DNA of 64,000 nt from Monosporascus cannonballus (taxonomy: Eukaryota > Ascomycota > Sordariomycetes > Xylariales). The notes beneath the pieces were generated by a model. It had not been told where the DNA came from. It saw only the letters and a program-made list of their open reading frames with translations, and made no database searches. Below are positions 1 to 64,000 of this stretch, piece by piece. The first letter of the stretch is position 1, and every line of letters begins with the position of its first letter. The DNA is taken from positions 496,001 through 560,000 of the forward strand of contig QJNS01000001.1 of NCBI GenBank assembly GCA_004154925.1, read 5' to 3'. The position numbers were made by a program, and so were the translations under genes.

Positions 1-769
1 CGTTACCATAGGTAATAAATTACTTTTTGTAATAAACGTATTGTCAATATATAATTCCGTTTTGTTTCGTTTAAACTATTTAATAAAAAAGTTAAAAATA
101 TTTATATTTTTTTATATTAAATAATAGATGTTCGTAAAACCTCGACAAATACCGTATATTTTATTACGCAAATACACAAGTAATTATTCGCAAAATCCGC
201 TAGATTAATTTTATAAAACCGAAGAAAATCTAAAACCCTTTTTTTAAATTAAGCTTATAAAGCAAATCTCCGTTTCGAACTTTTTAAATTTTCTAAATAA
301 GAAAAAACGTTACAAAACAATTAGAAAAACTATCGCCCAATTATAAGGTTTAATTTGGTAATATTATTATAATATTAATTGATTCTTACATTTCCGGTAT
401 TTATAAACTAAGATTAATAAAGATTTATATTATTATTAACTTTGGCAGGTACTTTTTAATATTATTTACTCTAATTAACAATTATAAAATAGAGCATTTA
501 ATAAATAGCCGAAGTATGTTCGTTTTTGATATTTTCGTACTTAATAGTACGGAGCAAATAATGGAAATAAAAATTCCCTTATTTCCGATTAGCAATAATA
601 AATAATAAATAAGAAATTGTTATTCGAAATTAAAAACAAACTAGTACATACTTTGATTCTGAAAAATATAATAATATTAAAATATTTTTATATAAATATT
701 ATTTTAAAAGTTTTAGCATTTAAGGCCGGGATTTAATATTACGGTATAAATTATTTTCTTGTAGGAAAT
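1..769. repeat. Unclassified dispersed repeat R1, copy 1 (truncated)
   Basis: The stretch is very AT-rich with no open frame of note. It aligns by eye along its length with 50471-51245: both carry a TTTCGTTTAAA-like block, then AAAAAAGTTAAAAATA, and matching blocks continue to the right end. This copy is cut on the left by the window edge and on the right by the LTR at 770. A decayed minus-strand frame may be shared by both copies. The family is not recognised. Confidence 0.5.
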
Positions 770-1144
770 TGTGACGGCTAGGTGGTTTAACCAACTATTA
801 AACCTTAGTCGTACGGGTTTATGTTAGCAGAAGTATCGTAGGAATCTAAGTAATAAATATAATAACGTATTACGTCTCGTAATACCAAAGGTGCTTTAAG
901 TAACGATATTATATTACAAACTAAAGCTATTTAAACTATTGAAGTAATAAGCGTATATATTTTCATTTTTTTCACTTAATTACTTATAATTACGCAATTA
1001 ATAATGATCATAATTATTTGGAATCGCCTTTAATTACTAATAATCACTAGCTTGGCAGTGATCACTTATTACGTAATTCGAGAGATAATTCGTATAATTC
1101 TTATCTAACCATTTTTTAAAGCCGGGACTTCTCGGGTCGTAATA
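770..1144 (-). repeat. LTR of element V (reverse orientation)
   Basis: This 375-bp LTR has ends TGTGACGG and GTCGTAATA on the plus strand, matching the TG...CA family ends after C-to-T change. The R/U5 part (770-960) is nearly the same as the LTRs at 60099 and 7857. The U3 part (about 970-1120) is unique in the window and holds short inverted repeats around GATCACT. Confidence 0.8.
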
Positions 1145-1201
1145 CGATCTCCCTTTTCCCCAAATCTTGCCTTTAAGATTTCTTTTCTTTTTGTTCTTTA
1201 T

Positions 1202-1491
1202 TTGGTAAATAATCTTTTTTTATTTTTAAGTATGTCGTTTCGTATGTCCAAGATTTATCGTATTTCACGTTTTTTTACCGTTCGTTATATTAACCTTATA
1301 AAAACCTTTAACAAATTCAAGTACGAAATTATCCCTTATTTTTATTATTTTTCGAAAAACATAAAATATAAAATAATGGAAAACATTTAAAAATATAAGA
1401 AATATATTAATCGAAATCGATCTTACGATAATACCGGCGTACCATTTTTTTCTTTACAAAATATTCGTCGAAAATATTAATATCTGAAACG
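1202..1491 (+). pseudogene. Opposite-strand accessory gene of element V (aORF), 5' part
   Basis: An open frame of about 60 codons runs on the strand opposite to gag-pol, stops at a TAA near 1390, and continues in frame to 1491, where element B interrupts it. The residues NRSYDNTGVP near the end align with RGRSYDGIGIP in the same gene of element C (18162-18479). The upstream part (INLIKTFNKFKYEII) also aligns with C. This shared reading in two different U3 subfamilies supports real coding. The function is unknown. Cys positions of the better copies read as Tyr or other residues here. Confidence 0.6.
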
Positions 1492-1898
1492 TGTTATGAC
1501 CCGACAGGTTGCGGCCTCGGAAAACGGTCGCAACAGGAAAATGACTAAGCCATGTGGGTCGAGTTACGTGATGGTTCGACAGGATCGATCGTAAAGCCTA
1601 TAAAGCCAGGCTCGACAAAATCGATCGTAAAGCCCATAAAGCCAGGCTCGACAGGATCGATCGTAAAGCCCATAAAGCCAAGCTCGATAAGGACGGAAAA
1701 ATTAAGATATATACGCTTATTATTTCCATAATCCAGATAACTTTAATTTGCAATATAATATTGTTACCTAAAATACTTTTGATATTACGAAATGTAATAC
1801 GATTATTTTATTTATTATTTAAATTCCTATAATACTTTTGTTAATATGAACTTATACGATTAAGGTTTAATAATAGGTTAAACCGTAAAGCCGTTATA
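1492..1898 (+). repeat. 5' LTR of element B
   Basis: 407 bp, starting TGTTATGACC and ending GCCGTTATA, where the original terminal CA has become TA. U3 contains three 36-bp tandem units (1576-1683). The downstream part from about 1690 (ATATACGCTTATTATTTCC) is common to all chromovirus LTRs here and probably holds the transcription start and R/U5. Confidence 0.85.
1576..1683 (+). repeat. 36-bp tandem repeat (3 units) in U3
   Basis: Units lie at 1576-1611, 1612-1647 and 1648-1683, each beginning TCGACA and containing GATCGATCGTAAAGCC. They differ at only a few positions. They occupy the promoter part of the LTR and keep CpG and GC content far above the surroundings. Probably a U3 minisatellite; a regulatory role is inference. 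Confidence 0.85.
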
Positions 1899-3350
1899 CG
1901 TTGTAATTTTTTGTTTAATAATACCATTAGATTTTATATAATATTTAAAATTATTAAAATATTAATTAACGTTTAAAAAACCTTTATTTAATAATTTTAG
2001 GACCGAATTCGGAAACTGGAAAAAGAAATCCGATAAATTAAGGATACGTTATTTATCTAAATTTTTTTTGTCCGTATAAAACCTGGGAAACCGGAGCCTT
2101 ATAATAAAAAAGGTAACCATTAAATCTTTTTAATTTAGGTATAAATTTACTTTCGTTTCTTGGACCTTAATAACTTAGCGGATTAAGTTTTAATAGTAAA
2201 AGTATGCTTAACGAGAAATACGGTTAATTAATTTAAGCTGATTATAAGAAATTTTCTAAAAATAAGAAAATTGGATAAAAAAAGTTTTACTATTAAACCT
2301 TGTTATTTTATACCAATTTCGAAAATAAAATACGCGATAATTTTGGCAATCCGGACGAAAAATAATTTACGGCCTAGTAACTTTTGCAATTCCGACAAAA
2401 AGGACTTGCGTTTAAATATACCGTAACCTTTATAAGCTTTACGGCTAAGGCAAAATAAAAAAATAACGAAACCGATACCTTTATCGACATATTTTATAAA
2501 AGGTTAAAAAATAATATAAAAAATAAAATTATTCAAATTAAATAATTAATTACCTTGAATCGGTATATTATAAAAGTAATTAAAATTAATAATCGACAAT
2601 TTGAAAAATAACCAAAAAATAATATATTTTATGTTCGGGATATAATAAATTTAACCAGAGAAAAAAACGAGAGGCGTCTTTTATTTTTTACAGAACGGCG
2701 TTAGGATTTATGGAATTCGGCGTTACTTACAAACAGAACTGGAGTTAGATTAAATGCTTTAATTATAGCAAAATAGGATATAAGACTTATAAATATAAGA
2801 AACCTAAGAAACTATAATAAGATAATTGGATACCTATACCGGAAGGACAGTCCAGAAATAATTAAGAAAACGATAGCAAAACTATTAACATAAACCAAGC
2901 CAAATATATATCAAGTTTACGGCAAAAAGTCTAATAAGGATTATTACGACAAAAAATCCGATAAAAAATACGTAAAGCTAAAAAACTGGTTTAACAAATA
3001 TCGCGAATATAACAAAAAGCATTATAAAGATAATTACGCAAATATTAAAACTGGACGGAAAAAATCCGTCCCGGAAGCTTTAATCGATACGGCAGAATAT
3101 ATGCTCTATATTGTCGACGACGAGTATATCCCGATTACGAAAAATGAAAACAACGTATTTACGAACGAATTACCCGTATGTATTATAAAGGATTTAACTT
3201 TCCAAACCGTACCGGAAATAATAAAAACGATAAATAATGGTATCGATATTTTCGATTTATAGCCCCAGAAAATATTTAATAACTGGCCGAAGTAAAAACT
3301 TGGCCTAAAAAAAGTAATATCGGCAAAAAAACCCCTTTTTTATTTTTAGT
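1899..3350 (+). pseudogene. gag pseudogene, element B
   Basis: Gag forms the virus-like particle and binds RNA. The CCHC zinc knuckle is visible at 2755-2790 as CFNYSKIGYKTY: the second and last Cys read Tyr and the His reads Tyr, all G-to-A or C-to-T changes. Upstream, around 2190-2260, the capsid block matches C (12900-12960) and the gag of H. No start codon can be chosen because stops are frequent in every frame. It cannot be functional. Confidence 0.75.
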
Positions 3351-3749
3351 AATATAATTATTAAATAGAAAAGGAATTAATATAATATACGGTAAAAAAA
3401 TATTATTAGAAAATTATTACGGATTTTTATTTTTAATTGGTATTTATTATAAATCCTTATGAAAAAAAGCTATTAAAAAGAAATATGTTAGTTTATAAAA
3501 GAATTTTGGAACGATAATTAAGATAACGTATAATAAAATATAATTATAAATTTAAAAAAACAGTTTATTCGATAAAAAAAGAATTATAATAAAACAAAAA
3601 ATAATTAATATAATTTAAAAAAATAGTATGCCGATAATAACGATAAATATAATAGCTTAACGCGTTAAACGAAAGAATATAGATAAAGTTCGATAAATTC
3701 GAACAAGAAATAAATAAAAAAAGGTTATTTATAAAAAAACCGTAAGATA

Positions 3750-6700
3750 ACGAAACTTAAAGGAATTAAAGGGAATTCTTAAAAAGGGCTTTAAACGTAA
3801 CGATAGAAAACGTTAATAACCTTATTATTTTAGAAATACGAATCAGAACGTATTAATATATTATAATAGTAAATTACGGAGTTTTAAACGGGAATTATAT
3901 TATACCAAATGTAATTAATAAGTTTAAATTATTATGAAAATATAAGTTAAAATCTTATATAATGATAAATGTCGAAAGTTAAGAATTTATTTATAATAAC
4001 CGAAAAAATATAGGCGAAGTTAATTATTTCGAGATTTTTGTTTAAAGATAATATTAGATAGTTAATTTCGATATCGTTTTATTCGGGAATTACGATATAA
4101 TCTTAAGATTATCATAAATACGTTAGTACGGAATTTTAATTAATGGAAAAATTAACCAGGTAAAGTTTATTTTAGATCTTATTAATAAATAAAAAAAAGA
4201 ATTAAGATCTTAATATTCGATCGATGATAACGACGAATGCAAACATAAAATTATAACAGAAACCTTATTACCCAAAAGGACAAAACATAAAAAAAACGGG
4301 TATTAAAGAAAACTACGACGCGTTATTATTATTATTAAAGCGAAATTAAAGTAATTAAATAACGATTTAAAATAATAGTAATCTTAAGAATTAAAAGATT
4401 TCATTAATATGCCATTATTATATTATAAATATAAGCAGTATTTCAAATAGAAATTTGATACGAAATTATTAAAATATAACGAATAAAATTATAAGATAAT
4501 TTTTAAAAAAGGATTTTTAACCAAGTTTTATTCCATTTATAACCTTAATAAAAACGAATTACGTATTTTTAAAAAAATATCGGGAAATTTGGTTATAAAA
4601 AAGATAAATTCGACTTTCGAAATTATTGATAGAATATTTAATATGTTTCGTACTTAAAAAAATAGAAAATTATAATTTATAGTTAATTATCGACAACTGA
4701 ACGATATTGCAGTTAAGGATTAAATATTATTACTTTTAATTACGGAAATAAAAAACCTGTTTTACGAAGTTAAATAATTTATAGCATTTAATTATAAAAA
4801 TAAACAACCTTATTAGGATTAAAAGAATACGAATAAAAAATAACCTTTAGATCGAAATATGCATTATTTAAATACTTAATTATATTAATAGGACTTATAA
4901 ACGTACCAGCAATTTTCTAGGGAATAATAAATTACGTATTACGAAAGTACCTCGATATTTTTATCGTATACTATTTCGATAACATTCTTATCTTTTCGGA
5001 AACAAAAAAAGCATATATAGGATACGTTTAGAAATTTTTTTAATTTTATAAAATATAAGGTTATTTATTAACGCAAAGAAAATTAGTTTTATATATAGAA
5101 AATAAAATATCTGGGATATATTATTACTTTAGGATATATCAAAATAAACCTTAAAAAAATCGCTACAGTTATAGAATAGTAAACGTTAACGATAGTTAAG
5201 GAGGTATAAATATTTCTTAGATTTAGTAATTATTACAGGAAATTTATTCGAAATTTTAGCAAAATAATTATACCTTTACTGAATTTTACGAAAAAAAAAA
5301 GAATTTAAATGGACGTCCGAAACGGAAAAAGTATTCCAGAATATTAAGAATGTAATTATTAATAAGCCAGTATTAATTATATACGATTTAAACCGCCCCG
5401 TTAAATTAAAAACAGATATTTCGGATTACGCGTTAAGCGTAATAATCGGATAACAAAATAATTTAAGTAAATTATACCTTATTGCATTTTTTTCGTACAA
5501 ATTAAAAGGAACCGAATTTAATTACGGTATCCCAGATAAGGAATTTATGGCCATTATTATGGCATTTCGAATGTTTAAGCATTTCCTAAAGGGAAGTTTA
5601 TACCAGGTTAAGGTTTATACGGATTATCAAAATTTTACTCGATTTATTACGATTAGGAAAGTTACAAAACGATAATTAAAATATGCGAAAAAATTAGCAA
5701 ATTTCGACTTTATTATTATTAACAGAAAAAGTTCGAAAAATAATAAAGCAAATACTTTAAGTAAGCGACCGGATTTCGAAAAAGAATTAGTTAAAATTAA
5801 CCATATACTTTTTAATATTACCATAAAAAATATTTACATTTATGATAAATTGCAACGATTCGAGTAATACCTTTCGATATATATCAGAAAATTTAGTAGT
5901 ATAACGATAATCTCCCAGAAAACTAAAAAACAAACAAAATGCAAGTTATAAAAAAATACCAAAAGAATCTAATAAAAAAAATACGAATATTAATTACATA
6001 AATATCCAAGGTTTTATAAAATTCCAAAATGGTTTTAACGTAGATATTCCTTTCTTAAAATAAAATTAACGGTATAAAAAATTGTATAACAATATAATAT
6101 TTACGCCAGAACGAAAATACGACGATATAAACTATACGGAAAATTATAGTTATTATTAATTACAAAATAATTATGGTATTTAATTATATTTAACTTTATT
6201 ATTAAATTTCCTATGTTAAAAAATCTAGTTATAAAAATATATTATGATAGTATTTTCGTAATTGTCGACCGATTTACAAAACCTTCTTATTTTTTATTAT
6301 ATTACGAGGATATAAACGCCGAACAAATAACAATATATATTTTTTAAACATATTTTCAATTTATAGGGATTATTAATAAATATTATTTTAAATAAAGGAT
6401 TGATATTTGTATCAAAATTTTAATAAAGCTTAATGGCATAAATCGGCCTAAATTACAAATTATTTATCGTATTTAAATTATAAATAAATAAATAAATAAA
6501 ACGAATAAACCAAATTTTAAAAATTTACTTACGATATTATATTAATTACGAACAAAATAACTGGGTTCTAAAATTGCCAATCGTACAATTAATTTATAAT
6601 ACCAGTTATTACGAAAGTATTAAAATAATATTTGTGAACGCGAATTTTGGGTTTATTTTAAAAATTTACAAAACAATATGCGACGATAATCTAATTAATA

Positions 6701-7258
6701 TCAAAATAATCTTTATATTAAAACAATTACGATGATTATATTAAGAAATAAAAACAGAATTGGAATTTGTACAAAATAAAATAATTAAATATTATAATTA
6801 GAAAAATTAAAAGAATTAACTATCGAAAAGGGGAAAATAATTTTCCTTGTTACAAAAAACATTTAAACAAAACGACCCAGTAAAAAACTCGATTTTAAAT
6901 ATATCGGTCCATACAAAATTACCAAAAAATTCAGAAAATAATTATTAATTGGAATTTCCAGCAAAAGTTAAATTCTATCTAATTTCTTATGTTTTCTTAT
7001 TCGAATTAATAACAGATATAATTAAAGTATATACGGTATAAAACGATATAAAGGTAGAAAACGAATAAATGTACGAAATGGAAAAAATTTACGATACGCG
7101 GAAACAAAACGGATTTACTTAATATCTAATTAAATAGAAAAAATATCCAAATTCCGAAAACATTTGGAAACCCGCCAAAAATCTTATTAACGCCCAGCGC
7201 CTGCTGAGAAGCTTTTACCAGCGACGACGGGATTACCAAAGAAAGCTCCCCAGTCAAA
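3750..7258 (+). pseudogene. pol pseudogene, element B (protease-RT-RNase H-integrase-chromodomain)
   Basis: Order is that of Ty3/Gypsy. The RT active site is at 4969-4998 and reads YYFDNILIFS, with the second catalytic Asp changed to Asn (GAC to AAC). The integrase core reads IVDRFT at 6261-6278. The C-terminal chromodomain, about 7095-7200, reads with conserved residues KKYPNSENIWKPAKNL and then RLLRS. The frame ends at a TAA near 7258. Chromodomains target integration to methylated-histone chromatin in related elements. Many TAA/TAG codons and frame changes make it inactive. Confidence 0.85.
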
Positions 7259-7785
7259 ATTCTCGGGGATAAACCAGTTAAAGGAATTAATGGACGGCGT
7301 AAAAAGGGGAGCCTCGGTTTCCGTGCGTTCCTGTTCGTCCAGTTTATCCATTAATTAAAAACCGTAATTAATAATTTTGATTTTCTTAACGTAAAGAAAT
7401 TTTTTTAACGACGAAAACGAAAAAAGCGATTAATAATTTCGTTAATATTACGTTATTTGCATACTAAATCCTTTTTTAACTTTTGTTAAAGGCGTAAAAA
7501 CGTTTTTTCAATAATAGTTTTTTCGCAATTTAAACGATTCTTTTTTTCCCCAATACGACGTAGGAAATTAATTGGAACGCCATAACTATCGCAATGACGA
7601 CGGTTCTTAATATATTCGCTATAACGACGAATGTTTTTAATTATTTAACATTTAGTACCATTTTCGAAATAAGGCGTATATAGCATAACTTTAAAACCGA
7701 ATTTAATAATATAAGCAGCTAAGAAATCTAGGTTTTTTTTTAAATTGGGACGATTACGAGATTTGTAGTTAATAATACGATCTAT
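7187..7785 (-). pseudogene. Opposite-strand accessory gene (aORF), element B
   Basis: On the minus strand a frame at 7785-7645 includes INYKSRNRPNLKKNLDF and AAYIIKFGFKVMLY, then stops after ENGTKC. The last 54 codons (7351-7187) are fully open, starting MDKLDEQERTE and ending SAGAGR. The same two blocks occur in element F (60540-61143), separated by a similar decayed stretch. The 3' end overlaps the chromodomain end of pol on the other strand by about 70 bp. Cys residues and basic, coiled-coil-like composition are visible. Function unknown. Confidence 0.7.
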
Positions 7786-7838
7786 TATGGTGCAAAATAA
7801 TAACCTATTAGAAAAGAAAATCTTTAAGGGCAAAGATC

Positions 7839-7856
7839 CTAGAAAAAGGGAAACCG
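7839..7856 (+). promoter_or_regulatory. Polypurine tract of element B
   Basis: A purine-rich run (AGAAAAAGGGAAACCG) lies directly before the 3' LTR start at 7857. Equivalent tracts precede the 3' LTRs of C (18529-18546), G (25061-25076) and D (32719-32735). All four follow a conserved CTTAAGGGCAAGAT-like block. It would prime plus-strand DNA synthesis. Confidence 0.65.
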
Positions 7857-8227
7857 TATTACGACCCAACCCAAAATCGGCTACAAAAACGGTCGGATCT
7901 ATACAAAAGGGTTACGTAATTTGGATCTTTTTTGGCATTAAGATCCAAATGAATCCATATAAAACTAACCGAATCTAATGGCATTAGATTTATAATAACG
8001 TCGAAATCCAATAAAGATTTAATTAACTTATGAAAATATATACGTTTATTATTTCCACAGTTTAGATAGTTTTAACTTACAATAATAATTCGTTACTTAA
8101 AGCATTTTTGATATTACGGAACGAAATACGATTATTATATCTATTGCTCAGATTCCTACAATACTCCTACCAACATAAACTCGTACGAGTAAGGTTTAAT
8201 AGTTGGTTAAACTCTCTAGCCGTTATA
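7857..8227 (+). repeat. 3' LTR of element B (type III U3)
   Basis: 371 bp, beginning TATTACGACC (from TGTTACGACC) and ending GCCGTTATA. Its U3 matches the LTRs at 25077 and 60099 (GATCCAAAT and neighbouring blocks), not the 5' LTR of the same element. Length is identical to the LTR at 60099. Confidence 0.85.
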
Positions 8228-11200
8228 CCTAGATCTTATAAACTAAAATACTATTATTTCGGGTAATTCCGTCGTTGCCGGTAAAAACTCTTTAATAAAC
8301 GTTAGATATTAATAAGATTTTTGGCGGGTTCCCAGGTATTTTCGTAATCCGGGTGCTTTTTCCATTTAATTCAGTACAGGGTAAATCAGGTTTGTTTTCG
8401 TATATCGAAATTTTTCTCCATTTTATGTGCTTGTTCGTCGTCTATTTCCATATCGTCTTATGTTATATGTATTTTGATTATATCTCCTATTAATTCGCAT
8501 AAAAAAACGTAAAATATTAGATGGAATTTAGTTTTTGGTAAAAGTTCCAATTGGTAATTGCTTTTTAAGATTTTTTTGGCGATTTTATATAGACCAATAT
8601 ATTTGAAATCGAGGTTTTTTCTGGGTCGTTTTATTTAAATATTTTTAATAACGAAATAATTATGTTCTTTTTTTCGAAATTTTTTTTTTTATCTTTTTTG
8701 ATTATAATATTTGCTTATTTAATTCCGTACGAATTCTAATTTTATTTTTATTTTTTAGTATAATTATCATAATTAATTTAATCTATACATTATTTTAATA
8801 TTAATTAAACATTCGTCGGGTATTTTTTTATAAATTTGTAGGGTAAAACCAAAATTCGTATTTAAAAATATTTTTTAATGTTTTCGGAATAATAAAAATT
8901 ATAAGTTAATTAAATAATAAGAATTTATTTAACCTATGTATTTTATTCGTAATTAATGTAATATTATAAGTAAAATTTTAAAATTTGGTTTATTCGTTTT
9001 ATTTATTTATTTGGTATAGGTTTAAAAATGTTCAATAATTTATGGTTTAAGCCGGTTTACATTTTAAACTTTTGCCAAAATTTGGATACAAATATTAAAT
9101 TTTTATTTAAAATAAATTTTATTGATAATCCGTATATATTAAAAATATATTTAAAGAAAATATATGCTTTTTATTTGGCGTCCGTTTTTCTATATTATAG
9201 TAAAAAATAAAAGGTTTCGTAAATTAATCGATAATGAAAAAACTATTATTATAATATATTTCTATAATTATATTTTTTAAAATAAGAAATTTAATAATAA
9301 AATTAAATATTACTAAATATTATATTTATTTTACAAATAATAATAGGTATAACGTTACACATTGTTTTTATTAATACGATTTCGTTTTCGCATATATATT
9401 GTATTATTTTATGCCGTTTTATATCGTTAATTTTATTTTAAGAAAAAAATATATATGTTAAAGCCGTTTTAAGGTTTTGTAAATCTCTAGATTACCATAT
9501 AGCTGATATCCGTATATATTTCGTATTAGATCTTTCCGGTATTCCTTTGGAACTTATATCTTATTCATTTTTTGGTTTTTTGGGAAACCGTCTTTATACT
9601 GCTGGATCTTCTAATACATATTGCTAGGTACCGCTCGAATTGTCGCAATCTATTACGGGCGTAAATGTTCTTTTACGATAATATCGAAAATTATATAACT
9701 AACTTTAATCAATTTTTTTTGAGATTTGGTCGTTTGCTCAAGGCGTCTGCTTTATTATTCTTTAAGGTTTCCCTATGAATAATAACGGAATCGAAATTTG
9801 CCAATTTTGCCGCATAACAAAGTTATCGTTCTATAAGTTCCTTAGTCGTAGTAAACGGGTAAAATTTCGATAATCCGTATAAACCTTAACTTGGTACAGG
9901 TTTTTTTAAAGAAATACCTTAATTTTCGGAATACTATAATAATGGCCATAAATTTCTTATTTAGAGTTCCGTACTTAAGTTCGGCTCTTTTTAACTTATA
10001 TTAAAAATATAATAAGATATAATTGGTTTTAATTAATTCGTTATCCGATTATTACCTTTTATACGTAATTCGAAATATTGGTATTTAACTTAATAACGTG
10101 GTTTAAATCAGATATAATAAATACTAGCTTAATAATAATAATATCCTTAATATCCTGAGGTATTTTTTTATTTCGGGCGTCCATTTAAAGCTTTTTGCCT
10201 TTTTTATAAAATTCGTTAAAGATATAATTATTTTGCTAAAATTCCGGATAAACTTTCTATAATAACTAGAGAATCAAAAAAATGCTTATACCTTTTTAAC
10301 TATGGTTAACGTCTACCATTTTATAATTATAACGATTTTCTTAAAGTCTATCTTAATATGTTCTAAAGTAATAATATATTTTAGATATTCCATTTCCTAT
10401 ACGTAAAACCAACTTTTTTCCGCGTTAATAAATAACTTTAGGTCCTATAAAACTTAAGAAACTTTATAAACGTATCCTATATATATTTTTTCTCTTTTTG
10501 AAAAAATAAAACTATCGTCAAGATAACAAATAAGGAATATATCGAAATATTCTTACTATACATAATTTACCATCCGTTAAAAAATTGCTAATACGTTCGT
10601 AAATCTTATTAATATAACTAAATACTTAAATAGTTCGTATTTTATTCAAGAGTCTGTTTTTTATTCGTATCCTTTCTTAATTTTAATAAAATTATATCCA
10701 TGTTTAAGATCGAATATTATAAACTATTTGGCTCCGTAAAATCGGTCCTTTATTTTTGTAATTAGAAATAATAATATTTAATTTTTATTAATAATGTCGT
10801 TCAATTATCGATAATTAACCATAAATCGTAACTTCCCATTTTTCTTAAAAACGAAAAACATAAGATATTTTACTAATAATTTCAAAATTAAGATTTATTG
10901 TTTTTATAATCGATTTTTCAGGTATTTTCTAAAAATACGTAATTCGTTTTCGCTAAGGCTATAAATAAGGTTAAACTTCGTCGAAAATCCTTTTTTAAAA
11001 ATTATCTTATGATTTTATTTACTATATTTTAATAATTTCATATCAAGCTCCTTTCTAAAAAGCTGCTTATATTTGTAATACTATGGTAATATATTAATTA
11101 AACTCTCTAACTTTTACAATTACTGTTTTAAGTCGTTATTTAATTGCTTTAATTTCGCTGTAATAATAATAACGATACGTTATATTTTTCTTTGATACCC

Positions 11201-12224
11201 GTTTTCTTTTTTATATTTTGTCCTTTTAAGTAATAAGGTTTTTATCGTATTCTTATACCTATATTCGTCGCCATTTTCGATCGAATATTAAAATCTTAAT
11301 TTTCTTTATTTTTATTTATTAATAAGATAAAAGGCGAACCTTACTTAAATAATCCTTTTATTAATTAAAACTTTATATTAATATATCTACAACTTTCCTA
11401 AGATTAGATCGTAATTCCCAAATAAAACGATATCGAAATTAATTATTTAATATTATTTTTCAACAAAAATCTCGAAATAATCAATTTCGCATATAAATCT
11501 TTCGTTATCGTAAACAAATCCCTAACTTTTGGTATTCGTCGCTATATAAGGTTTTAATTTGAATTTCTATAATAATTTAAGCTTATTAATCATATCTGAT
11601 GTAATATAATTTCCGCCCAGATCTTTGTAATCTATTATTACGGTATATTAATACGTTACGATTCGTATATCCAAAATAATAAGGTTATTAACGGTTCCCA
11701 TCGTTGCGTTATAAAGCCTTTTTTCAAAATTCTTTTTAACTTCTGTAGGTTTCTTTATTTTGCAGCTTTTTTACAGGTAATTCTTTTTGATTCCTTTTCT
11801 AATTCGTTAAGCCTTATTTATATTTCTAAATATAATTCGTTAAATTGTTGCATTTATCGTTATTACCAGCGTACCAATCCTTTAAACTGTATTAATTATT
11901 CTTAATTTTATTATAATTGCTTTTCTTATTAAGTAAAATATTTTTTATAATATCGACCGTATTTTATTATACGTTATTTTAATTCTTCCTTTAAAGCTTT
12001 ACTTATAAATTAATATATTTTTTCTTTAATCACCTTTTTTTCGTTAATGTTTATAATAAATACCCATTAAAAATAAATATTTGTAAAAGTTTTTAAATAG
12101 TATTTTTTCTTATATACTGGATTAACCTTTTTTCCGTTTAAAAATTATATTCTTAATAATAACAAAAAGGGTTTTCCTACAAGAATTATTTTCTTTCGGG
12201 CCAGTTTTTTATTCCGGCTAATTA
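8228..12224 (-). pseudogene. pol pseudogene, element A
   Basis: On the minus strand it runs from the protease side (about 11900) through RT, RNase H and integrase to the chromodomain end near 8300. The RT catalytic pair is still Asp-Asp (codons at 10519-10514, in a YLDDSFIFS context), unlike elements B and C. Stops are frequent in all frames. Conserved integrase and chromodomain blocks align base for base with C and E in reverse. Confidence 0.8.
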
Positions 12225-12229
12225 CTAAA
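12225..12229. repeat. Target-site duplication CTAAA of element C (partner 18900-18904)
   Basis: CTAAA lies directly before the 5' LTR TG at 12230 and directly after the 3' LTR end at 18899. Five bases is the normal duplication for Ty3/Gypsy integrases. It fixes both element borders exactly. Confidence 0.9.
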
Positions 12230-12616
12230 TGTCATGGCCCAACGAGCCACGGTTTCCAGAAACGGTCTGTCATAATCCAACCACAAGTGCGCGGTGGGGG
12301 CAGGTCACGTGATGGATCACCAACTCACTGGTAGTAAGCCAATGAGCCGGATCACTAACTCACTGGTGGTAAACCAGTGAGCCGGATCGCTAGTTCACTG
12401 GTAATAATCCGGCTAACAGGAATAGGATATATACGCTTATTAATTCCATAATTACATAACTTCAGTTTGCAATATAATATCGTTACCTAAGGCACCCTTG
12501 GTATTACAAAACGTAATACCATTATTATATTTATTATTTAAGTTCTTACGATATTCCTATGAACATAAACCCGTACAACTAAGGTTTAAGAATTAGTTAA
12601 ATCCTAAGCTATTATA
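12230..12616 (+). repeat. 5' LTR of element C
   Basis: 387 bp, starting TGTCATGGCCC. U3 holds tandem units at 12314-12348 and 12349-12383 (35 bp each, beginning GGATCAC) plus a 27-bp partial unit to 12410. This is one unit more than the 3' LTR. It is less mutated than the element interior; the first 190 bases remain GC-rich. Confidence 0.9.
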
Positions 12617-14060
12617 CATTACAAATTTTTATTTAATAATACCGTAAAATTCTAAGCAATATTCAATATTGTCAAAATATCGACCAACGTTTAAAAAACC
12701 CTTATTTAACAGCTTTAAGCCCGAATTCGAAAATTGAAAAAAAAATCTGATAAATTAAGTTTATATTATTTGCCCAAACCTTTTTTGCCCGCATAAAACC
12801 TCAAACGCGGGAGCCCTATAATAAAAAAGATAATTTTCAAACCTTTTTAATTTAAGTACAGGTTTATTTTCCTTTTTTAAATTTTAATAATTTAACGGAT
12901 TAAGTTCTAATAATAGGAATATACTTAACGGAAAATACGGTTAATTAGTTTGAACTTATTATAAGACATTTTTTGGAAATAAAAAAATAAGATAAGAAAA
13001 ATTATATTAATAAAATATTTTTATTTTATATTAATTTTGAAAATAAAATACGTAATAATTTCGGCAATCCAGACGAAAAACGATTTGCAGCTTATTAATT
13101 TCTGGAATTCCGATAAAAAAAAAACTTACGTCCAAATATGCCGTAATCTTTAAAAGTCTTGCGGCCAAAACTGGATAAGAAAATAATAAAGCCGACGTTT
13201 TTATCGATATATTTTATAAAAGGTTAAAGGATAATATGAAAAATAAAATTATTCGGATTAAATAATTAATTACTTTAAATCGGTATATTGCCAAAATAAT
13301 TAAGATTAAGAACCAAAAGTGTGAAAAACAATAAGAAAAAAAGGATAATATAGCTTACGTTCGGGATATAACAAATCCAACCAGGGAAAAAAACGAAACG
13401 CGCCCTTTAATTCTTACGGAATAACGTTAAGACCAATAGAATTCGGCATTACCCACAAACAAAATTAAAACCAAATTCAATGCTTTAATTATAGCAAAAT
13501 AAGGCATAAAGCTTATAAATACAAAAAGTTTAAAAAGCCATAACAAAATACCTAAACCCTTATACCGGAAAAACATCCTAAAAATAATTGAAAAATAATA
13601 ACAAAATTATTAACATAATGTAAATCAAATATATATTAAGCTTATGGCAAAAAGTTTAACGGGAACCATTACGATAAAAAATTCGACGAAAAATACAAAA
13701 AGCCAAAAAGTTAACTTAATAAATATTACGAATATAATAAAAAACATTATAAGGATAATTACGCAAATATTAGAACTAGACGAAAAAGATTTGTCCCGGA
13801 ACACTTAATCGATATAGCAAAATATACGTTATATATTATCGATAACGAAAATATCCCAATTACGGAAAATTAAAATAATATATTTACGAACGAATTACCT
13901 ATATATATTATAAGGAATTGAAATTTTTAAATCTTCTCGGAAATAACAAAAATAATAAATAATAATATCGATATTTTCGATTTATAACCTTAGGAAATAT
14001 TTTGTAATTAGCCGAAACAGAAAACTGGCCTAAATAAATAATACGTATAAAAAAACCCTT
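12617..14060 (+). pseudogene. gag pseudogene, element C
   Basis: The zinc knuckle at 13481-13516 reads CFNYSKIRHKAY: the first Cys and the His are kept, and the second and third Cys are Tyr. A capsid block near 12900-12960 (GIYLTEN, then FELIIRHFLE) aligns with gag of H at 53945-53860. Stops occur throughout. The sequence just after the LTR (CATTACAAATTTTT) is shared with B and D but does not look like a standard TGG-type tRNA primer site. Confidence 0.75.
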
Positions 14061-14439
14061 TTTATTATTTTTATTAATATAATTATTAAACAAAAGAAGA
14101 ATTAATTTAGCATATAATAAAAAAGTATTACCAAAATATTATTACGGATTTTTATGTCTAGTTAGTATTTATTATAAATCCTTATAGAAAAATTTATTAA
14201 GGAAAAAATACGTTAATTTATAAAAAAACTTTAGAACGATACTCAAAATAACGTATAATAGGATATAATTATAAATATAAGAAAATATTTTATTTAATAA
14301 AAAAAGGAATTATATCAAAATTAAAAACAATTAATATAATTTCATAAAATAATGCGCCGGCAATCACGATAAATATAATAATTTAACGCGTTAAACAAAA
14401 AAATATAAAAACGTTCGACAAATTTAAACAAAACTTTTA

Positions 14440-17400
14440 AAAAATTTACTTATAAAAAAGCCGCAAAATAACGAAATCAAAAGGAATTAAAAGAAACTTT
14501 CAAAAAAAAAGCTTTAAACGTAACGATAAAAAATGCTAATAACTTTATTACTTTAGAAATACGAATCGGAACATATTAATATATTATAATGGTAAATTAC
14601 GGAATTTTAAGCGGAAAGTATATTATACCAGAGATAATTAATAAATTTAAATTACTATAAAAATATAAGTTAAAACTTTATATAATAACGAACGTCGAAT
14701 ATTAAGAATTCGCTTACGATAACGGAAAGATTATATGCGAAATTAATTATTTCGAGATTTTTGTGCAAAAATAATACTAGATAATTACTTTCGACATCCT
14801 TTTGTTTAAAAATTACAATATAATCTTAGGATTACTATGGATACGTTAATACGTAATTTTAATTAATAATAAAATTAACCAAATAAAATTTACCTTATAC
14901 CTTATTAATAAATAAAAAACAAATTAAGATTTAAATATTCGATCGATAATAATAACAAAAACAGGCATAAAGATATAATAAAAACCTTATTACCTAAAAG
15001 GATAAAATATAAGAAAAAAAAACGGGTATTTAAAAAAATACGACGTATTATTATTACTATTAAAGCGAAATTAAAATAACTAAATAATAATCTAAAATAA
15101 TAATAACTCCAAAAATTAAAAAATCTAATTAATATATTATTATTACGCTTTAAATATAAATAGTTTTTCAGAAACGAACTTAATACGAAATTAGGAGAAT
15201 ATAACAAATAAAAATATAAAATAATTTTTAAAAAAGGATTTTCGACAAAGTTTTACCCTATTTATAACCTTAACGGAAACGAATTATATACTTTCAAAAA
15301 ATACCTGGAAAATCGGGTACAAAAAGGATAAATTCAACTTTCGAAATCACCCGCAAAATACCTTATTTTTTTGTACTTAAAAAAAAATAAAAAACTACGA
15401 TTTATGGTTAACTATCGACAATTAAATAATATTACTATTAAAAATTAAACGTTATTACCCGTAATTACGGAAATAAAAAACCGACTTTACGGAACCAAAT
15501 AATTCATAATATTTAATCTTAAAAATAAATATTACGTTATTAGGATCAAAAAAATATAAATAAAAAATACTTTTGAAAATAAAATATGGATTGTTTAAAT
15601 ACATAATTATACTAAAAGGACTTACGAACGTACCAGTAACCTTCCAGCGAATAATTAATTACGTATTACCAAAATACCTTAATGTTTTCGTTATATATTA
15701 TTTCGATAACATTATTATTTTTTCAGGAACGAAAAAAATATACGTAAGATACGTTTATAAAGTTTTTTAAGCTTTACAGGATATAAGGTTATTTATCAAT
15801 ACAAAAAAAAATTAGTTTTATATATAAAAAAGGAATATCTGGGATATATTATTATCTCAAAACATATTAAGATAAATTCTAAGAATATCGTTACAGTTAT
15901 AAAATGGCAGACGTTAACGACAATTAAAAAGGTACAGGTATTCCTTAAATTCGCCAATTACTATAAGAAGTTTATTCGAAACTTTAGTAAAATAATTATA
16001 CCCTTAACGAATCTTACAAAAAAAAGAATTTAATTAGACGTTCGAAACGGAAAAAATATTTTAGGATATTAAGAATACGATTATTAGAAAACCAGTATTA
16101 ATTATATATAATCCATACCGCCCTGTTAAATTAAAAACCTATATTTTAGATTACGCCTTAAACGCAATAATTGGATAACGAAATAATTAAGGCAAATTGC
16201 ACTTTATTGCATTTTTTTATATAAGTTAAAAAAAACCAAGTTTAATTACGGCATTCCAAATAAGGAATTTATGGCCATTATTATGGCATTCTGAAAATTC
16301 AGGTATTTTTTAAAAGGAAATTTGCATCAGGTTAAAATTTATACGGATTATCAGAATTTTATCTGATTTATTACGACCAGGGAGTTTATAAAATGATAGC
16401 TTCATTACGCAAAAAAATTGGCCAATTTCGATTTCGTTATTATTCATAAGAACAAAATCAAAAAAAAGCAAAACAAATACCCTAAGTAAGCGACCAGACT
16501 TCGAAAGAAATTAGTTAAAATTAATTATATAATTTTCGATATTATTATAAAAGAATATTTACTCTTATGACAGATTATAATAATTCGAGCAATACTTTAC
16601 AATATATATCAGAAAATTTAGCAATATGACGATAATTTTCTAAAAGACCAAAAAATACATAAAATACAAATACCAAAGGAATATCAGAATGATTTAATAC
16701 GAAAAATATACGAATATTCATTATATAAATATCTACAGATCCATAAAACACGAGAACGATTTTAACGTATATATTTTCTTCTCCAAATAAAATTAAAAAT
16801 ATAAAAAGTTATATAGTAATACGATATTTGCGGTAAAATAAAGGTACAATAATATAAGCCATACGAAAAATTATAACTATTATTAGTTATAAAACGATTA
16901 TGATATTTAATTATATTTAACTTTATTATTAAATTTCTTATATCAAGATATTTAATTCCGAAAATATATTACGATAGCATTTTTGTAATCGTCGACCGAT
17001 TTACGAAATTTTCTTATTTTTTACCATATTATAAAAACATAAACGCCGAACAAATAATATACATTTTTTTAAATATATATTTAGCATATATAGATTATTG
17101 ATGGAAATTATTTTCAAAAAGGATTAATATTTATATTTTAGTTTTAAAAAGGCCTTATAGCATAAATCGGCATAAATTATAAATTATTTAACGTATTTAA
17201 ATTTTAAATAAATAAATAAAACGAATAAACTAAACCTTGTAAACTCATTTACGATATTATATTAATTATAAACAAAATAATTAAGCTTAAAAATTATTAA
17301 TCGTATAATTAACTTATAATACCAGTTATTACGAAAATATTAAAATAATATTTACGAATAGAAATTTTGGTTTTATTTTAAATCTTTATAAAAAAATACG

Positions 17401-17990
17401 CAATAATAATCCAATTAATATTAAAATAATCCTTATATCGGAATAATTACGATAATTATATTAAGAAATAAAAATAAAACTGGAATTCGTACGGAATTAA
17501 ATAAATAAGTATTATAACCAGATGACATTAAAAACTTAACTTTCGAAAAGGGTAACATAATTTTCCTCGTTATGAAAAATATTTAAATAAAATAACCTAA
17601 CAAAACACTCGACTCTAAATATATTGGTCCATATAAAATTATTAAGAAAACCTTAAAAAATAATTACTAATTAAAACTTTTATTAAAAATTAAATTTTAT
17701 TTAATTATTGACGTTTTTTTATTCGAATTAACAGCAAAAATAATTAAAGTATATATGGTATAGGACGATATGGAAATAAAAGACGAATAAGTATATAAAA
17801 TGGAAACAAATTTTCGACATACGAAAACAAAACGGATTTACCCAGTACCTGATCAAATAAAAAAAGTACCCGGATTTCGAAAATATCTGGGAACCTGCCA
17901 AAAACCTTATGGGCGTTTAACGCCTATTAAAAAAATTTTATCAGCAACGGCGAAACTACTCGAAATAACGGCATTCCAATCTATAAGATC
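14440..17990 (+). pseudogene. pol pseudogene, element C
   Basis: A 65-codon open piece at 15573-15770 is a genuine RT fragment: it contains LTNVPVTFQRIINYVL and the active site YYFDNIIIFS at 15696-15725, with the second Asp read as Asn. The integrase first catalytic Asp is seen as VIVDRFT at 16985-17005. The chromodomain runs about 17797-17930 and includes GFTQYLIK, a stop in place of Trp, then KKYPDFENIWEPAKNL. Gypsy gene order is kept. The element is inactive. Confidence 0.85.
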
Positions 17991-18479
17991 TAAGGAAGGA
18001 AATCTTTGATTTACCGCATTCTAATTAATAACGTTTATCTTATTTAAGATTTGTACCTTAATTATAAATTTTGATTTTAATTATGCAAAATCGTTAAAAT
18101 TATCTAAATGTTAAAAAACGCGATTAATAAGTTTTGCACCTTAAGATTAATAGTATTAACGCTAACGACATATACGAAAAAAACATATAAAAACTTCGGA
18201 CAAAGATTTTTCGGCCGCTAGCTTTTCCTTTTTTAATCTTTTCGACTTTGCGATATAACGGTTAATTATGGAAACGGGGATTCCTATCCCGTCGTACGAA
18301 CGTCCTCGACAAACGTACTCCTTACAACGAAAAATTCCGTTTATCATTTGGCAATTAAACTGCTGAACGGAATAAAAAAAACAAAGTATCGCGTTAAAAC
18401 TTTCGAATTTAACTAAATTAACCAGGGTAAGTCGTTATTCGGATTTGCGAAAATGACGCTTAGATATACCAAAAAACAT
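17907..18479 (-). pseudogene. Opposite-strand accessory gene (aORF), element C
   Basis: This is the best-preserved N-terminal copy. From an ATG at 18479 the minus frame reads MFFGISKRHFRK, one stop, then a block rich in F/L. From 18347 to 18162 it is open for 61 codons with CKEYVCRGRSYDGIGIPVS followed by a K/E-rich helix (KSKRLKKEKLAAEKS). After stops, a GAKLINRVFQHLD block continues to a C-terminal segment ending VKRP at 17907. The Cys cluster plus coiled-coil helix layout resembles hypothetical proteins common in fungal genomes. Its biochemical role is unknown. Confidence 0.7.
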
Positions 18480-18546
18480 ATTAGATAAACACAAAAAGCT
18501 TACCAAAAAAAATCTTAAGGGCAAGATTTATAAAAAGAGAAAATCG

Positions 18547-18899
18547 TATTATGGCCCAACGAACTACGGTTTCCAAAAACGATCTATCATAATCTAACCA
18601 TAAATGCGCAGTAAGGGTAAGTCACGTAATAGATCATTAATTTACTGGTGGTAAACCAGTAAGCCGGATCGCCAGTTTACTGATGGTAATCCGGCTAACA
18701 GGAATAAGATATATATGCTTATTAATTTCATAGTTTAGATAATTTCAGCTTATAATACAATATCGTTACCCAAGGCACCCTTGGTATTACGAGACGTGAC
18801 ACGATTACTATATCTATTGCTTAGATTCCTACGATACTCCTGCCAACATAAACCCGTACGACTAAGGTTTAATAGTTGGTTAAACCCCAAGCCGTCATA
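18547..18899 (+). repeat. 3' LTR of element C
   Basis: 353 bp, beginning TATTATGGCC and ending CGTCATA, both explained by G-to-A or C-to-T change of TG...CA. Two U3 repeat units (18631-18665 and partial 18666-18692) are present against three in the 5' LTR. Followed directly by CTAAA. Confidence 0.9.
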
Positions 18900-18904
18900 C
18901 TAAA

Positions 18905-20431
18905 TATCTTTTGGGGCTATAAATCGAAAATATCGATATTATTATTTATCGTTTTTATTATTTCCAGTTCGATTTAGAAAATCGAATCCTTTATAATACA
19001 TACGGGTAATTCTTTCGTAAATATATTATTTTTATTTTTCGTAATCGGGACATTTTCGTTATCGGCAATATATGGCATACATTTTGCCGTATTAATCAGC
19101 GGTTCCGGGACAAACTTTTGTTGTCCAATTCTGGTATTCGCATAATTATTCTTATATTACTTCTTATTATGTTCGCAATATTTATTAAGCCAGCTTTCTA
19201 GCTTTTTACATTCCTTATTGGACTTTTCGCCATAAGGGGCCTAATACGTATTTAGGCCGAATCATATTAATGGATTTACCACCGTTCTTTTGGTTTTCTC
19301 TGGATTATCCCTTAAGTACGGGTTTCCAATTATCCTAACGGGGTTTTTAACTGCCTTATACCATACTGCCTTATATCTTATATTGTTACAACTAAAGCAT
19401 TTAATCTGGTTCCAATTCTTCTTATAAATAACTCCTAATTTCATAAATCCTGGTTCCGTACCGTAAAAAATGTTACCATATCAAAAAGCGCTAATTTTAA
19501 CCGTACATCGGATTTTGTTATTATTTTTTTAATACTCTTAATACGTTAAACGTATTATCGATCGTTAATCTTAATTGCTATAACAATATAATCCGACAAA
19601 TAATTACGTTAATTACATTTAAAAAACTTTTCTGATATTTTTTTAGATTATCGAAAAACTTAATTATTAATGTTCTTTATTTTTAATTTAATTTAAAAAC
19701 AAATTAAATCAAGGTACTGCCCTCACTAGACGTTAATTCTTTTTATCGTAATAATTAAATTTGTATTTCGGCTTTTAATTTTTCGTTTATTATTTCGAAA
19801 GCCTTTATTAATATTTATTTAAATTGTTCGTAATTCTTATATATTTGCATTATTTCCGGGTTTCTTTTTTCGATTAATAAAATAACGTACCTTTTTATAG
19901 CAGGCTTAAATTAAATGGCCGTATATCCGGTTAAACGTGTAATAACACATTTAATTCGTATAATAAATCTAATTGTTCAAATAAAGAAATATCGGAAATA
20001 TATTCGGTATTAATTTAAAAATAATTATAACTTAGTTATAATTCTGTCGAAAAACTCTGGTTTAAAAGATTTTGAAACCTTTTTTAATCCCTTGGTAAAA
20101 TTTAGCTAAATAACTTAGCTCGTTCGAAAAAACGTTTTAATCTCGAAAGTTTTTCCATTTTCTTTAAGTTTCTTATGGGCGGCTTAAAAGGACGTCATAA
20201 GGTCGTTATTATTTTTTTCAAGCTGAAAAATACATTCATTTAAGGTATCCAGGTGTCGGAAAACTTTTTCGCGAAAAAAACAAAATTATTCTTTTTTTTT
20301 CTCGGATTTCATTCCGGTATGCGAGTACTTAAGGACCTGGTAAATGCGCTATTCGGGGTATTTGTTGGCAAATATAACGTCGGCGATATTGCTCAAAATT
20401 TAGCGGTACTATTAAATAAAAACTTGTAACG
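18905..20431 (-). pseudogene. gag pseudogene, element A
   Basis: A 60-codon open piece at 19444-19262 on the minus strand is real gag: it includes the zinc knuckle CFSCNNIRYKAVW, with both first Cys kept, His read as Tyr and the last Cys lost. Upstream capsid coding extends towards the LTR at 20432 with many stops. Continuous with pol at 12224 once element C is removed. Confidence 0.75.
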
Positions 20432-20783
20432 TATAACAGCTAAATATTATAACCAAATATTAAATTTTAATCGTACAGGTTTTTAATAATGAAAATATTA
20501 TAAAAAAATTAATTAATAAATATAATAAGGTATTACGTTTCGTAATACCAAAAGTACCTTAAATAACGAATTATATTATAAATTAAAGCTATATAAATAA
20601 TGGTAATCATAACCGTATATATCTTAATCCGGCTTATTAGCTTATTACCAATACGTTAATAATCCGGCTCACTGGCTTACCACTAGTAAGTTGGTAATCC
20701 ATCACGTGACTTGCCCCACCGCGCACTTGTGGTTGAGTCGTGGCAGACCGTTCCTGAAGACCGTGGCCCATTAGATCATGACA
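20432..20783 (-). repeat. 5' LTR of element A (reverse)
   Basis: 352 bp. The right end reads CATGACA (TGTCATG in reverse) and the left end TATAACAGC. U3 repeats match those of C (CCGGCTCACTGG units), and the first 150 bases of the U3 side are hardly mutated. The next pentamer is TCAAA; the partner is missing with the lost 3' end. Confidence 0.85.
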
Positions 20784-23700
20784 TCAAAGGAATTAAAAAT
20801 ATTTCCGAAAAGGGCTTTAAACGCGACGATAAGAGCCGTTAATAACGTTATTACCTTAGATATACAAATCGGAACATAATGATATGTTGAAATAGTGGAT
20901 TGCGGAATTCTCAACGAAAACTTTATTATTATAAAAGGCTTCACCTGAGCGGTCTGAAATCGGTTGCCAATGAGAGTTTATTTTCTAGCTAAAGAGAAAA
21001 GAAAGGGAAGATGAAAATACAGTTATGTGTGTTCGCATATAAGGCGCTGCGCTAGTGCTGCTTGGTACCGGCGTTTGTCCGGTGCTCCATAATAGGGCTC
21101 TATACAGCCCCATCACAATTATACTAGATATGGTTAATAAGTTCAAATTGTTATAAAGATATAAGTTAAAACCTTATATAACAACCAATGCCGAAAGTCA
21201 AGATTTTGCTTATAATAACGGAAAAATTAAACGCAAAATTTAGTTATTTCAAGAGTTTTGTTAAAAACGATGCTATATAATAAATTTCGATATCGTTTTA
21301 TTCGGGAATTACGATATGATTTTATTATTATTATGGATACGCTAGTACGGAATTTTAATTAACGGAAAAATTCGTTAGGTAAAGTTCGTTTTATATTTTG
21401 TGAATAAATGAAAAGAAAAAAATTAAAATTTTAATATTTGATAGGAAATAGAGATAAATATAGGTATAAAAATATAAAATATACATTATTATTTAAAGGG
21501 ATAAAATAAAACAAAACGGATAGTAAAGCAAAGTATGACGTAGTATTATTATTATTAAAAGTGAAATTTCGATGATTAAATCACGATTTAAAACAGCAGC
21601 TCTCAAAGTTAAAAGATTTAATTAATATGTTAGCATTATATTACCGATATAAATAGTTTTTTAAAAGGGAATTAGATATAAAATCACCAGAGTATAACGA
21701 ATAAATTTACGAAATAATCTTATAAAAAGGCTTATCGATAAAGTTTTATCTTATTTATAATCTTAACCAATACGAATTGCGTATTGTTAAAAAATACTTA
21801 AAAAATCGGTTATAAAAAGTATAAATTGAATTTTCGAAGTTATTAGCAAAGTATTCTATATTTTTCGAACTTAAAGAAAATAGAACATTACGGCTTACAG
21901 TTTATTATTAACAATAAAATAACATTACGGTCAAAAATTGAACGTTATTGTTTTTAATTACGGCAATAAAAAACCGCTTTAATGAAATTAAATAATTTAT
22001 AATATTTAACGTTAAAAATAAATATAACGTTATCAGGATTATAAAGATATATAAATCAAAAATACTTTTTAAGATAAAGTACGGATTAATCAAATACTTG
22101 CTTATATTAATAAAAGTTCCTAACGTATTAGCAATTTTCTAACGGATGGTAAAGTATATATTACGGAAATATCTCGATGTTGGTATTATGTGTTCCTTCG
22201 ACGACATTCTCATTTATATAGAAACGGAAAATGTATATACAGGATACGTTTATAAGGTTTTTTAAGCATTATAAAATACTAAATTAGTAATTAACGCAAA
22301 AAACAACGATTCTATAAAGAAACAATAAAATATCTGAAATATATTAGTATTCCGAGATATATTTAAAAAGGTCTGGAGAGAGTCGTTATAATTATTATAT
22401 AACATACGTGAACAATAATTAAGGAAATATAAACATTTTTTAATTTTGTTAAGTATTATAAGAAGCTTATTTAAAACTTTAGTAAAATCATTATATCCTT
22501 AATTAATGTTAATATGAAAAACAAGAATTTATAAAGACGTTATAAATAATGAACGCATTTCAGAAATTAAAAATACGATTATTAATAAATTTATATTAAT
22601 TATGCACGATTTAGTACGTCTCATTATTTTAAAAATTGACGATTCAAACTACCCGTTAAGCGTAATAATCGGATAACGAAACGATTAAGACAAATTATAC
22701 CTTATTCCATTTTTTATATAAGTTAAAAGGGCGGAATTTAATTCCGGATTTCCAAAGAAAGAATTTATAGTTATTGTTATAGTATTTCGAAAATTCAGAT
22801 ATTTCCTTAAGGAAAATTTATACTAGGTTAAGGTTTAGACGGATTATTAAACTTTTACTCGTTTTATTACGATTAACAAACTTATAGGACGATAATTGCG
22901 GTATGGAAATAAAATAACGAACTTTACATGGGCTATTATTTACAAAAAAGGCTTAACAATAGCAAAATAAATACCTAATATAAGAAACTAAATTTCGGAA
23001 AGAAATTAGTTAAAATTCGCCGTATAATTTTCGATATTATTCTAAAAGGATATTTAAATCCGAACATCATTGTACTAATACGGATTTTACTATGCGATAT
23101 ACATTAAGAAATTAAAAAATTTAATAATAATTTAATAAAACACCTAAAATTAAATGATTTATAAGTTGTAAAAAAGTACGAAATAAACATAGGACTCAAT
23201 ATATATAAATATCAATTATACGAATATCTAGAGATCCACAAAACCTTAAAAGAACTGTAACGTATTTACTTATTTCTTAAAATAAAAATAATAGTTTGGC
23301 AAGTATGACGATAATCTAAGCTTTATAATAAGGCGAAAATATAACGACATAAACTTTTTAAAAAATTATAATTATTATTAAGCTTAAAAGAATTACAAGA
23401 TTCGATTATTATGGATGTTATTTCCCAGTTTCCTTTAACTGAAAACCTAATAATAAAAATATATTACGATGATATTTTCTTTGTCGTTAATCGATTGTCG
23501 AATTTCGTTTATTTTTTTAACTTATTATAAGACTACCGATATGGAATAAATGGTATATATTTTTAAGAAATATGTTCGATATATGCGGAATATCATACGA
23601 AATTATTTTAAATGGAAAAATATCGTTTATTTCGAGATTTTGAAAAGGTTTTACATTATTAATCCGCTTAAATTACATATTATTTGGGGTAATTAAACTT

Positions 23701-24420
23701 TAAATAGACGGATAAATAAATCAGTTAAAGTAGATATTAGAAATATATTTGCGGTATTACATTAATTACGAATAAAATAATTAGGTTAAAAAGATCCTTA
23801 TTTCTTTATTAATTTATAATATTAAATATCCCGCAGGTATTAAAATAATTTTAGTATACGTAAATTTTAATTTTGTATCAGGTATTTATAAGAACGCCCA
23901 CAATGGATCCGTTAATATTAGGGTAATTCTTACGTCAAAATAGTTAAAATAGTTATATTAAAAAATAAAAATGGAGTTGAAATTCGTATATATCAAATGA
24001 GCAAATGCTATAACGAAAAATAGTTAAAAGAATTAAATTTCGAAAAAAGAAAAATGGTTTACTTCGCTTTCAAAAACATTCAAACGAAAAAACCCAGCAA
24101 AAAGCTCGATTTCAAATTTATCGATTTATATAAAATTATGAAGAAAGTTTTGGAAAATAATTATAAGTTGGTATTTCTACCGAAGATTAAATTTAATCCA
24201 GATTTTTATATTTTATTCGAGTTAACAGCAAACACGATTCAAATATATACGGTACAGAATAATTTAAAAGTAAAAAACGACATAACATACGCAATAAAAG
24301 GAATATTTAATATAAGGAAGGAAAATGGCTTTATCAAGTATTTAATGAAGTAAAAAAGCTATCCGGATTCCGAGAATACCTGGAAGCCTGTTAAGAACCT
24401 TATAAATATCTAGCGCTTAT
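20784..24420 (+). pseudogene. pol pseudogene, element G
   Basis: The RT active site at 22191-22217 still reads CSFDDILIY, with both catalytic Asp intact. A 99-codon open piece at 24054-24353 is genuine: MVYFAFKN, then KKLDFKFIDLYKIMKKVLE and PKIKFNPDFY form the GPY/F-like integrase tail. It then reads into the chromodomain start (GFIKYLMK), a stop replaces the expected Trp, and SYPDSENTWKP follows. Elsewhere many stops. Confidence 0.8.
20934..21117. mobile_element. 184-bp GC-rich insert with ATTATA target duplication
   Basis: ATTATA occurs at 20928-20933 and 21118-21123, and the sequence between has no counterpart in elements B, C, D or E at this pol position. The insert is GC-rich and keeps CA and TG dinucleotides, so it looks unaffected by RIP. 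It contains CATATAAGG and several short hairpins (GGGCTCTATACAGCCC, CCGGCGTTTGTCCGG). It has no terminal inverted repeats and no clear Pol III boxes. It could be a SINE or a short solo LTR. Confidence 0.55.
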
Positions 24421-24479
24421 TAAGAAGTTTTTACTAATAATAACAGGGTCGTTAAGAAAGGCCTCCCAGTTAAGATTCT

Positions 24480-25060
24480 TACGGATGAGCTAGCTAAAGG
24501 GGTTAACGAAAGGTGCGGTAATGGAGGTCTCGGCTCTTGTGCGTTTTTGTTCGTCCAAATTATCCATTAATTAAAGTTTATAATTAATAATCTTAATTTC
24601 CTAACCTAAAAATGTTTTTTTAAAGTCGGAATCGAAAAAGACGACTAATAAATTCGTTAATATTACGTTAATTGTGCGCCGAGTTTTCTATTTTTTTTAT
24701 TATAAGCGCAAAGAGGTTTTTTTTAAAAATGTTTTTTTTGCGATTTAAACGATTTTTATCCTTTTCGATGCGACGTAAAAAGTTAATTGAGATATTAAAA
24801 CCATAATAATGACGACGGTGCTTAATGTATTCTTTATAACGCCGAAGTTTTTCGATTATTTAACATTTAAAATTATGTTCAAAATAAAAATTATACAGTA
24901 TTATTTCAAGAACAAATTTTACAATATAAATAATTAAAGATTTTATTTTTTTAATTAAGACGATTATAAGATTTACGGTTAGCAATACGACCTGCTATAG
25001 TAAAAAGATTAAAGACTTATAAGGGAAAAGATTTTAAAGATAAAACTTTTAGAAAAAGAA
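24480..25060 (-). pseudogene. Opposite-strand accessory gene (aORF), element G
   Basis: The minus strand near 25010-24930 reads GRIANRKSYNRLN, aligning with DRIINYKSRNRPN of element B, followed by an N/F-rich block with several stops. The C-terminal part near 24570-24480 aligns at DNA level with the open 54-codon end of B, including CCATTAATTAAA at its start. More decayed than B and F. Confidence 0.5.
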
Positions 25061-25076
25061 GAATCGTATGACGACC

Positions 25077-25437
25077 GAAACCAAAATCGATCGCAAGAGC
25101 GGTCGAACCTTTCAGAGAAAGTTACGTAATTTAGATCTTTCCGAGCATTAAGATCCAAATAAATCAATACAGAATTAAACTAATTTAATAACATTGGATT
25201 AATGAGAATGTTATAGTCTAATAAAAATATAATTAAGCGTAAAATATATATATGGTTGTTATTTTCATAAAGATGAATAATACTAACTTATAATAAAATA
25301 CCGGTACTTAAAATACCCTTAGTAGTACGAAATGTAACCAATTACTATATTTATTACTTAAATTTTTACGATACTTCTGTCAATGGATACCCGTATAACT
25401 TTAGTTTCATAGTTGGTTAAACCGTTTAACTGTTACA
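25077..25437 (+). repeat. 3' LTR of element G (type III)
   Basis: 361 bp, beginning TATGACGACC and ending CTGTTACA with the terminal CA intact. U3 matches the LTRs at 7857 and 60099. Following pentamer AATTA. Confidence 0.8.
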
Positions 25438-25442
25438 AATTA

Positions 25443-26423
25443 CGTTAAATATATATATTCTCGATGTTAAAATGAAAATAAAGAAATTTCTGAAAAACTA
25501 AAGCCAAATATTTATATTATTGCGAATATAATCAATTAAAAAATACGGCAATATTCGTCTTATTCTTTTTAAAAATTCTTCAACTTTAGGAGTAATTAAT
25601 TATCTTATATTTTTAAATAACTCTTCGATTTCTTCTTGTTAAAATTAATCAAAAATCAATTATTATTAAGCTAGCTTTATTATTTTTTTATTAAAACGAA
25701 ATCATGTTAAAATCTTATTAAGAAATATATAAATATATTAAACAAATATATAATATGTAGTAGACAAACTTTACAATCCATCTTTTAAATTTGTAATTCG
25801 ATATTTGTTTTTTAAAGTTTTAATTAAAGTCAAAATTTTACAACTACCTTATTTTTATCTTCGTATCGGAATATTTCCTTATAATTAAAGATTAGTAATC
25901 TTAAATATTGTCTAATGAAAATTATTTTATATATTTAGGTTATCTTAACCCTATACAAAGTTAAAAATATTATCTTAATATTTCGCGATATTAACTAAAC
26001 CTAAGTTATAACGTAATAATCTAAAAAGTTAATTACCAATTTTAAAAAATGTTCATATCATTATGAATTTCCGTTTTTTTTATTATTTAAAGCATAATAA
26101 TTTATATCTTAATTATAAACAATAATATTATATATATGTTGTTAACATATATAAAAATATTTTCGTTTCTGCAATATTATACCATTATTTTGCACTCAGA
26201 ATCTTTTATTAATTAACAATTCATTCGTTTATTATTATTACAAATTTGGAAATTTATTTTAATAGTTTGTACTACTCTCGTAAAATATTAAATAACAGCT
26301 TATTATCGTATATTTTATTTCATTGGATAAATTTGGAGCGGTATGTTCGGAATTTCTTCTAAAAAGTAAATTCGTTTTTTAATTATTATCAACATTGCCC
26401 CCAAAAGTTATTGCATTAAGTCG
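25443..26423. other. AT-rich spacer with no recognised feature
   Basis: About 980 bases between the LTR of G and the target duplication of D. Stops occur in every frame. I see no LTR, TIR or conserved protein block; probably older decayed repeat. Confidence 0.5.
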
Positions 26424-26428
26424 ATAAT

Positions 26429-26835
26429 TGTTATGACCTAACGGTCTTGGCTTCTTTTCAGACGGTCGGAACCACAAAAAGGTCAGTTCCGACCCAAGCC
26501 AAAATATCACGTAACTGGCTCAAAGGTCTCAAGGCGCCAAGCACCTTGAGCTCTTTGAGCCAGCAGGAGAGCTCAAAGGGCTTAACGAGCTTAAGGGTTT
26601 GAGCCGTTTAAGCACTTTGAGCCAAAATAAGGATATATACGCTTATTATTTCCATAGTTTAGATAATGCCAATTTACAATACTTATTAATATTAATCGTT
26701 TATAATAAGGTATTTCCGGTATTAAAAAACGTAATATATTATTATATTTATTACTTAAATTTTTATGATATTTCTGCTAATATAAACCCGTCGATTTAAG
26801 GTTTAATAATTGGTTAAATTTTATAATTCGTTATA
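26429..26835 (+). repeat. 5' LTR of element D (type IV U3)
   Basis: 407 bp, starting TGTTATGACC. U3 (about 26515-26630) is built of direct and inverted copies of a GAGCTCAAAGG / CTTTGAGCC motif. The GC-rich first 200 bases contrast with the interior. Confidence 0.9.
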
Positions 26836-28260
26836 TGTTACAAATTTTTATTTAGTAATACCGTTAAATTCTGAATAATATTTAATATTGTTAAAATATT
26901 AAGTAATATTTAAAGAGACTTTATTTAATAATTTTAAATTTAAATTCGAAAATTAAAAAAAAAATATTCGATAAAATAGGATTACGTTATTTGCCCAACC
27001 TTCTTTCGTTCGCATAAAACCTAAAAAGTTAGAACCTTACGATAGGAAAAATAATCCTTAAATTTTTTTTTAACTTAGGTACGAATTTACTTTTGCTTTT
27101 TAAATTTTAATAACTTGACGGATATGGTTTTAATAATAAAAGCGTACCTAATAAAAAATGTAATTAATTAATTTAAACTTATTAAAAAAAATTCTAAAAA
27201 ATAGGAAAAATAAATAAGGAAAATTTTATTAATAAGATTTTTTTAATTTATACCAATTTCGAAAACAAAGTATGCGATAATTTTGATAATCCGGATAGAA
27301 AACGATTAATAACTTAATAACTTTTATAATTTTAATAAAAAAGATTTGGGTTTAAATACGCCATAACCTTCAAAGGTTTTACGGCTAAGGCCGGATAAAA
27401 AGATAAGGAAATTAATATCTTTATCGATATATTTTATAAAAAGTTAAAAAATAATATAAAAGATAAAATTATACGGATTAAACGATTCATAATTTTAAAC
27501 CGGTATATTATAAAAGTAATTAAGATTAATAATTGATAATTTAAAAATAATAAAAGAAAAAAAATATAATATACCTTACGTTTAAAATATAAATCCAATT
27601 TAAAAAAACGAGATATACTTTTTATTTTTTATAAAACGGCGACAGGATTTATGGAATTCGACATTATTTATAAATAAAATTAAAGCTAGATTAAATACTT
27701 TAATTATAACAAAATAAGATATAAAGTTTATAAATATAAGAAACTTAAGAAATTACGATAAGATAATTAAATCTTCGTATCGGAAGAATAAGTTATAAAT
27801 AATTAAGAAAATAATAATAAAGCTATTAATATGATTTAAGCCAAATACGTATTAGGCTTTAGGTAAAAGGTTTAATAAGAGTTATTATGATAAGAAATTC
27901 GACGAAAAATGCGAAAAACTAAAAATCTAATTTATTAGGCATTATAAATATAATAAAAAGCGTTATAAGGATAATTATATAAATACCGGGATTAAATAAA
28001 AGAACTTTATTCCGAAATACCCGATTAATACGCTAAAATATATATTATATATTGTTAACGACGAAAATATCCCGATTACGAAAAATGGAAAAAATATATT
28101 TTTATACGAATTATCCGTATATATTATAAGGGATTTAATTTTCTAAACCGTACCGGGCATAATAAAAATAACGAATAATATTATTAATAATTTTAAACTA
28201 TAATCCCAAAAAATATCCAATAATTAGCCGAAATAAAGAATTAACTTAAAGAAAAATAAT
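26836..28260 (+). pseudogene. gag pseudogene, element D
   Basis: The knuckle at 27696-27731 reads YFNYNKIRYKVY: all three Cys and the His have become Tyr. Alignment with gag of B and C is otherwise straightforward across the capsid and the acidic C-terminal region near 28060. No open frame of useful length. Confidence 0.7.
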
Positions 28261-28699
28261 GCCCGTAAGAAAACCCCTTTTATTATTATGGATAATATAA
28301 TTATTAACCGGAAAAAGAATTAATTTAGCATACGGATAAAAAGTATTATTAGAAATTTATTACAAATTTCTATTTTTAATTGGTATTTACGGCAGATCCC
28401 TAAAAAAGGAAAGTTATTAAGGAAATAATACGTTAATTTATAAAAGACTTTTAAAATAATAATTAAAATAACGCATAATAGGATATAATTACAAATATAA
28501 GAAAATAATTATTTAATAAAGAAAAATATTAAAATGATACCAAAAATAATTAATATGGTTTGAAAAAACAATATGCCGATAATAATAATAAATAGAATAG
28601 CTAAATACGTTAAACGAAAAAACATAAATAAGATTCGATAAATTCGAATAAGAATTAAAAGAAAAAATTTACTTATGAAAAAGTTATAAAATAACAAAA

Positions 28700-31600
28700 C
28701 CTAAAAAAGTTAAAAAAACATTTTTTAAAAAGGCTTTAAACGTAACAATAAAAAACATTAACGACTTTATTACTTTGGAAATACGAATCGGAACGTATTA
28801 ATATATCGTAATAATGAATTACGAAATTTTAGACAGGAATTATATTATACAGAATATAATTAATAAATTTAAACTATTATGGAAATATAAGTTAAAATTT
28901 TATATAACGACAAATACCGAAAGTTAAAAAATTGCTTACGATAATAAAAAAACTATATGCGAAATTAATTATTTCGAGATTTTTATTTAAAAACGAAATT
29001 AAATAATTAATTTCGATATCGTTTTATTCAGAAATTATGATATAATTTTAAGATTATTATAAATACGTTAATATGAAGTTTTAATTAATAGCGGAATTAG
29101 TTAAATAAAATTCGTTTTATTTTTTATTAATAAAAGAAAAAAAAATTAAGATCTTAATATTCGATCGATAATAGCGATAAATATAAGTATAAAGATACGA
29201 TAAATACCATATTATCTAAAAGAACAAAATATAAAGAAAACGAGTAATAAAAAATATAACGTATTATTATTATTATTAAAACGAAATTAAAATAATTAAA
29301 TAATGATTTAAAATAATAAAAATAATTAATTAAGAAATTAAAAAATTTAATAAGAAATTATTAAAATATAGCGAATAAGATTATGAAATAATTTTTAAAA
29401 TAGGATTTTCGACAAAGTTTTACCTTATTTGTAATTTTAACGGAAACGAATTATATATTTTTAAAGAATATCTGGAAAATCGGTTACAAAAAATATATAT
29501 AATTTTCGAAATTATTAACAAAATATTTAATGTTTTTTATATTAAAAAAATGGAAAATTACGATTCGTAATTAATTATTAATAATTAAACGATATTATTA
29601 TTAAAGATTAAATATTATTTTTTTTTATTACAGAAATAAAAATTTAATTTTAAGGAATTAAATGGTTTCTAATATTTAATTTTAAAGATAAATATAAATT
29701 TATTAAAATTTAAAAAGAATATAAATAAAAAATAACTTTTAAAACGAAATATAAACTATTTAAATATTTGGTTATATTAATGGGATTTACGAACGTATTA
29801 ATAATTTTTTAGCGGATAATAAATTTTTTATTAAGAAAATATTTTAACGTTTTCGTCGTTTATTATCTTATTAATATTTTTATTTTTTCGGAGATAAAAA
29901 AAATATACGTAAAATACGTTTATAAGGTTTTTTAACTTTTATAAAACGTAAAATTACTTGTTAACATAAAAAAAAATTCATTCCATATATAAAAAGTAAA
30001 ATATTTAGGATATATTATTATTTTAAAATATATTAACATAAACCTTAAATAATTTGTTATAATTATAAAATAGCAAACGCTAATTACGGTTAAAAAGGTA
30101 TAGGCATTTTTTGGATTTGCCAATTTTTATAGGAAATTTATTCGAAATTTTAACAAAATCGTTATATTTTTAACGAATTTTACGAAAAAAGAAAAAAGGT
30201 TTAAATAGATACCAAATACGGAGAAAATATTTTAAGATATTAAGGATGTAATTATTAATGAATTAATATTAATTATGTATAATTTAAATTACCCCGTTAA
30301 ATTAAAAATCGATATTTCGGATTATGCATTAAGTATAATAATTAAATAATAAGATAATTAAGGCAAATTATACTTTATTATATTTTTTTCATATAAGTTA
30401 AAAGGAACCAAACTTAATTACGGTATTCCAGATAAAAAGTTTATAATTATTATTATGGTATTTCGAAAGTTTAAATATTTCTTAAAAGGAAATTTATATT
30501 AAGTTATAATTTATACGGATTATTAAAATCTTACCCGATTTATTATAATTAGGGAATTCATAAAACAATAATTAAGATATGCTAAAAATTTGTAAATTTT
30601 GATTTCGTTATTATTTATAAGAAAAAATTAGAAAATAATAAAGTAAATATTTTAAGCAAACGATTAAACCCTTAAAAAATTAGTTAAAATTAGTTATATA
30701 ATTTTCGATATTATTATAAAAAATGTTTACGTTTATAACAGATTATAACGATTCGGGCAATACCTAATAATATGCATTAGAAAATCTAATAATATAATAA
30801 CGGTTTTTTAAAAAACCAAAAAACGGATAAAATATAAGTTTTAAAGGAATATCAAAAAGATCTAATATAAGAAATATACGAATATTAGTTATATGGATAT
30901 CCAGGGATCCTTAAAACCTTAAAAAGGTTTTAACGTATATATTCTTTTTTTAAAATAAAATTAACGGCACAGAAAAATATACGATAATGTAATATTTGCG
31001 CCAAAGTAAAGGCTCGACGATACAAAGCATACGGAAAATTACAATTATTATTAATTATAAAGCGATTATAATATTTAATTATATGCGATTTTATTATTAA
31101 ACTTTTTATTTTAAAAGATTTAATTAAAAAATATATTACGATAACATTTTCGAAATTATCAATTAATTTACGAAATTTTCCTATTTTTTTATTATATTAT
31201 AAGGATATAAATATGAAATAATTAATATATATTTTTTTAAATATATTTTCAGCATATATAGATTATTAATGGAAATTATATCAAATAAAGGATTAATATT
31301 TATATTTAAGTTTTAACAAAGCTTAATAATATTAATTAACCTATACCATAAATTATTTAATATATTTAAACCTTAAATAAATAAATAAATAAAACGAATA
31401 TATTAAATATTACAAGTTTATTTACGATATTATATTAATTACGAATAACATAATTAAATTACAAATTTACTAATCGCATAATTAATTTATAATACCAATT
31501 ACCATAAAAATATTAACATAATATTTATAAACGTAAATTTTGGTTTTATTTTAAGAATTTACAAAAAAATACGTAATAACGATTTAATTAATATCTAAAT

Positions 31601-32120
31601 AATTTTTACGTTAAAATAATTATTATAATTACATTAAGAAATAAAAATAAAACTGGAATTTATACAAAATTAAATAAATAAGGATTATAACTAAAAAAGG
31701 TTAAAATATTAATTTTCGAAAAAGGAAAAATAGTTTTCCTTATTACAAAAAATGTTTAAATAAAAAAATCTAATAAAAAACTTGATTTTAAATAATATTA
31801 GTTTATATAAAATCGTTAAAAAACTTTAAAAAATAATTATTAATTAGAACTTTTACCAAAAATTAAACTTTATTTAATGTTTATGTTTTTTTATTTGAAT
31901 TAATAATAAATACAATTAAGATATATACGGCATAAAACGATATAAAAATGGAAAACCAACGAACATATAAGGTGGAAAAAATCCTTAATATACGAAAATA
32001 AAACGGACTTATTTAGTATTTAATTAAATGGAAAAAATACCCAAATTCTAAGAATACCTGGGAATTTGCCAAAAACCTTATTAACGCCTAACGTTTATTA
32101 CAGAATTTTTATTAATAACG
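28700..32120 (+). pseudogene. pol pseudogene, element D
   Basis: The RT active site at 29871-29900 reads YYLINIFIFS, so the first catalytic Asp is lost as well as altered neighbours. Protease, RNase H, integrase and chromodomain blocks align with B and C. It ends near 32110, where the opposite-strand gene begins in the other direction. Confidence 0.8.
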
Positions 32121-32156
32121 ACGGGCGCGTCCCAGTAAAAAATCGATCAGTTAATA

Positions 32157-32640
32157 GCCGGGATATCGGGCCAATCGACCGCGGCCTGCGTTAACGTAAT
32201 AACCGTAACGGCAGCCTTTAACTGTTTTTGTTTTTTTTTTTTCGAAGCGCTTAAATTCCTCCATAGCCTTTATACCCTGAATACCGCGACGAAATATTTC
32301 CATATTACGATAACGAAATAACCGCCTTTGTTTTTACAAACGATTCAGTTTGTTGGCGGCGGCGCGCAATAATTTACGAACCTATTCCTTTTTATGTTTT
32401 AAACGGTCCTTTTTATTAAAAAGTTTTGATATTCGGCTTCCGAAAAACTAAAAACGTTATAAGGACCCCCATAATAAATATATCGCGCATATTTTAAAAA
32501 CCTTCGAACTATTTTGCATTCCGCATTTTTCTTTTCGTAATAAGAACAAAAAGGCATTTTAAAACCAAAACGTTTAATACGTTCTGAAAAAATTAAAGCG
32601 TTAATACGCTTACGGAAACGAGATTTTTCGATTCGGCCTA
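32157..32640 (-). pseudogene. Opposite-strand accessory gene (aORF), element D
   Basis: The minus strand from 32637 reads RKISFRKRINALIFSER, then KMPFCSYYEKKNAECKIVRR with two Cys, then a Lys/Arg-rich coiled-coil part. One frame change later it reads NMEIFRRGIQGIKAMEE and KKKQKQLKAAVTVIT, and ends VDWPDIPAIN at a stop at 32157. The same blocks are found in element H (34987-35230). This subfamily diverges from the B/F version but keeps the layout of Cys cluster, helix and acidic tail. Confidence 0.7.
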
Positions 32641-32735
32641 ATATGATAAATACATAAAAAGGAAGGTTACTTACCGAAATTAATAAATAAATAATTTGAT
32701 CTTTAAGGATAAAGATCCTGGAAAAAAGGAGATCA

Positions 32736-33142
32736 TATTATAACCTAACGGTTTTAGCTTTTTTTCAAACGGTGGGAACCATAAAAAGGTTAATTCCGAC
32801 CTAAGCCAAAATATTACGGAACTGGTTTAAAGGTTTTAAGGCGTTAAATACCTTAAGCCCTTTAAGCTAGTAAAAGAGCTTAAAGGGCTTAACGAGCTTA
32901 AGGGTTTAAGCCGCTTAAGTACTTTAAGCCAAAACAAGGATATATATGCTTATTATTTCCATAGTTTAGATAGCACCAGTTTGCAATACTTATCAATACT
33001 AATCGTTTATAATAAGGCATTCCCGATATTAAGAGATGTAACATATTACTATATTTATTGCTCAGATTCCCACGATACTCCTGCTAACATAAAGCCGTCG
33101 ACTTAAGGTTTAATAGTTGGTTAAACCTTATAGCTCGTTACA
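32736..33142 (+). repeat. 3' LTR of element D
   Basis: 407 bp, beginning TATTATAACC and ending CGTTACA. Equal in length to the 5' LTR; almost all differences are C/T or G/A. Confidence 0.9.
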
Positions 33143-33147
33143 ATAAT

Positions 33148-33610
33148 ATTTTCAAGAAAAATATCGGATTCGCGACATTTTAAAATATGTGCTGCCAAAT
33201 CTTAATTTTAACATTATTTATTTTTTTATACTTATTTTAAAGTGATTAGTCGGTTAATTTGTTAAATTAATTTTTTCAAAAATATTCTCGGTAACAGGCT
33301 GTTTATACGCGTTTAAAAACGAAGTTATTTTTGCCAATATGAAATTTTATCGGATTTAATAAGTTTAATAAATTATAGAAATAATTCATTAAGATAGGTA
33401 TAATCTCAAATATTAAATAGATATATTTTAAATTGGAATTCACTTTTAAAGTGGTCTTAGTCCTCAGACACTGTAGGCATAACGGCGGATATTAATTGTA
33501 TAGTTATTATTAAAAATTACTTAAAAGTATATACAGTTATAATAAATATATAGCTTATATCGTGTTAATAATAACTAATTAATTAATATTTAAGCGATTA
33601 ATAGATTTAA
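33148..33610. other. AT-rich spacer, no gene
   Basis: Probably the continuation of 25443-26423 on the other side of D. No LTR or coding block recognised. Confidence 0.45.
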
Positions 33611-33775
33611 TTATAAGATATAAAAAATTTCAGTTTCGTTATTTTATTCAGCTAATTACGTGCGTTCTCGTAACGCGTACCCCTTATATGTAGCTTAGCA
33701 ACGAAGTATATATATTCCGATCAGAAGATGACCTTTCCGTATTTATTGTGCTATAGCATACTTGGCTAGATGATA
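33611..33775 (-). repeat. Probable solo Copia LTR (reverse, diverged)
   Basis: In reverse it follows the 163-bp Copia LTR of 35974-36136 block by block, including TATTCCGATCAGA, TTTCCGTAT and CTATAGCA. Length is near 165 bp. No Copia interior is attached and no clear target duplication remains, so it looks like an old solo LTR. Confidence 0.6.
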
Positions 33776-34332
33776 GAATCCGATAAAGCGTTTTAAGGTG
33801 CATTTTCACTAATACTCTCACGTTTTTATAATGTCGACCTTAATAAAACGGCGTTGATAAAATAAACTACAAACACTTTAAACTTTTCGAATGATCTAAT
33901 AACAGCTTATTTTCTAGCATCTTTAAATGCTCGTTTTAAATAACGCAAAACAATACCTAAAAGTACTACTACCAATACGAATAATCAGCTTTTTCGGCCG
34001 ATGATTATATAAACCGATAATAAGTTTATTAATAAAAACCTTAACCAAGTTAACAAATTTAACTTACCGATAAACGTATTATATATTTACAAAGATATAT
34101 AGGTTTAATTAAAACGAAAGCGATAAAATAAGCCGAAATAATCGGATAATTCGGAAAATGAAGAATTTGTTAAAAGAACTTATCAAAATCAGTAAAGAAA
34201 GTCTATTTAATATACCGTAACCGCGGTAGCATTTAGCCGATAGCATAATGGCCAAATATAATTATTTTTCTTAAAACCCAAAGCTACTAGAAAAAAAGTA
34301 ACGAAAAAGTTTCGTACGATATATTCGAGAAA
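33776..34332. other. AT-rich spacer, no gene
   Basis: No coding block, LTR or inverted repeat recognised; probably old decayed repeat. Confidence 0.4.
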
Positions 34333-34719
34333 TATGCCGGCTAAGGGTTTAAAAATTTACTAAATCTAAGTCGTACGAGTATATGTTAGCAGGAAAACCG
34401 AGGACCTTTAAATATTAAGATAGCTATAATTACGTTTTATAATACCAAAGACATCTTGTGTAATAAGCTTATATTGCACACTAATATTAATGAAATGATG
34501 AAAACAACGAACGTATATATATTTTTAGCTTAACTACTTTAAGGGCTTAATTTTTTAAACCTTCTAAATGACTTAATTGTTTTCATACCGCTTAAAAATT
34601 TAAACTATTAAAACTCTTAAACCTATAAAATTTATTATATAATTTATTCTCATATCGAGTTTAACTTCTTTTTGCCCTAACCGTTTTGAAGCCTGCTAAA
34701 TTAATTAAATTATAATACA
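34333..34719 (-). repeat. 3' LTR of element H (reverse, type IV-like)
   Basis: 387 bp; left end TATGCCGGCTAAGGG, right end TAATACA. It resembles the reverse of the D LTR, including ACTTTAAGGGCTTAA and the CTTCTTTTTG block near the U3 start. Confidence 0.7.
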
Positions 34720-34986
34720 ATGCGCTTCTTTTTACAATTTTCGTTTCGAAAATGTTTTAAGTTAATGAATATATTTTCTTTTTTACCTTATTTAATTTTA
34801 TTAACAAAACTCGTTTTTAGAAACATATTACCGATTTTCTTTTCTTAAAACAAATTTTTGATGTAAATCTTATTATTTTTTTTTACATGCGTCATAAAAA
34901 AAGTCAAATCGAAGAGTTTTCGCAATTTCAAAAAATAGACGTAATATATTCGTTACAGAAATTCTTATACCGTTTTTAAACCGTTT

Positions 34987-35230
34987 ATGGCTAAATATAA
35001 AAAGCTTTATAATAAAAAATATTGTTTAAAACGTAAAGAACCAATGGCCCAAAAATTGTTACGTGCGGGTATTAATAAATTAGCTCGTTTTTAAATATAA
35101 CAACAAAGTTTCCGCTATCGAAAAATAAAAATATTCCGTTATAATATTAACAATGCTAAAGAAATAAAAGAATTCAAATGCGTTAAACGAAAATAGAAAT
35201 AATTATTAACCGAAATAATTGCATTAATAT
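34987..35230 (+). pseudogene. Opposite-strand accessory gene (aORF), element H
   Basis: From an ATG at 34987 it reads MAKYKKLYNKKYCLKRKEP and AQKLLRAGINKLARF. After stops it continues with FRYRKIKIFRYNI and KQLLTEIIALILAVTFF. These align with RKLLRAAANKLNRL, LFRYRNMEIFRRGI and the QLKAAVTVITLTQAAV end of the gene in D. It is basic and helix-forming. Function unknown. Confidence 0.6.
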
Positions 35231-35837
35231 TAGCCGTAACCTTTTTCGATAAGCTAGTTTCAATATTATTATTTAGTTTACTATTAATTTAAACGTTTCG
35301 TAAAAGGTATCCGGCGTTATTAATAAAAGTTCTCTACTCACTATTAGCTATTTATAAGAAGCTGTGCGAATTCCTAAATAGTTTCGAAATTTAGATATTT
35401 TTCCATTTAATGAGGTATTATATTAATCCGTCTTTATATATATCTAGAATTGGTTTTATTTCGTACTTATTCTTATTTTATTTTATTTCTATTTCTGTTT
35501 ATTCTATTTACACCATCATAAAATTTTGTTGTTAACTTAAGAAAAAATATAAATAATAAAATAAATGTTAGTTTTTATTAAACGTTTTATTTAAGAATTA
35601 TGTTCCGAGATTTTCTTAATAATTCTATATAACTCGATATATTTAAATTCCAAATATTTGTTAAATAATTTGTTTCAAATATATTTTGTAACGAAATTAA
35701 GTATTTTGCGTTTTTGAAAAATTTATTTTATAACTATTTTCAATTATAATATTTATTTGTTTAATTATTTACGAATTTAAAGTTAATTTTAATTTGCAGG
35801 TATAATTGCTGACAGTATTTTAATATAAATATTATTT
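35231..35837 (-). pseudogene. pol 3' end (integrase tail and chromodomain) of element H
   Basis: On the minus strand it aligns with the chromodomain and integrase tail of D and F, including a CCATTTAAT-like site and TTATATGG/TATATAACTCG blocks. It ends at the viral insertion junction TAATATTAC (35838-35846). Confidence 0.65.
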
Positions 35838-35857
35838 TAATATTACAGCCGTGGTGT
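35838..35857 (+). promoter_or_regulatory. Left junction: nonanucleotide and right arm of the viral origin hairpin
   Basis: TAATATTAC (35838-35846) is followed by CAGCCGTGGTGT (35846-35857). This arm pairs with ACACTACGGCTG at 46618-46629, which lies at the other end of the insert: 12 base pairs with one G-T wobble. The hairpin can only form if the ends are joined, so it indicates a circular ancestor nicked here. Confidence 0.85.
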
Positions 35858-35860
35858 TTT

Positions 35861-35959
35861 GGTGTCTTACTAGGGTATGCACCAATCGGATATCTAGGAT
35901 TCCGGTTTTGTTTTGGTGTCCTACCAATAGGAAATGTAGCACTTTTGAGCGCAGGTGTC
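35861..35959 (+). promoter_or_regulatory. Three GGTGTC iteron-like direct repeats
   Basis: GGTGTC occurs at 35861-35866 (followed by TTAC), 35915-35920 (CTAC) and 35954-35959 (CGTG). Inverted copies (GGACAC) lie near the other viral end at 46503-46508 and 46616-46621. Repeats of this size beside the origin are the usual Rep-binding iterons of CRESS viruses. The binding role is inference. Confidence 0.55.
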
Positions 35960-35973
35960 CGTGCATCGGATGT

Positions 35974-36136
35974 TGTCGGCTACCAGGGGGTGCTTTAGCA
36001 CTCCATATACGGAAGATTCCCTCTGATCGGAACATATATCTTCCGTGACTAGATCATCTTAAAGTGCAATGTGCGTTTTAAAGCACCTGTAACTAGTTAT
36101 TAATATATATATAATTAATATCCCTAATATCTGATA
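35974..36136 (+). repeat. Copia 5' LTR
   Basis: 163 bp, TGTCGGCTACC to ATATCTGATA. Includes the hairpin-like GGTGCTTTAGCACTCC and the block CATATACGGAAGATTCC shared with the 3' LTR. Confidence 0.9.
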
Positions 36137-39100
36137 ATTTAAAGTTTTATTCGTTTAATTAAGGCATATATTAATTAATCAACTATTATTACAACGATAT
36201 AAGTCCCATATTAGTTATAATGATCGAAATACGCCAATAATAATAATGGCGACCGTACCGTTAACGTTTTCCGTTATTTATAAAAAACCTAAGGATTAAA
36301 ATCATTTTAAAGGCGAATTCCAATTTAAAGAATATACGTTTAATATTTAGAATTATATCGATCCTAATTAAACTTTTTAGTAAATTATTAAATTTATAAA
36401 ATCTAATATAACTTTTTATTTACCAAAACGAATCCGTTATACGAGACGAATTAATATCTTAAGCAGTTTTTCGTTTACATTCATATCTTTCGAAAAAATT
36501 ACTAAAAAAATCGATTATACCAGTTACCTTATGAATATTTTTAAAATAACGACCGAAAATAAATAAACATACAATTAGGATTTTACGGCGTATATTTATA
36601 AAGATTGGAAATATGATACCTTATGCAAAAGCATTAACGACCTTACGAAATAAATCTTACAGTCGGTATTTCCAGTAATTTAAAAAACTAGCTTATTTTT
36701 AAGAAAAAACTTACGAAAATGGTACGTTAACTTAGGCGAATTCTGCAAAGTATACGATAGCAAACTATTAATTAATACCTAACGGAAATATTGCGAATAA
36801 ATAAAATAAGATTCGAAATTAATAAAGAAATTAAACAAATAAATCGTACAATAGCAAGAAATTATGGCCTAAAATAATAATATAGTGTTCCGTAAATAAA
36901 AATAATAATCGTATAGGTTAACGATTTATACAGAATATTAGCCTTTATTATCGGAATTTAAATAATTATTTTTTAAATAGTAAAAAAGGCCGAAATTAAT
37001 AATAATACAATTAATTCTTAAAAAATAATAATAATTCTATTAAATTATTAGAATATAACCAACTTACAATAATCGTTAAAAATATTAATATAACGTTTTT
37101 AACGTTTTACAAAATATTTATAAATTTTCTTAATTACAACGATCTTAATTAAGAAAATCTCAAAAATATTAATTTTTAACCGTAAGAAAGGACTTTAAAT
37201 CGTAAGCCGAAACGAAGTAACCGTAAAGGTTCTTATACGGACCAAAATAATAATACGCGAAAATATCAGGAATTAAACGTATAAGGTACCCGTTATAAAG
37301 CGTACTTAATTAATTATTATATATTATTTAATTATTATTATATATTCCTTAAAAAAACCTTAAAAGGTTTCCGTTTTAACGATAATATAATAACATATAT
37401 TTAAGGAAGAATTTCCGCCGGTTAATCTTTAAAGAAAAAAATCGACTGTTTTTTAAAGATTATGGAAAAATTTATTATATAAAAGATAAATTAATTCCTA
37501 AAGGGGGAATATCAAATATTAATATATTTTTTAATTATTAATTAATATAACGTTATAAACATTTTATTTTACCCCTCAAGGAATTTAATTATTTTGAACT
37601 TAAAATTCACCATATATATTTTTAATTTAATTAGTAAATTCTTAAATTTTAAATTTACCTTATTAAATAATAAGGTGTACGTAAGTAATAATTTTGTTCC
37701 GATTACGGGGTACGGAAAGGTCAATATAATTCTTCAAAGTTTTAGCGGTACAAAAGCGTTACGTTTATATGACGTAATATATTGCGAAAATTTCGTATAT
37801 AATTTGATACTTTTCCAGTAGTTCCGGAAAACAACTTATTAATAGCATAATTAAAAAATTAATATTTTATTTGAAATAAATATAGTTAAGTAGTTATTAT
37901 GTTAATAAATAAATTTATTTAATTCGTTATCGAAAATATTGGCGCAATAAATATTTATATAATTTTAATAATTTATAAACGAAACGTTAATTCGTAAGTA
38001 ATAAAATTATTACGAATCGATAACGGTATTATATAGTACCTAAAATTAAAATATTTAAAACCCGAAGTAATTATTTAATTAAAATTTTATACGAAAGAGC
38101 TTTGGCTAAAGGGTTTTATAATAGTTAAATATTAAGTATATAGTAAGGCGAAAGTTAAAAGGGTAATACGCCGCAAGCAAAAAAGGGAATATTTCGATTA
38201 AAATAAAGAATTATCATCGGTTTTATAAATTTTGATGAAAAATTTAAAGGATATAAATATGTTATGTTTGTTACCGATAGATACTAAGGTTTTATTTAGA
38301 ATATTTATTTTAAAAACCGAAAGTAAAATATATTATTTATAACGTTTCGATATTTCTTAAAAGTTTTAAAAAATTAAGAAAAGGTTTTCCTATAGGTAAT
38401 CGAATACGATAACGAAATCCTAAAAACCTATTAGTTTCGAAATATATTTTAGTTGCTTTTTTTAATATTATATATCTAAGTTTAAAACGGGGTGAGTAAA
38501 ACGTTTAAGAGATATCATTAAGGAAAAAACGATTATAATGCGAAATAATGTTAAGTTATTTCTATTCTTAATCGTATATATCCTTTAAGTAGTAATATAT
38601 TTATATAATTGTATTTCTAAATACGTAATTCTTTGAGCAAAGATTATACGAAATTTATTATATTTACTTGGTATATAAAAATAACATTATAATAATTACC
38701 CTCATAAAAATATAAAGATTTTAGAAATTAAACCCTAAAACATAAATTAGTTATTTTTATCGATTACCGATTTATGAATATTTACGAAATTTCGAACCTA
38801 TTAACTAATAAATTTATTATTATTTAAAATATATAATTTAATAAGAAAATTATTTTTTTTTAGCTTATATCAAAAATTTAAAAAACAATTTTGTGTATAT
38901 TATAAAAAAATGTAAAAGATATTGGGCTAAGTAAAAATATATAATTAAAATAATAACTATTTAATTATATATACTAAAAGGATAAAAATTTAAATAAAAT
39001 AATTTAATTACCGGCTAAATAAAAAAATTAATTTTAAAAAGATATTAACATAAAATAGATACGGAATAGAGAAGAATAAGCTTATTCGTAAAGGATTAAT

Positions 39101-41227
39101 TAACCTTATATAATTATTATATTCGAATTATTTCCGTTTTTTAAATTATTACTGTTAATAACGTTTACCTTAATAATTATTATGATTATTATGCCGACGA
39201 AAAAAATAAAAGTAGCTTCAGGTTTTTTTATGTTATTTAACCCAGAATAACGGTAAAAAATGAAAGTACCTTACGGGTTGTAAATAAAAACTTCTTATAT
39301 GTTCCGTATTAAAAGGGTATTATCCGAAAGGAATACAAAATGTAAGAAATCGTATTTAATGTAGGACGTTTAACCTTTTTTATAAGTACGTACGATAACC
39401 GGCCGGTAAGTTACGGAAATTTAAGGAAATTAATTATCCGGAACTTACGTTATTTTAATTAAACAAATAATACTATTTTGATATATAAAAAGGTATTTAA
39501 GTTATAAAATCAGATATATAGGCGTAATTTATTATTACCGCCGTAAGGCCATAAAAAACTAAATATATATCTATTAAAAGAAATATTTTATAAAACCGAA
39601 AAGGGTTATTTATAAAGCTATAAGGAAATATAATTCTAAAAAGCCGATAATTAAATTTTGACTAAAAAGAAATAGGTTTTAGGATATATATAAATATATG
39701 TTTATGAGTTTAATAAACATGGTTAATTTAAAAATATAAAGCTTATTTTATTATATAAAATAATTAATAACTTAAAATGGTTTATAACGATATATACGTA
39801 ATTACCCTTATTAGAAAATCGTTTTGAGCTTTAATCGTTATTACGGTTAAGTTCGATTTAAGATTTAAATAATATAATATTATAAAAGCCTTTATAAATG
39901 CTAATTTACTTTACGAAATATATATAAAAATGCCTTTAAAATATTTATAACGTAATAGGATTTTCTTAATTAGGAAGGTATTATATTAATTAAAAGTATT
40001 ACTTTTTTTAAAATAGAAAAACTTTATTAAAACGTTTAAAAAATTAAGATTTAATTCCGTTCCTTACGAACCTCATTATTTTATTCGTTAAAAGATATTT
40101 ATTTTTTATGCACAATATTATTATAATATATTATAAATAAAATTAAACCTTTATCGATTAATTAATTTAATAAATATAAGACCCGTATATCCCAATAAAA
40201 GATCAGGATTTATAATAATTTTTCGATATCGAAATAATTCAAAATAAATTTATTAAGAAAATTTAGTTATTTTAATCAGATTTTATAGATAAATTAATTA
40301 ACTTAATATTTAAAAAAAGCTTAAATAGTTTTTCAAAAATACTTATAACTGTTATTAAGTTATTGCCAAATCTTAATCTAAATTATTTAAGCTTTATTAC
40401 TAAATATTTAAAAAATCAGTTCTATTTTTTTCGAAATAATTAATACATAACCTAATATATCCTTTACGGTATTCCGATATGTTTGATTTAATTTGAACCC
40501 TAATAATGTATATTATAAAGCTATTAACCAAATTATATTATACTTAATCGAAATTAAAGCAGTAACGTTATATTTCGGGGGTAAAGATTTATTAAATATT
40601 TAAAATAACGCTTTTTTTACAAATAATTTAATGGATTAAAAAAATTTTACGTTTACGTTATAAAGTTTTTTAGAAAAATAATAAAATAACGGGCAAATAA
40701 ATAAAATATAATAATTATTTTTATAATAAAAATGGAGTTATTATTTTTTATATAAGTTATAAAGAAAATTTTATTTAGTTTTTGATTAATTAAAAAATTA
40801 AAAATTATTTTAAATATAAAACCGTTAAATATATAATATTATAATTAATAAATTATACGGCTTATTAATACCGATATTACTTTATTAATAATAGAATTAA
40901 AGTATATAAATATATATAATTATTAATTACGATAAACCGTAAAAAAGGATTTAATTAAAATAAAGTATACGCTTACGGACGATATATTAGCTAACCGTAT
41001 AACAAAAACCTTATTACGCGAACCTTTTAAGCATTTTAGAAAATAATTAGGATTAATAAATATTACAGAAGCCCTTAATTAACGGAAAAACGCCTTGCGA
41101 AAAATTTTAAAGACAAAATTAACTAATTAAAAATATTTAATCGTCGGAAAAAAGGTGGTATGGATAATTATAGCTTTAGGAGTTGTAATAATTAATACCG
41201 TGAATACTTTAAGATGTTAAAGGGGTA
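36137..41227 (+). pseudogene. Copia gag-pol pseudogene
   Basis: A 75-codon open piece at 37594-37821 carries the protease-to-integrase linker signature (VPITGYGKVNIILQ, then LRLYDVIYCENFVYNLIL). The integrase core is seen at 38261-38284 as VMFVTDRY, with its catalytic Asp. The RT thumb-side block at about 39925-40140 reads IYIKMPLKYL, then IRKVLY and LKVLLFLK, aligning with the Copia LYGLKQ-type region. RNase H follows to about 41050. This order separates it from Gypsy. Stops are numerous. Confidence 0.8.
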
Positions 41228-41381
41228 TGTCGGTTAGCAGGGAGTAATCTAGTACCCCATATACGGAAAATTCCCTTTGATCGGAACATATATGTTCCGG
41301 GACTAGGTTACCTTAAAGTGCAGTGCGCCTTTTAGAGCACCTGCAACTAGTTATCAATACACACACAACTGATGTCCCTTA

Positions 41382-41421
41382 ACCTTGGACCCCACATAAT
41401 GAATAACTCTAATAATGAATA
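41382..41421 (+). repeat. Left terminal inverted repeat (partner 43172-43211)
   Basis: Starts ACCTTGGACCCCACATAATG. The right repeat in reverse starts ACCTCGGACCCC. Forty bases align with three differences, each C versus T, as RIP would leave. Confidence 0.9.
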
Positions 41422-41449
41422 GGGAAAACATACCTAAAATCATAATAAC

Positions 41450-43092
41450 CTACATATTCCAAAACCTTTTAATAACGTAATAGCGTATTTCTTAATAAAA
41501 TAAAACTATTTAAGCTATTTAGTTTTATGTTGCTTTTTTTAATAAGCTGTTTTTTAATATAACTGGTAATTAGAACCTAATCGTTAGCCTTTATAGGCTT
41601 TAAACGTTTAATAATTTTATTCTTAGCTAACTTAATATTTAATAAATTCGCAAAAATCTTATTCGGTTACTTAATAATAATTTAACGTTTACGATCTTCG
41701 TATTTTTCGAATTTCGTTCGCAGGAATTAATTATTATGGCAGAAAATAACGTTTTCGGTATTAAGATTATTAAGCTTTTTAACAATTTTAATTACTACCT
41801 TTTTTATATCGCAAAACGCCTTCGCCTAATTACGTAAAGTTGTTCGCATATTTTTTTATAACTTTAATGCCGTATAAAGAATATATACGATTTCGTTTTA
41901 GTTAATAATTATTTGTTCCGGGGGTATTTTCGGCTTAAGGGTTAGTTAAGATATTATTTCGGGATCCTTTAATATTATTTCGGGTTTAAAAGAAAATAAG
42001 CCGGTATAACGTTATCTATTTTTAATATTTTTATCGTTAAAGGCAGTCTCGGCAACTTTGCGATACATTTTTAACATACGGCATTTATATTTGGGAAATA
42101 TTACGAATAATTAGCCGGTTTTCCGCAAAACGATACGATATTTCTTTTTAAATACGGAAAATACGGTAACGTTAAATAGCTAAAAGTTACCATCCGAATA
42201 AAGTAAAAAATATATAAGGATAATTTTATTTTCAAATTATTTTTACATAAAATTAAAAGATACGTATATAATATAGTTATTTAAGATAAGTAACCGCCAT
42301 TTATTATAAAAACGGGGCTTAATTTCCGAAAAAAAAGATTTTAACCATTTTAACATAATAACGTTATTAATTTACCCTTTCGGAATTAATGTATATTTAG
42401 CGGTTTCGATATTTTCGGGTAATTATTATTTTTGAATAGTAAAACTATTAAAAATATATACGACCGTATCTTTTTCGTATATAAAGCCGATATATTTAAG
42501 GATAAATACCTATAATGTTACCTCCGATTTTCTAAGTTTCGCATAAGCCGTTTCCGAAAATCCTATAACCGTTTCATTAGCTTATTCCTTTTCTTAAATG
42601 CCCGTTTCATTTATATTATATTCGTTCGTAAGCTTAATTTTATATTTGATTCGGACAGCGGTAAAGAAAAAAAAATTCGCAGATATCGTCGCGATCGCGT
42701 ACCTGTAGGCGGTTCCGGGGCATAATTTGTTTTGTTTTTCATATGTATCTTATTATGGCGTACAATAAAACAATTAATCTAATTTTTCCAGAAAGTCCCT
42801 TTAAGGCTTAATAAGGTTTCTGCCATTTGACGGAGCTATATCTTTATAAGGGCGCGGCCGTATGTTTTTTCGTGTAATATCCAGTTAATAAATTTATCCA
42901 TTTCTTAATCTGACAATTTATATGTTTTAGTTTTGGTTTCGGAACGCGATTTGGAACCATGGACGCGGTATAACAGGGTCGACTAGGGTATATCGAATCG
43001 TAAGTTCGCAAGAGTTTTGGAACCACCTTCCGCCATAAAATTCTTGGCATCCCGAATTCTACGCTTTCGGTCGAAATTCACCATCTTTACCC
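41450..43092 (-). pseudogene. pogo/Fot1-like transposase pseudogene
   Basis: The minus frame starts MVNFDRKRRIRDAKNFMAEG at 43092. An N-terminal DNA-binding helix-turn-helix follows, with STLLYRVHGSKSRSE (about 43000-42940), then a CENP-B-like second helix block. The first catalytic site of the DDE domain lies at 42620-42597 and reads YNINETGI, with Asn in place of the expected Asp. Later parts (about 42500-42300) fit the DDE core. At least four in-frame TAA/TAG codons and some frame changes make it inactive. Transposases of this family cut and paste at TA. Confidence 0.8.
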
Positions 43093-43227
43093 GAAATCAA
43101 TTAACGAAAGGGTTATTAAGTTATTACGGAGTGAAGCTTTAAGGAATGGTTGTTATTGTGAAAAAAAGTCGTATTCATTGTTAGGGTTATTCATTATGTG
43201 GGGTCCGAGGTTATATCTAACAGATGT

Positions 43228-43452
43228 TCCTCCATCCGGTGCTAGTTCCTGCATTATTTTATGCGCCAACGTTCGTATTCAAATTTAGCTTGCTTTGTTG
43301 GGTTTTATTTGTTTTAGTTTTCTTTTTGCATATACGTCAAATTTCGTATTTCAGCGTATTAGCATTACTTTCTTTATTTATATCTTTGTTTTTTCCCCTT
43401 TTATTTATTTTCTTTTATATATTTGACGTTTTTTTAAGCTTTTCTTAATAAT
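43228..43452. other. Viral leader/promoter side, pyrimidine-rich
   Basis: Together with 35847-35968 this is the long intergenic side between the origin and the capsid-like gene. The plus strand is T-rich from about 43290. An open frame of 74 codons (43224-43448) is very hydrophobic, but that is what T-rich DNA gives, so I do not call it a gene. A small membrane movement-type protein cannot be excluded. Confidence 0.4.
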
Positions 43453-44591
43453 ATATTCCGTTATCGTCGTCCTTATTGTCTTTATCCCCGTTATTGCCGT
43501 TATCGTCCCAGGTTTTATCCAAATCGTCGATATGGTATTGTTCGTTATTTTAATTATGCCCGTCGGTATTAACGTATTTTAATTAGTTTTTTTTCGTAAC
43601 GTTAATATACTGCTAGTTATAAGGTTTGGGGTCCTAACTGTACTGAAGGACCGTTATCTTGTAATTTTCGTCCTTTCGATTGTCGTTATCCGTTTTTTTC
43701 TTCCGATAAGAATTTTTTCCCTTATATTTCGTTTCGTTTACGTAGTTTAATTAAAGAATAACGTAAACGTTTTATTTTTTGGTACTGGTTTTCTAACCAG
43801 TTTTACGACGATTACAATCGGTGGCCTAATTATTATCCTTTTCGTTATCATGCTTAAAGGGTGGTTTGGCGGTTATCGTCGTTATTTTAAATATCCGTAC
43901 GTATTTTATCAGTTTGCGCGGATTATAGGTAAAGTTGCGTCAATTAGTTATTATGTCGTAAAATTTATAGAACAAGTTAATAAGATTCGGTACATGCCCA
44001 TTTTTTACATTAGGAATTCGGATTTTGTTTTTTTGATTCCTGGTAATAAAGTTTATCGGTTTGATAATCGGATTACGCGGATTATTATTATTAACGGTGT
44101 TCGTTTAGATTTTGATATTATTACGTTATATAGTTATATTATACGTGTTTTAATTTACGCGCCTGTAATGGGCCTAGTGGCAATATTTTTGTTACCGGTT
44201 TTTTCGGGTATTTATAATTGCCGTAATCCGTTAGGCGTTTTTTGAGTTTTATAGGGGTTACGGATATTTACGCGTCTAATTTTTTACTTGCCGATAATGT
44301 TATTTTGGAACCTATCGAACCTAAGGCTTTTATTTATTGGTTTACTTAGCGCGAGATTAAAAAACGCGTTTTTGTTTATAGGGTTTATAATAGGCGTTTT
44401 ATTTATAGTGTTAATAATTTAGAAAATCGACCTTTTAATATTTACGTTCGAATAATACGAAAGTTAAAATTTAAAAATAACGTTAATAATTTTTACGTAT
44501 TACGGAAAATATTCGGCTTAAATTTAATATTTATTTCTTTATTACGATTTATGTTCTGGTTTGTTTATGAAAAATATATTTCGGCTACTTA
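43453..44591 (+). pseudogene. Capsid-like protein pseudogene of the CRESS virus
   Basis: The frame from about 43453 begins with an Arg/Tyr-rich arm (RRPYCLYPRYCRY and more, 43462-43570). Such arms are typical of capsid N-termini that bind single-stranded DNA and carry nuclear import signals. The probable start codon reads ATA. A frame change near 43850 leads into a 131-codon open piece ending in TGA at 44245, with aromatic and beta-rich segments. A further roughly 115-codon stretch in another frame (about 44253-44591) has one internal TAG. Position opposite Rep and total size suit a capsid gene. I see no family-specific motif beyond the arm, so the call rests on composition and context. Confidence 0.6.
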
Positions 44592-44899
44592 ATTTGTTTA
44601 TGATAAAAGTTCATTCCTAAAATAAAGGTAAATTATTATCGCATAAGTATTCGAGCTCCTAATTTCGGGTTCCTTTTCGGCCTAATATTTTATCGAATGA
44701 ACAATTTGGTTAATTCGAGGTTTTTATTATTATTCTGGAACATATTATTAAATATGCTTAATTTATAATAAGATTTGGGAATATTCGGGCCATATTTTAT
44801 TAAAAGGAATTAGATATTTAATATTCATAATTATCGTTATTTTTTATGTTTTGTAACAATAAATTCAATGCCTTTATTCTATTATCTGGTATTTTTGCA
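44592..44899. other. Region between the convergent viral genes
   Basis: AT-rich, with no clear frame. It corresponds to the short intergenic region where the two viral transcription units would end. The exact 3' end of the Rep-like gene may lie here. Confidence 0.4.
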
Positions 44900-46480
44900 T
44901 TTTTTATTTTTACAAGCAAATGTTTTTATCTTTACTAAAAAGTAATTTCTCTTTATTTATTGTTCGTTTACCTTTGTATATAAACGTATGTTTTCGCTAG
45001 CTAAATATATATAAGGCAGTCCTTAATTTAGGAAAATGCATTTTCCGTACGTAATAATCCGTAACGGAAACCTTTTGTTAATAGTTAAGTATATATTTTT
45101 AATATTTTAGCATCTGCTTAATATATAAGAGTATATAGTTTACTATAATGTATTAATTATGTAATAATAACATAAAAATAGGATTTTATCTTTATGTTAT
45201 ATATATATATAGTTTTAATAAACGTGTCTATATTATTTTATATGTACGGGTGTTTTCGTATATGTAAAGGGATTTTGGTCGAACTATATCAATTTGATTA
45301 ATTTATTTATCGAAAACCCGCGGGTAAATTACTGTGACCTTATTTATGTAAATTCCATTTAATATTAATAATTTTCCCCGTAAAGAGAGGGTTTCCTTAT
45401 GAAATCAGGGAAGGGGGGGCCTTGGAATAGGGGGGTTATGTTATTTAAGGTGTATTTATGTAATCGGAAAACGGGGAGGCCCTTAGTTGAATATTTGTTG
45501 TATAAAAAGATATATCTTTATGGATTAACGCCTTCGAGCCGCCGGTTTCGAAAGGAAAGGAGCGGGGAGGTACCCCCTTTGTAAAGCCGTAGCGGCGACG
45601 GGCAAGATGCTTACCTGGTGGATTTTTTAAGTTTTCTTTAACCTAATCGGAGGCCTCCTTTGGTAGGTTTAATATTCCGTTAAATTTGGGCGGGGTATAT
45701 GTTAGTACTGGAGGTTTAAAGCGGTCGTTTATATAGGAGCGTTTATTGCCGTAATTAAATATTAGCTCTTTACGTGCTTTCGACTTAAAGCGGGACATAA
45801 ATTCGTCCTTATTTGTAATTATCGTCGTTATTAACCAGAAGTTTTCTTTAATTTCTTTTTGTAGTAATTTTGGTTTCGTTATGTCGCCGCCGATATGGGT
45901 TAAATATTTTTTGTTTTCGTAGAGATAACGTTAAGCCGTTAATCTATTGCGTATCCTGGCGATATTTAGGTGGAATCCCTTAATATTAAAGTGGTCTAAA
46001 TTTTTGAGATATTTTTTGCGCCCATTTTTAATTACGTAAAAGTAGGAAATGCCGTTTTGTATTTTTCGCGGAAAACGTAATATTATTAAAAAAATTAAAT
46101 TTGTTAATTTTCGTAATAAACTTTTGTAAGTTTAGATGGCATTTTCGGGTAGGTAAATAAAACGGATTTGGCTACTAATTTAAATCGGCCTATGTTGTCG
46201 ACAAGTGGGTTTTCTAGGATTAGTTCTAGAAAGCTTTCTTTTGTGTTTGGTATAGTTTATACGATATTAGTAATTTCTGCTTCGAGGTCGAAAAAGTTGT
46301 TTGGTTATTTGTTAAAGGGCCAGTTACTTATAGCTGCTTTTGGTGTATTTGGAACGATAAAATTGATAAGTGATTTTGAGTTATCGAGTATTAATACCTA
46401 AGTCGGTATTGCTGCCTGGAATAACTGGCTTAGTAATATGATTTGTGAGGCTATCTTGCGAATGTGGAATTGGTGTTTGG
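44900..46480 (-). pseudogene. Rep-like replication initiator pseudogene (HUH endonuclease plus helicase)
   Basis: Rep nicks the viral origin and unwinds DNA in rolling-circle replication. From right to left on the minus strand: an unusual N-terminal extension of roughly 80 residues (about 46400-46190); motif I read as FTYP at 46157-46146; motif II at 46044-46033 read as YFYV, with Tyr codons where two His are expected (C-to-T); motif III with its Tyr at 45927-45904 (YLYENKKY). An intron at 45614-45332 follows, then the helicase part with a damaged Walker A at 45257-45234 and a possible Walker B near 45150-45130. In-frame TAA/TAG and one frame change near 46110 show it is dead. Geminivirus/genomovirus-like by motif spacing; exact family unresolved. 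Confidence 0.8.
45332..45614 (-). other. Putative Rep intron with an open read-through frame
   Basis: On the minus strand GTAAGC begins at 45614 and the last AG ends at 45332. Joining the flanks keeps the frame of the endonuclease part and of the Walker A part. The intron separates the two domains, as in mastreviruses and genomoviruses. Without splicing, the frame stays open for about 55 more codons to a TAA at 45447-45445, which would give a RepA-like short form. It is longer and more GC-rich than usual. Confidence 0.55.
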
Positions 46481-46617
46481 GTTTATCTTATTGTACATTG
46501 TGGGACACTGGGTTCCTTGATGTCCTTATATATTTGGTTTGTGTTGTTATTTGTTGGTTGGTTTCTCTATATTGGTTTCTTGTTATGTGTGTTGGTTTGC
46601 GTGATTTGGGGTAAGGG

Positions 46618-46646
46618 ACACTACGGCTGAAAACTTTTAATATTAC
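46618..46646 (+). promoter_or_regulatory. Right junction: left hairpin arm, loop and nonanucleotide
   Basis: ACACTACGGCTG (46618-46629) is the left arm. The loop runs AAAACTTTTAATATT to the nick at 46644/46645. TAATATTAC spans 46638-46646, and its AC and what follows belong to element H. Inverted iteron copies GGACAC lie at 46503-46508 and 46616-46621. Confidence 0.8.
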
Positions 46647-49335
46647 TAAATCCGTTATACGAAGGTTTATAAATATTATATTTAAGGCCAAAATTCACGT
46701 TTATTAAAATTACTTCAATATTTCCTCTATAACTATTATTACAAATTCAATACGTATTAAGTTATACTTTAAATTAATTATATTATATATAATTATTCTA
46801 ATCTTAAAAATATGTTTTTAATCTTAAATTTAATTATTCATTTTATTCATATATTTCATGCTGAAGAGTACTGAATAATCTGTAATTTAAGCTGATTTAT
46901 ATTATCAAACTTTGCCAAATTTGAAAACAATTGTAAATCCTTTATTAAAACGAATTTTAAATAATAATTCGTAAGTATTTTAAGTATTTATAGAACATCA
47001 TATATTATTTATTCGATATTCGCACTTTTTTTAATAAATTAAAAAACTTAAAAACTTCGTAAGTTTATCCACAATTACAAAAATATTGTCGTAATATATT
47101 TTGATATTTAAGTTTTAAGAAAAACAGAATTTAATATTTAAATAATAATTAATGCCGATAGTGTGTTAGAAATTAAGAACGATTGTAATTTTTTATAAGG
47201 CTTATATTGTTATAAGTTGTTATATAACACAAATTATATTATCGTTATACTTTCTATATTATTTTTTAATTTTAAGAAAAGAATAAATGTGTTAAACCTG
47301 TTCAAAAGCTCTATACATTCATAAATATTTATGTCATTAATATTTATATATGTAACGTATTAAATGTATTGAATATTGTTTTAGAACTTATAATATGTTA
47401 AATTGTTTTAATAAATCATAATTATACTTTTTGATTTTTTAGTAGATATCGTCTGGTATAACCCGTATTATGGCACTATGACGTAAGTATAGATATATCT
47501 TACAAAGAAATAAAGTCACAAATTATATAATTAATTTTACTTATTACTTTGCAAAGTTTAATTATTTATTTAAAAAATTGGTGTGAAGTTATTCTGAACA
47601 GTTTTACGGATATTAACGAAATCGAAATCCGCTATTCTTTTTCGTATCATAATTATTGTTCTCTAAATATTCCGTTTTTAATAAAACGGGAAAAGCTTAA
47701 ATAATATATATATATTTTAACTTAACAAAATAAATTTTTGAAAAAATACTCAAATTTCTAAGAATCTATGATAATAATTATAAATTGTTTATTTAAAATA
47801 ACCTGATTATGTTTGGTTCCGGCTAATTTATACGAAAAAAATACAATAAGATATAATTTGCCTTAATTATTCCATTATTTAATTAGTATGTTTAAAGTAT
47901 AATCCGAAAACCGGTTTTTTATTCTATAGAACGTATTATTTTCTATATGATTAGTAATAATTTGTTGATCAGCGTATTTTTAATTTTTTTTTAAAAAATG
48001 CTTGTTTTCTCTATTACGCGTATTTAAAAAAGCCTTTATTAAATTGATTAAAAACATAATAGTTTTATTAAAATTATGATCAAATTTCCTGTAATAATTA
48101 GTGCATTTAAAAAATATTTATTTATGTTGAATTGTAAATACTATTTTCTTATTTTATAAATATAATGATTTTCCTAGTAGGTATTTTAATATATTTAGGA
48201 ATAATTATATATTTCAGTTACTGTTCTAAATCCGATTCATATTTCTGCGTTAATTAATAATTTAATGTTGCATCCAATTCTAAAATTTTATAAAGGTATT
48301 TTATATATATCTTTTTCGTTTTCAAATAAATAAAAACATCGTGAAAAAAATATTCGATAAATATATTAGAGTATTTTCATAATATATAATTTACTATTCG
48401 TTAAGAAATTATTCATACGTTTATAAATCTTATAAACGGGATTAAATATTTAAAAATTCGGATTTTATTTTAAATATTGTTTTTTAGTTATGTTCTTTTT
48501 TATTTAAATAAAGTTATATTTACTTTTAAAATTAAACCTTATATATTACTAAAATTTATAAAATCTGTTGTTGACTGTAATTATTAAAAATAATAAAGTT
48601 TCATTTTTAACAATAATATTTTTTAATTATTAATAACTAATTATAAGTTACAATTTACTATTTTCTTAAATAAGAAAAATATAAATTACCTTATAAAAGC
48701 TCTCTATAATTCAATTTATGCTTTATTTAACCTATTATTTTTAAATATATTTTAAATAGTTATAACATACTTTTATCAACGTTTCAATTAAAGTAAGACT
48801 GCGTAAACATACTTTATTTGAAAACTATTTATAATTTTAAGTATTACAATTTAAAAACATTGAATTTGACTTTTCTTAAAAAAGAATACTTATATTTATA
48901 ATATTTCAAAATATATTCAATAAACTTTTGAATGATTCTAGTTGTTATTTCAAATCGTAATGTAATTATTTAAAATTTATTTTAGTAACATTAATAATAC
49001 GTTCATTCTTTTTTGTACTTTATTTTTTGTATGTTCTATTTTTATCAGTAATAAAGTTTGTATTACATTTTCATAACTGCCTTTATTATTATTTTCTCTC
49101 GAATAATAAGATCTCGTTTTTTTCAACCCTATATATCGATAAAATAAAAAGCGAATTTAGGTAACTAATTTTTTCGTTAATTGAAACATTATACTAACAT
49201 ATCTAAAACCTTTTAAAAACTATATCAAAATTTATTAATTTCATGTGGTTTTTAAAAGAAAATCAAAATAATTCATTTCGCATTTCATTTTTTTTATCGT
49301 TAGCGAAGTTTTAACTTTCGGCATTTGCAATTTGT
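46645..49335 (-). pseudogene. pol of element H (integrase to protease), continued
   Basis: In reverse it aligns with 61630-64000 of element F and with A. The integrase block lies near 46900-47000, the RT/finger region near 48290-48480 (ATAATTTACTATTCGTTAAG matching F at 63388) and the protease region near 49100-49320. It is more decayed than A or F, and its RT Asp pair is not recognisable. It continues 35231-35837 across the viral insertion. Confidence 0.65.
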
Positions 49336-50470
49336 CGTGGAATAGGAGTATCTATGTTAGTCATCAAGCTCCCAGCACCCAGGAAAAAACCTTATTGCGG
49401 CGCGCTCAGAGTATATAGAAAGATTCCTAATCGCCGCTTCTTAAAGCTCAATTCTATCTAAACAATTTTTACTTCCCATATTTTATATTACCTTATTTAT
49501 CGATTAATCTAGCTTCAACAATTATGAACCTGGTATTTTTATTACGTAAGATGATTACAATTAAATTAATTGCAATATGTTTTATTAGATTATAACTTCG
49601 TTTTCGTTAATATATCAGATAATTTCATATTTCAAAATATAATATTTAAAAATTGTTTTAATTATCCCGTTTAATTTTTTATTTACGTTATAATATTTTC
49701 TTATAAGGCGTCTGCTATTTTATTAACTTAAACGTTTTCAACGTTAATTCTTTTTCAAAAATATCTAAATGGTTTTATTATTAAAAAATATATTGCTGAT
49801 ATCAATGTCCGAATTAAGGACAAATATGGAATAGATTTCGATAAATAAGAAATTTTCAAATAAGATTATACTGCTTTATACTTTTTAAAAATCGGAAAAT
49901 AAATAATTTGATTATAAAAATACAAAATTATGTTCAAACGTTCGATTATAAAATGTCTGAAATAAAGTTAAAAAGTTTTTAAAATCAAAACAAAATAGGT
50001 TAATATTAAAATTTGAATTAACGCGATAAAACAATAACATTATTGAAAACCTTTAAATTATTTTAATAATTTAAGAAATATTACGAGTTAAAATACACTT
50101 AGAAAAGAAAGCAATTAATTTCTTTTTTCGGGATTAAATATTACAATTACGGTATGCGAAAAGTATTACAAAGATTAACGTTTTGTTAAAATAAGCTATA
50201 TAAACTATATTAACAATACCGGCATTAATGTTTTGTCTCTGTTTAAATTGAGGAATGTAATATTAAAACATTAGTAAAACGTTTATAACCAAAACTTTTT
50301 TAAACGTTTTAATGAAACGTTTAGTTGTTAATTCAATATAAAATACACTTATAAATTTAATTAAAAATAATTATATTTAAACAATTTAAGAAATTTCTCA
50401 AATAAATTAATAATTGGTTTTGGGCTTTATATTACGAAATTTAAGAAAAGCTTAAATTAAAACCTTTATG
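49336..50470. other. Unassigned stretch with a GC-rich patch
   Basis: 49337-49450 is GC-rich and not RIP-like (AGCTCCCA, GCGGCGCGCTC), with no homologue seen in the window. The rest is AT-rich. AAGGCGTCTGCT near 49708 recalls the end of a minus-strand Gypsy RNase H, so an older pol fragment may lie here. Confidence 0.35.
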
Positions 50471-51245
50471 ATCTTCGCAATTTCAAGTGGTAAATTACTT
50501 TTTGAAATAAAAGTAACGTTATTACTTAATTGCTTTTTTTTCGTTTAAAGCGTTTTATAAAAAAAGTTAAAAATACTTATATTATCTTATATTAAGTCTT
50601 AACTATTTTTAGAAGCCAGATAAATACTTTATATTTCGTCACATAATTATAAACGTAATTATTTATAAAATCTGTTAATTTCATTGCATAAAACGTCACG
50701 GAATTCGCCGCCATTTTTCTTCCATTAAACCGGTAAAAAACATTTGTTTCAAGTTTTTTAAGTTTTTCAAAAAAAAAATCCACCGGAAAATATTAAAAAA
50801 GTTATTATTTCACAACCATACTTATTTCGGTAATATTATTATACCGTTAATAAATTTTTAACTTATTGACACTGTCAAATTAAAATTAATACAGATTTAT
50901 ATTATTATCAATTTCGATAAAAAGTTCTCTACGTTATTTAGCTTAATCGATATTTATATTAAAAAGTATATAGTAAATAGCCAAAATATATTTATTTTTC
51001 GTTATTTTTATATTTACTATTACGGAATTAATAATAAAATTTAAAACATTTTCGTTTTCGATAAACGAAAATAAATTCCAAATTGTCAAAAATTCGTTGT
51101 TACGAATTAACCGAAAGCTGGAATATGATTTTATCTTTAAGGTTATAATAATAATAAATGGTTTTTACATTAATATTATTTAAAAGGTTGTATTATATAG
51201 AGCCGGTATTTCTATTATTGTGTAAATTATTTTTTTAAATTTAAT
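50471..51245. repeat. Unclassified dispersed repeat R1, copy 2
   Basis: Matches 1-769 over its length. On the minus strand a 63-codon open piece (50783-50592) holds KKLETNVFYRFNGRKMAANS and AMKLTDFINNYV. The same positions in copy 1 give a decayed relative (KKFETEICFI, then FIKLI). The protein is not recognised. Confidence 0.5.
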
Positions 51246-52639
51246 TAAAATTAATAATACGAACATTTTTAGAAATCTATTCGTATTTTAAATTTAATGT
51301 TCCTTAAATATTAAGTGGTGTCCTATGTTTTAAGTATTTTACTTATAATTCCGTATAACTCGCCAAATAATTCAATATTTTTAAACATTAATAAAAAGAA
51401 AAGTAAAAATTTAAAGCCATTCTCGAAATACTCCGCACTTTCTAACAAGAATAAAAGGTTTTAACACCTTAAATTGAAATATTTTAAACTTGTAACGTTA
51501 AAACCATTTATTAAAAACGTTAAAAACGTTATTATTAACAGCATTTCGCGTCTAAAATATGGAAGTTATATTCGTACCTATGTTTTTTAAATAATTTCGA
51601 AATGTAAGCCATGAAGTTAAATTGCTAAACCGTTTTAATATATTACGTAAAATCCATTTAATTATTTATAATTTGAAATCATTTCAATAACATCTAATAA
51701 TTAAAAATATATATAGTGAGAAATCCTTCCTTTTTTCTATAATTAACCGCGTTTTTAAAAGTTTTTTCCAGATTATCAAAAATTTCGAATATTTCGTACG
51801 TAAATAGTATAAGTTTTTTATCTGCAAAGTTAAGCAAAATCACGATATTAAAATAATCGTAATAAACTGATTTACAAAATGTCAAAAATAATTAGCCCAA
51901 AAAGATACGATACTAAGACTCTTTTCCTTGCATGTTATAGAATTTATAAAACAAAATAAATATGTAAATTAATAATTAATTTATAAAAGATTTCAAAGAA
52001 TATTAAATATATATTTCTATAAAAGTCTTTAAATTAAAATAATACGTACGGTAATATAATTACATAATATAAACCTAAATTACGTATATGATGTATTTAC
52101 TCTAAATATAATATTTAAATACAAGGTTAAATAAAGTTTTTGTGAATATAATTCTGTTATTAATGATATAATTACTGATGATTTTGGATGAAAGTATCGG
52201 CGTAAGGTTATTATTAAAAAGTTTGGTTACCGTTATATGAAAAAATGTTTAATGTACTATTATTATACAAAACAATTTAGAAATAAAAACGGACTTAAAT
52301 ACGAATAATAAACGTTTTATAAAAGAACATAATTTCCGTTTGGTTACCGTCAATATATTTACTTTAATAAGGGTTACAAAATCCTGTAATAAATATTATA
52401 GAGCTTTTAGAATCGAAATAAAAATAATAAATAATCGTTACGAAATCCGGCAGTTTCGTCAAATTTATTTCATAATTTGCCGTAACCGTTTAGCGCCTAA
52501 AATTTATTATTCCTATTAAGAATAAATAAATAAGGTAAATTAGTAAATGTTATAAAACACAAAGAGATTTACAGAGGTATAAAAAACATCGACGGCGAGA
52601 AAGTAGCAAACCAAATGTTTGTCGGCAAATCCTGTTATG
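51246..52639. other. AT-rich stretch, probably continuation of R1 or old repeat
   Basis: No LTR or conserved domain recognised. A 63-codon minus-strand frame (51885-51694) is isolated and I cannot place it. Confidence 0.35.
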
Positions 52640-53945
52640 TTTTATTAGTAACCGAATAGAATTTCTAAATAAGTTTTCGGAATTTTTTACAGCTTATTTT
52701 CTTTCAAAATCTATAATGAATGCGAATTAAAAATAAAGCTTTATAATAGCTCTTTAATAATATTTTTATGGTACGCTAAAACAATTCTTTTACTGTTTAA
52801 TAATTTTACTAGTTATAAAAGCAAAAAAAGTTTTTTTATGGGTATTATTTTTTCTTTAATTTTATGAGGTTATTCGTTTATCGATTTAGTTTTGTATCGT
52901 AATCATTCGAAAATATTACTATTTATTTATTTTATCATTTCCGATTTGATCACGAAAATCGAATCTTTTTTTGTATATAGATTCGATACGTAAATAAATA
53001 AACCTTTTAAAAATTGTATGTTAAACAATGGCGTTATTTGTAATATATGGCATATATTTTGCCATGTTTATCAGGGATGTTAGGGCAGATATTTTTCTTT
53101 CCTTCCTTATATTTTCTGAATTAATTCCTAAAAATACTTTCCTATTTTTTGGCTATTTTATTGGCCAGCTCTTTGGCTTTTTATATCCTCTGTCGAATTT
53201 CCTATCGTAATAATCTTTATTCCTACTGGGCCTAAATTATGTTAATAATTTTTATTGTTTTTTTTGATTATCTCTAGATGATTTTTTATCTCGGTATTCA
53301 GTTATCTTATTGTAGCTTTTTAGGTTTTTTATAGGTGCTTTAGTAATGTCTTATTTTGTTATAATTATAATACTTAATTTGGTTATTATTTTTGCGTTAA
53401 ACCATTTCGAATTTCATGGGTCCTGGCGTTATGTTATGGGACATGGGTGATATATTACGTTTTTTGTCCTAGTTGTCCTCTTGGCCTTCGTATTTTAGAA
53501 TGTATTGTTTTTTTTTCATACGTTGTTCGTATAATCTGTTATTAATCTTAATTAGTTTAATAACGTAATAATTTAAAATTTTATATTCTGGAAATTTAGT
53601 AATTTTATGTTTAAAGTTATCCATTAATTCTTCATAAAATATATCGATTAAATCATCGCTTTTGTCGTCCGTTTATTTGGTTTTAAATATAAGGTTTTTA
53701 TAAGTAATAGCATATTTCGAAGTAGGTTCTTTTTATTAGAATTTTAAAATTTGTTACGTAACTGTCCCTTTTTCGTCCGGGTTTCGAAATTGGCCTTTAA
53801 GTTTTTTTCGAAGTTGACATAATTAAAGAAAAAAATCCTAGTAACTTTCTCCTAGTTAGCATTGTCGTTCTCCAGATAATCCCTTATAACTGGTTCGAAT
53901 TAATCCAAGGCATCTCCTATAAGGAAAGCTGCCATGTAACGAACC
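52640..53945 (-). pseudogene. gag pseudogene, probably of element H
   Basis: On the minus strand, near 53945-53830, the capsid block reads VRYMAAFLIGDALD, a stop in place of Trp, FEPVIRDYLENDNAN, aligning with C. The knuckle near 53390-53355 reads YYNYNKIRHY, with Cys changed to Tyr and His kept. The block near 52800-52930 aligns with both sides of the C insertion point in A. Less decayed than gag of D. It ends abruptly at 53945. Confidence 0.65.
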
Positions 53946-54287
53946 TGTCATACATCCACGTGGAGGTATGAGCAGTATCCGAAAAGGGTCTTGATTTGCA
54001 GGTAACAATAGAGCGAGAAATGATTTAGTGGTTTGTTCGTTAAAGAGATTTAGGTACTCTTCCCACAGTAGAGGACAGCTGCCTCTGGCAGTAGTCTTAG
54101 ATTGATAGCTAAGGAGCGAAAACTAAGTAGGTGGTATTTATATGAAAGACCGATTCATTATATATCCCAACTCCCAAAGTGAGTGTATCGCGGATCTACG
54201 TGATCAATGTGATCTATGTGATCTGGTCCCAGATCACTTAGATCACTTTGAAAGCCAAGCTTCCTTGTCCGGGGTTTAGCCGTGACA
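53946..54287. repeat. Probable solo LTR of a different, little-mutated family
   Basis: 342 bp with ends TGTCATAC and GCCGTGACA, giving the terminal inverted pentamer TGTCA/TGACA. It holds a TATATA box-like site near 54157 and a run of TGATC repeats (54200-54247) including the palindrome at 54218-54237. CA and TG are plentiful, so it looks unmutated by RIP. No clean target duplication; borders are uncertain. Confidence 0.45.
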
Positions 54288-54407
54288 GGTCCGCGCTAGG
54301 CCTTAAAGGTAGGTCTCTTGGAGACAGGAGCCCCTGCTCTTGTACCATGCCATGGCAAAAACCTTGTCCGCGAGTTTAGCCAAATCCTAAAAACGAAAAT
54401 ATGTTCG
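54288..54407. other. GC-rich unassigned segment before element E
   Basis: Not RIP-like. A copy of CCTTGTCCG...GTTTAGCC at 54363-54382 repeats the end of the preceding LTR-like segment (54263-54281). It may be a partial second copy. Confidence 0.35.
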
Positions 54408-54813
54408 TGTTACGACCTAACAGAATGCGGCCTCCAGAAACGGTCTCCGACAAAGACAAGCCAAGAAGAGACAGCGGGTCAAGTCACGTAATGGGTCACC
54501 AATTCACTAATAATAAGCCAGCAAGCTGGATTACCAACTCACTGGTGGTAAACCAGAAAGCTGGATCATTAACTTACTGGTAATAAGCCAGTAAGCTGAT
54601 ACAAAATATATAGGTTCACTATTTTCATAATTTACATAATGCTAACTTATAATATTTATTAATATTTATCGTTTGTAATATAAATTCGATCTTTTTAATA
54701 GTAAAAAATATAATATATTTTTATATCCATTATATATTATCTTACTATATTTTTACTAATATAAATCCGTACAAATAAAGTTTAATAATTAATTAAAGTA
54801 TTTATCCGTTCTA
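54408..54813 (+). repeat. 5' LTR of element E
   Basis: 406 bp, starting TGTTACGACC. Three 35-bp U3 units at 54493-54527, 54528-54562 and 54563-54597 (ACTGGTGGTAAACCAG-type), related to those of C and A. Confidence 0.85.
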
Positions 54814-56200
54814 CGTTATAAAATTTTATTTAATAATATTGTGAAACTTTGAATAATATTGTCGACATTATATTTATTCACAAATAACTCAAATAACTTA
54901 TTTATTATGTCCGTAATAACCCGGATTTCCCAATAAAATCCAAAAAAGGAGAATTTCCGAAACGGAAACCTGTTTCGAATAAACCAAATTATTTAATTAA
55001 ATTTTATCAAAAATATTAAAAAAAGATCTTGAAATTTCTTAAATCAAATCTCTTCAATGAAACCTTAATTAAATTATAATTATTATTAACTTAATACTCA
55101 ATATAATTCGGGTATTTCGTTATTTAATCATGTTTATTATATTGATTAAAATTACAATTAAACTACTTACGAGAAATATAATTAATTATTTTAAGCCTAC
55201 ACTAAAAAACTATGTTATTATATTAATCGAAAACCGAAACCCGGAAATACTATAAATATATAATAATTATAAATAATTGAAGCAAATATTAATAAAGGTT
55301 TTCGAAATAATAAATGAAAAGACAACAGCCGAAATATAAATTCAATAATTAAAATAAAAAAGATTAAGATATAATTAGATTAATACGGTGGTTTAATTAA
55401 CGTTTAAATTAAATTAAAAATAAAGAAATATAAAAAGATTTTTTTAAATTCAACTGGCCTCATTATTTATCAGATTATACCGTTATAATAATTAAAATCG
55501 ACGGCTAATAATATATCTAGCGTATCAAAAATATTAAAGGAAAAAAATAATAACAAATCCCGATATACGGCTAATACTAATATTTTTCGGCATAATACCA
55601 TTTTTTACGGTACGGAACCAAAACCTATAAAACTCGTGGTTATGTACAAAAGCATTTAAAATCAAAACAAATATGTCCATAATAATAAAATAAAATATAA
55701 AGCAACATAATATAAAATATCTAAAAGATTCGGTTAAAATAATTAAAAACCTATACTCGAAGGATAATTCAGAAAAAATCCAAAAAAACGGAAGCAAATC
55801 TATTAACGAAATTCGGCCTAAATGCATACCAGGCCCTCTATAACAAAAAGTCCTATAAGGAATGCGAAAAACTAAAAACCTAACTCGGTAAATATTACAA
55901 TTACCGCAAAAATAATTATAAGAATAATTAAGAAAATGCCAGATTTAAATAGAAAACGTTTATCCCAAAACCTTTGATCTATATAAAAAAATGCATCCCA
56001 TATACAGTCGCCGACGAAAATATCGCGATTACGAAAACTAAAAGTATTATACCTATAAAAAAATTACTCGTATATATTATAAAAGATTTAATGCTCTAAA
56101 CCGAAATCAACATAACAAAAATAATAAATAATAATATCGATATGTTTAACCAATAATCTCAGAAAATAATATTTACTAATTGACCGAAATAAAAAACTGG
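54814..56200 (+). pseudogene. gag pseudogene, element E
   Basis: Aligns with gag of B, C and D mainly in its C-terminal half (about 55860-56200). The N-terminal half (54900-55800) is distinct from the others, suggesting a gag variant. No clear zinc knuckle. Many stops. Confidence 0.55.
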
Positions 56201-56639
56201 CTTGTAAAACTAATAGCCGCTAAAAAACCTTTTTTATGACTAAGTAAAGTATAGCCACTAAACGAAAAAAAAAATTAATCCAGCACATAATAAAAAAACA
56301 CTGCTAAAACACCATTACAAATTTCCATTTTAAGTTAGTGTTCATTATAGACCCTAACGAAAAAGAATTATCAAAAAGGTTCCTTAATTTACAAACGAAC
56401 TTTAAAACGACAATTAATATAACGGACAATAAGATACGGTTAAAACTATAAAGAAATACTTTACCCAATAAGAAAAAAAATATAATAAAACCAATAACAA
56501 TTATGACAATTCGAACAAACAATATGCCAGCAATAACGACAAATATAATAACTCGACGCGTTATATATAAAAATACAAACAAAACTTAAAAAACTCGAAA
56601 AAAATTAAAAAAACGAAAATTACTTATCAAAAAGCTGCA

Positions 56640-59600
56640 ATATAACGAAACCTAAAAAAGATTAAAAGAAGTTCTCAAAAAAGACTTTAAATATAATAAT
56701 AAAAACTGTTAATAACTTTATCACGTTAAATATACAAATAAGAACGTATTAATATACTGCAATAATAAATTACGAAACGCTGGGCGGCAATCACATTGTA
56801 CAAAATATAATTAATAAGCTCCAATTATTATGGAGATATAAGGTAAAACCTTATATAACTACGAATATCGAAAGTCAAAATTTTGCTTACGATGATAAAA
56901 AATTATACCCAACATTAATCACCTCGATATTTTTATTTAAGGACGACATTAAACATTTAACTTCGATATTGTATTATTTAAAAATTACAATATAATCTTA
57001 CAATTACCATAAATATGCCAGTACGAAATCATAATTAATGAAAAACTAGCCATATAAAGTGCGCCGTACACCTTATTAACAAACAGAAAAAATTAAAATC
57101 TTACTGTACGATCAGAAATAACGACAAATACGAATATAAGGACAAAATAAATACCTTACCATCTAAAAGGACAAAACATAAAAAAAATAAACATTAGAGA
57201 AAAATACAATATATCATTATTATCATCAAAGCGAAATTAAAGCAACTAAATAACGTTTTAAAATAATAACCCTGAAAATTAAAAGATTTAACCAATATAT
57301 CACCATAATACCACCGATATAAACACCTTTTCAAAAAGAAACTCGATACGAAATTATGAAAATATAGTAAATAAAATCATAAAATAATTTTTAAAAAAGG
57401 ATTTTAGACGAAATCTTACTCTATTTACAACTTTAACAAAAACCAATTACGCGCTTTTAAGAAATATTTAAAAATTCGGTGACAGAAAAAATAGATTCAA
57501 ATTTCGAAATCATTAACGAAAAATCCAAATTTCTTTGAGCTAAAAATAAATGAAAAATTACGACGTATAACTAATTATCGATGACTAAATAATATTATTA
57601 TTAAAAATCAAATGTTATTATCCCTAATTACGGAAATAAACAACCGATTTTAAGGAACTAAATAATTTTCAGCATTGAATCTCAAAAATAAATATAACCT
57701 TATTAAAATCAAAAAACGACATAAGTAAAAAACAACCTTAAAAACTAAATACGGATTATTTAAATCCTTAGTTATACCAATAATATTAACAAACGTACTA
57801 GTAACCTTTTAACGAATAATAAACTATATATTGCGGAAATACTTTAATATATTTATCCTATATTACCTTAACAATATTCTTATCATTTCCACAATAAAAA
57901 AAATATAAGTAAGATACTTTTATAAAGTTCTCTAAATTTTACTGAACGCAAAGCTGCTTGTTAACGGAAAAAAGAAATAGTTTTACACCTAAAAAGTAAA
58001 ATATCTAGAATATATTATCAATCTAGAATACGTCAAAATAAACCCCAAGAAAATCGCTGCAATTACAGATTAGCAAACGCCAACCATGGTTAAGGAAATA
58101 TAGACATTTCTTAGATTCGCCAACTACTACAGGAAGTTTTTTCGGAATTTTAGCAGGATAATTATACTTTTAAAGAACTTTACAAAAAAAGTTTAAATAA
58201 ACGCCTAAAACAGAAAAAGCATTTCAGAAAATTAAGGACATAATTATTAAGGAAATAATTAATGCAAATTATATTCTATTACATTCTTTTCCTACAAATC
58301 AAAAGAAATCGAATTTAACTACGGGATTTCAAATGCAAAATTCATAGACATTATTATAGCCTTTCGAAAATTCAAGTGTTTCCTAAAAGGAAACTTGCAC
58401 CAAATCAAGGTTTATACGGATCACCAATATGTTACCCGTTTTACTACGACTAAAAAATTCACAGAATAATAACATCGTTATACGGAAAAATTAGCAAACT
58501 TTAATTTCGTCATCATCTACAAAAAGGGCTTAAAAAACGACAGAGCCAATAGCTTAAGCAAAGAACCAAATCTCTAAAAAAATTGATTAAAATTAATTAC
58601 ACATTTTTGGATATTACCATAGAAAAATATTTACGTCTGCAACAAATTGCAATAATACGGGCTATATATTTTAACATATATCGAAAAAGGGAACAATATA
58701 ATAATAATCTGCCCAAAAAACCAAAAAACAAACACAATATAAGTTTTAAAAAATATCAAAAAGATTTAATATAACAAATATATAAATACTAATTATATAT
58801 ATATTCAAAAATCTACAAAACTCTAGAATGGCTTTAACACACATATTCTTTTCCTAAGATAAAATCAACTCTATCGAAAATTATATAGTAATACAATATT
58901 TATATTAAAACGAAAATACGACGATATAAACTATACGAAAAATTATGACTATTATTAATTTTGAAATAACTGTAGTATTTAATTATATTTAACTTTATAA
59001 CCAAAGTTTTTATATCAAAACGTCTCGTTATGAAAATATATTATAATAGCATTTTCGTAAACGTCGATCGATTGACGAAATAATTTTATTTTTTACCACA
59101 CCGTAAACCTACAGACCCCAACCAAATAACATATTTTTTTAAATACATTTTTAATATATACGGATTATTAATAAAGCTTATTTTAATTAAAAAATTGAAA
59201 TCAATATCTAAATTTTTCTACAGCCTTATGATGTAAATCGGCTTAAATTATAAATTATTTTATAGTTTTAAATTATAAATAAATAAACAAACAAAACGAA
59301 CGTACTAAAAATTTAGACCCTTATTTACGATATTGCATTAATTACGAACAGAATAACTGGGTTACAAAGTTGTTCATTTTTTAATTAATATATAATACCA
59401 ATTATTACGAAAATATCAAAATAATTCCAGTATACATATATTTGGGTTTTATGCCCGAAATTTACAGAAAAATACATAACGACGGTTTAATTAATATCAA
59501 AATGAGCCTTACGTTAAACAAGCTTAAATAATACTATCAAAAAATAAAAACAAAACTAAAATTCGTACACAGCCAGATGAGCAAATTTATAATTAGAAAA

Positions 59601-60060
59601 AGTTAAAAAACCAGCCTTTGTAAAAGGAAAAATGGTTTTTTCAATTACAAAAAATATTCGGACAAAATAACCCAACAAAAAAATTCGATTTCAAATATAT
59701 CGATCTATATAAAATGGCTAAAGAAATCTTAGAAAATAATTACTAACTGGAATTTTTATCCAAAGTTAACTTTTATCTAGTTTTTTATGTTTTTTTATTC
59801 GAATTAACGGCAGATACTATCGTAATACGTAAGAGACAAAACGGTATAGAAATAATAAACGAAATAACATATGAAATAGAAAGAATTTTCGATATAAAAA
59901 GAAAAACGGATTTACTTAGTACTTAATCAAATAAAAAAAGCACTCGGTTTCCGAGAATATTTGGGAACTAGTGAAAAATCTCATAAATACTTAACGGCTA
60001 TTAAAAAGCTTTTACCAATAATAACGGAACTATCCAAAATAATGGCATTTTAATTCATAA
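56640..60060 (+). pseudogene. pol pseudogene, element E
   Basis: The RT active site at 57861-57890 reads YYLNNILIIS, both Asp changed to Asn. The integrase reads VNVDRLT at 59057-59077. The chromodomain lies around 59880-59980. A stretch near 58250, between RT and RNase H, is shorter than in B and C, indicating a small deletion. Inactive. Confidence 0.8.
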
Positions 60061-60098
60061 GATCTAAAAACAAAACTTTTGATTTACTGCGTTCTAAT

Positions 60099-60469
60099 TG
60101 TGACGGCTAGGGGGTTTAACCAACTATTAAACCTTAGTCGTACGGGTTTATATTGGCAGGAGTATCGTGGGAATCTGAGCAATAGATACAGTAATCGTAT
60201 TACGTTTCGTAATTCCAAGGGTGCTTTGGGTAACCATGTTATATTGCAAGCTGAAGTTATTTAAATTATAAAAATAATGAACGTATATATTTTCAAAGGT
60301 TAATTAGATTTTTATTAGATCTTAATATCGTTATAGATCTAATATTATTAGATTTAGTGGGTTCTGTATGGATTTATTTGGATTTTGATGCCAAAAAAGA
60401 TCCAAATTACGTAACCCTTTTATGTGGGTCCGACCGTTTTTGTTGCCGATTTTGGGTTGGGTCGTAATA
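60099..60469 (-). repeat. 3' LTR of element F
   Basis: 371 bp; plus-strand ends TGTGACGG and GTCGTAATA. Best-preserved type III LTR; it shows the family ends as TG...CA. Confidence 0.9.
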
Positions 60470-60539
60470 CCATTTTTGTTTTAGGATTTTTCTTTTTAAA
60501 GATTTTCTTTTTTAGTAAGTTATTATTTTTTACCATAGT

Positions 60540-61143
60540 AGGTCGTGTTGTTAATTACAAGCCCTGTAATTGTCCTTATTAAAGAAAAAACTTAAATGGT
60601 CTGGTTGCTTATATTATTAAATTTAGTTTTGAAATTATGCTGTATACGTTTTGTTTCGAAAGTGGTACCAAATGTCAAATGATTAAAGAAATTCGTTATT
60701 ATAACGAATATATTAAGAATTGTCATCGTTACGATAATTTTAACGTCCTAATTAATTCTTTATGTCGTATTAAGAAAAAAGAATCGTTTAAATTACGAAA
60801 AGGTTATTGTTAAAAAACGGTTTTACGCTTTCAGCAATAGTTGAAAAAAGATTTGATACGTAAGTAACGTAATATTAACGAAACTATTAGTTGTTTTTTT
60901 CATTTTTATCGTTAAAAGAAATTCTTTTAAGTTAAAAAGGTTAAAATTATTAGTTGCGTTCTTTAGTTAATGAATAAATTAAACGAATAGGAACACGTGG
61001 AGGCCAAGGTTCCTCTGTTTATACCGTCTGTTAATTTCTTTAATTGGTCTATTTCCGAGGATTTTAACTGGGGGGTTTTTTTGGTAACCCTGTTCTCGCT
61101 GGTAAAAGTTTTTTAATAGGCGCTAGGCGTTAATAAGGGTTTT
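60540..61143 (+). pseudogene. Opposite-strand accessory gene (aORF), element F
   Basis: From 60540 it reads GRVVNYKPCNCPY, a stop, then LVAYIIKFSFEIMLYTFCFE and GTKCQMIKEIRYYNEYIKN, open from 60636 to the TAA after KGYC. More of the frame follows with TAA/TAG in Gln-type positions. The acidic C-terminal part starts MNKLNE at 60970 and includes VPLFIPSVNFFNWSISEDFN. After one lost base it reads to a TAA at 61141-61143. Four Cys (CNC, C, C) precede a basic helix. Best copy for showing that both ends are conserved with B. Function unknown. Confidence 0.7.
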
Positions 61144-64000
61144 AGCGGGCTTTTAGGTGTTTTCGGAATTTGAATATTTTTTTTATTTAAGGAGGTATTA
61201 GGTAAGTTCGTTTTATTTTCGTATATTAAGAATTTGTTTTATTTTGTATACCTATTCGTCTTTTATTTTTATATCGTTTTGTGTCGTATGCACTTTGATT
61301 ATATTTACTGTTAATTCGAATAAGGAAATATTAAATATTAGATGAAATTTAATTTTTAGTGGAAATTTGAATTGGTAATTATTTTTTTAAATTTTGTTGA
61401 TAATTTATATGGCCCAATATAGTTGAAGTCGAATTTTTATTAGGTTGCTTTATTTAAATGTTTTTGATAAAAAGGAAAATCATTTTTCCTTTTTCGAAAA
61501 CTATTTTTTTTAAATTCTTTTAATTATAATATTTACTTATTTGGCTACGTATATATTCCAGTTCTGTTTTTATTTTTTACTATAATTATCGTAATTATTT
61601 TTGACGTAAGGATATTTTGATATGAATTGGATTATTGTTACGTATTTTTTTATATATTTCTGGAATTAAACCAAAGTTTACATTCGCTAATATTATCTTA
61701 ACGTTTTTATAATAACTGGTGTTATATAATAGTTAAGCGGTTAATAAATTTTTAACTCAGTTATTTTGTTCGTAATTAATATAATATCGTAAATAGATTT
61801 TTAAGGTTTAGTTGGTTTTTTTATTTATTTATTTAATTAATGTTTAAATACGTTAAATAATTTATGATTTAGGCCGATTTGTATTATCAGGCTTTGTCAA
61901 AATTTCGATATAAATATTAATCTTTTATTTTAAATAATTTTTATTAGTAATCCGTATATATTAAGAATATGTCTGAAAAAAAATGTATGCTAGCTATTCG
62001 GCGTTTATATCTTTATAATATGGTAAAGAGTAACCGAATTTTATGAATCGGTCGACGATTACGAAAATAATGTTATAATATATTCCTATGGCTGGATTTT
62101 CTGATATAAGAAATTTGGTAATGAAATTAAATATAACTAAATATTATGGTTATTTTGCGATTAGTAATGGCTGTAATTTATTATATGGCTTATATGGTCG
62201 AATTCTTGTTTTAACATAAATATTATATTGCTATAAAAACTTTTTACTGTTAATTTTAATTTAAAAAAAGAATATTTACGATAAAATCGTTTTAGGATTT
62301 TATAAATTCCTGGATATCCGTATAATTAATATTCGTATATTTGTCGTTTTAAATCCTTTTAATATTTCCCTCAAACTTATATCTTATCTGTTTTTTGGTT
62401 TTTTGAAAGATTATCGTTATATCGTTAAATTTTTTAATGCGTATCGAAAGATACTGCCCGTATTGTCGTAACCTATCGTAAGCGTAAATATCTTTTTGTA
62501 ATAGTATTAAAAATTATATAATTAATTTTAATTAATGTTTTTTAAAAAATTTAATTGTTTATCTTTAAGTATTTGCTTTACCGTTTTTTAATTTCTTTTA
62601 TGAATAAAAACCAAATCGAAATTCGCCGAATCTTGTGCATATTTTAATTATCGTTTTGTAAGTTCCTTAATCGTAGTAAATTAGGTAAGATTTTAATAAT
62701 CCGTATAGGTTTTAACTTGGTATAAATGTCCTTTTAACAAGTACCTAAATTTTGGGAATGCCATAATAATGGCTATAAATTCCTTATTTGGAATACCGTA
62801 ATTAAGTTTAATTCCTTTTAATTTATATCAAAAAAATGTAATAAGGTATAATTTACCTTAATTAGTTTATTATTCGATTATTACGTTTAATGCATAATCC
62901 GTAATATCGGGTTTTAGTTTAACGAGGCGGTTTAAATCGTACATAATTAATATTGGTTCGTTAGTAATCGTATTTTTGATGTTTTGAAACGTTTTTTCTG
63001 CATTTGGCGTTTATTTAAATTCTTTTTTTTGTGAAATTTATTAGGGGTATAGTTATTTTGCTAAGGTTTCGAATAAATTTCTTGTAATAATTGGCGAATT
63101 TAAGGAATACCTATGCCTCCTTAATTATTGTTAGCGTTTATTATTTTCTAAATGTAATAATGTTTTTGGAGTTTATTTTAATATGTTGTGGAATAATAAT
63201 ATATTCCAAATATTTTATTTCCTTTTTATGAAATTAATTTTTTTCTGTGTTAACAAATAACTTTACGTCTTATAAAACTTAAAAATCTTTATAAACGTAT
63301 TTTGCGTATGCTTTTTTTATTTCCGAAAAAATAAGAATGTCGTCGAAATAACAAACGACAAAAATATCAAGGTATTTTCGTAGCGCATAATTTACTATCC
63401 GTTAGAAAGCTATTAATGCATTCGTAAATCCTATTAATATAACCAAATATTTAAATAATCCGTATTTCGTTTTAAAGGCTATTTTTTATTCGTATTCTTT
63501 TTTAATTTTAATAAGATTATATTTATTTTTAAAATTAAATATTATTAATTTTTTAGTTCAGTAAAATCTGTTTTTTATTTTTGTGATTAAATGCAATAAT
63601 GTTTGATTTTTAATAATAATATCGTTTCATTATCCATAATTAACCATAAATTATAATTTTCCGTTTGTTTTTTAGTACGAAAAATATCGGGTATCCTGCT
63701 GGCGACTTCGAAAATCGAAATTATTCTTTTTGTAATCTATTTTCCAGGTATCTTTTAAAAATACGTAATTCGTTTCCGCTAAAGTTATAAATAAGGTAAA
63801 ACTTCGTCGAAAACCCTTTTTTAAGGATTATTTCATAGTTTTATTTGCTATATTTTAGTAACTTCGTATCGAGCTCCTTTTTGAAAAACTGTTGGTATTT
63901 GTGGTATTATAATAGTATAGTAGTTAGATTTTTTAATTTCTGGGGCTATTGTTTTAGGTCGTTATTTAATTATTTTAGTTTTACTTTAATAGTAATAACG
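61050..64000 (-). pseudogene. pol pseudogene, element F (partial)
   Basis: On the minus strand: chromodomain about 61200-61100, integrase 62700-61300, RNase H near 62900-62600, RT from about 63000 to the window end. The RT active site at 63350-63324 reads YFDDILIFS with both catalytic Asp. Stops still occur throughout. The chromodomain end overlaps the aORF end on the other strand. Confidence 0.8.

What the first reader, a model, noticed from the sequence alone, without database searches (positions are those of the whole stretch)
35838..46646. Insertion exactly at TAATATTAC, with viral ends that rebuild the origin hairpin
TAATATTAC is at both junctions, and the insert starts with AC and ends with TAATATT. 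Its two ends, CAGCCGTGGTGT (35846-35857) and ACACTACGGCTG (46618-46629), pair over 12 bp with one wobble and enclose the nonanucleotide. Without the insert, element H reads on with a single TAATATTAC, as comparison with element F suggests. This is what Rep-mediated cutting and joining at TAATATT/AC in host DNA would leave. It points to site-specific integration by Rep rather than random end joining.
Basis: partly seen in the sequence, partly recalled or inferred. Interest (0 to 1): 0.95.

Follow-up and report, generated by a model that had tools for sequence, protein, structure and literature searches.

The report
Viral elements inserted precisely at TAATATTAC
A genome, probably fungal, carries about 30 decayed copies of a small geminivirus-like DNA element, nearly all flanked on both sides by the nine-base sequence at which such viruses cut their own DNA, which suggests that the viral replication enzyme spliced them into matching places in the host.

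Summary
The insert is one of about 30 dispersed copies in an 88.8 Mb genome. Of 30 left ends compared, 19 begin with exact TAATATTAC and 29 match at 7/9 or better; of 26 right ends, 20 and 25. Host flanks beyond the nonamer vary. For 8 of 24 paired copies, at five host-repeat sites, an uninterrupted relative of the host DNA has one such site (8/9 or 9/9), aligned without a gap; for this copy one relative reads TAATATTAC exactly. Six of 24 gave only gapped alignments, ten none. Rejoined ends form a geminivirus-type origin hairpin (12-bp stem, TAATATTAC in the loop). Beside it lies a decayed Rep domain, relative of a Gemini_AL1 protein (E 4e-17). A second, virion-sense frame shows codon selection. 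The 10.8 kb insert is 3.55 kb of element holding a later LTR retrotransposon. Best explanation: Rep cut and joined DNA at TAATATT/AC in host sites; that Rep did it is inferred. No intact Rep was found. Geminivirus-like transposons of fungi are in print (Liu 2011, "no obvious" target duplications); insertion at the viral nick sequence was not found in nine searches of an open library.

The parts
35838..35844 (+). Left junction: TAATATT assigned to the host
   Evidence: Exact at 24 of 30 left ends; single copy in empty relatives
35845..35973 (+). Left part of the element, beginning AC and the stem arm CAGCCGTGGTGT (35846-35857)
   Evidence: Found at 32 places, 30 compared; arm pairing
35853..35959 (+). 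Four GGTGTT/GGTGTC repeats at 35853, 35861, 35915, 35954: candidate Rep-binding iterons (function inferred)
   Evidence: Mean 2.0 per left end against 0.14 in shuffles
35974..43222 (+). Later LTR retrotransposon nested in the element; LTRs at 35974-36125 and from 41228; duplicated GATGT at 35969-35973 and 43223-43227
   Evidence: LTR match 82%; letters checked; copy C311 runs across this point
41380..43213 (.). Element with 42-bp inverted repeats inside the 3' LTR; pogo/Fot1-like by look only
   Evidence: Inverted repeats 93%; a Pfam scan of one piece gave nothing
43228..46644 (+). Right part of the element, ending in TAATATT
43453..43569 (+). Arg/Tyr-rich stretch on the virion strand, possible capsid start
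   Evidence: Kept in 24 loci and the window; no codon signal over the open piece that contains it
43751..44242 (+). Open virion-sense frame, part of a second protein; capsid suspected, not shown
   Evidence: Relatives in other copies; transversions concentrated at codon position 3 in this frame of copy C245; no database relative
45838..46241 (-). Decayed Rep catalytic domain
   Evidence: tblastn with P0001 (Gemini_AL1), E 3.5e-15 for this copy
46618..46629 (+). Right stem arm ACACTACGGCTG
   Evidence: 11 Watson-Crick pairs and 1 G-T with the left arm
46638..46644 (+). TAATATT at the right end, assigned to the element
   Evidence: Exact at 23 of 26 right ends
46645..46646 (+). Right junction: AC assigned to the host
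   Evidence: AC at 21, AT at 4 and GC at 1 of 26 right ends

Best explanation
The insert is one dead copy of a dispersed family of geminivirus-like (CRESS-type) DNA elements about 3.5 kb long. As a circle the element carries one hairpin origin with TAATATTAC in its loop. Rep, encoded on the complementary strand, nicks that loop (by analogy with geminiviruses at TAATATT/AC) and also nicks host DNA that carries TAATATTAC. It joins host TAATATT to the AC end of the element and the TAATATT end of the element to host AC, the same chemistry that closes circles at the end of rolling-circle replication. This leaves a single, full-length, oriented copy between two nonamers. Shown: fixed ends, nonamers at both junctions, empty sites for a third of the paired copies, the hairpin, the Rep relative. 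Inferred: that Rep does the joining, the exact cut position, and completion of the second strand by the host.
For: Right ends: 20 of 26 exact TAATATTAC, 25 of 26 at 7/9 or better; left ends 19 and 29 of 30; conservation starts at the first base of the left nonamer and stops after the last base of the right one. TATTAC of the right end lay outside the query. Empty relatives at 8/9 or 9/9 without gap for 8 of 24 copies at five host sites; three copies lie at one Gypsy position and two at one LTR position. Rejoined ends make a 12-bp stem, all 12 Watson-Crick in 6 of 24 and all 12 paired with wobbles in 14 of 24; host flanks have no such pairing (mean 4.2 of 12, shuffled 4.4). Rep: E 4e-17 to P0001, which is Gemini_AL1 at 5.6e-12. 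0 of 30 left ends follows an element right end, so no head-to-tail copies were seen.
Against: No copy is active and nothing biochemical was tested. For 6 of 24 copies paralogues aligned only with gaps, and those read for C68 and C45 show no good nonamer; 10 of 24 have no spanning paralogue. Over 62 ungapped rows (38 distinct places) the nonamer in empty relatives matches 6.8 of 9 on average, no better than host identity of 66-75%; exact TAATATTAC was seen at two places only, L003 and L073. So exactness of the target at insertion is inferred from the filled copies. Copy C207 has its two flanks from different host repeats. A 9-bp duplication by another enzyme with this target would look the same.
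Confidence: 0.8

Rival explanations
1. A linear viral DNA, already opened at its nick site by Rep, was captured by host repair, the nonamer serving as microhomology at breaks.
For: Fixed viral ends would follow from Rep nicking alone; nine bases of homology are enough for microhomology joining (recalled).
Against: It needs host breaks at TAATATTAC in nearly every case and untrimmed ends: TAATATT exact at 24 of 30 left and AC at 21 of 26 right ends, with no head-to-tail or truncated junctions among the ends compared.
Confidence: 0.1
2. A cut-and-paste transposon with 12-bp terminal repeats whose transposase makes a 9-bp duplication and strongly prefers TAATATTAC; the Rep is cargo.
For: Sequence at the junctions cannot by itself tell a 9-bp duplication from joining within the nonamer; Liu et al. 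2011 report a Rep element with terminal repeats and transposase frames in Tuber (passages seen).
Against: The family-wide parts of the element gave no transposase match in the Pfam scans made (decayed pieces only). The nonamer would then be absent from the circle, leaving the hairpin and iteron-like repeats without function.
Confidence: 0.06
3. One or few insertions copied with their host repeats, so that the shared junctions are inherited rather than repeated events.
For: Many copies sit in Gypsy elements, which multiply.
Against: Flanks of most copies differ. C68, C245 and C467 differ by 0.2-0.4% transversions yet lie at different host sequences; C245 and C289/C91, at the same Gypsy position, belong to different subfamilies.
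Confidence: 0.03

Closest known systems
Geminivirus-like transposon of Tuber melanosporum (Liu et al. 2011, PMC3198968; abstract and passages seen)
   Same: Dispersed family in a fungus, geminivirus-like Rep, terminal inverted repeats, 42 Rep copies or remnants counted there.
   Different: There 37-bp terminal repeats, no obvious target duplications, two transposase frames, >95% identity between copies; here a 12-bp arm that is the origin stem, insertion at TAATATTAC, a second selected gene on the virion strand, copies about 77% alike.
Genomoviruses and geminiviruses (free CRESS DNA viruses)
   Same: Rep catalytic domain, hairpin origin with TAATATTAC, Rep and a second gene read away from the origin on opposite strands.
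   Different: Known ones are about 2.1-3 kb (geminivirus size in PMC5014472, passage; the rest recalled); here 3.5 kb and integrated at a fixed site as a rule.
Endogenous geminiviral sequences of yam and other plants (PMC5014472, PMC7758297; passages seen)
   Same: Integrated geminiviral Rep sequences; rep-mediated expansion and a transposition role are proposed for yam.
   Different: The yam EGV1 units are described as partial tandem repeats; no insertion at host TAATATTAC is stated in the passages seen.
Helitrons and IS200/IS605 (HUH transposons; recalled apart from the listing and abstract starts of Helraiser papers)
   Same: HUH-type enzyme, hairpin near an end, insertion at a short target without ordinary duplication.
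   Different: Other protein families and ends; here the target is the replication nick sequence of the element.

Membership tests
Endogenised CRESS DNA virus of the geminivirus/genomovirus kind | Rep with Gemini_AL1 catalytic domain | tested here: met
   Through P0001: profile of open pieces E 4e-17, P0001 to Gemini_AL1 5.6e-12. Direct Pfam scans of decayed pieces gave at best Gemini_AL1_M 0.061; the PF00799 genome search found nothing, its controls being silent too
Endogenised CRESS DNA virus of the geminivirus/genomovirus kind | Stem-loop origin with nonanucleotide | tested here: met
   Rejoined ends, 24 copies
Endogenised CRESS DNA virus of the geminivirus/genomovirus kind | Capsid protein gene | tested here: inconclusive
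   Virion-sense frame under codon selection and an Arg-rich stretch; no relative in Pfam, PDB or the protein database
Endogenised CRESS DNA virus of the geminivirus/genomovirus kind | Superfamily 3 helicase domain in Rep | tested here: inconclusive
   The pieces matched cover the catalytic part; the piece 45448-45642 gave no Pfam match
Geminivirus-like transposon (Liu 2011) | Dispersed copies with fixed ends and terminal inverted repeats | tested here: met
   30 left and 26 right ends, 12-bp arms
Geminivirus-like transposon (Liu 2011) | 37-bp terminal repeats and transposase frames | tested here: not met
   12-bp arms; no transposase match in the pieces scanned
Helitron | TC...CTRR ends and insertion between A and T (recalled) | tested here: not met
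   Ends AC...TAATATT within TAATATTAC

The most novel reading that the evidence does not exclude
A geminivirus-like virus with its own capsid gene used chromosomal insertion as a regular part of its life: its Rep treats any host TAATATTAC as an origin, so that the virus was at the same time a rolling-circle transposon with a nine-base target. Bursts of insertion into mutated repeats, where C-to-T change can itself create TAATATTAC, record its past waves.
Probability: 0.4. Interest if true: 0.92.

Novelty: new variant of a known kind. Interest (0 to 1): 0.82.

Why it matters
Rep-driven movement of integrated single-stranded DNA viruses has been proposed (for yam in PMC5014472, passage seen), but junction evidence has been scarce as far as I know (recalled). 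Here 24 paired copies, 8 of them with an empty relative, give a footprint of site-specific joining at the viral nick sequence. That makes the idea directly testable with purified protein and oligonucleotides, ties CRESS viruses to HUH transposons by mechanism, and supplies a target motif with which to look for the same footprint in other genomes.

Tried and rejected
Considered and dropped: one viral genome of 10.8 kb; a 12-base target TTTTAATATTAC; a hairpin in the host as the target (mean host pairing 4.2 of 12 against 4.4 shuffled); head-to-tail concatemers (0 of 30 left ends).

Led nowhere: Pfam and PHROGs scans of window pieces; PF00799 in the genome (0 matches, controls silent too); viral-contig scans with Rep pieces, P0001 and the origin pattern (no relatives); capsid candidates against Pfam, PDB and the protein database (nothing); structure prediction. 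The host could not be named. RIP-type indices fit RIP (element TA/AT 1.14, (CA+TG)/(AC+GT) 0.65), but C-to-T differences were not confined to CpA: per C in that context they were most frequent at CpT, then CpA, CpC, CpG (computed from the counts). 'Fungal' is therefore inference.

Rows dropped: L001 (same place as L039) and L029 (no true right end). Low-complexity filtering was switched on, because AT repeats, mostly in L025, gave meaningless hits. Searches used 21 and 14 copies. Output was cut; one search repeats the count.

Full report
WHAT IS THERE. TAATATTAC stands at 35838-35846 and 46638-46646. The nonamer is common in this AT-rich window (13 matches, 8.2 expected, 9 of 100 shuffles reach 13), so two junctions alone could be chance. 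The test was the whole genome, held as G000 (88.8 Mb, 618 contigs).

The insert is composite. LTRs at 35974-36125 and 41228-41379 are 82% alike and belong to a retrotransposon with many relatives in the genome (41 matches, a capped list). Its 3' LTR is interrupted by an element with 42-bp inverted repeats (41380-43213), and GATGT flanks it at 35969-35973 and 43223-43227. Copy C311 runs across this point almost without a break: its left piece ends at 390355 and the next begins at 390359. By coordinates the element with both nonamers is 10809 - 7254 = 3555 bp, against 3388-3561 bp for 17 of 24 paired copies (coordinates); the other 7, this one included, are longer.

A FAMILY WITH FIXED ENDS. Searches with the right part, the left 136 bases and the middle part gave 37, 32 and 41 matches (lower bounds, some copies in pieces). 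Thirty left and 26 right ends were compared. Exact nonamer: 19 of 30 and 20 of 26; 7/9 or better: 29 of 30 and 25 of 26. Information content jumps at the first base of the left nonamer and drops after the last base of the right one. Letters that the model gives to the host: TAATATT, exact at 24 of 30 left ends, and AC at 21 of 26 right ends, with AT at 4 and GC at 1. Background in the window is 0.0016 and 0.041 per position. The right query stopped at 46640, so TATTAC was not selected for; the left query did include the nonamer. TAATATTA is its own reverse complement, so only the last C gives direction.

EMPTY SITES. Host flanks of 24 copies were joined with one nonamer and compared with the window and all loci then held. 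Thirteen of 24 had a paralogue spanning the junction. Seven of 24 (C1, C30, C2, C289, C245, C91, C157) had ungapped ones whose best nonamer match is 8/9 or 9/9. Six of 24 (C112, C68, C45, C3, C216, C68b) aligned only with gaps; the paralogues read for C68 and C45 show no good nonamer. Eleven had none. Recounted, there are 62 ungapped rows from 38 distinct places, with nonamer matches 9/9 in 2 rows, 8/9 in 15, 7/9 in 28, 6/9 in 11, 5/9 in 3 and 3/9 in 3: on average 6.8 of 9, about what host DNA 66-75% alike gives anywhere. The weight of this test is thus on the single, ungapped copy, not on exactness. Searches of the genome with the joined flanks of C1 and C467 listed 38 further places each (capped lists), of which 6 each were read. 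For C1, the copy of this finding: one TAATATTAC, three TAATATTAA, one TGATATTAA, one TAACACTAA. For C467: two TAATATTAT, the other four 5/9 to 7/9. In all, 8 of 24 copies at five distinct host sites have an empty relative at 8/9 or better, leaving 10 of 24 with no spanning paralogue. C289, C245 and C91 share one Gypsy position; C30 and C2 share one LTR position; the sites of C1 and C157 are about 100 bases apart in the same Gypsy region. Less changed host relatives read TGGTATTAC or TAATACCAC, so mutation of repeats may have made some of the targets.

ORIGIN AND REP. The rejoined ends form ACACCACGGCTG...CAGCCGTGGTGT with TAATATTAC in the loop: 12 Watson-Crick pairs in 6 of 24, all 12 paired with wobbles in 14 of 24, 10 or 11 in the other 10. 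GGTGTY occurs 4 times beside it in this copy, 2.0 times on average against 0.14 in shuffles; one lies in the stem. Eleven open pieces of the complementary frame brought one protein, P0001 (153 aa, E 4e-17). P0001 is Gemini_AL1 (5.6e-12) and resembles solved Rep chains (6e-8) and phytoplasma plasmid Reps. It matches 30 of the sequences held (window and L009 being one copy; best 2.7e-37; reversed P0001 one hit at 0.74) and 42 places in the genome, 36 of them with stops inside; the other 6 are pieces of 44-69 residues. No intact Rep was found by this search. Direct Pfam scans were weak or empty.

SECOND GENE. An Arg/Tyr-rich stretch is kept in 24 loci and the window. Between two subfamilies (6 and 8 copies), informative transversions in the downstream open pieces fall 12/7/34 on codon positions 1/2/3 (225 columns each, binomial 4e-6), and 6/0/12 in the Rep piece (0.004). 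Over the open piece that contains the Arg-rich stretch they fall 6/5/6, which gives no support there. C-to-T mutation makes transitions only, so the signal should predate the decay. A capsid is the natural candidate, but no relative was found.

HISTORY. Between 21 copies the mean difference is 19% transitions and 4.3% transversions. C68, C245 and C467 differ by 0.2-0.4% transversions at three different places; C30, C91, C289, C5, C112, C95 and C522 form a second close group (nearest 0.6-1.2%). Insertion thus came in bursts. Movement within the genome and repeated infection cannot be told apart; selection on the virion-sense gene leans towards a virus.

MECHANISM. Rep as a cut-and-join enzyme accounts in one step for fixed ends, the host nonamer, orientation, single copies, untrimmed junctions and the hairpin. 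The cut position is hidden by the shared nonamer; TAATATT/AC is taken from geminivirus biochemistry (recalled).

LITERATURE. Nine searches of an open library gave one close precedent, Liu et al. 2011 (abstract and passages). Filloux et al. 2015 (passages) propose rep-mediated expansion in yam. TAATATTAC with fungus, integrated and transposon: 0 papers. Most subscription journals are outside the library, so an earlier report cannot be excluded.

Noticed in passing
L046 (left) and L016 (right), copy C207: The left flank is Gypsy-internal and the right flank is LTR sequence, switching at the nonamer: perhaps recombination between two copies, or two host sites cut at once.
   Followed up: partly
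window 45287-45620: Two subfamilies: the 3.45 kb group lacks a match to about this stretch of the 3.55 kb group, between the second gene and the Rep catalytic part.
   Followed up: partly
window 12499, 18782, 57306, 63909: Host relatives read TGGTATTAC or TAATACCAC where filled copies have TAATATTAC; C-to-T mutation of repeats could create the target.
   Followed up: partly
P0001: The only protein relative of the Rep found is a 153-aa fragment on a 643-base public contig without a given name.
   Followed up: no
window 35974-43222: LTR retrotransposon with an inverted-repeat element in its 3' LTR, nested in the viral element; a relative order of three insertions.
   Followed up: partly
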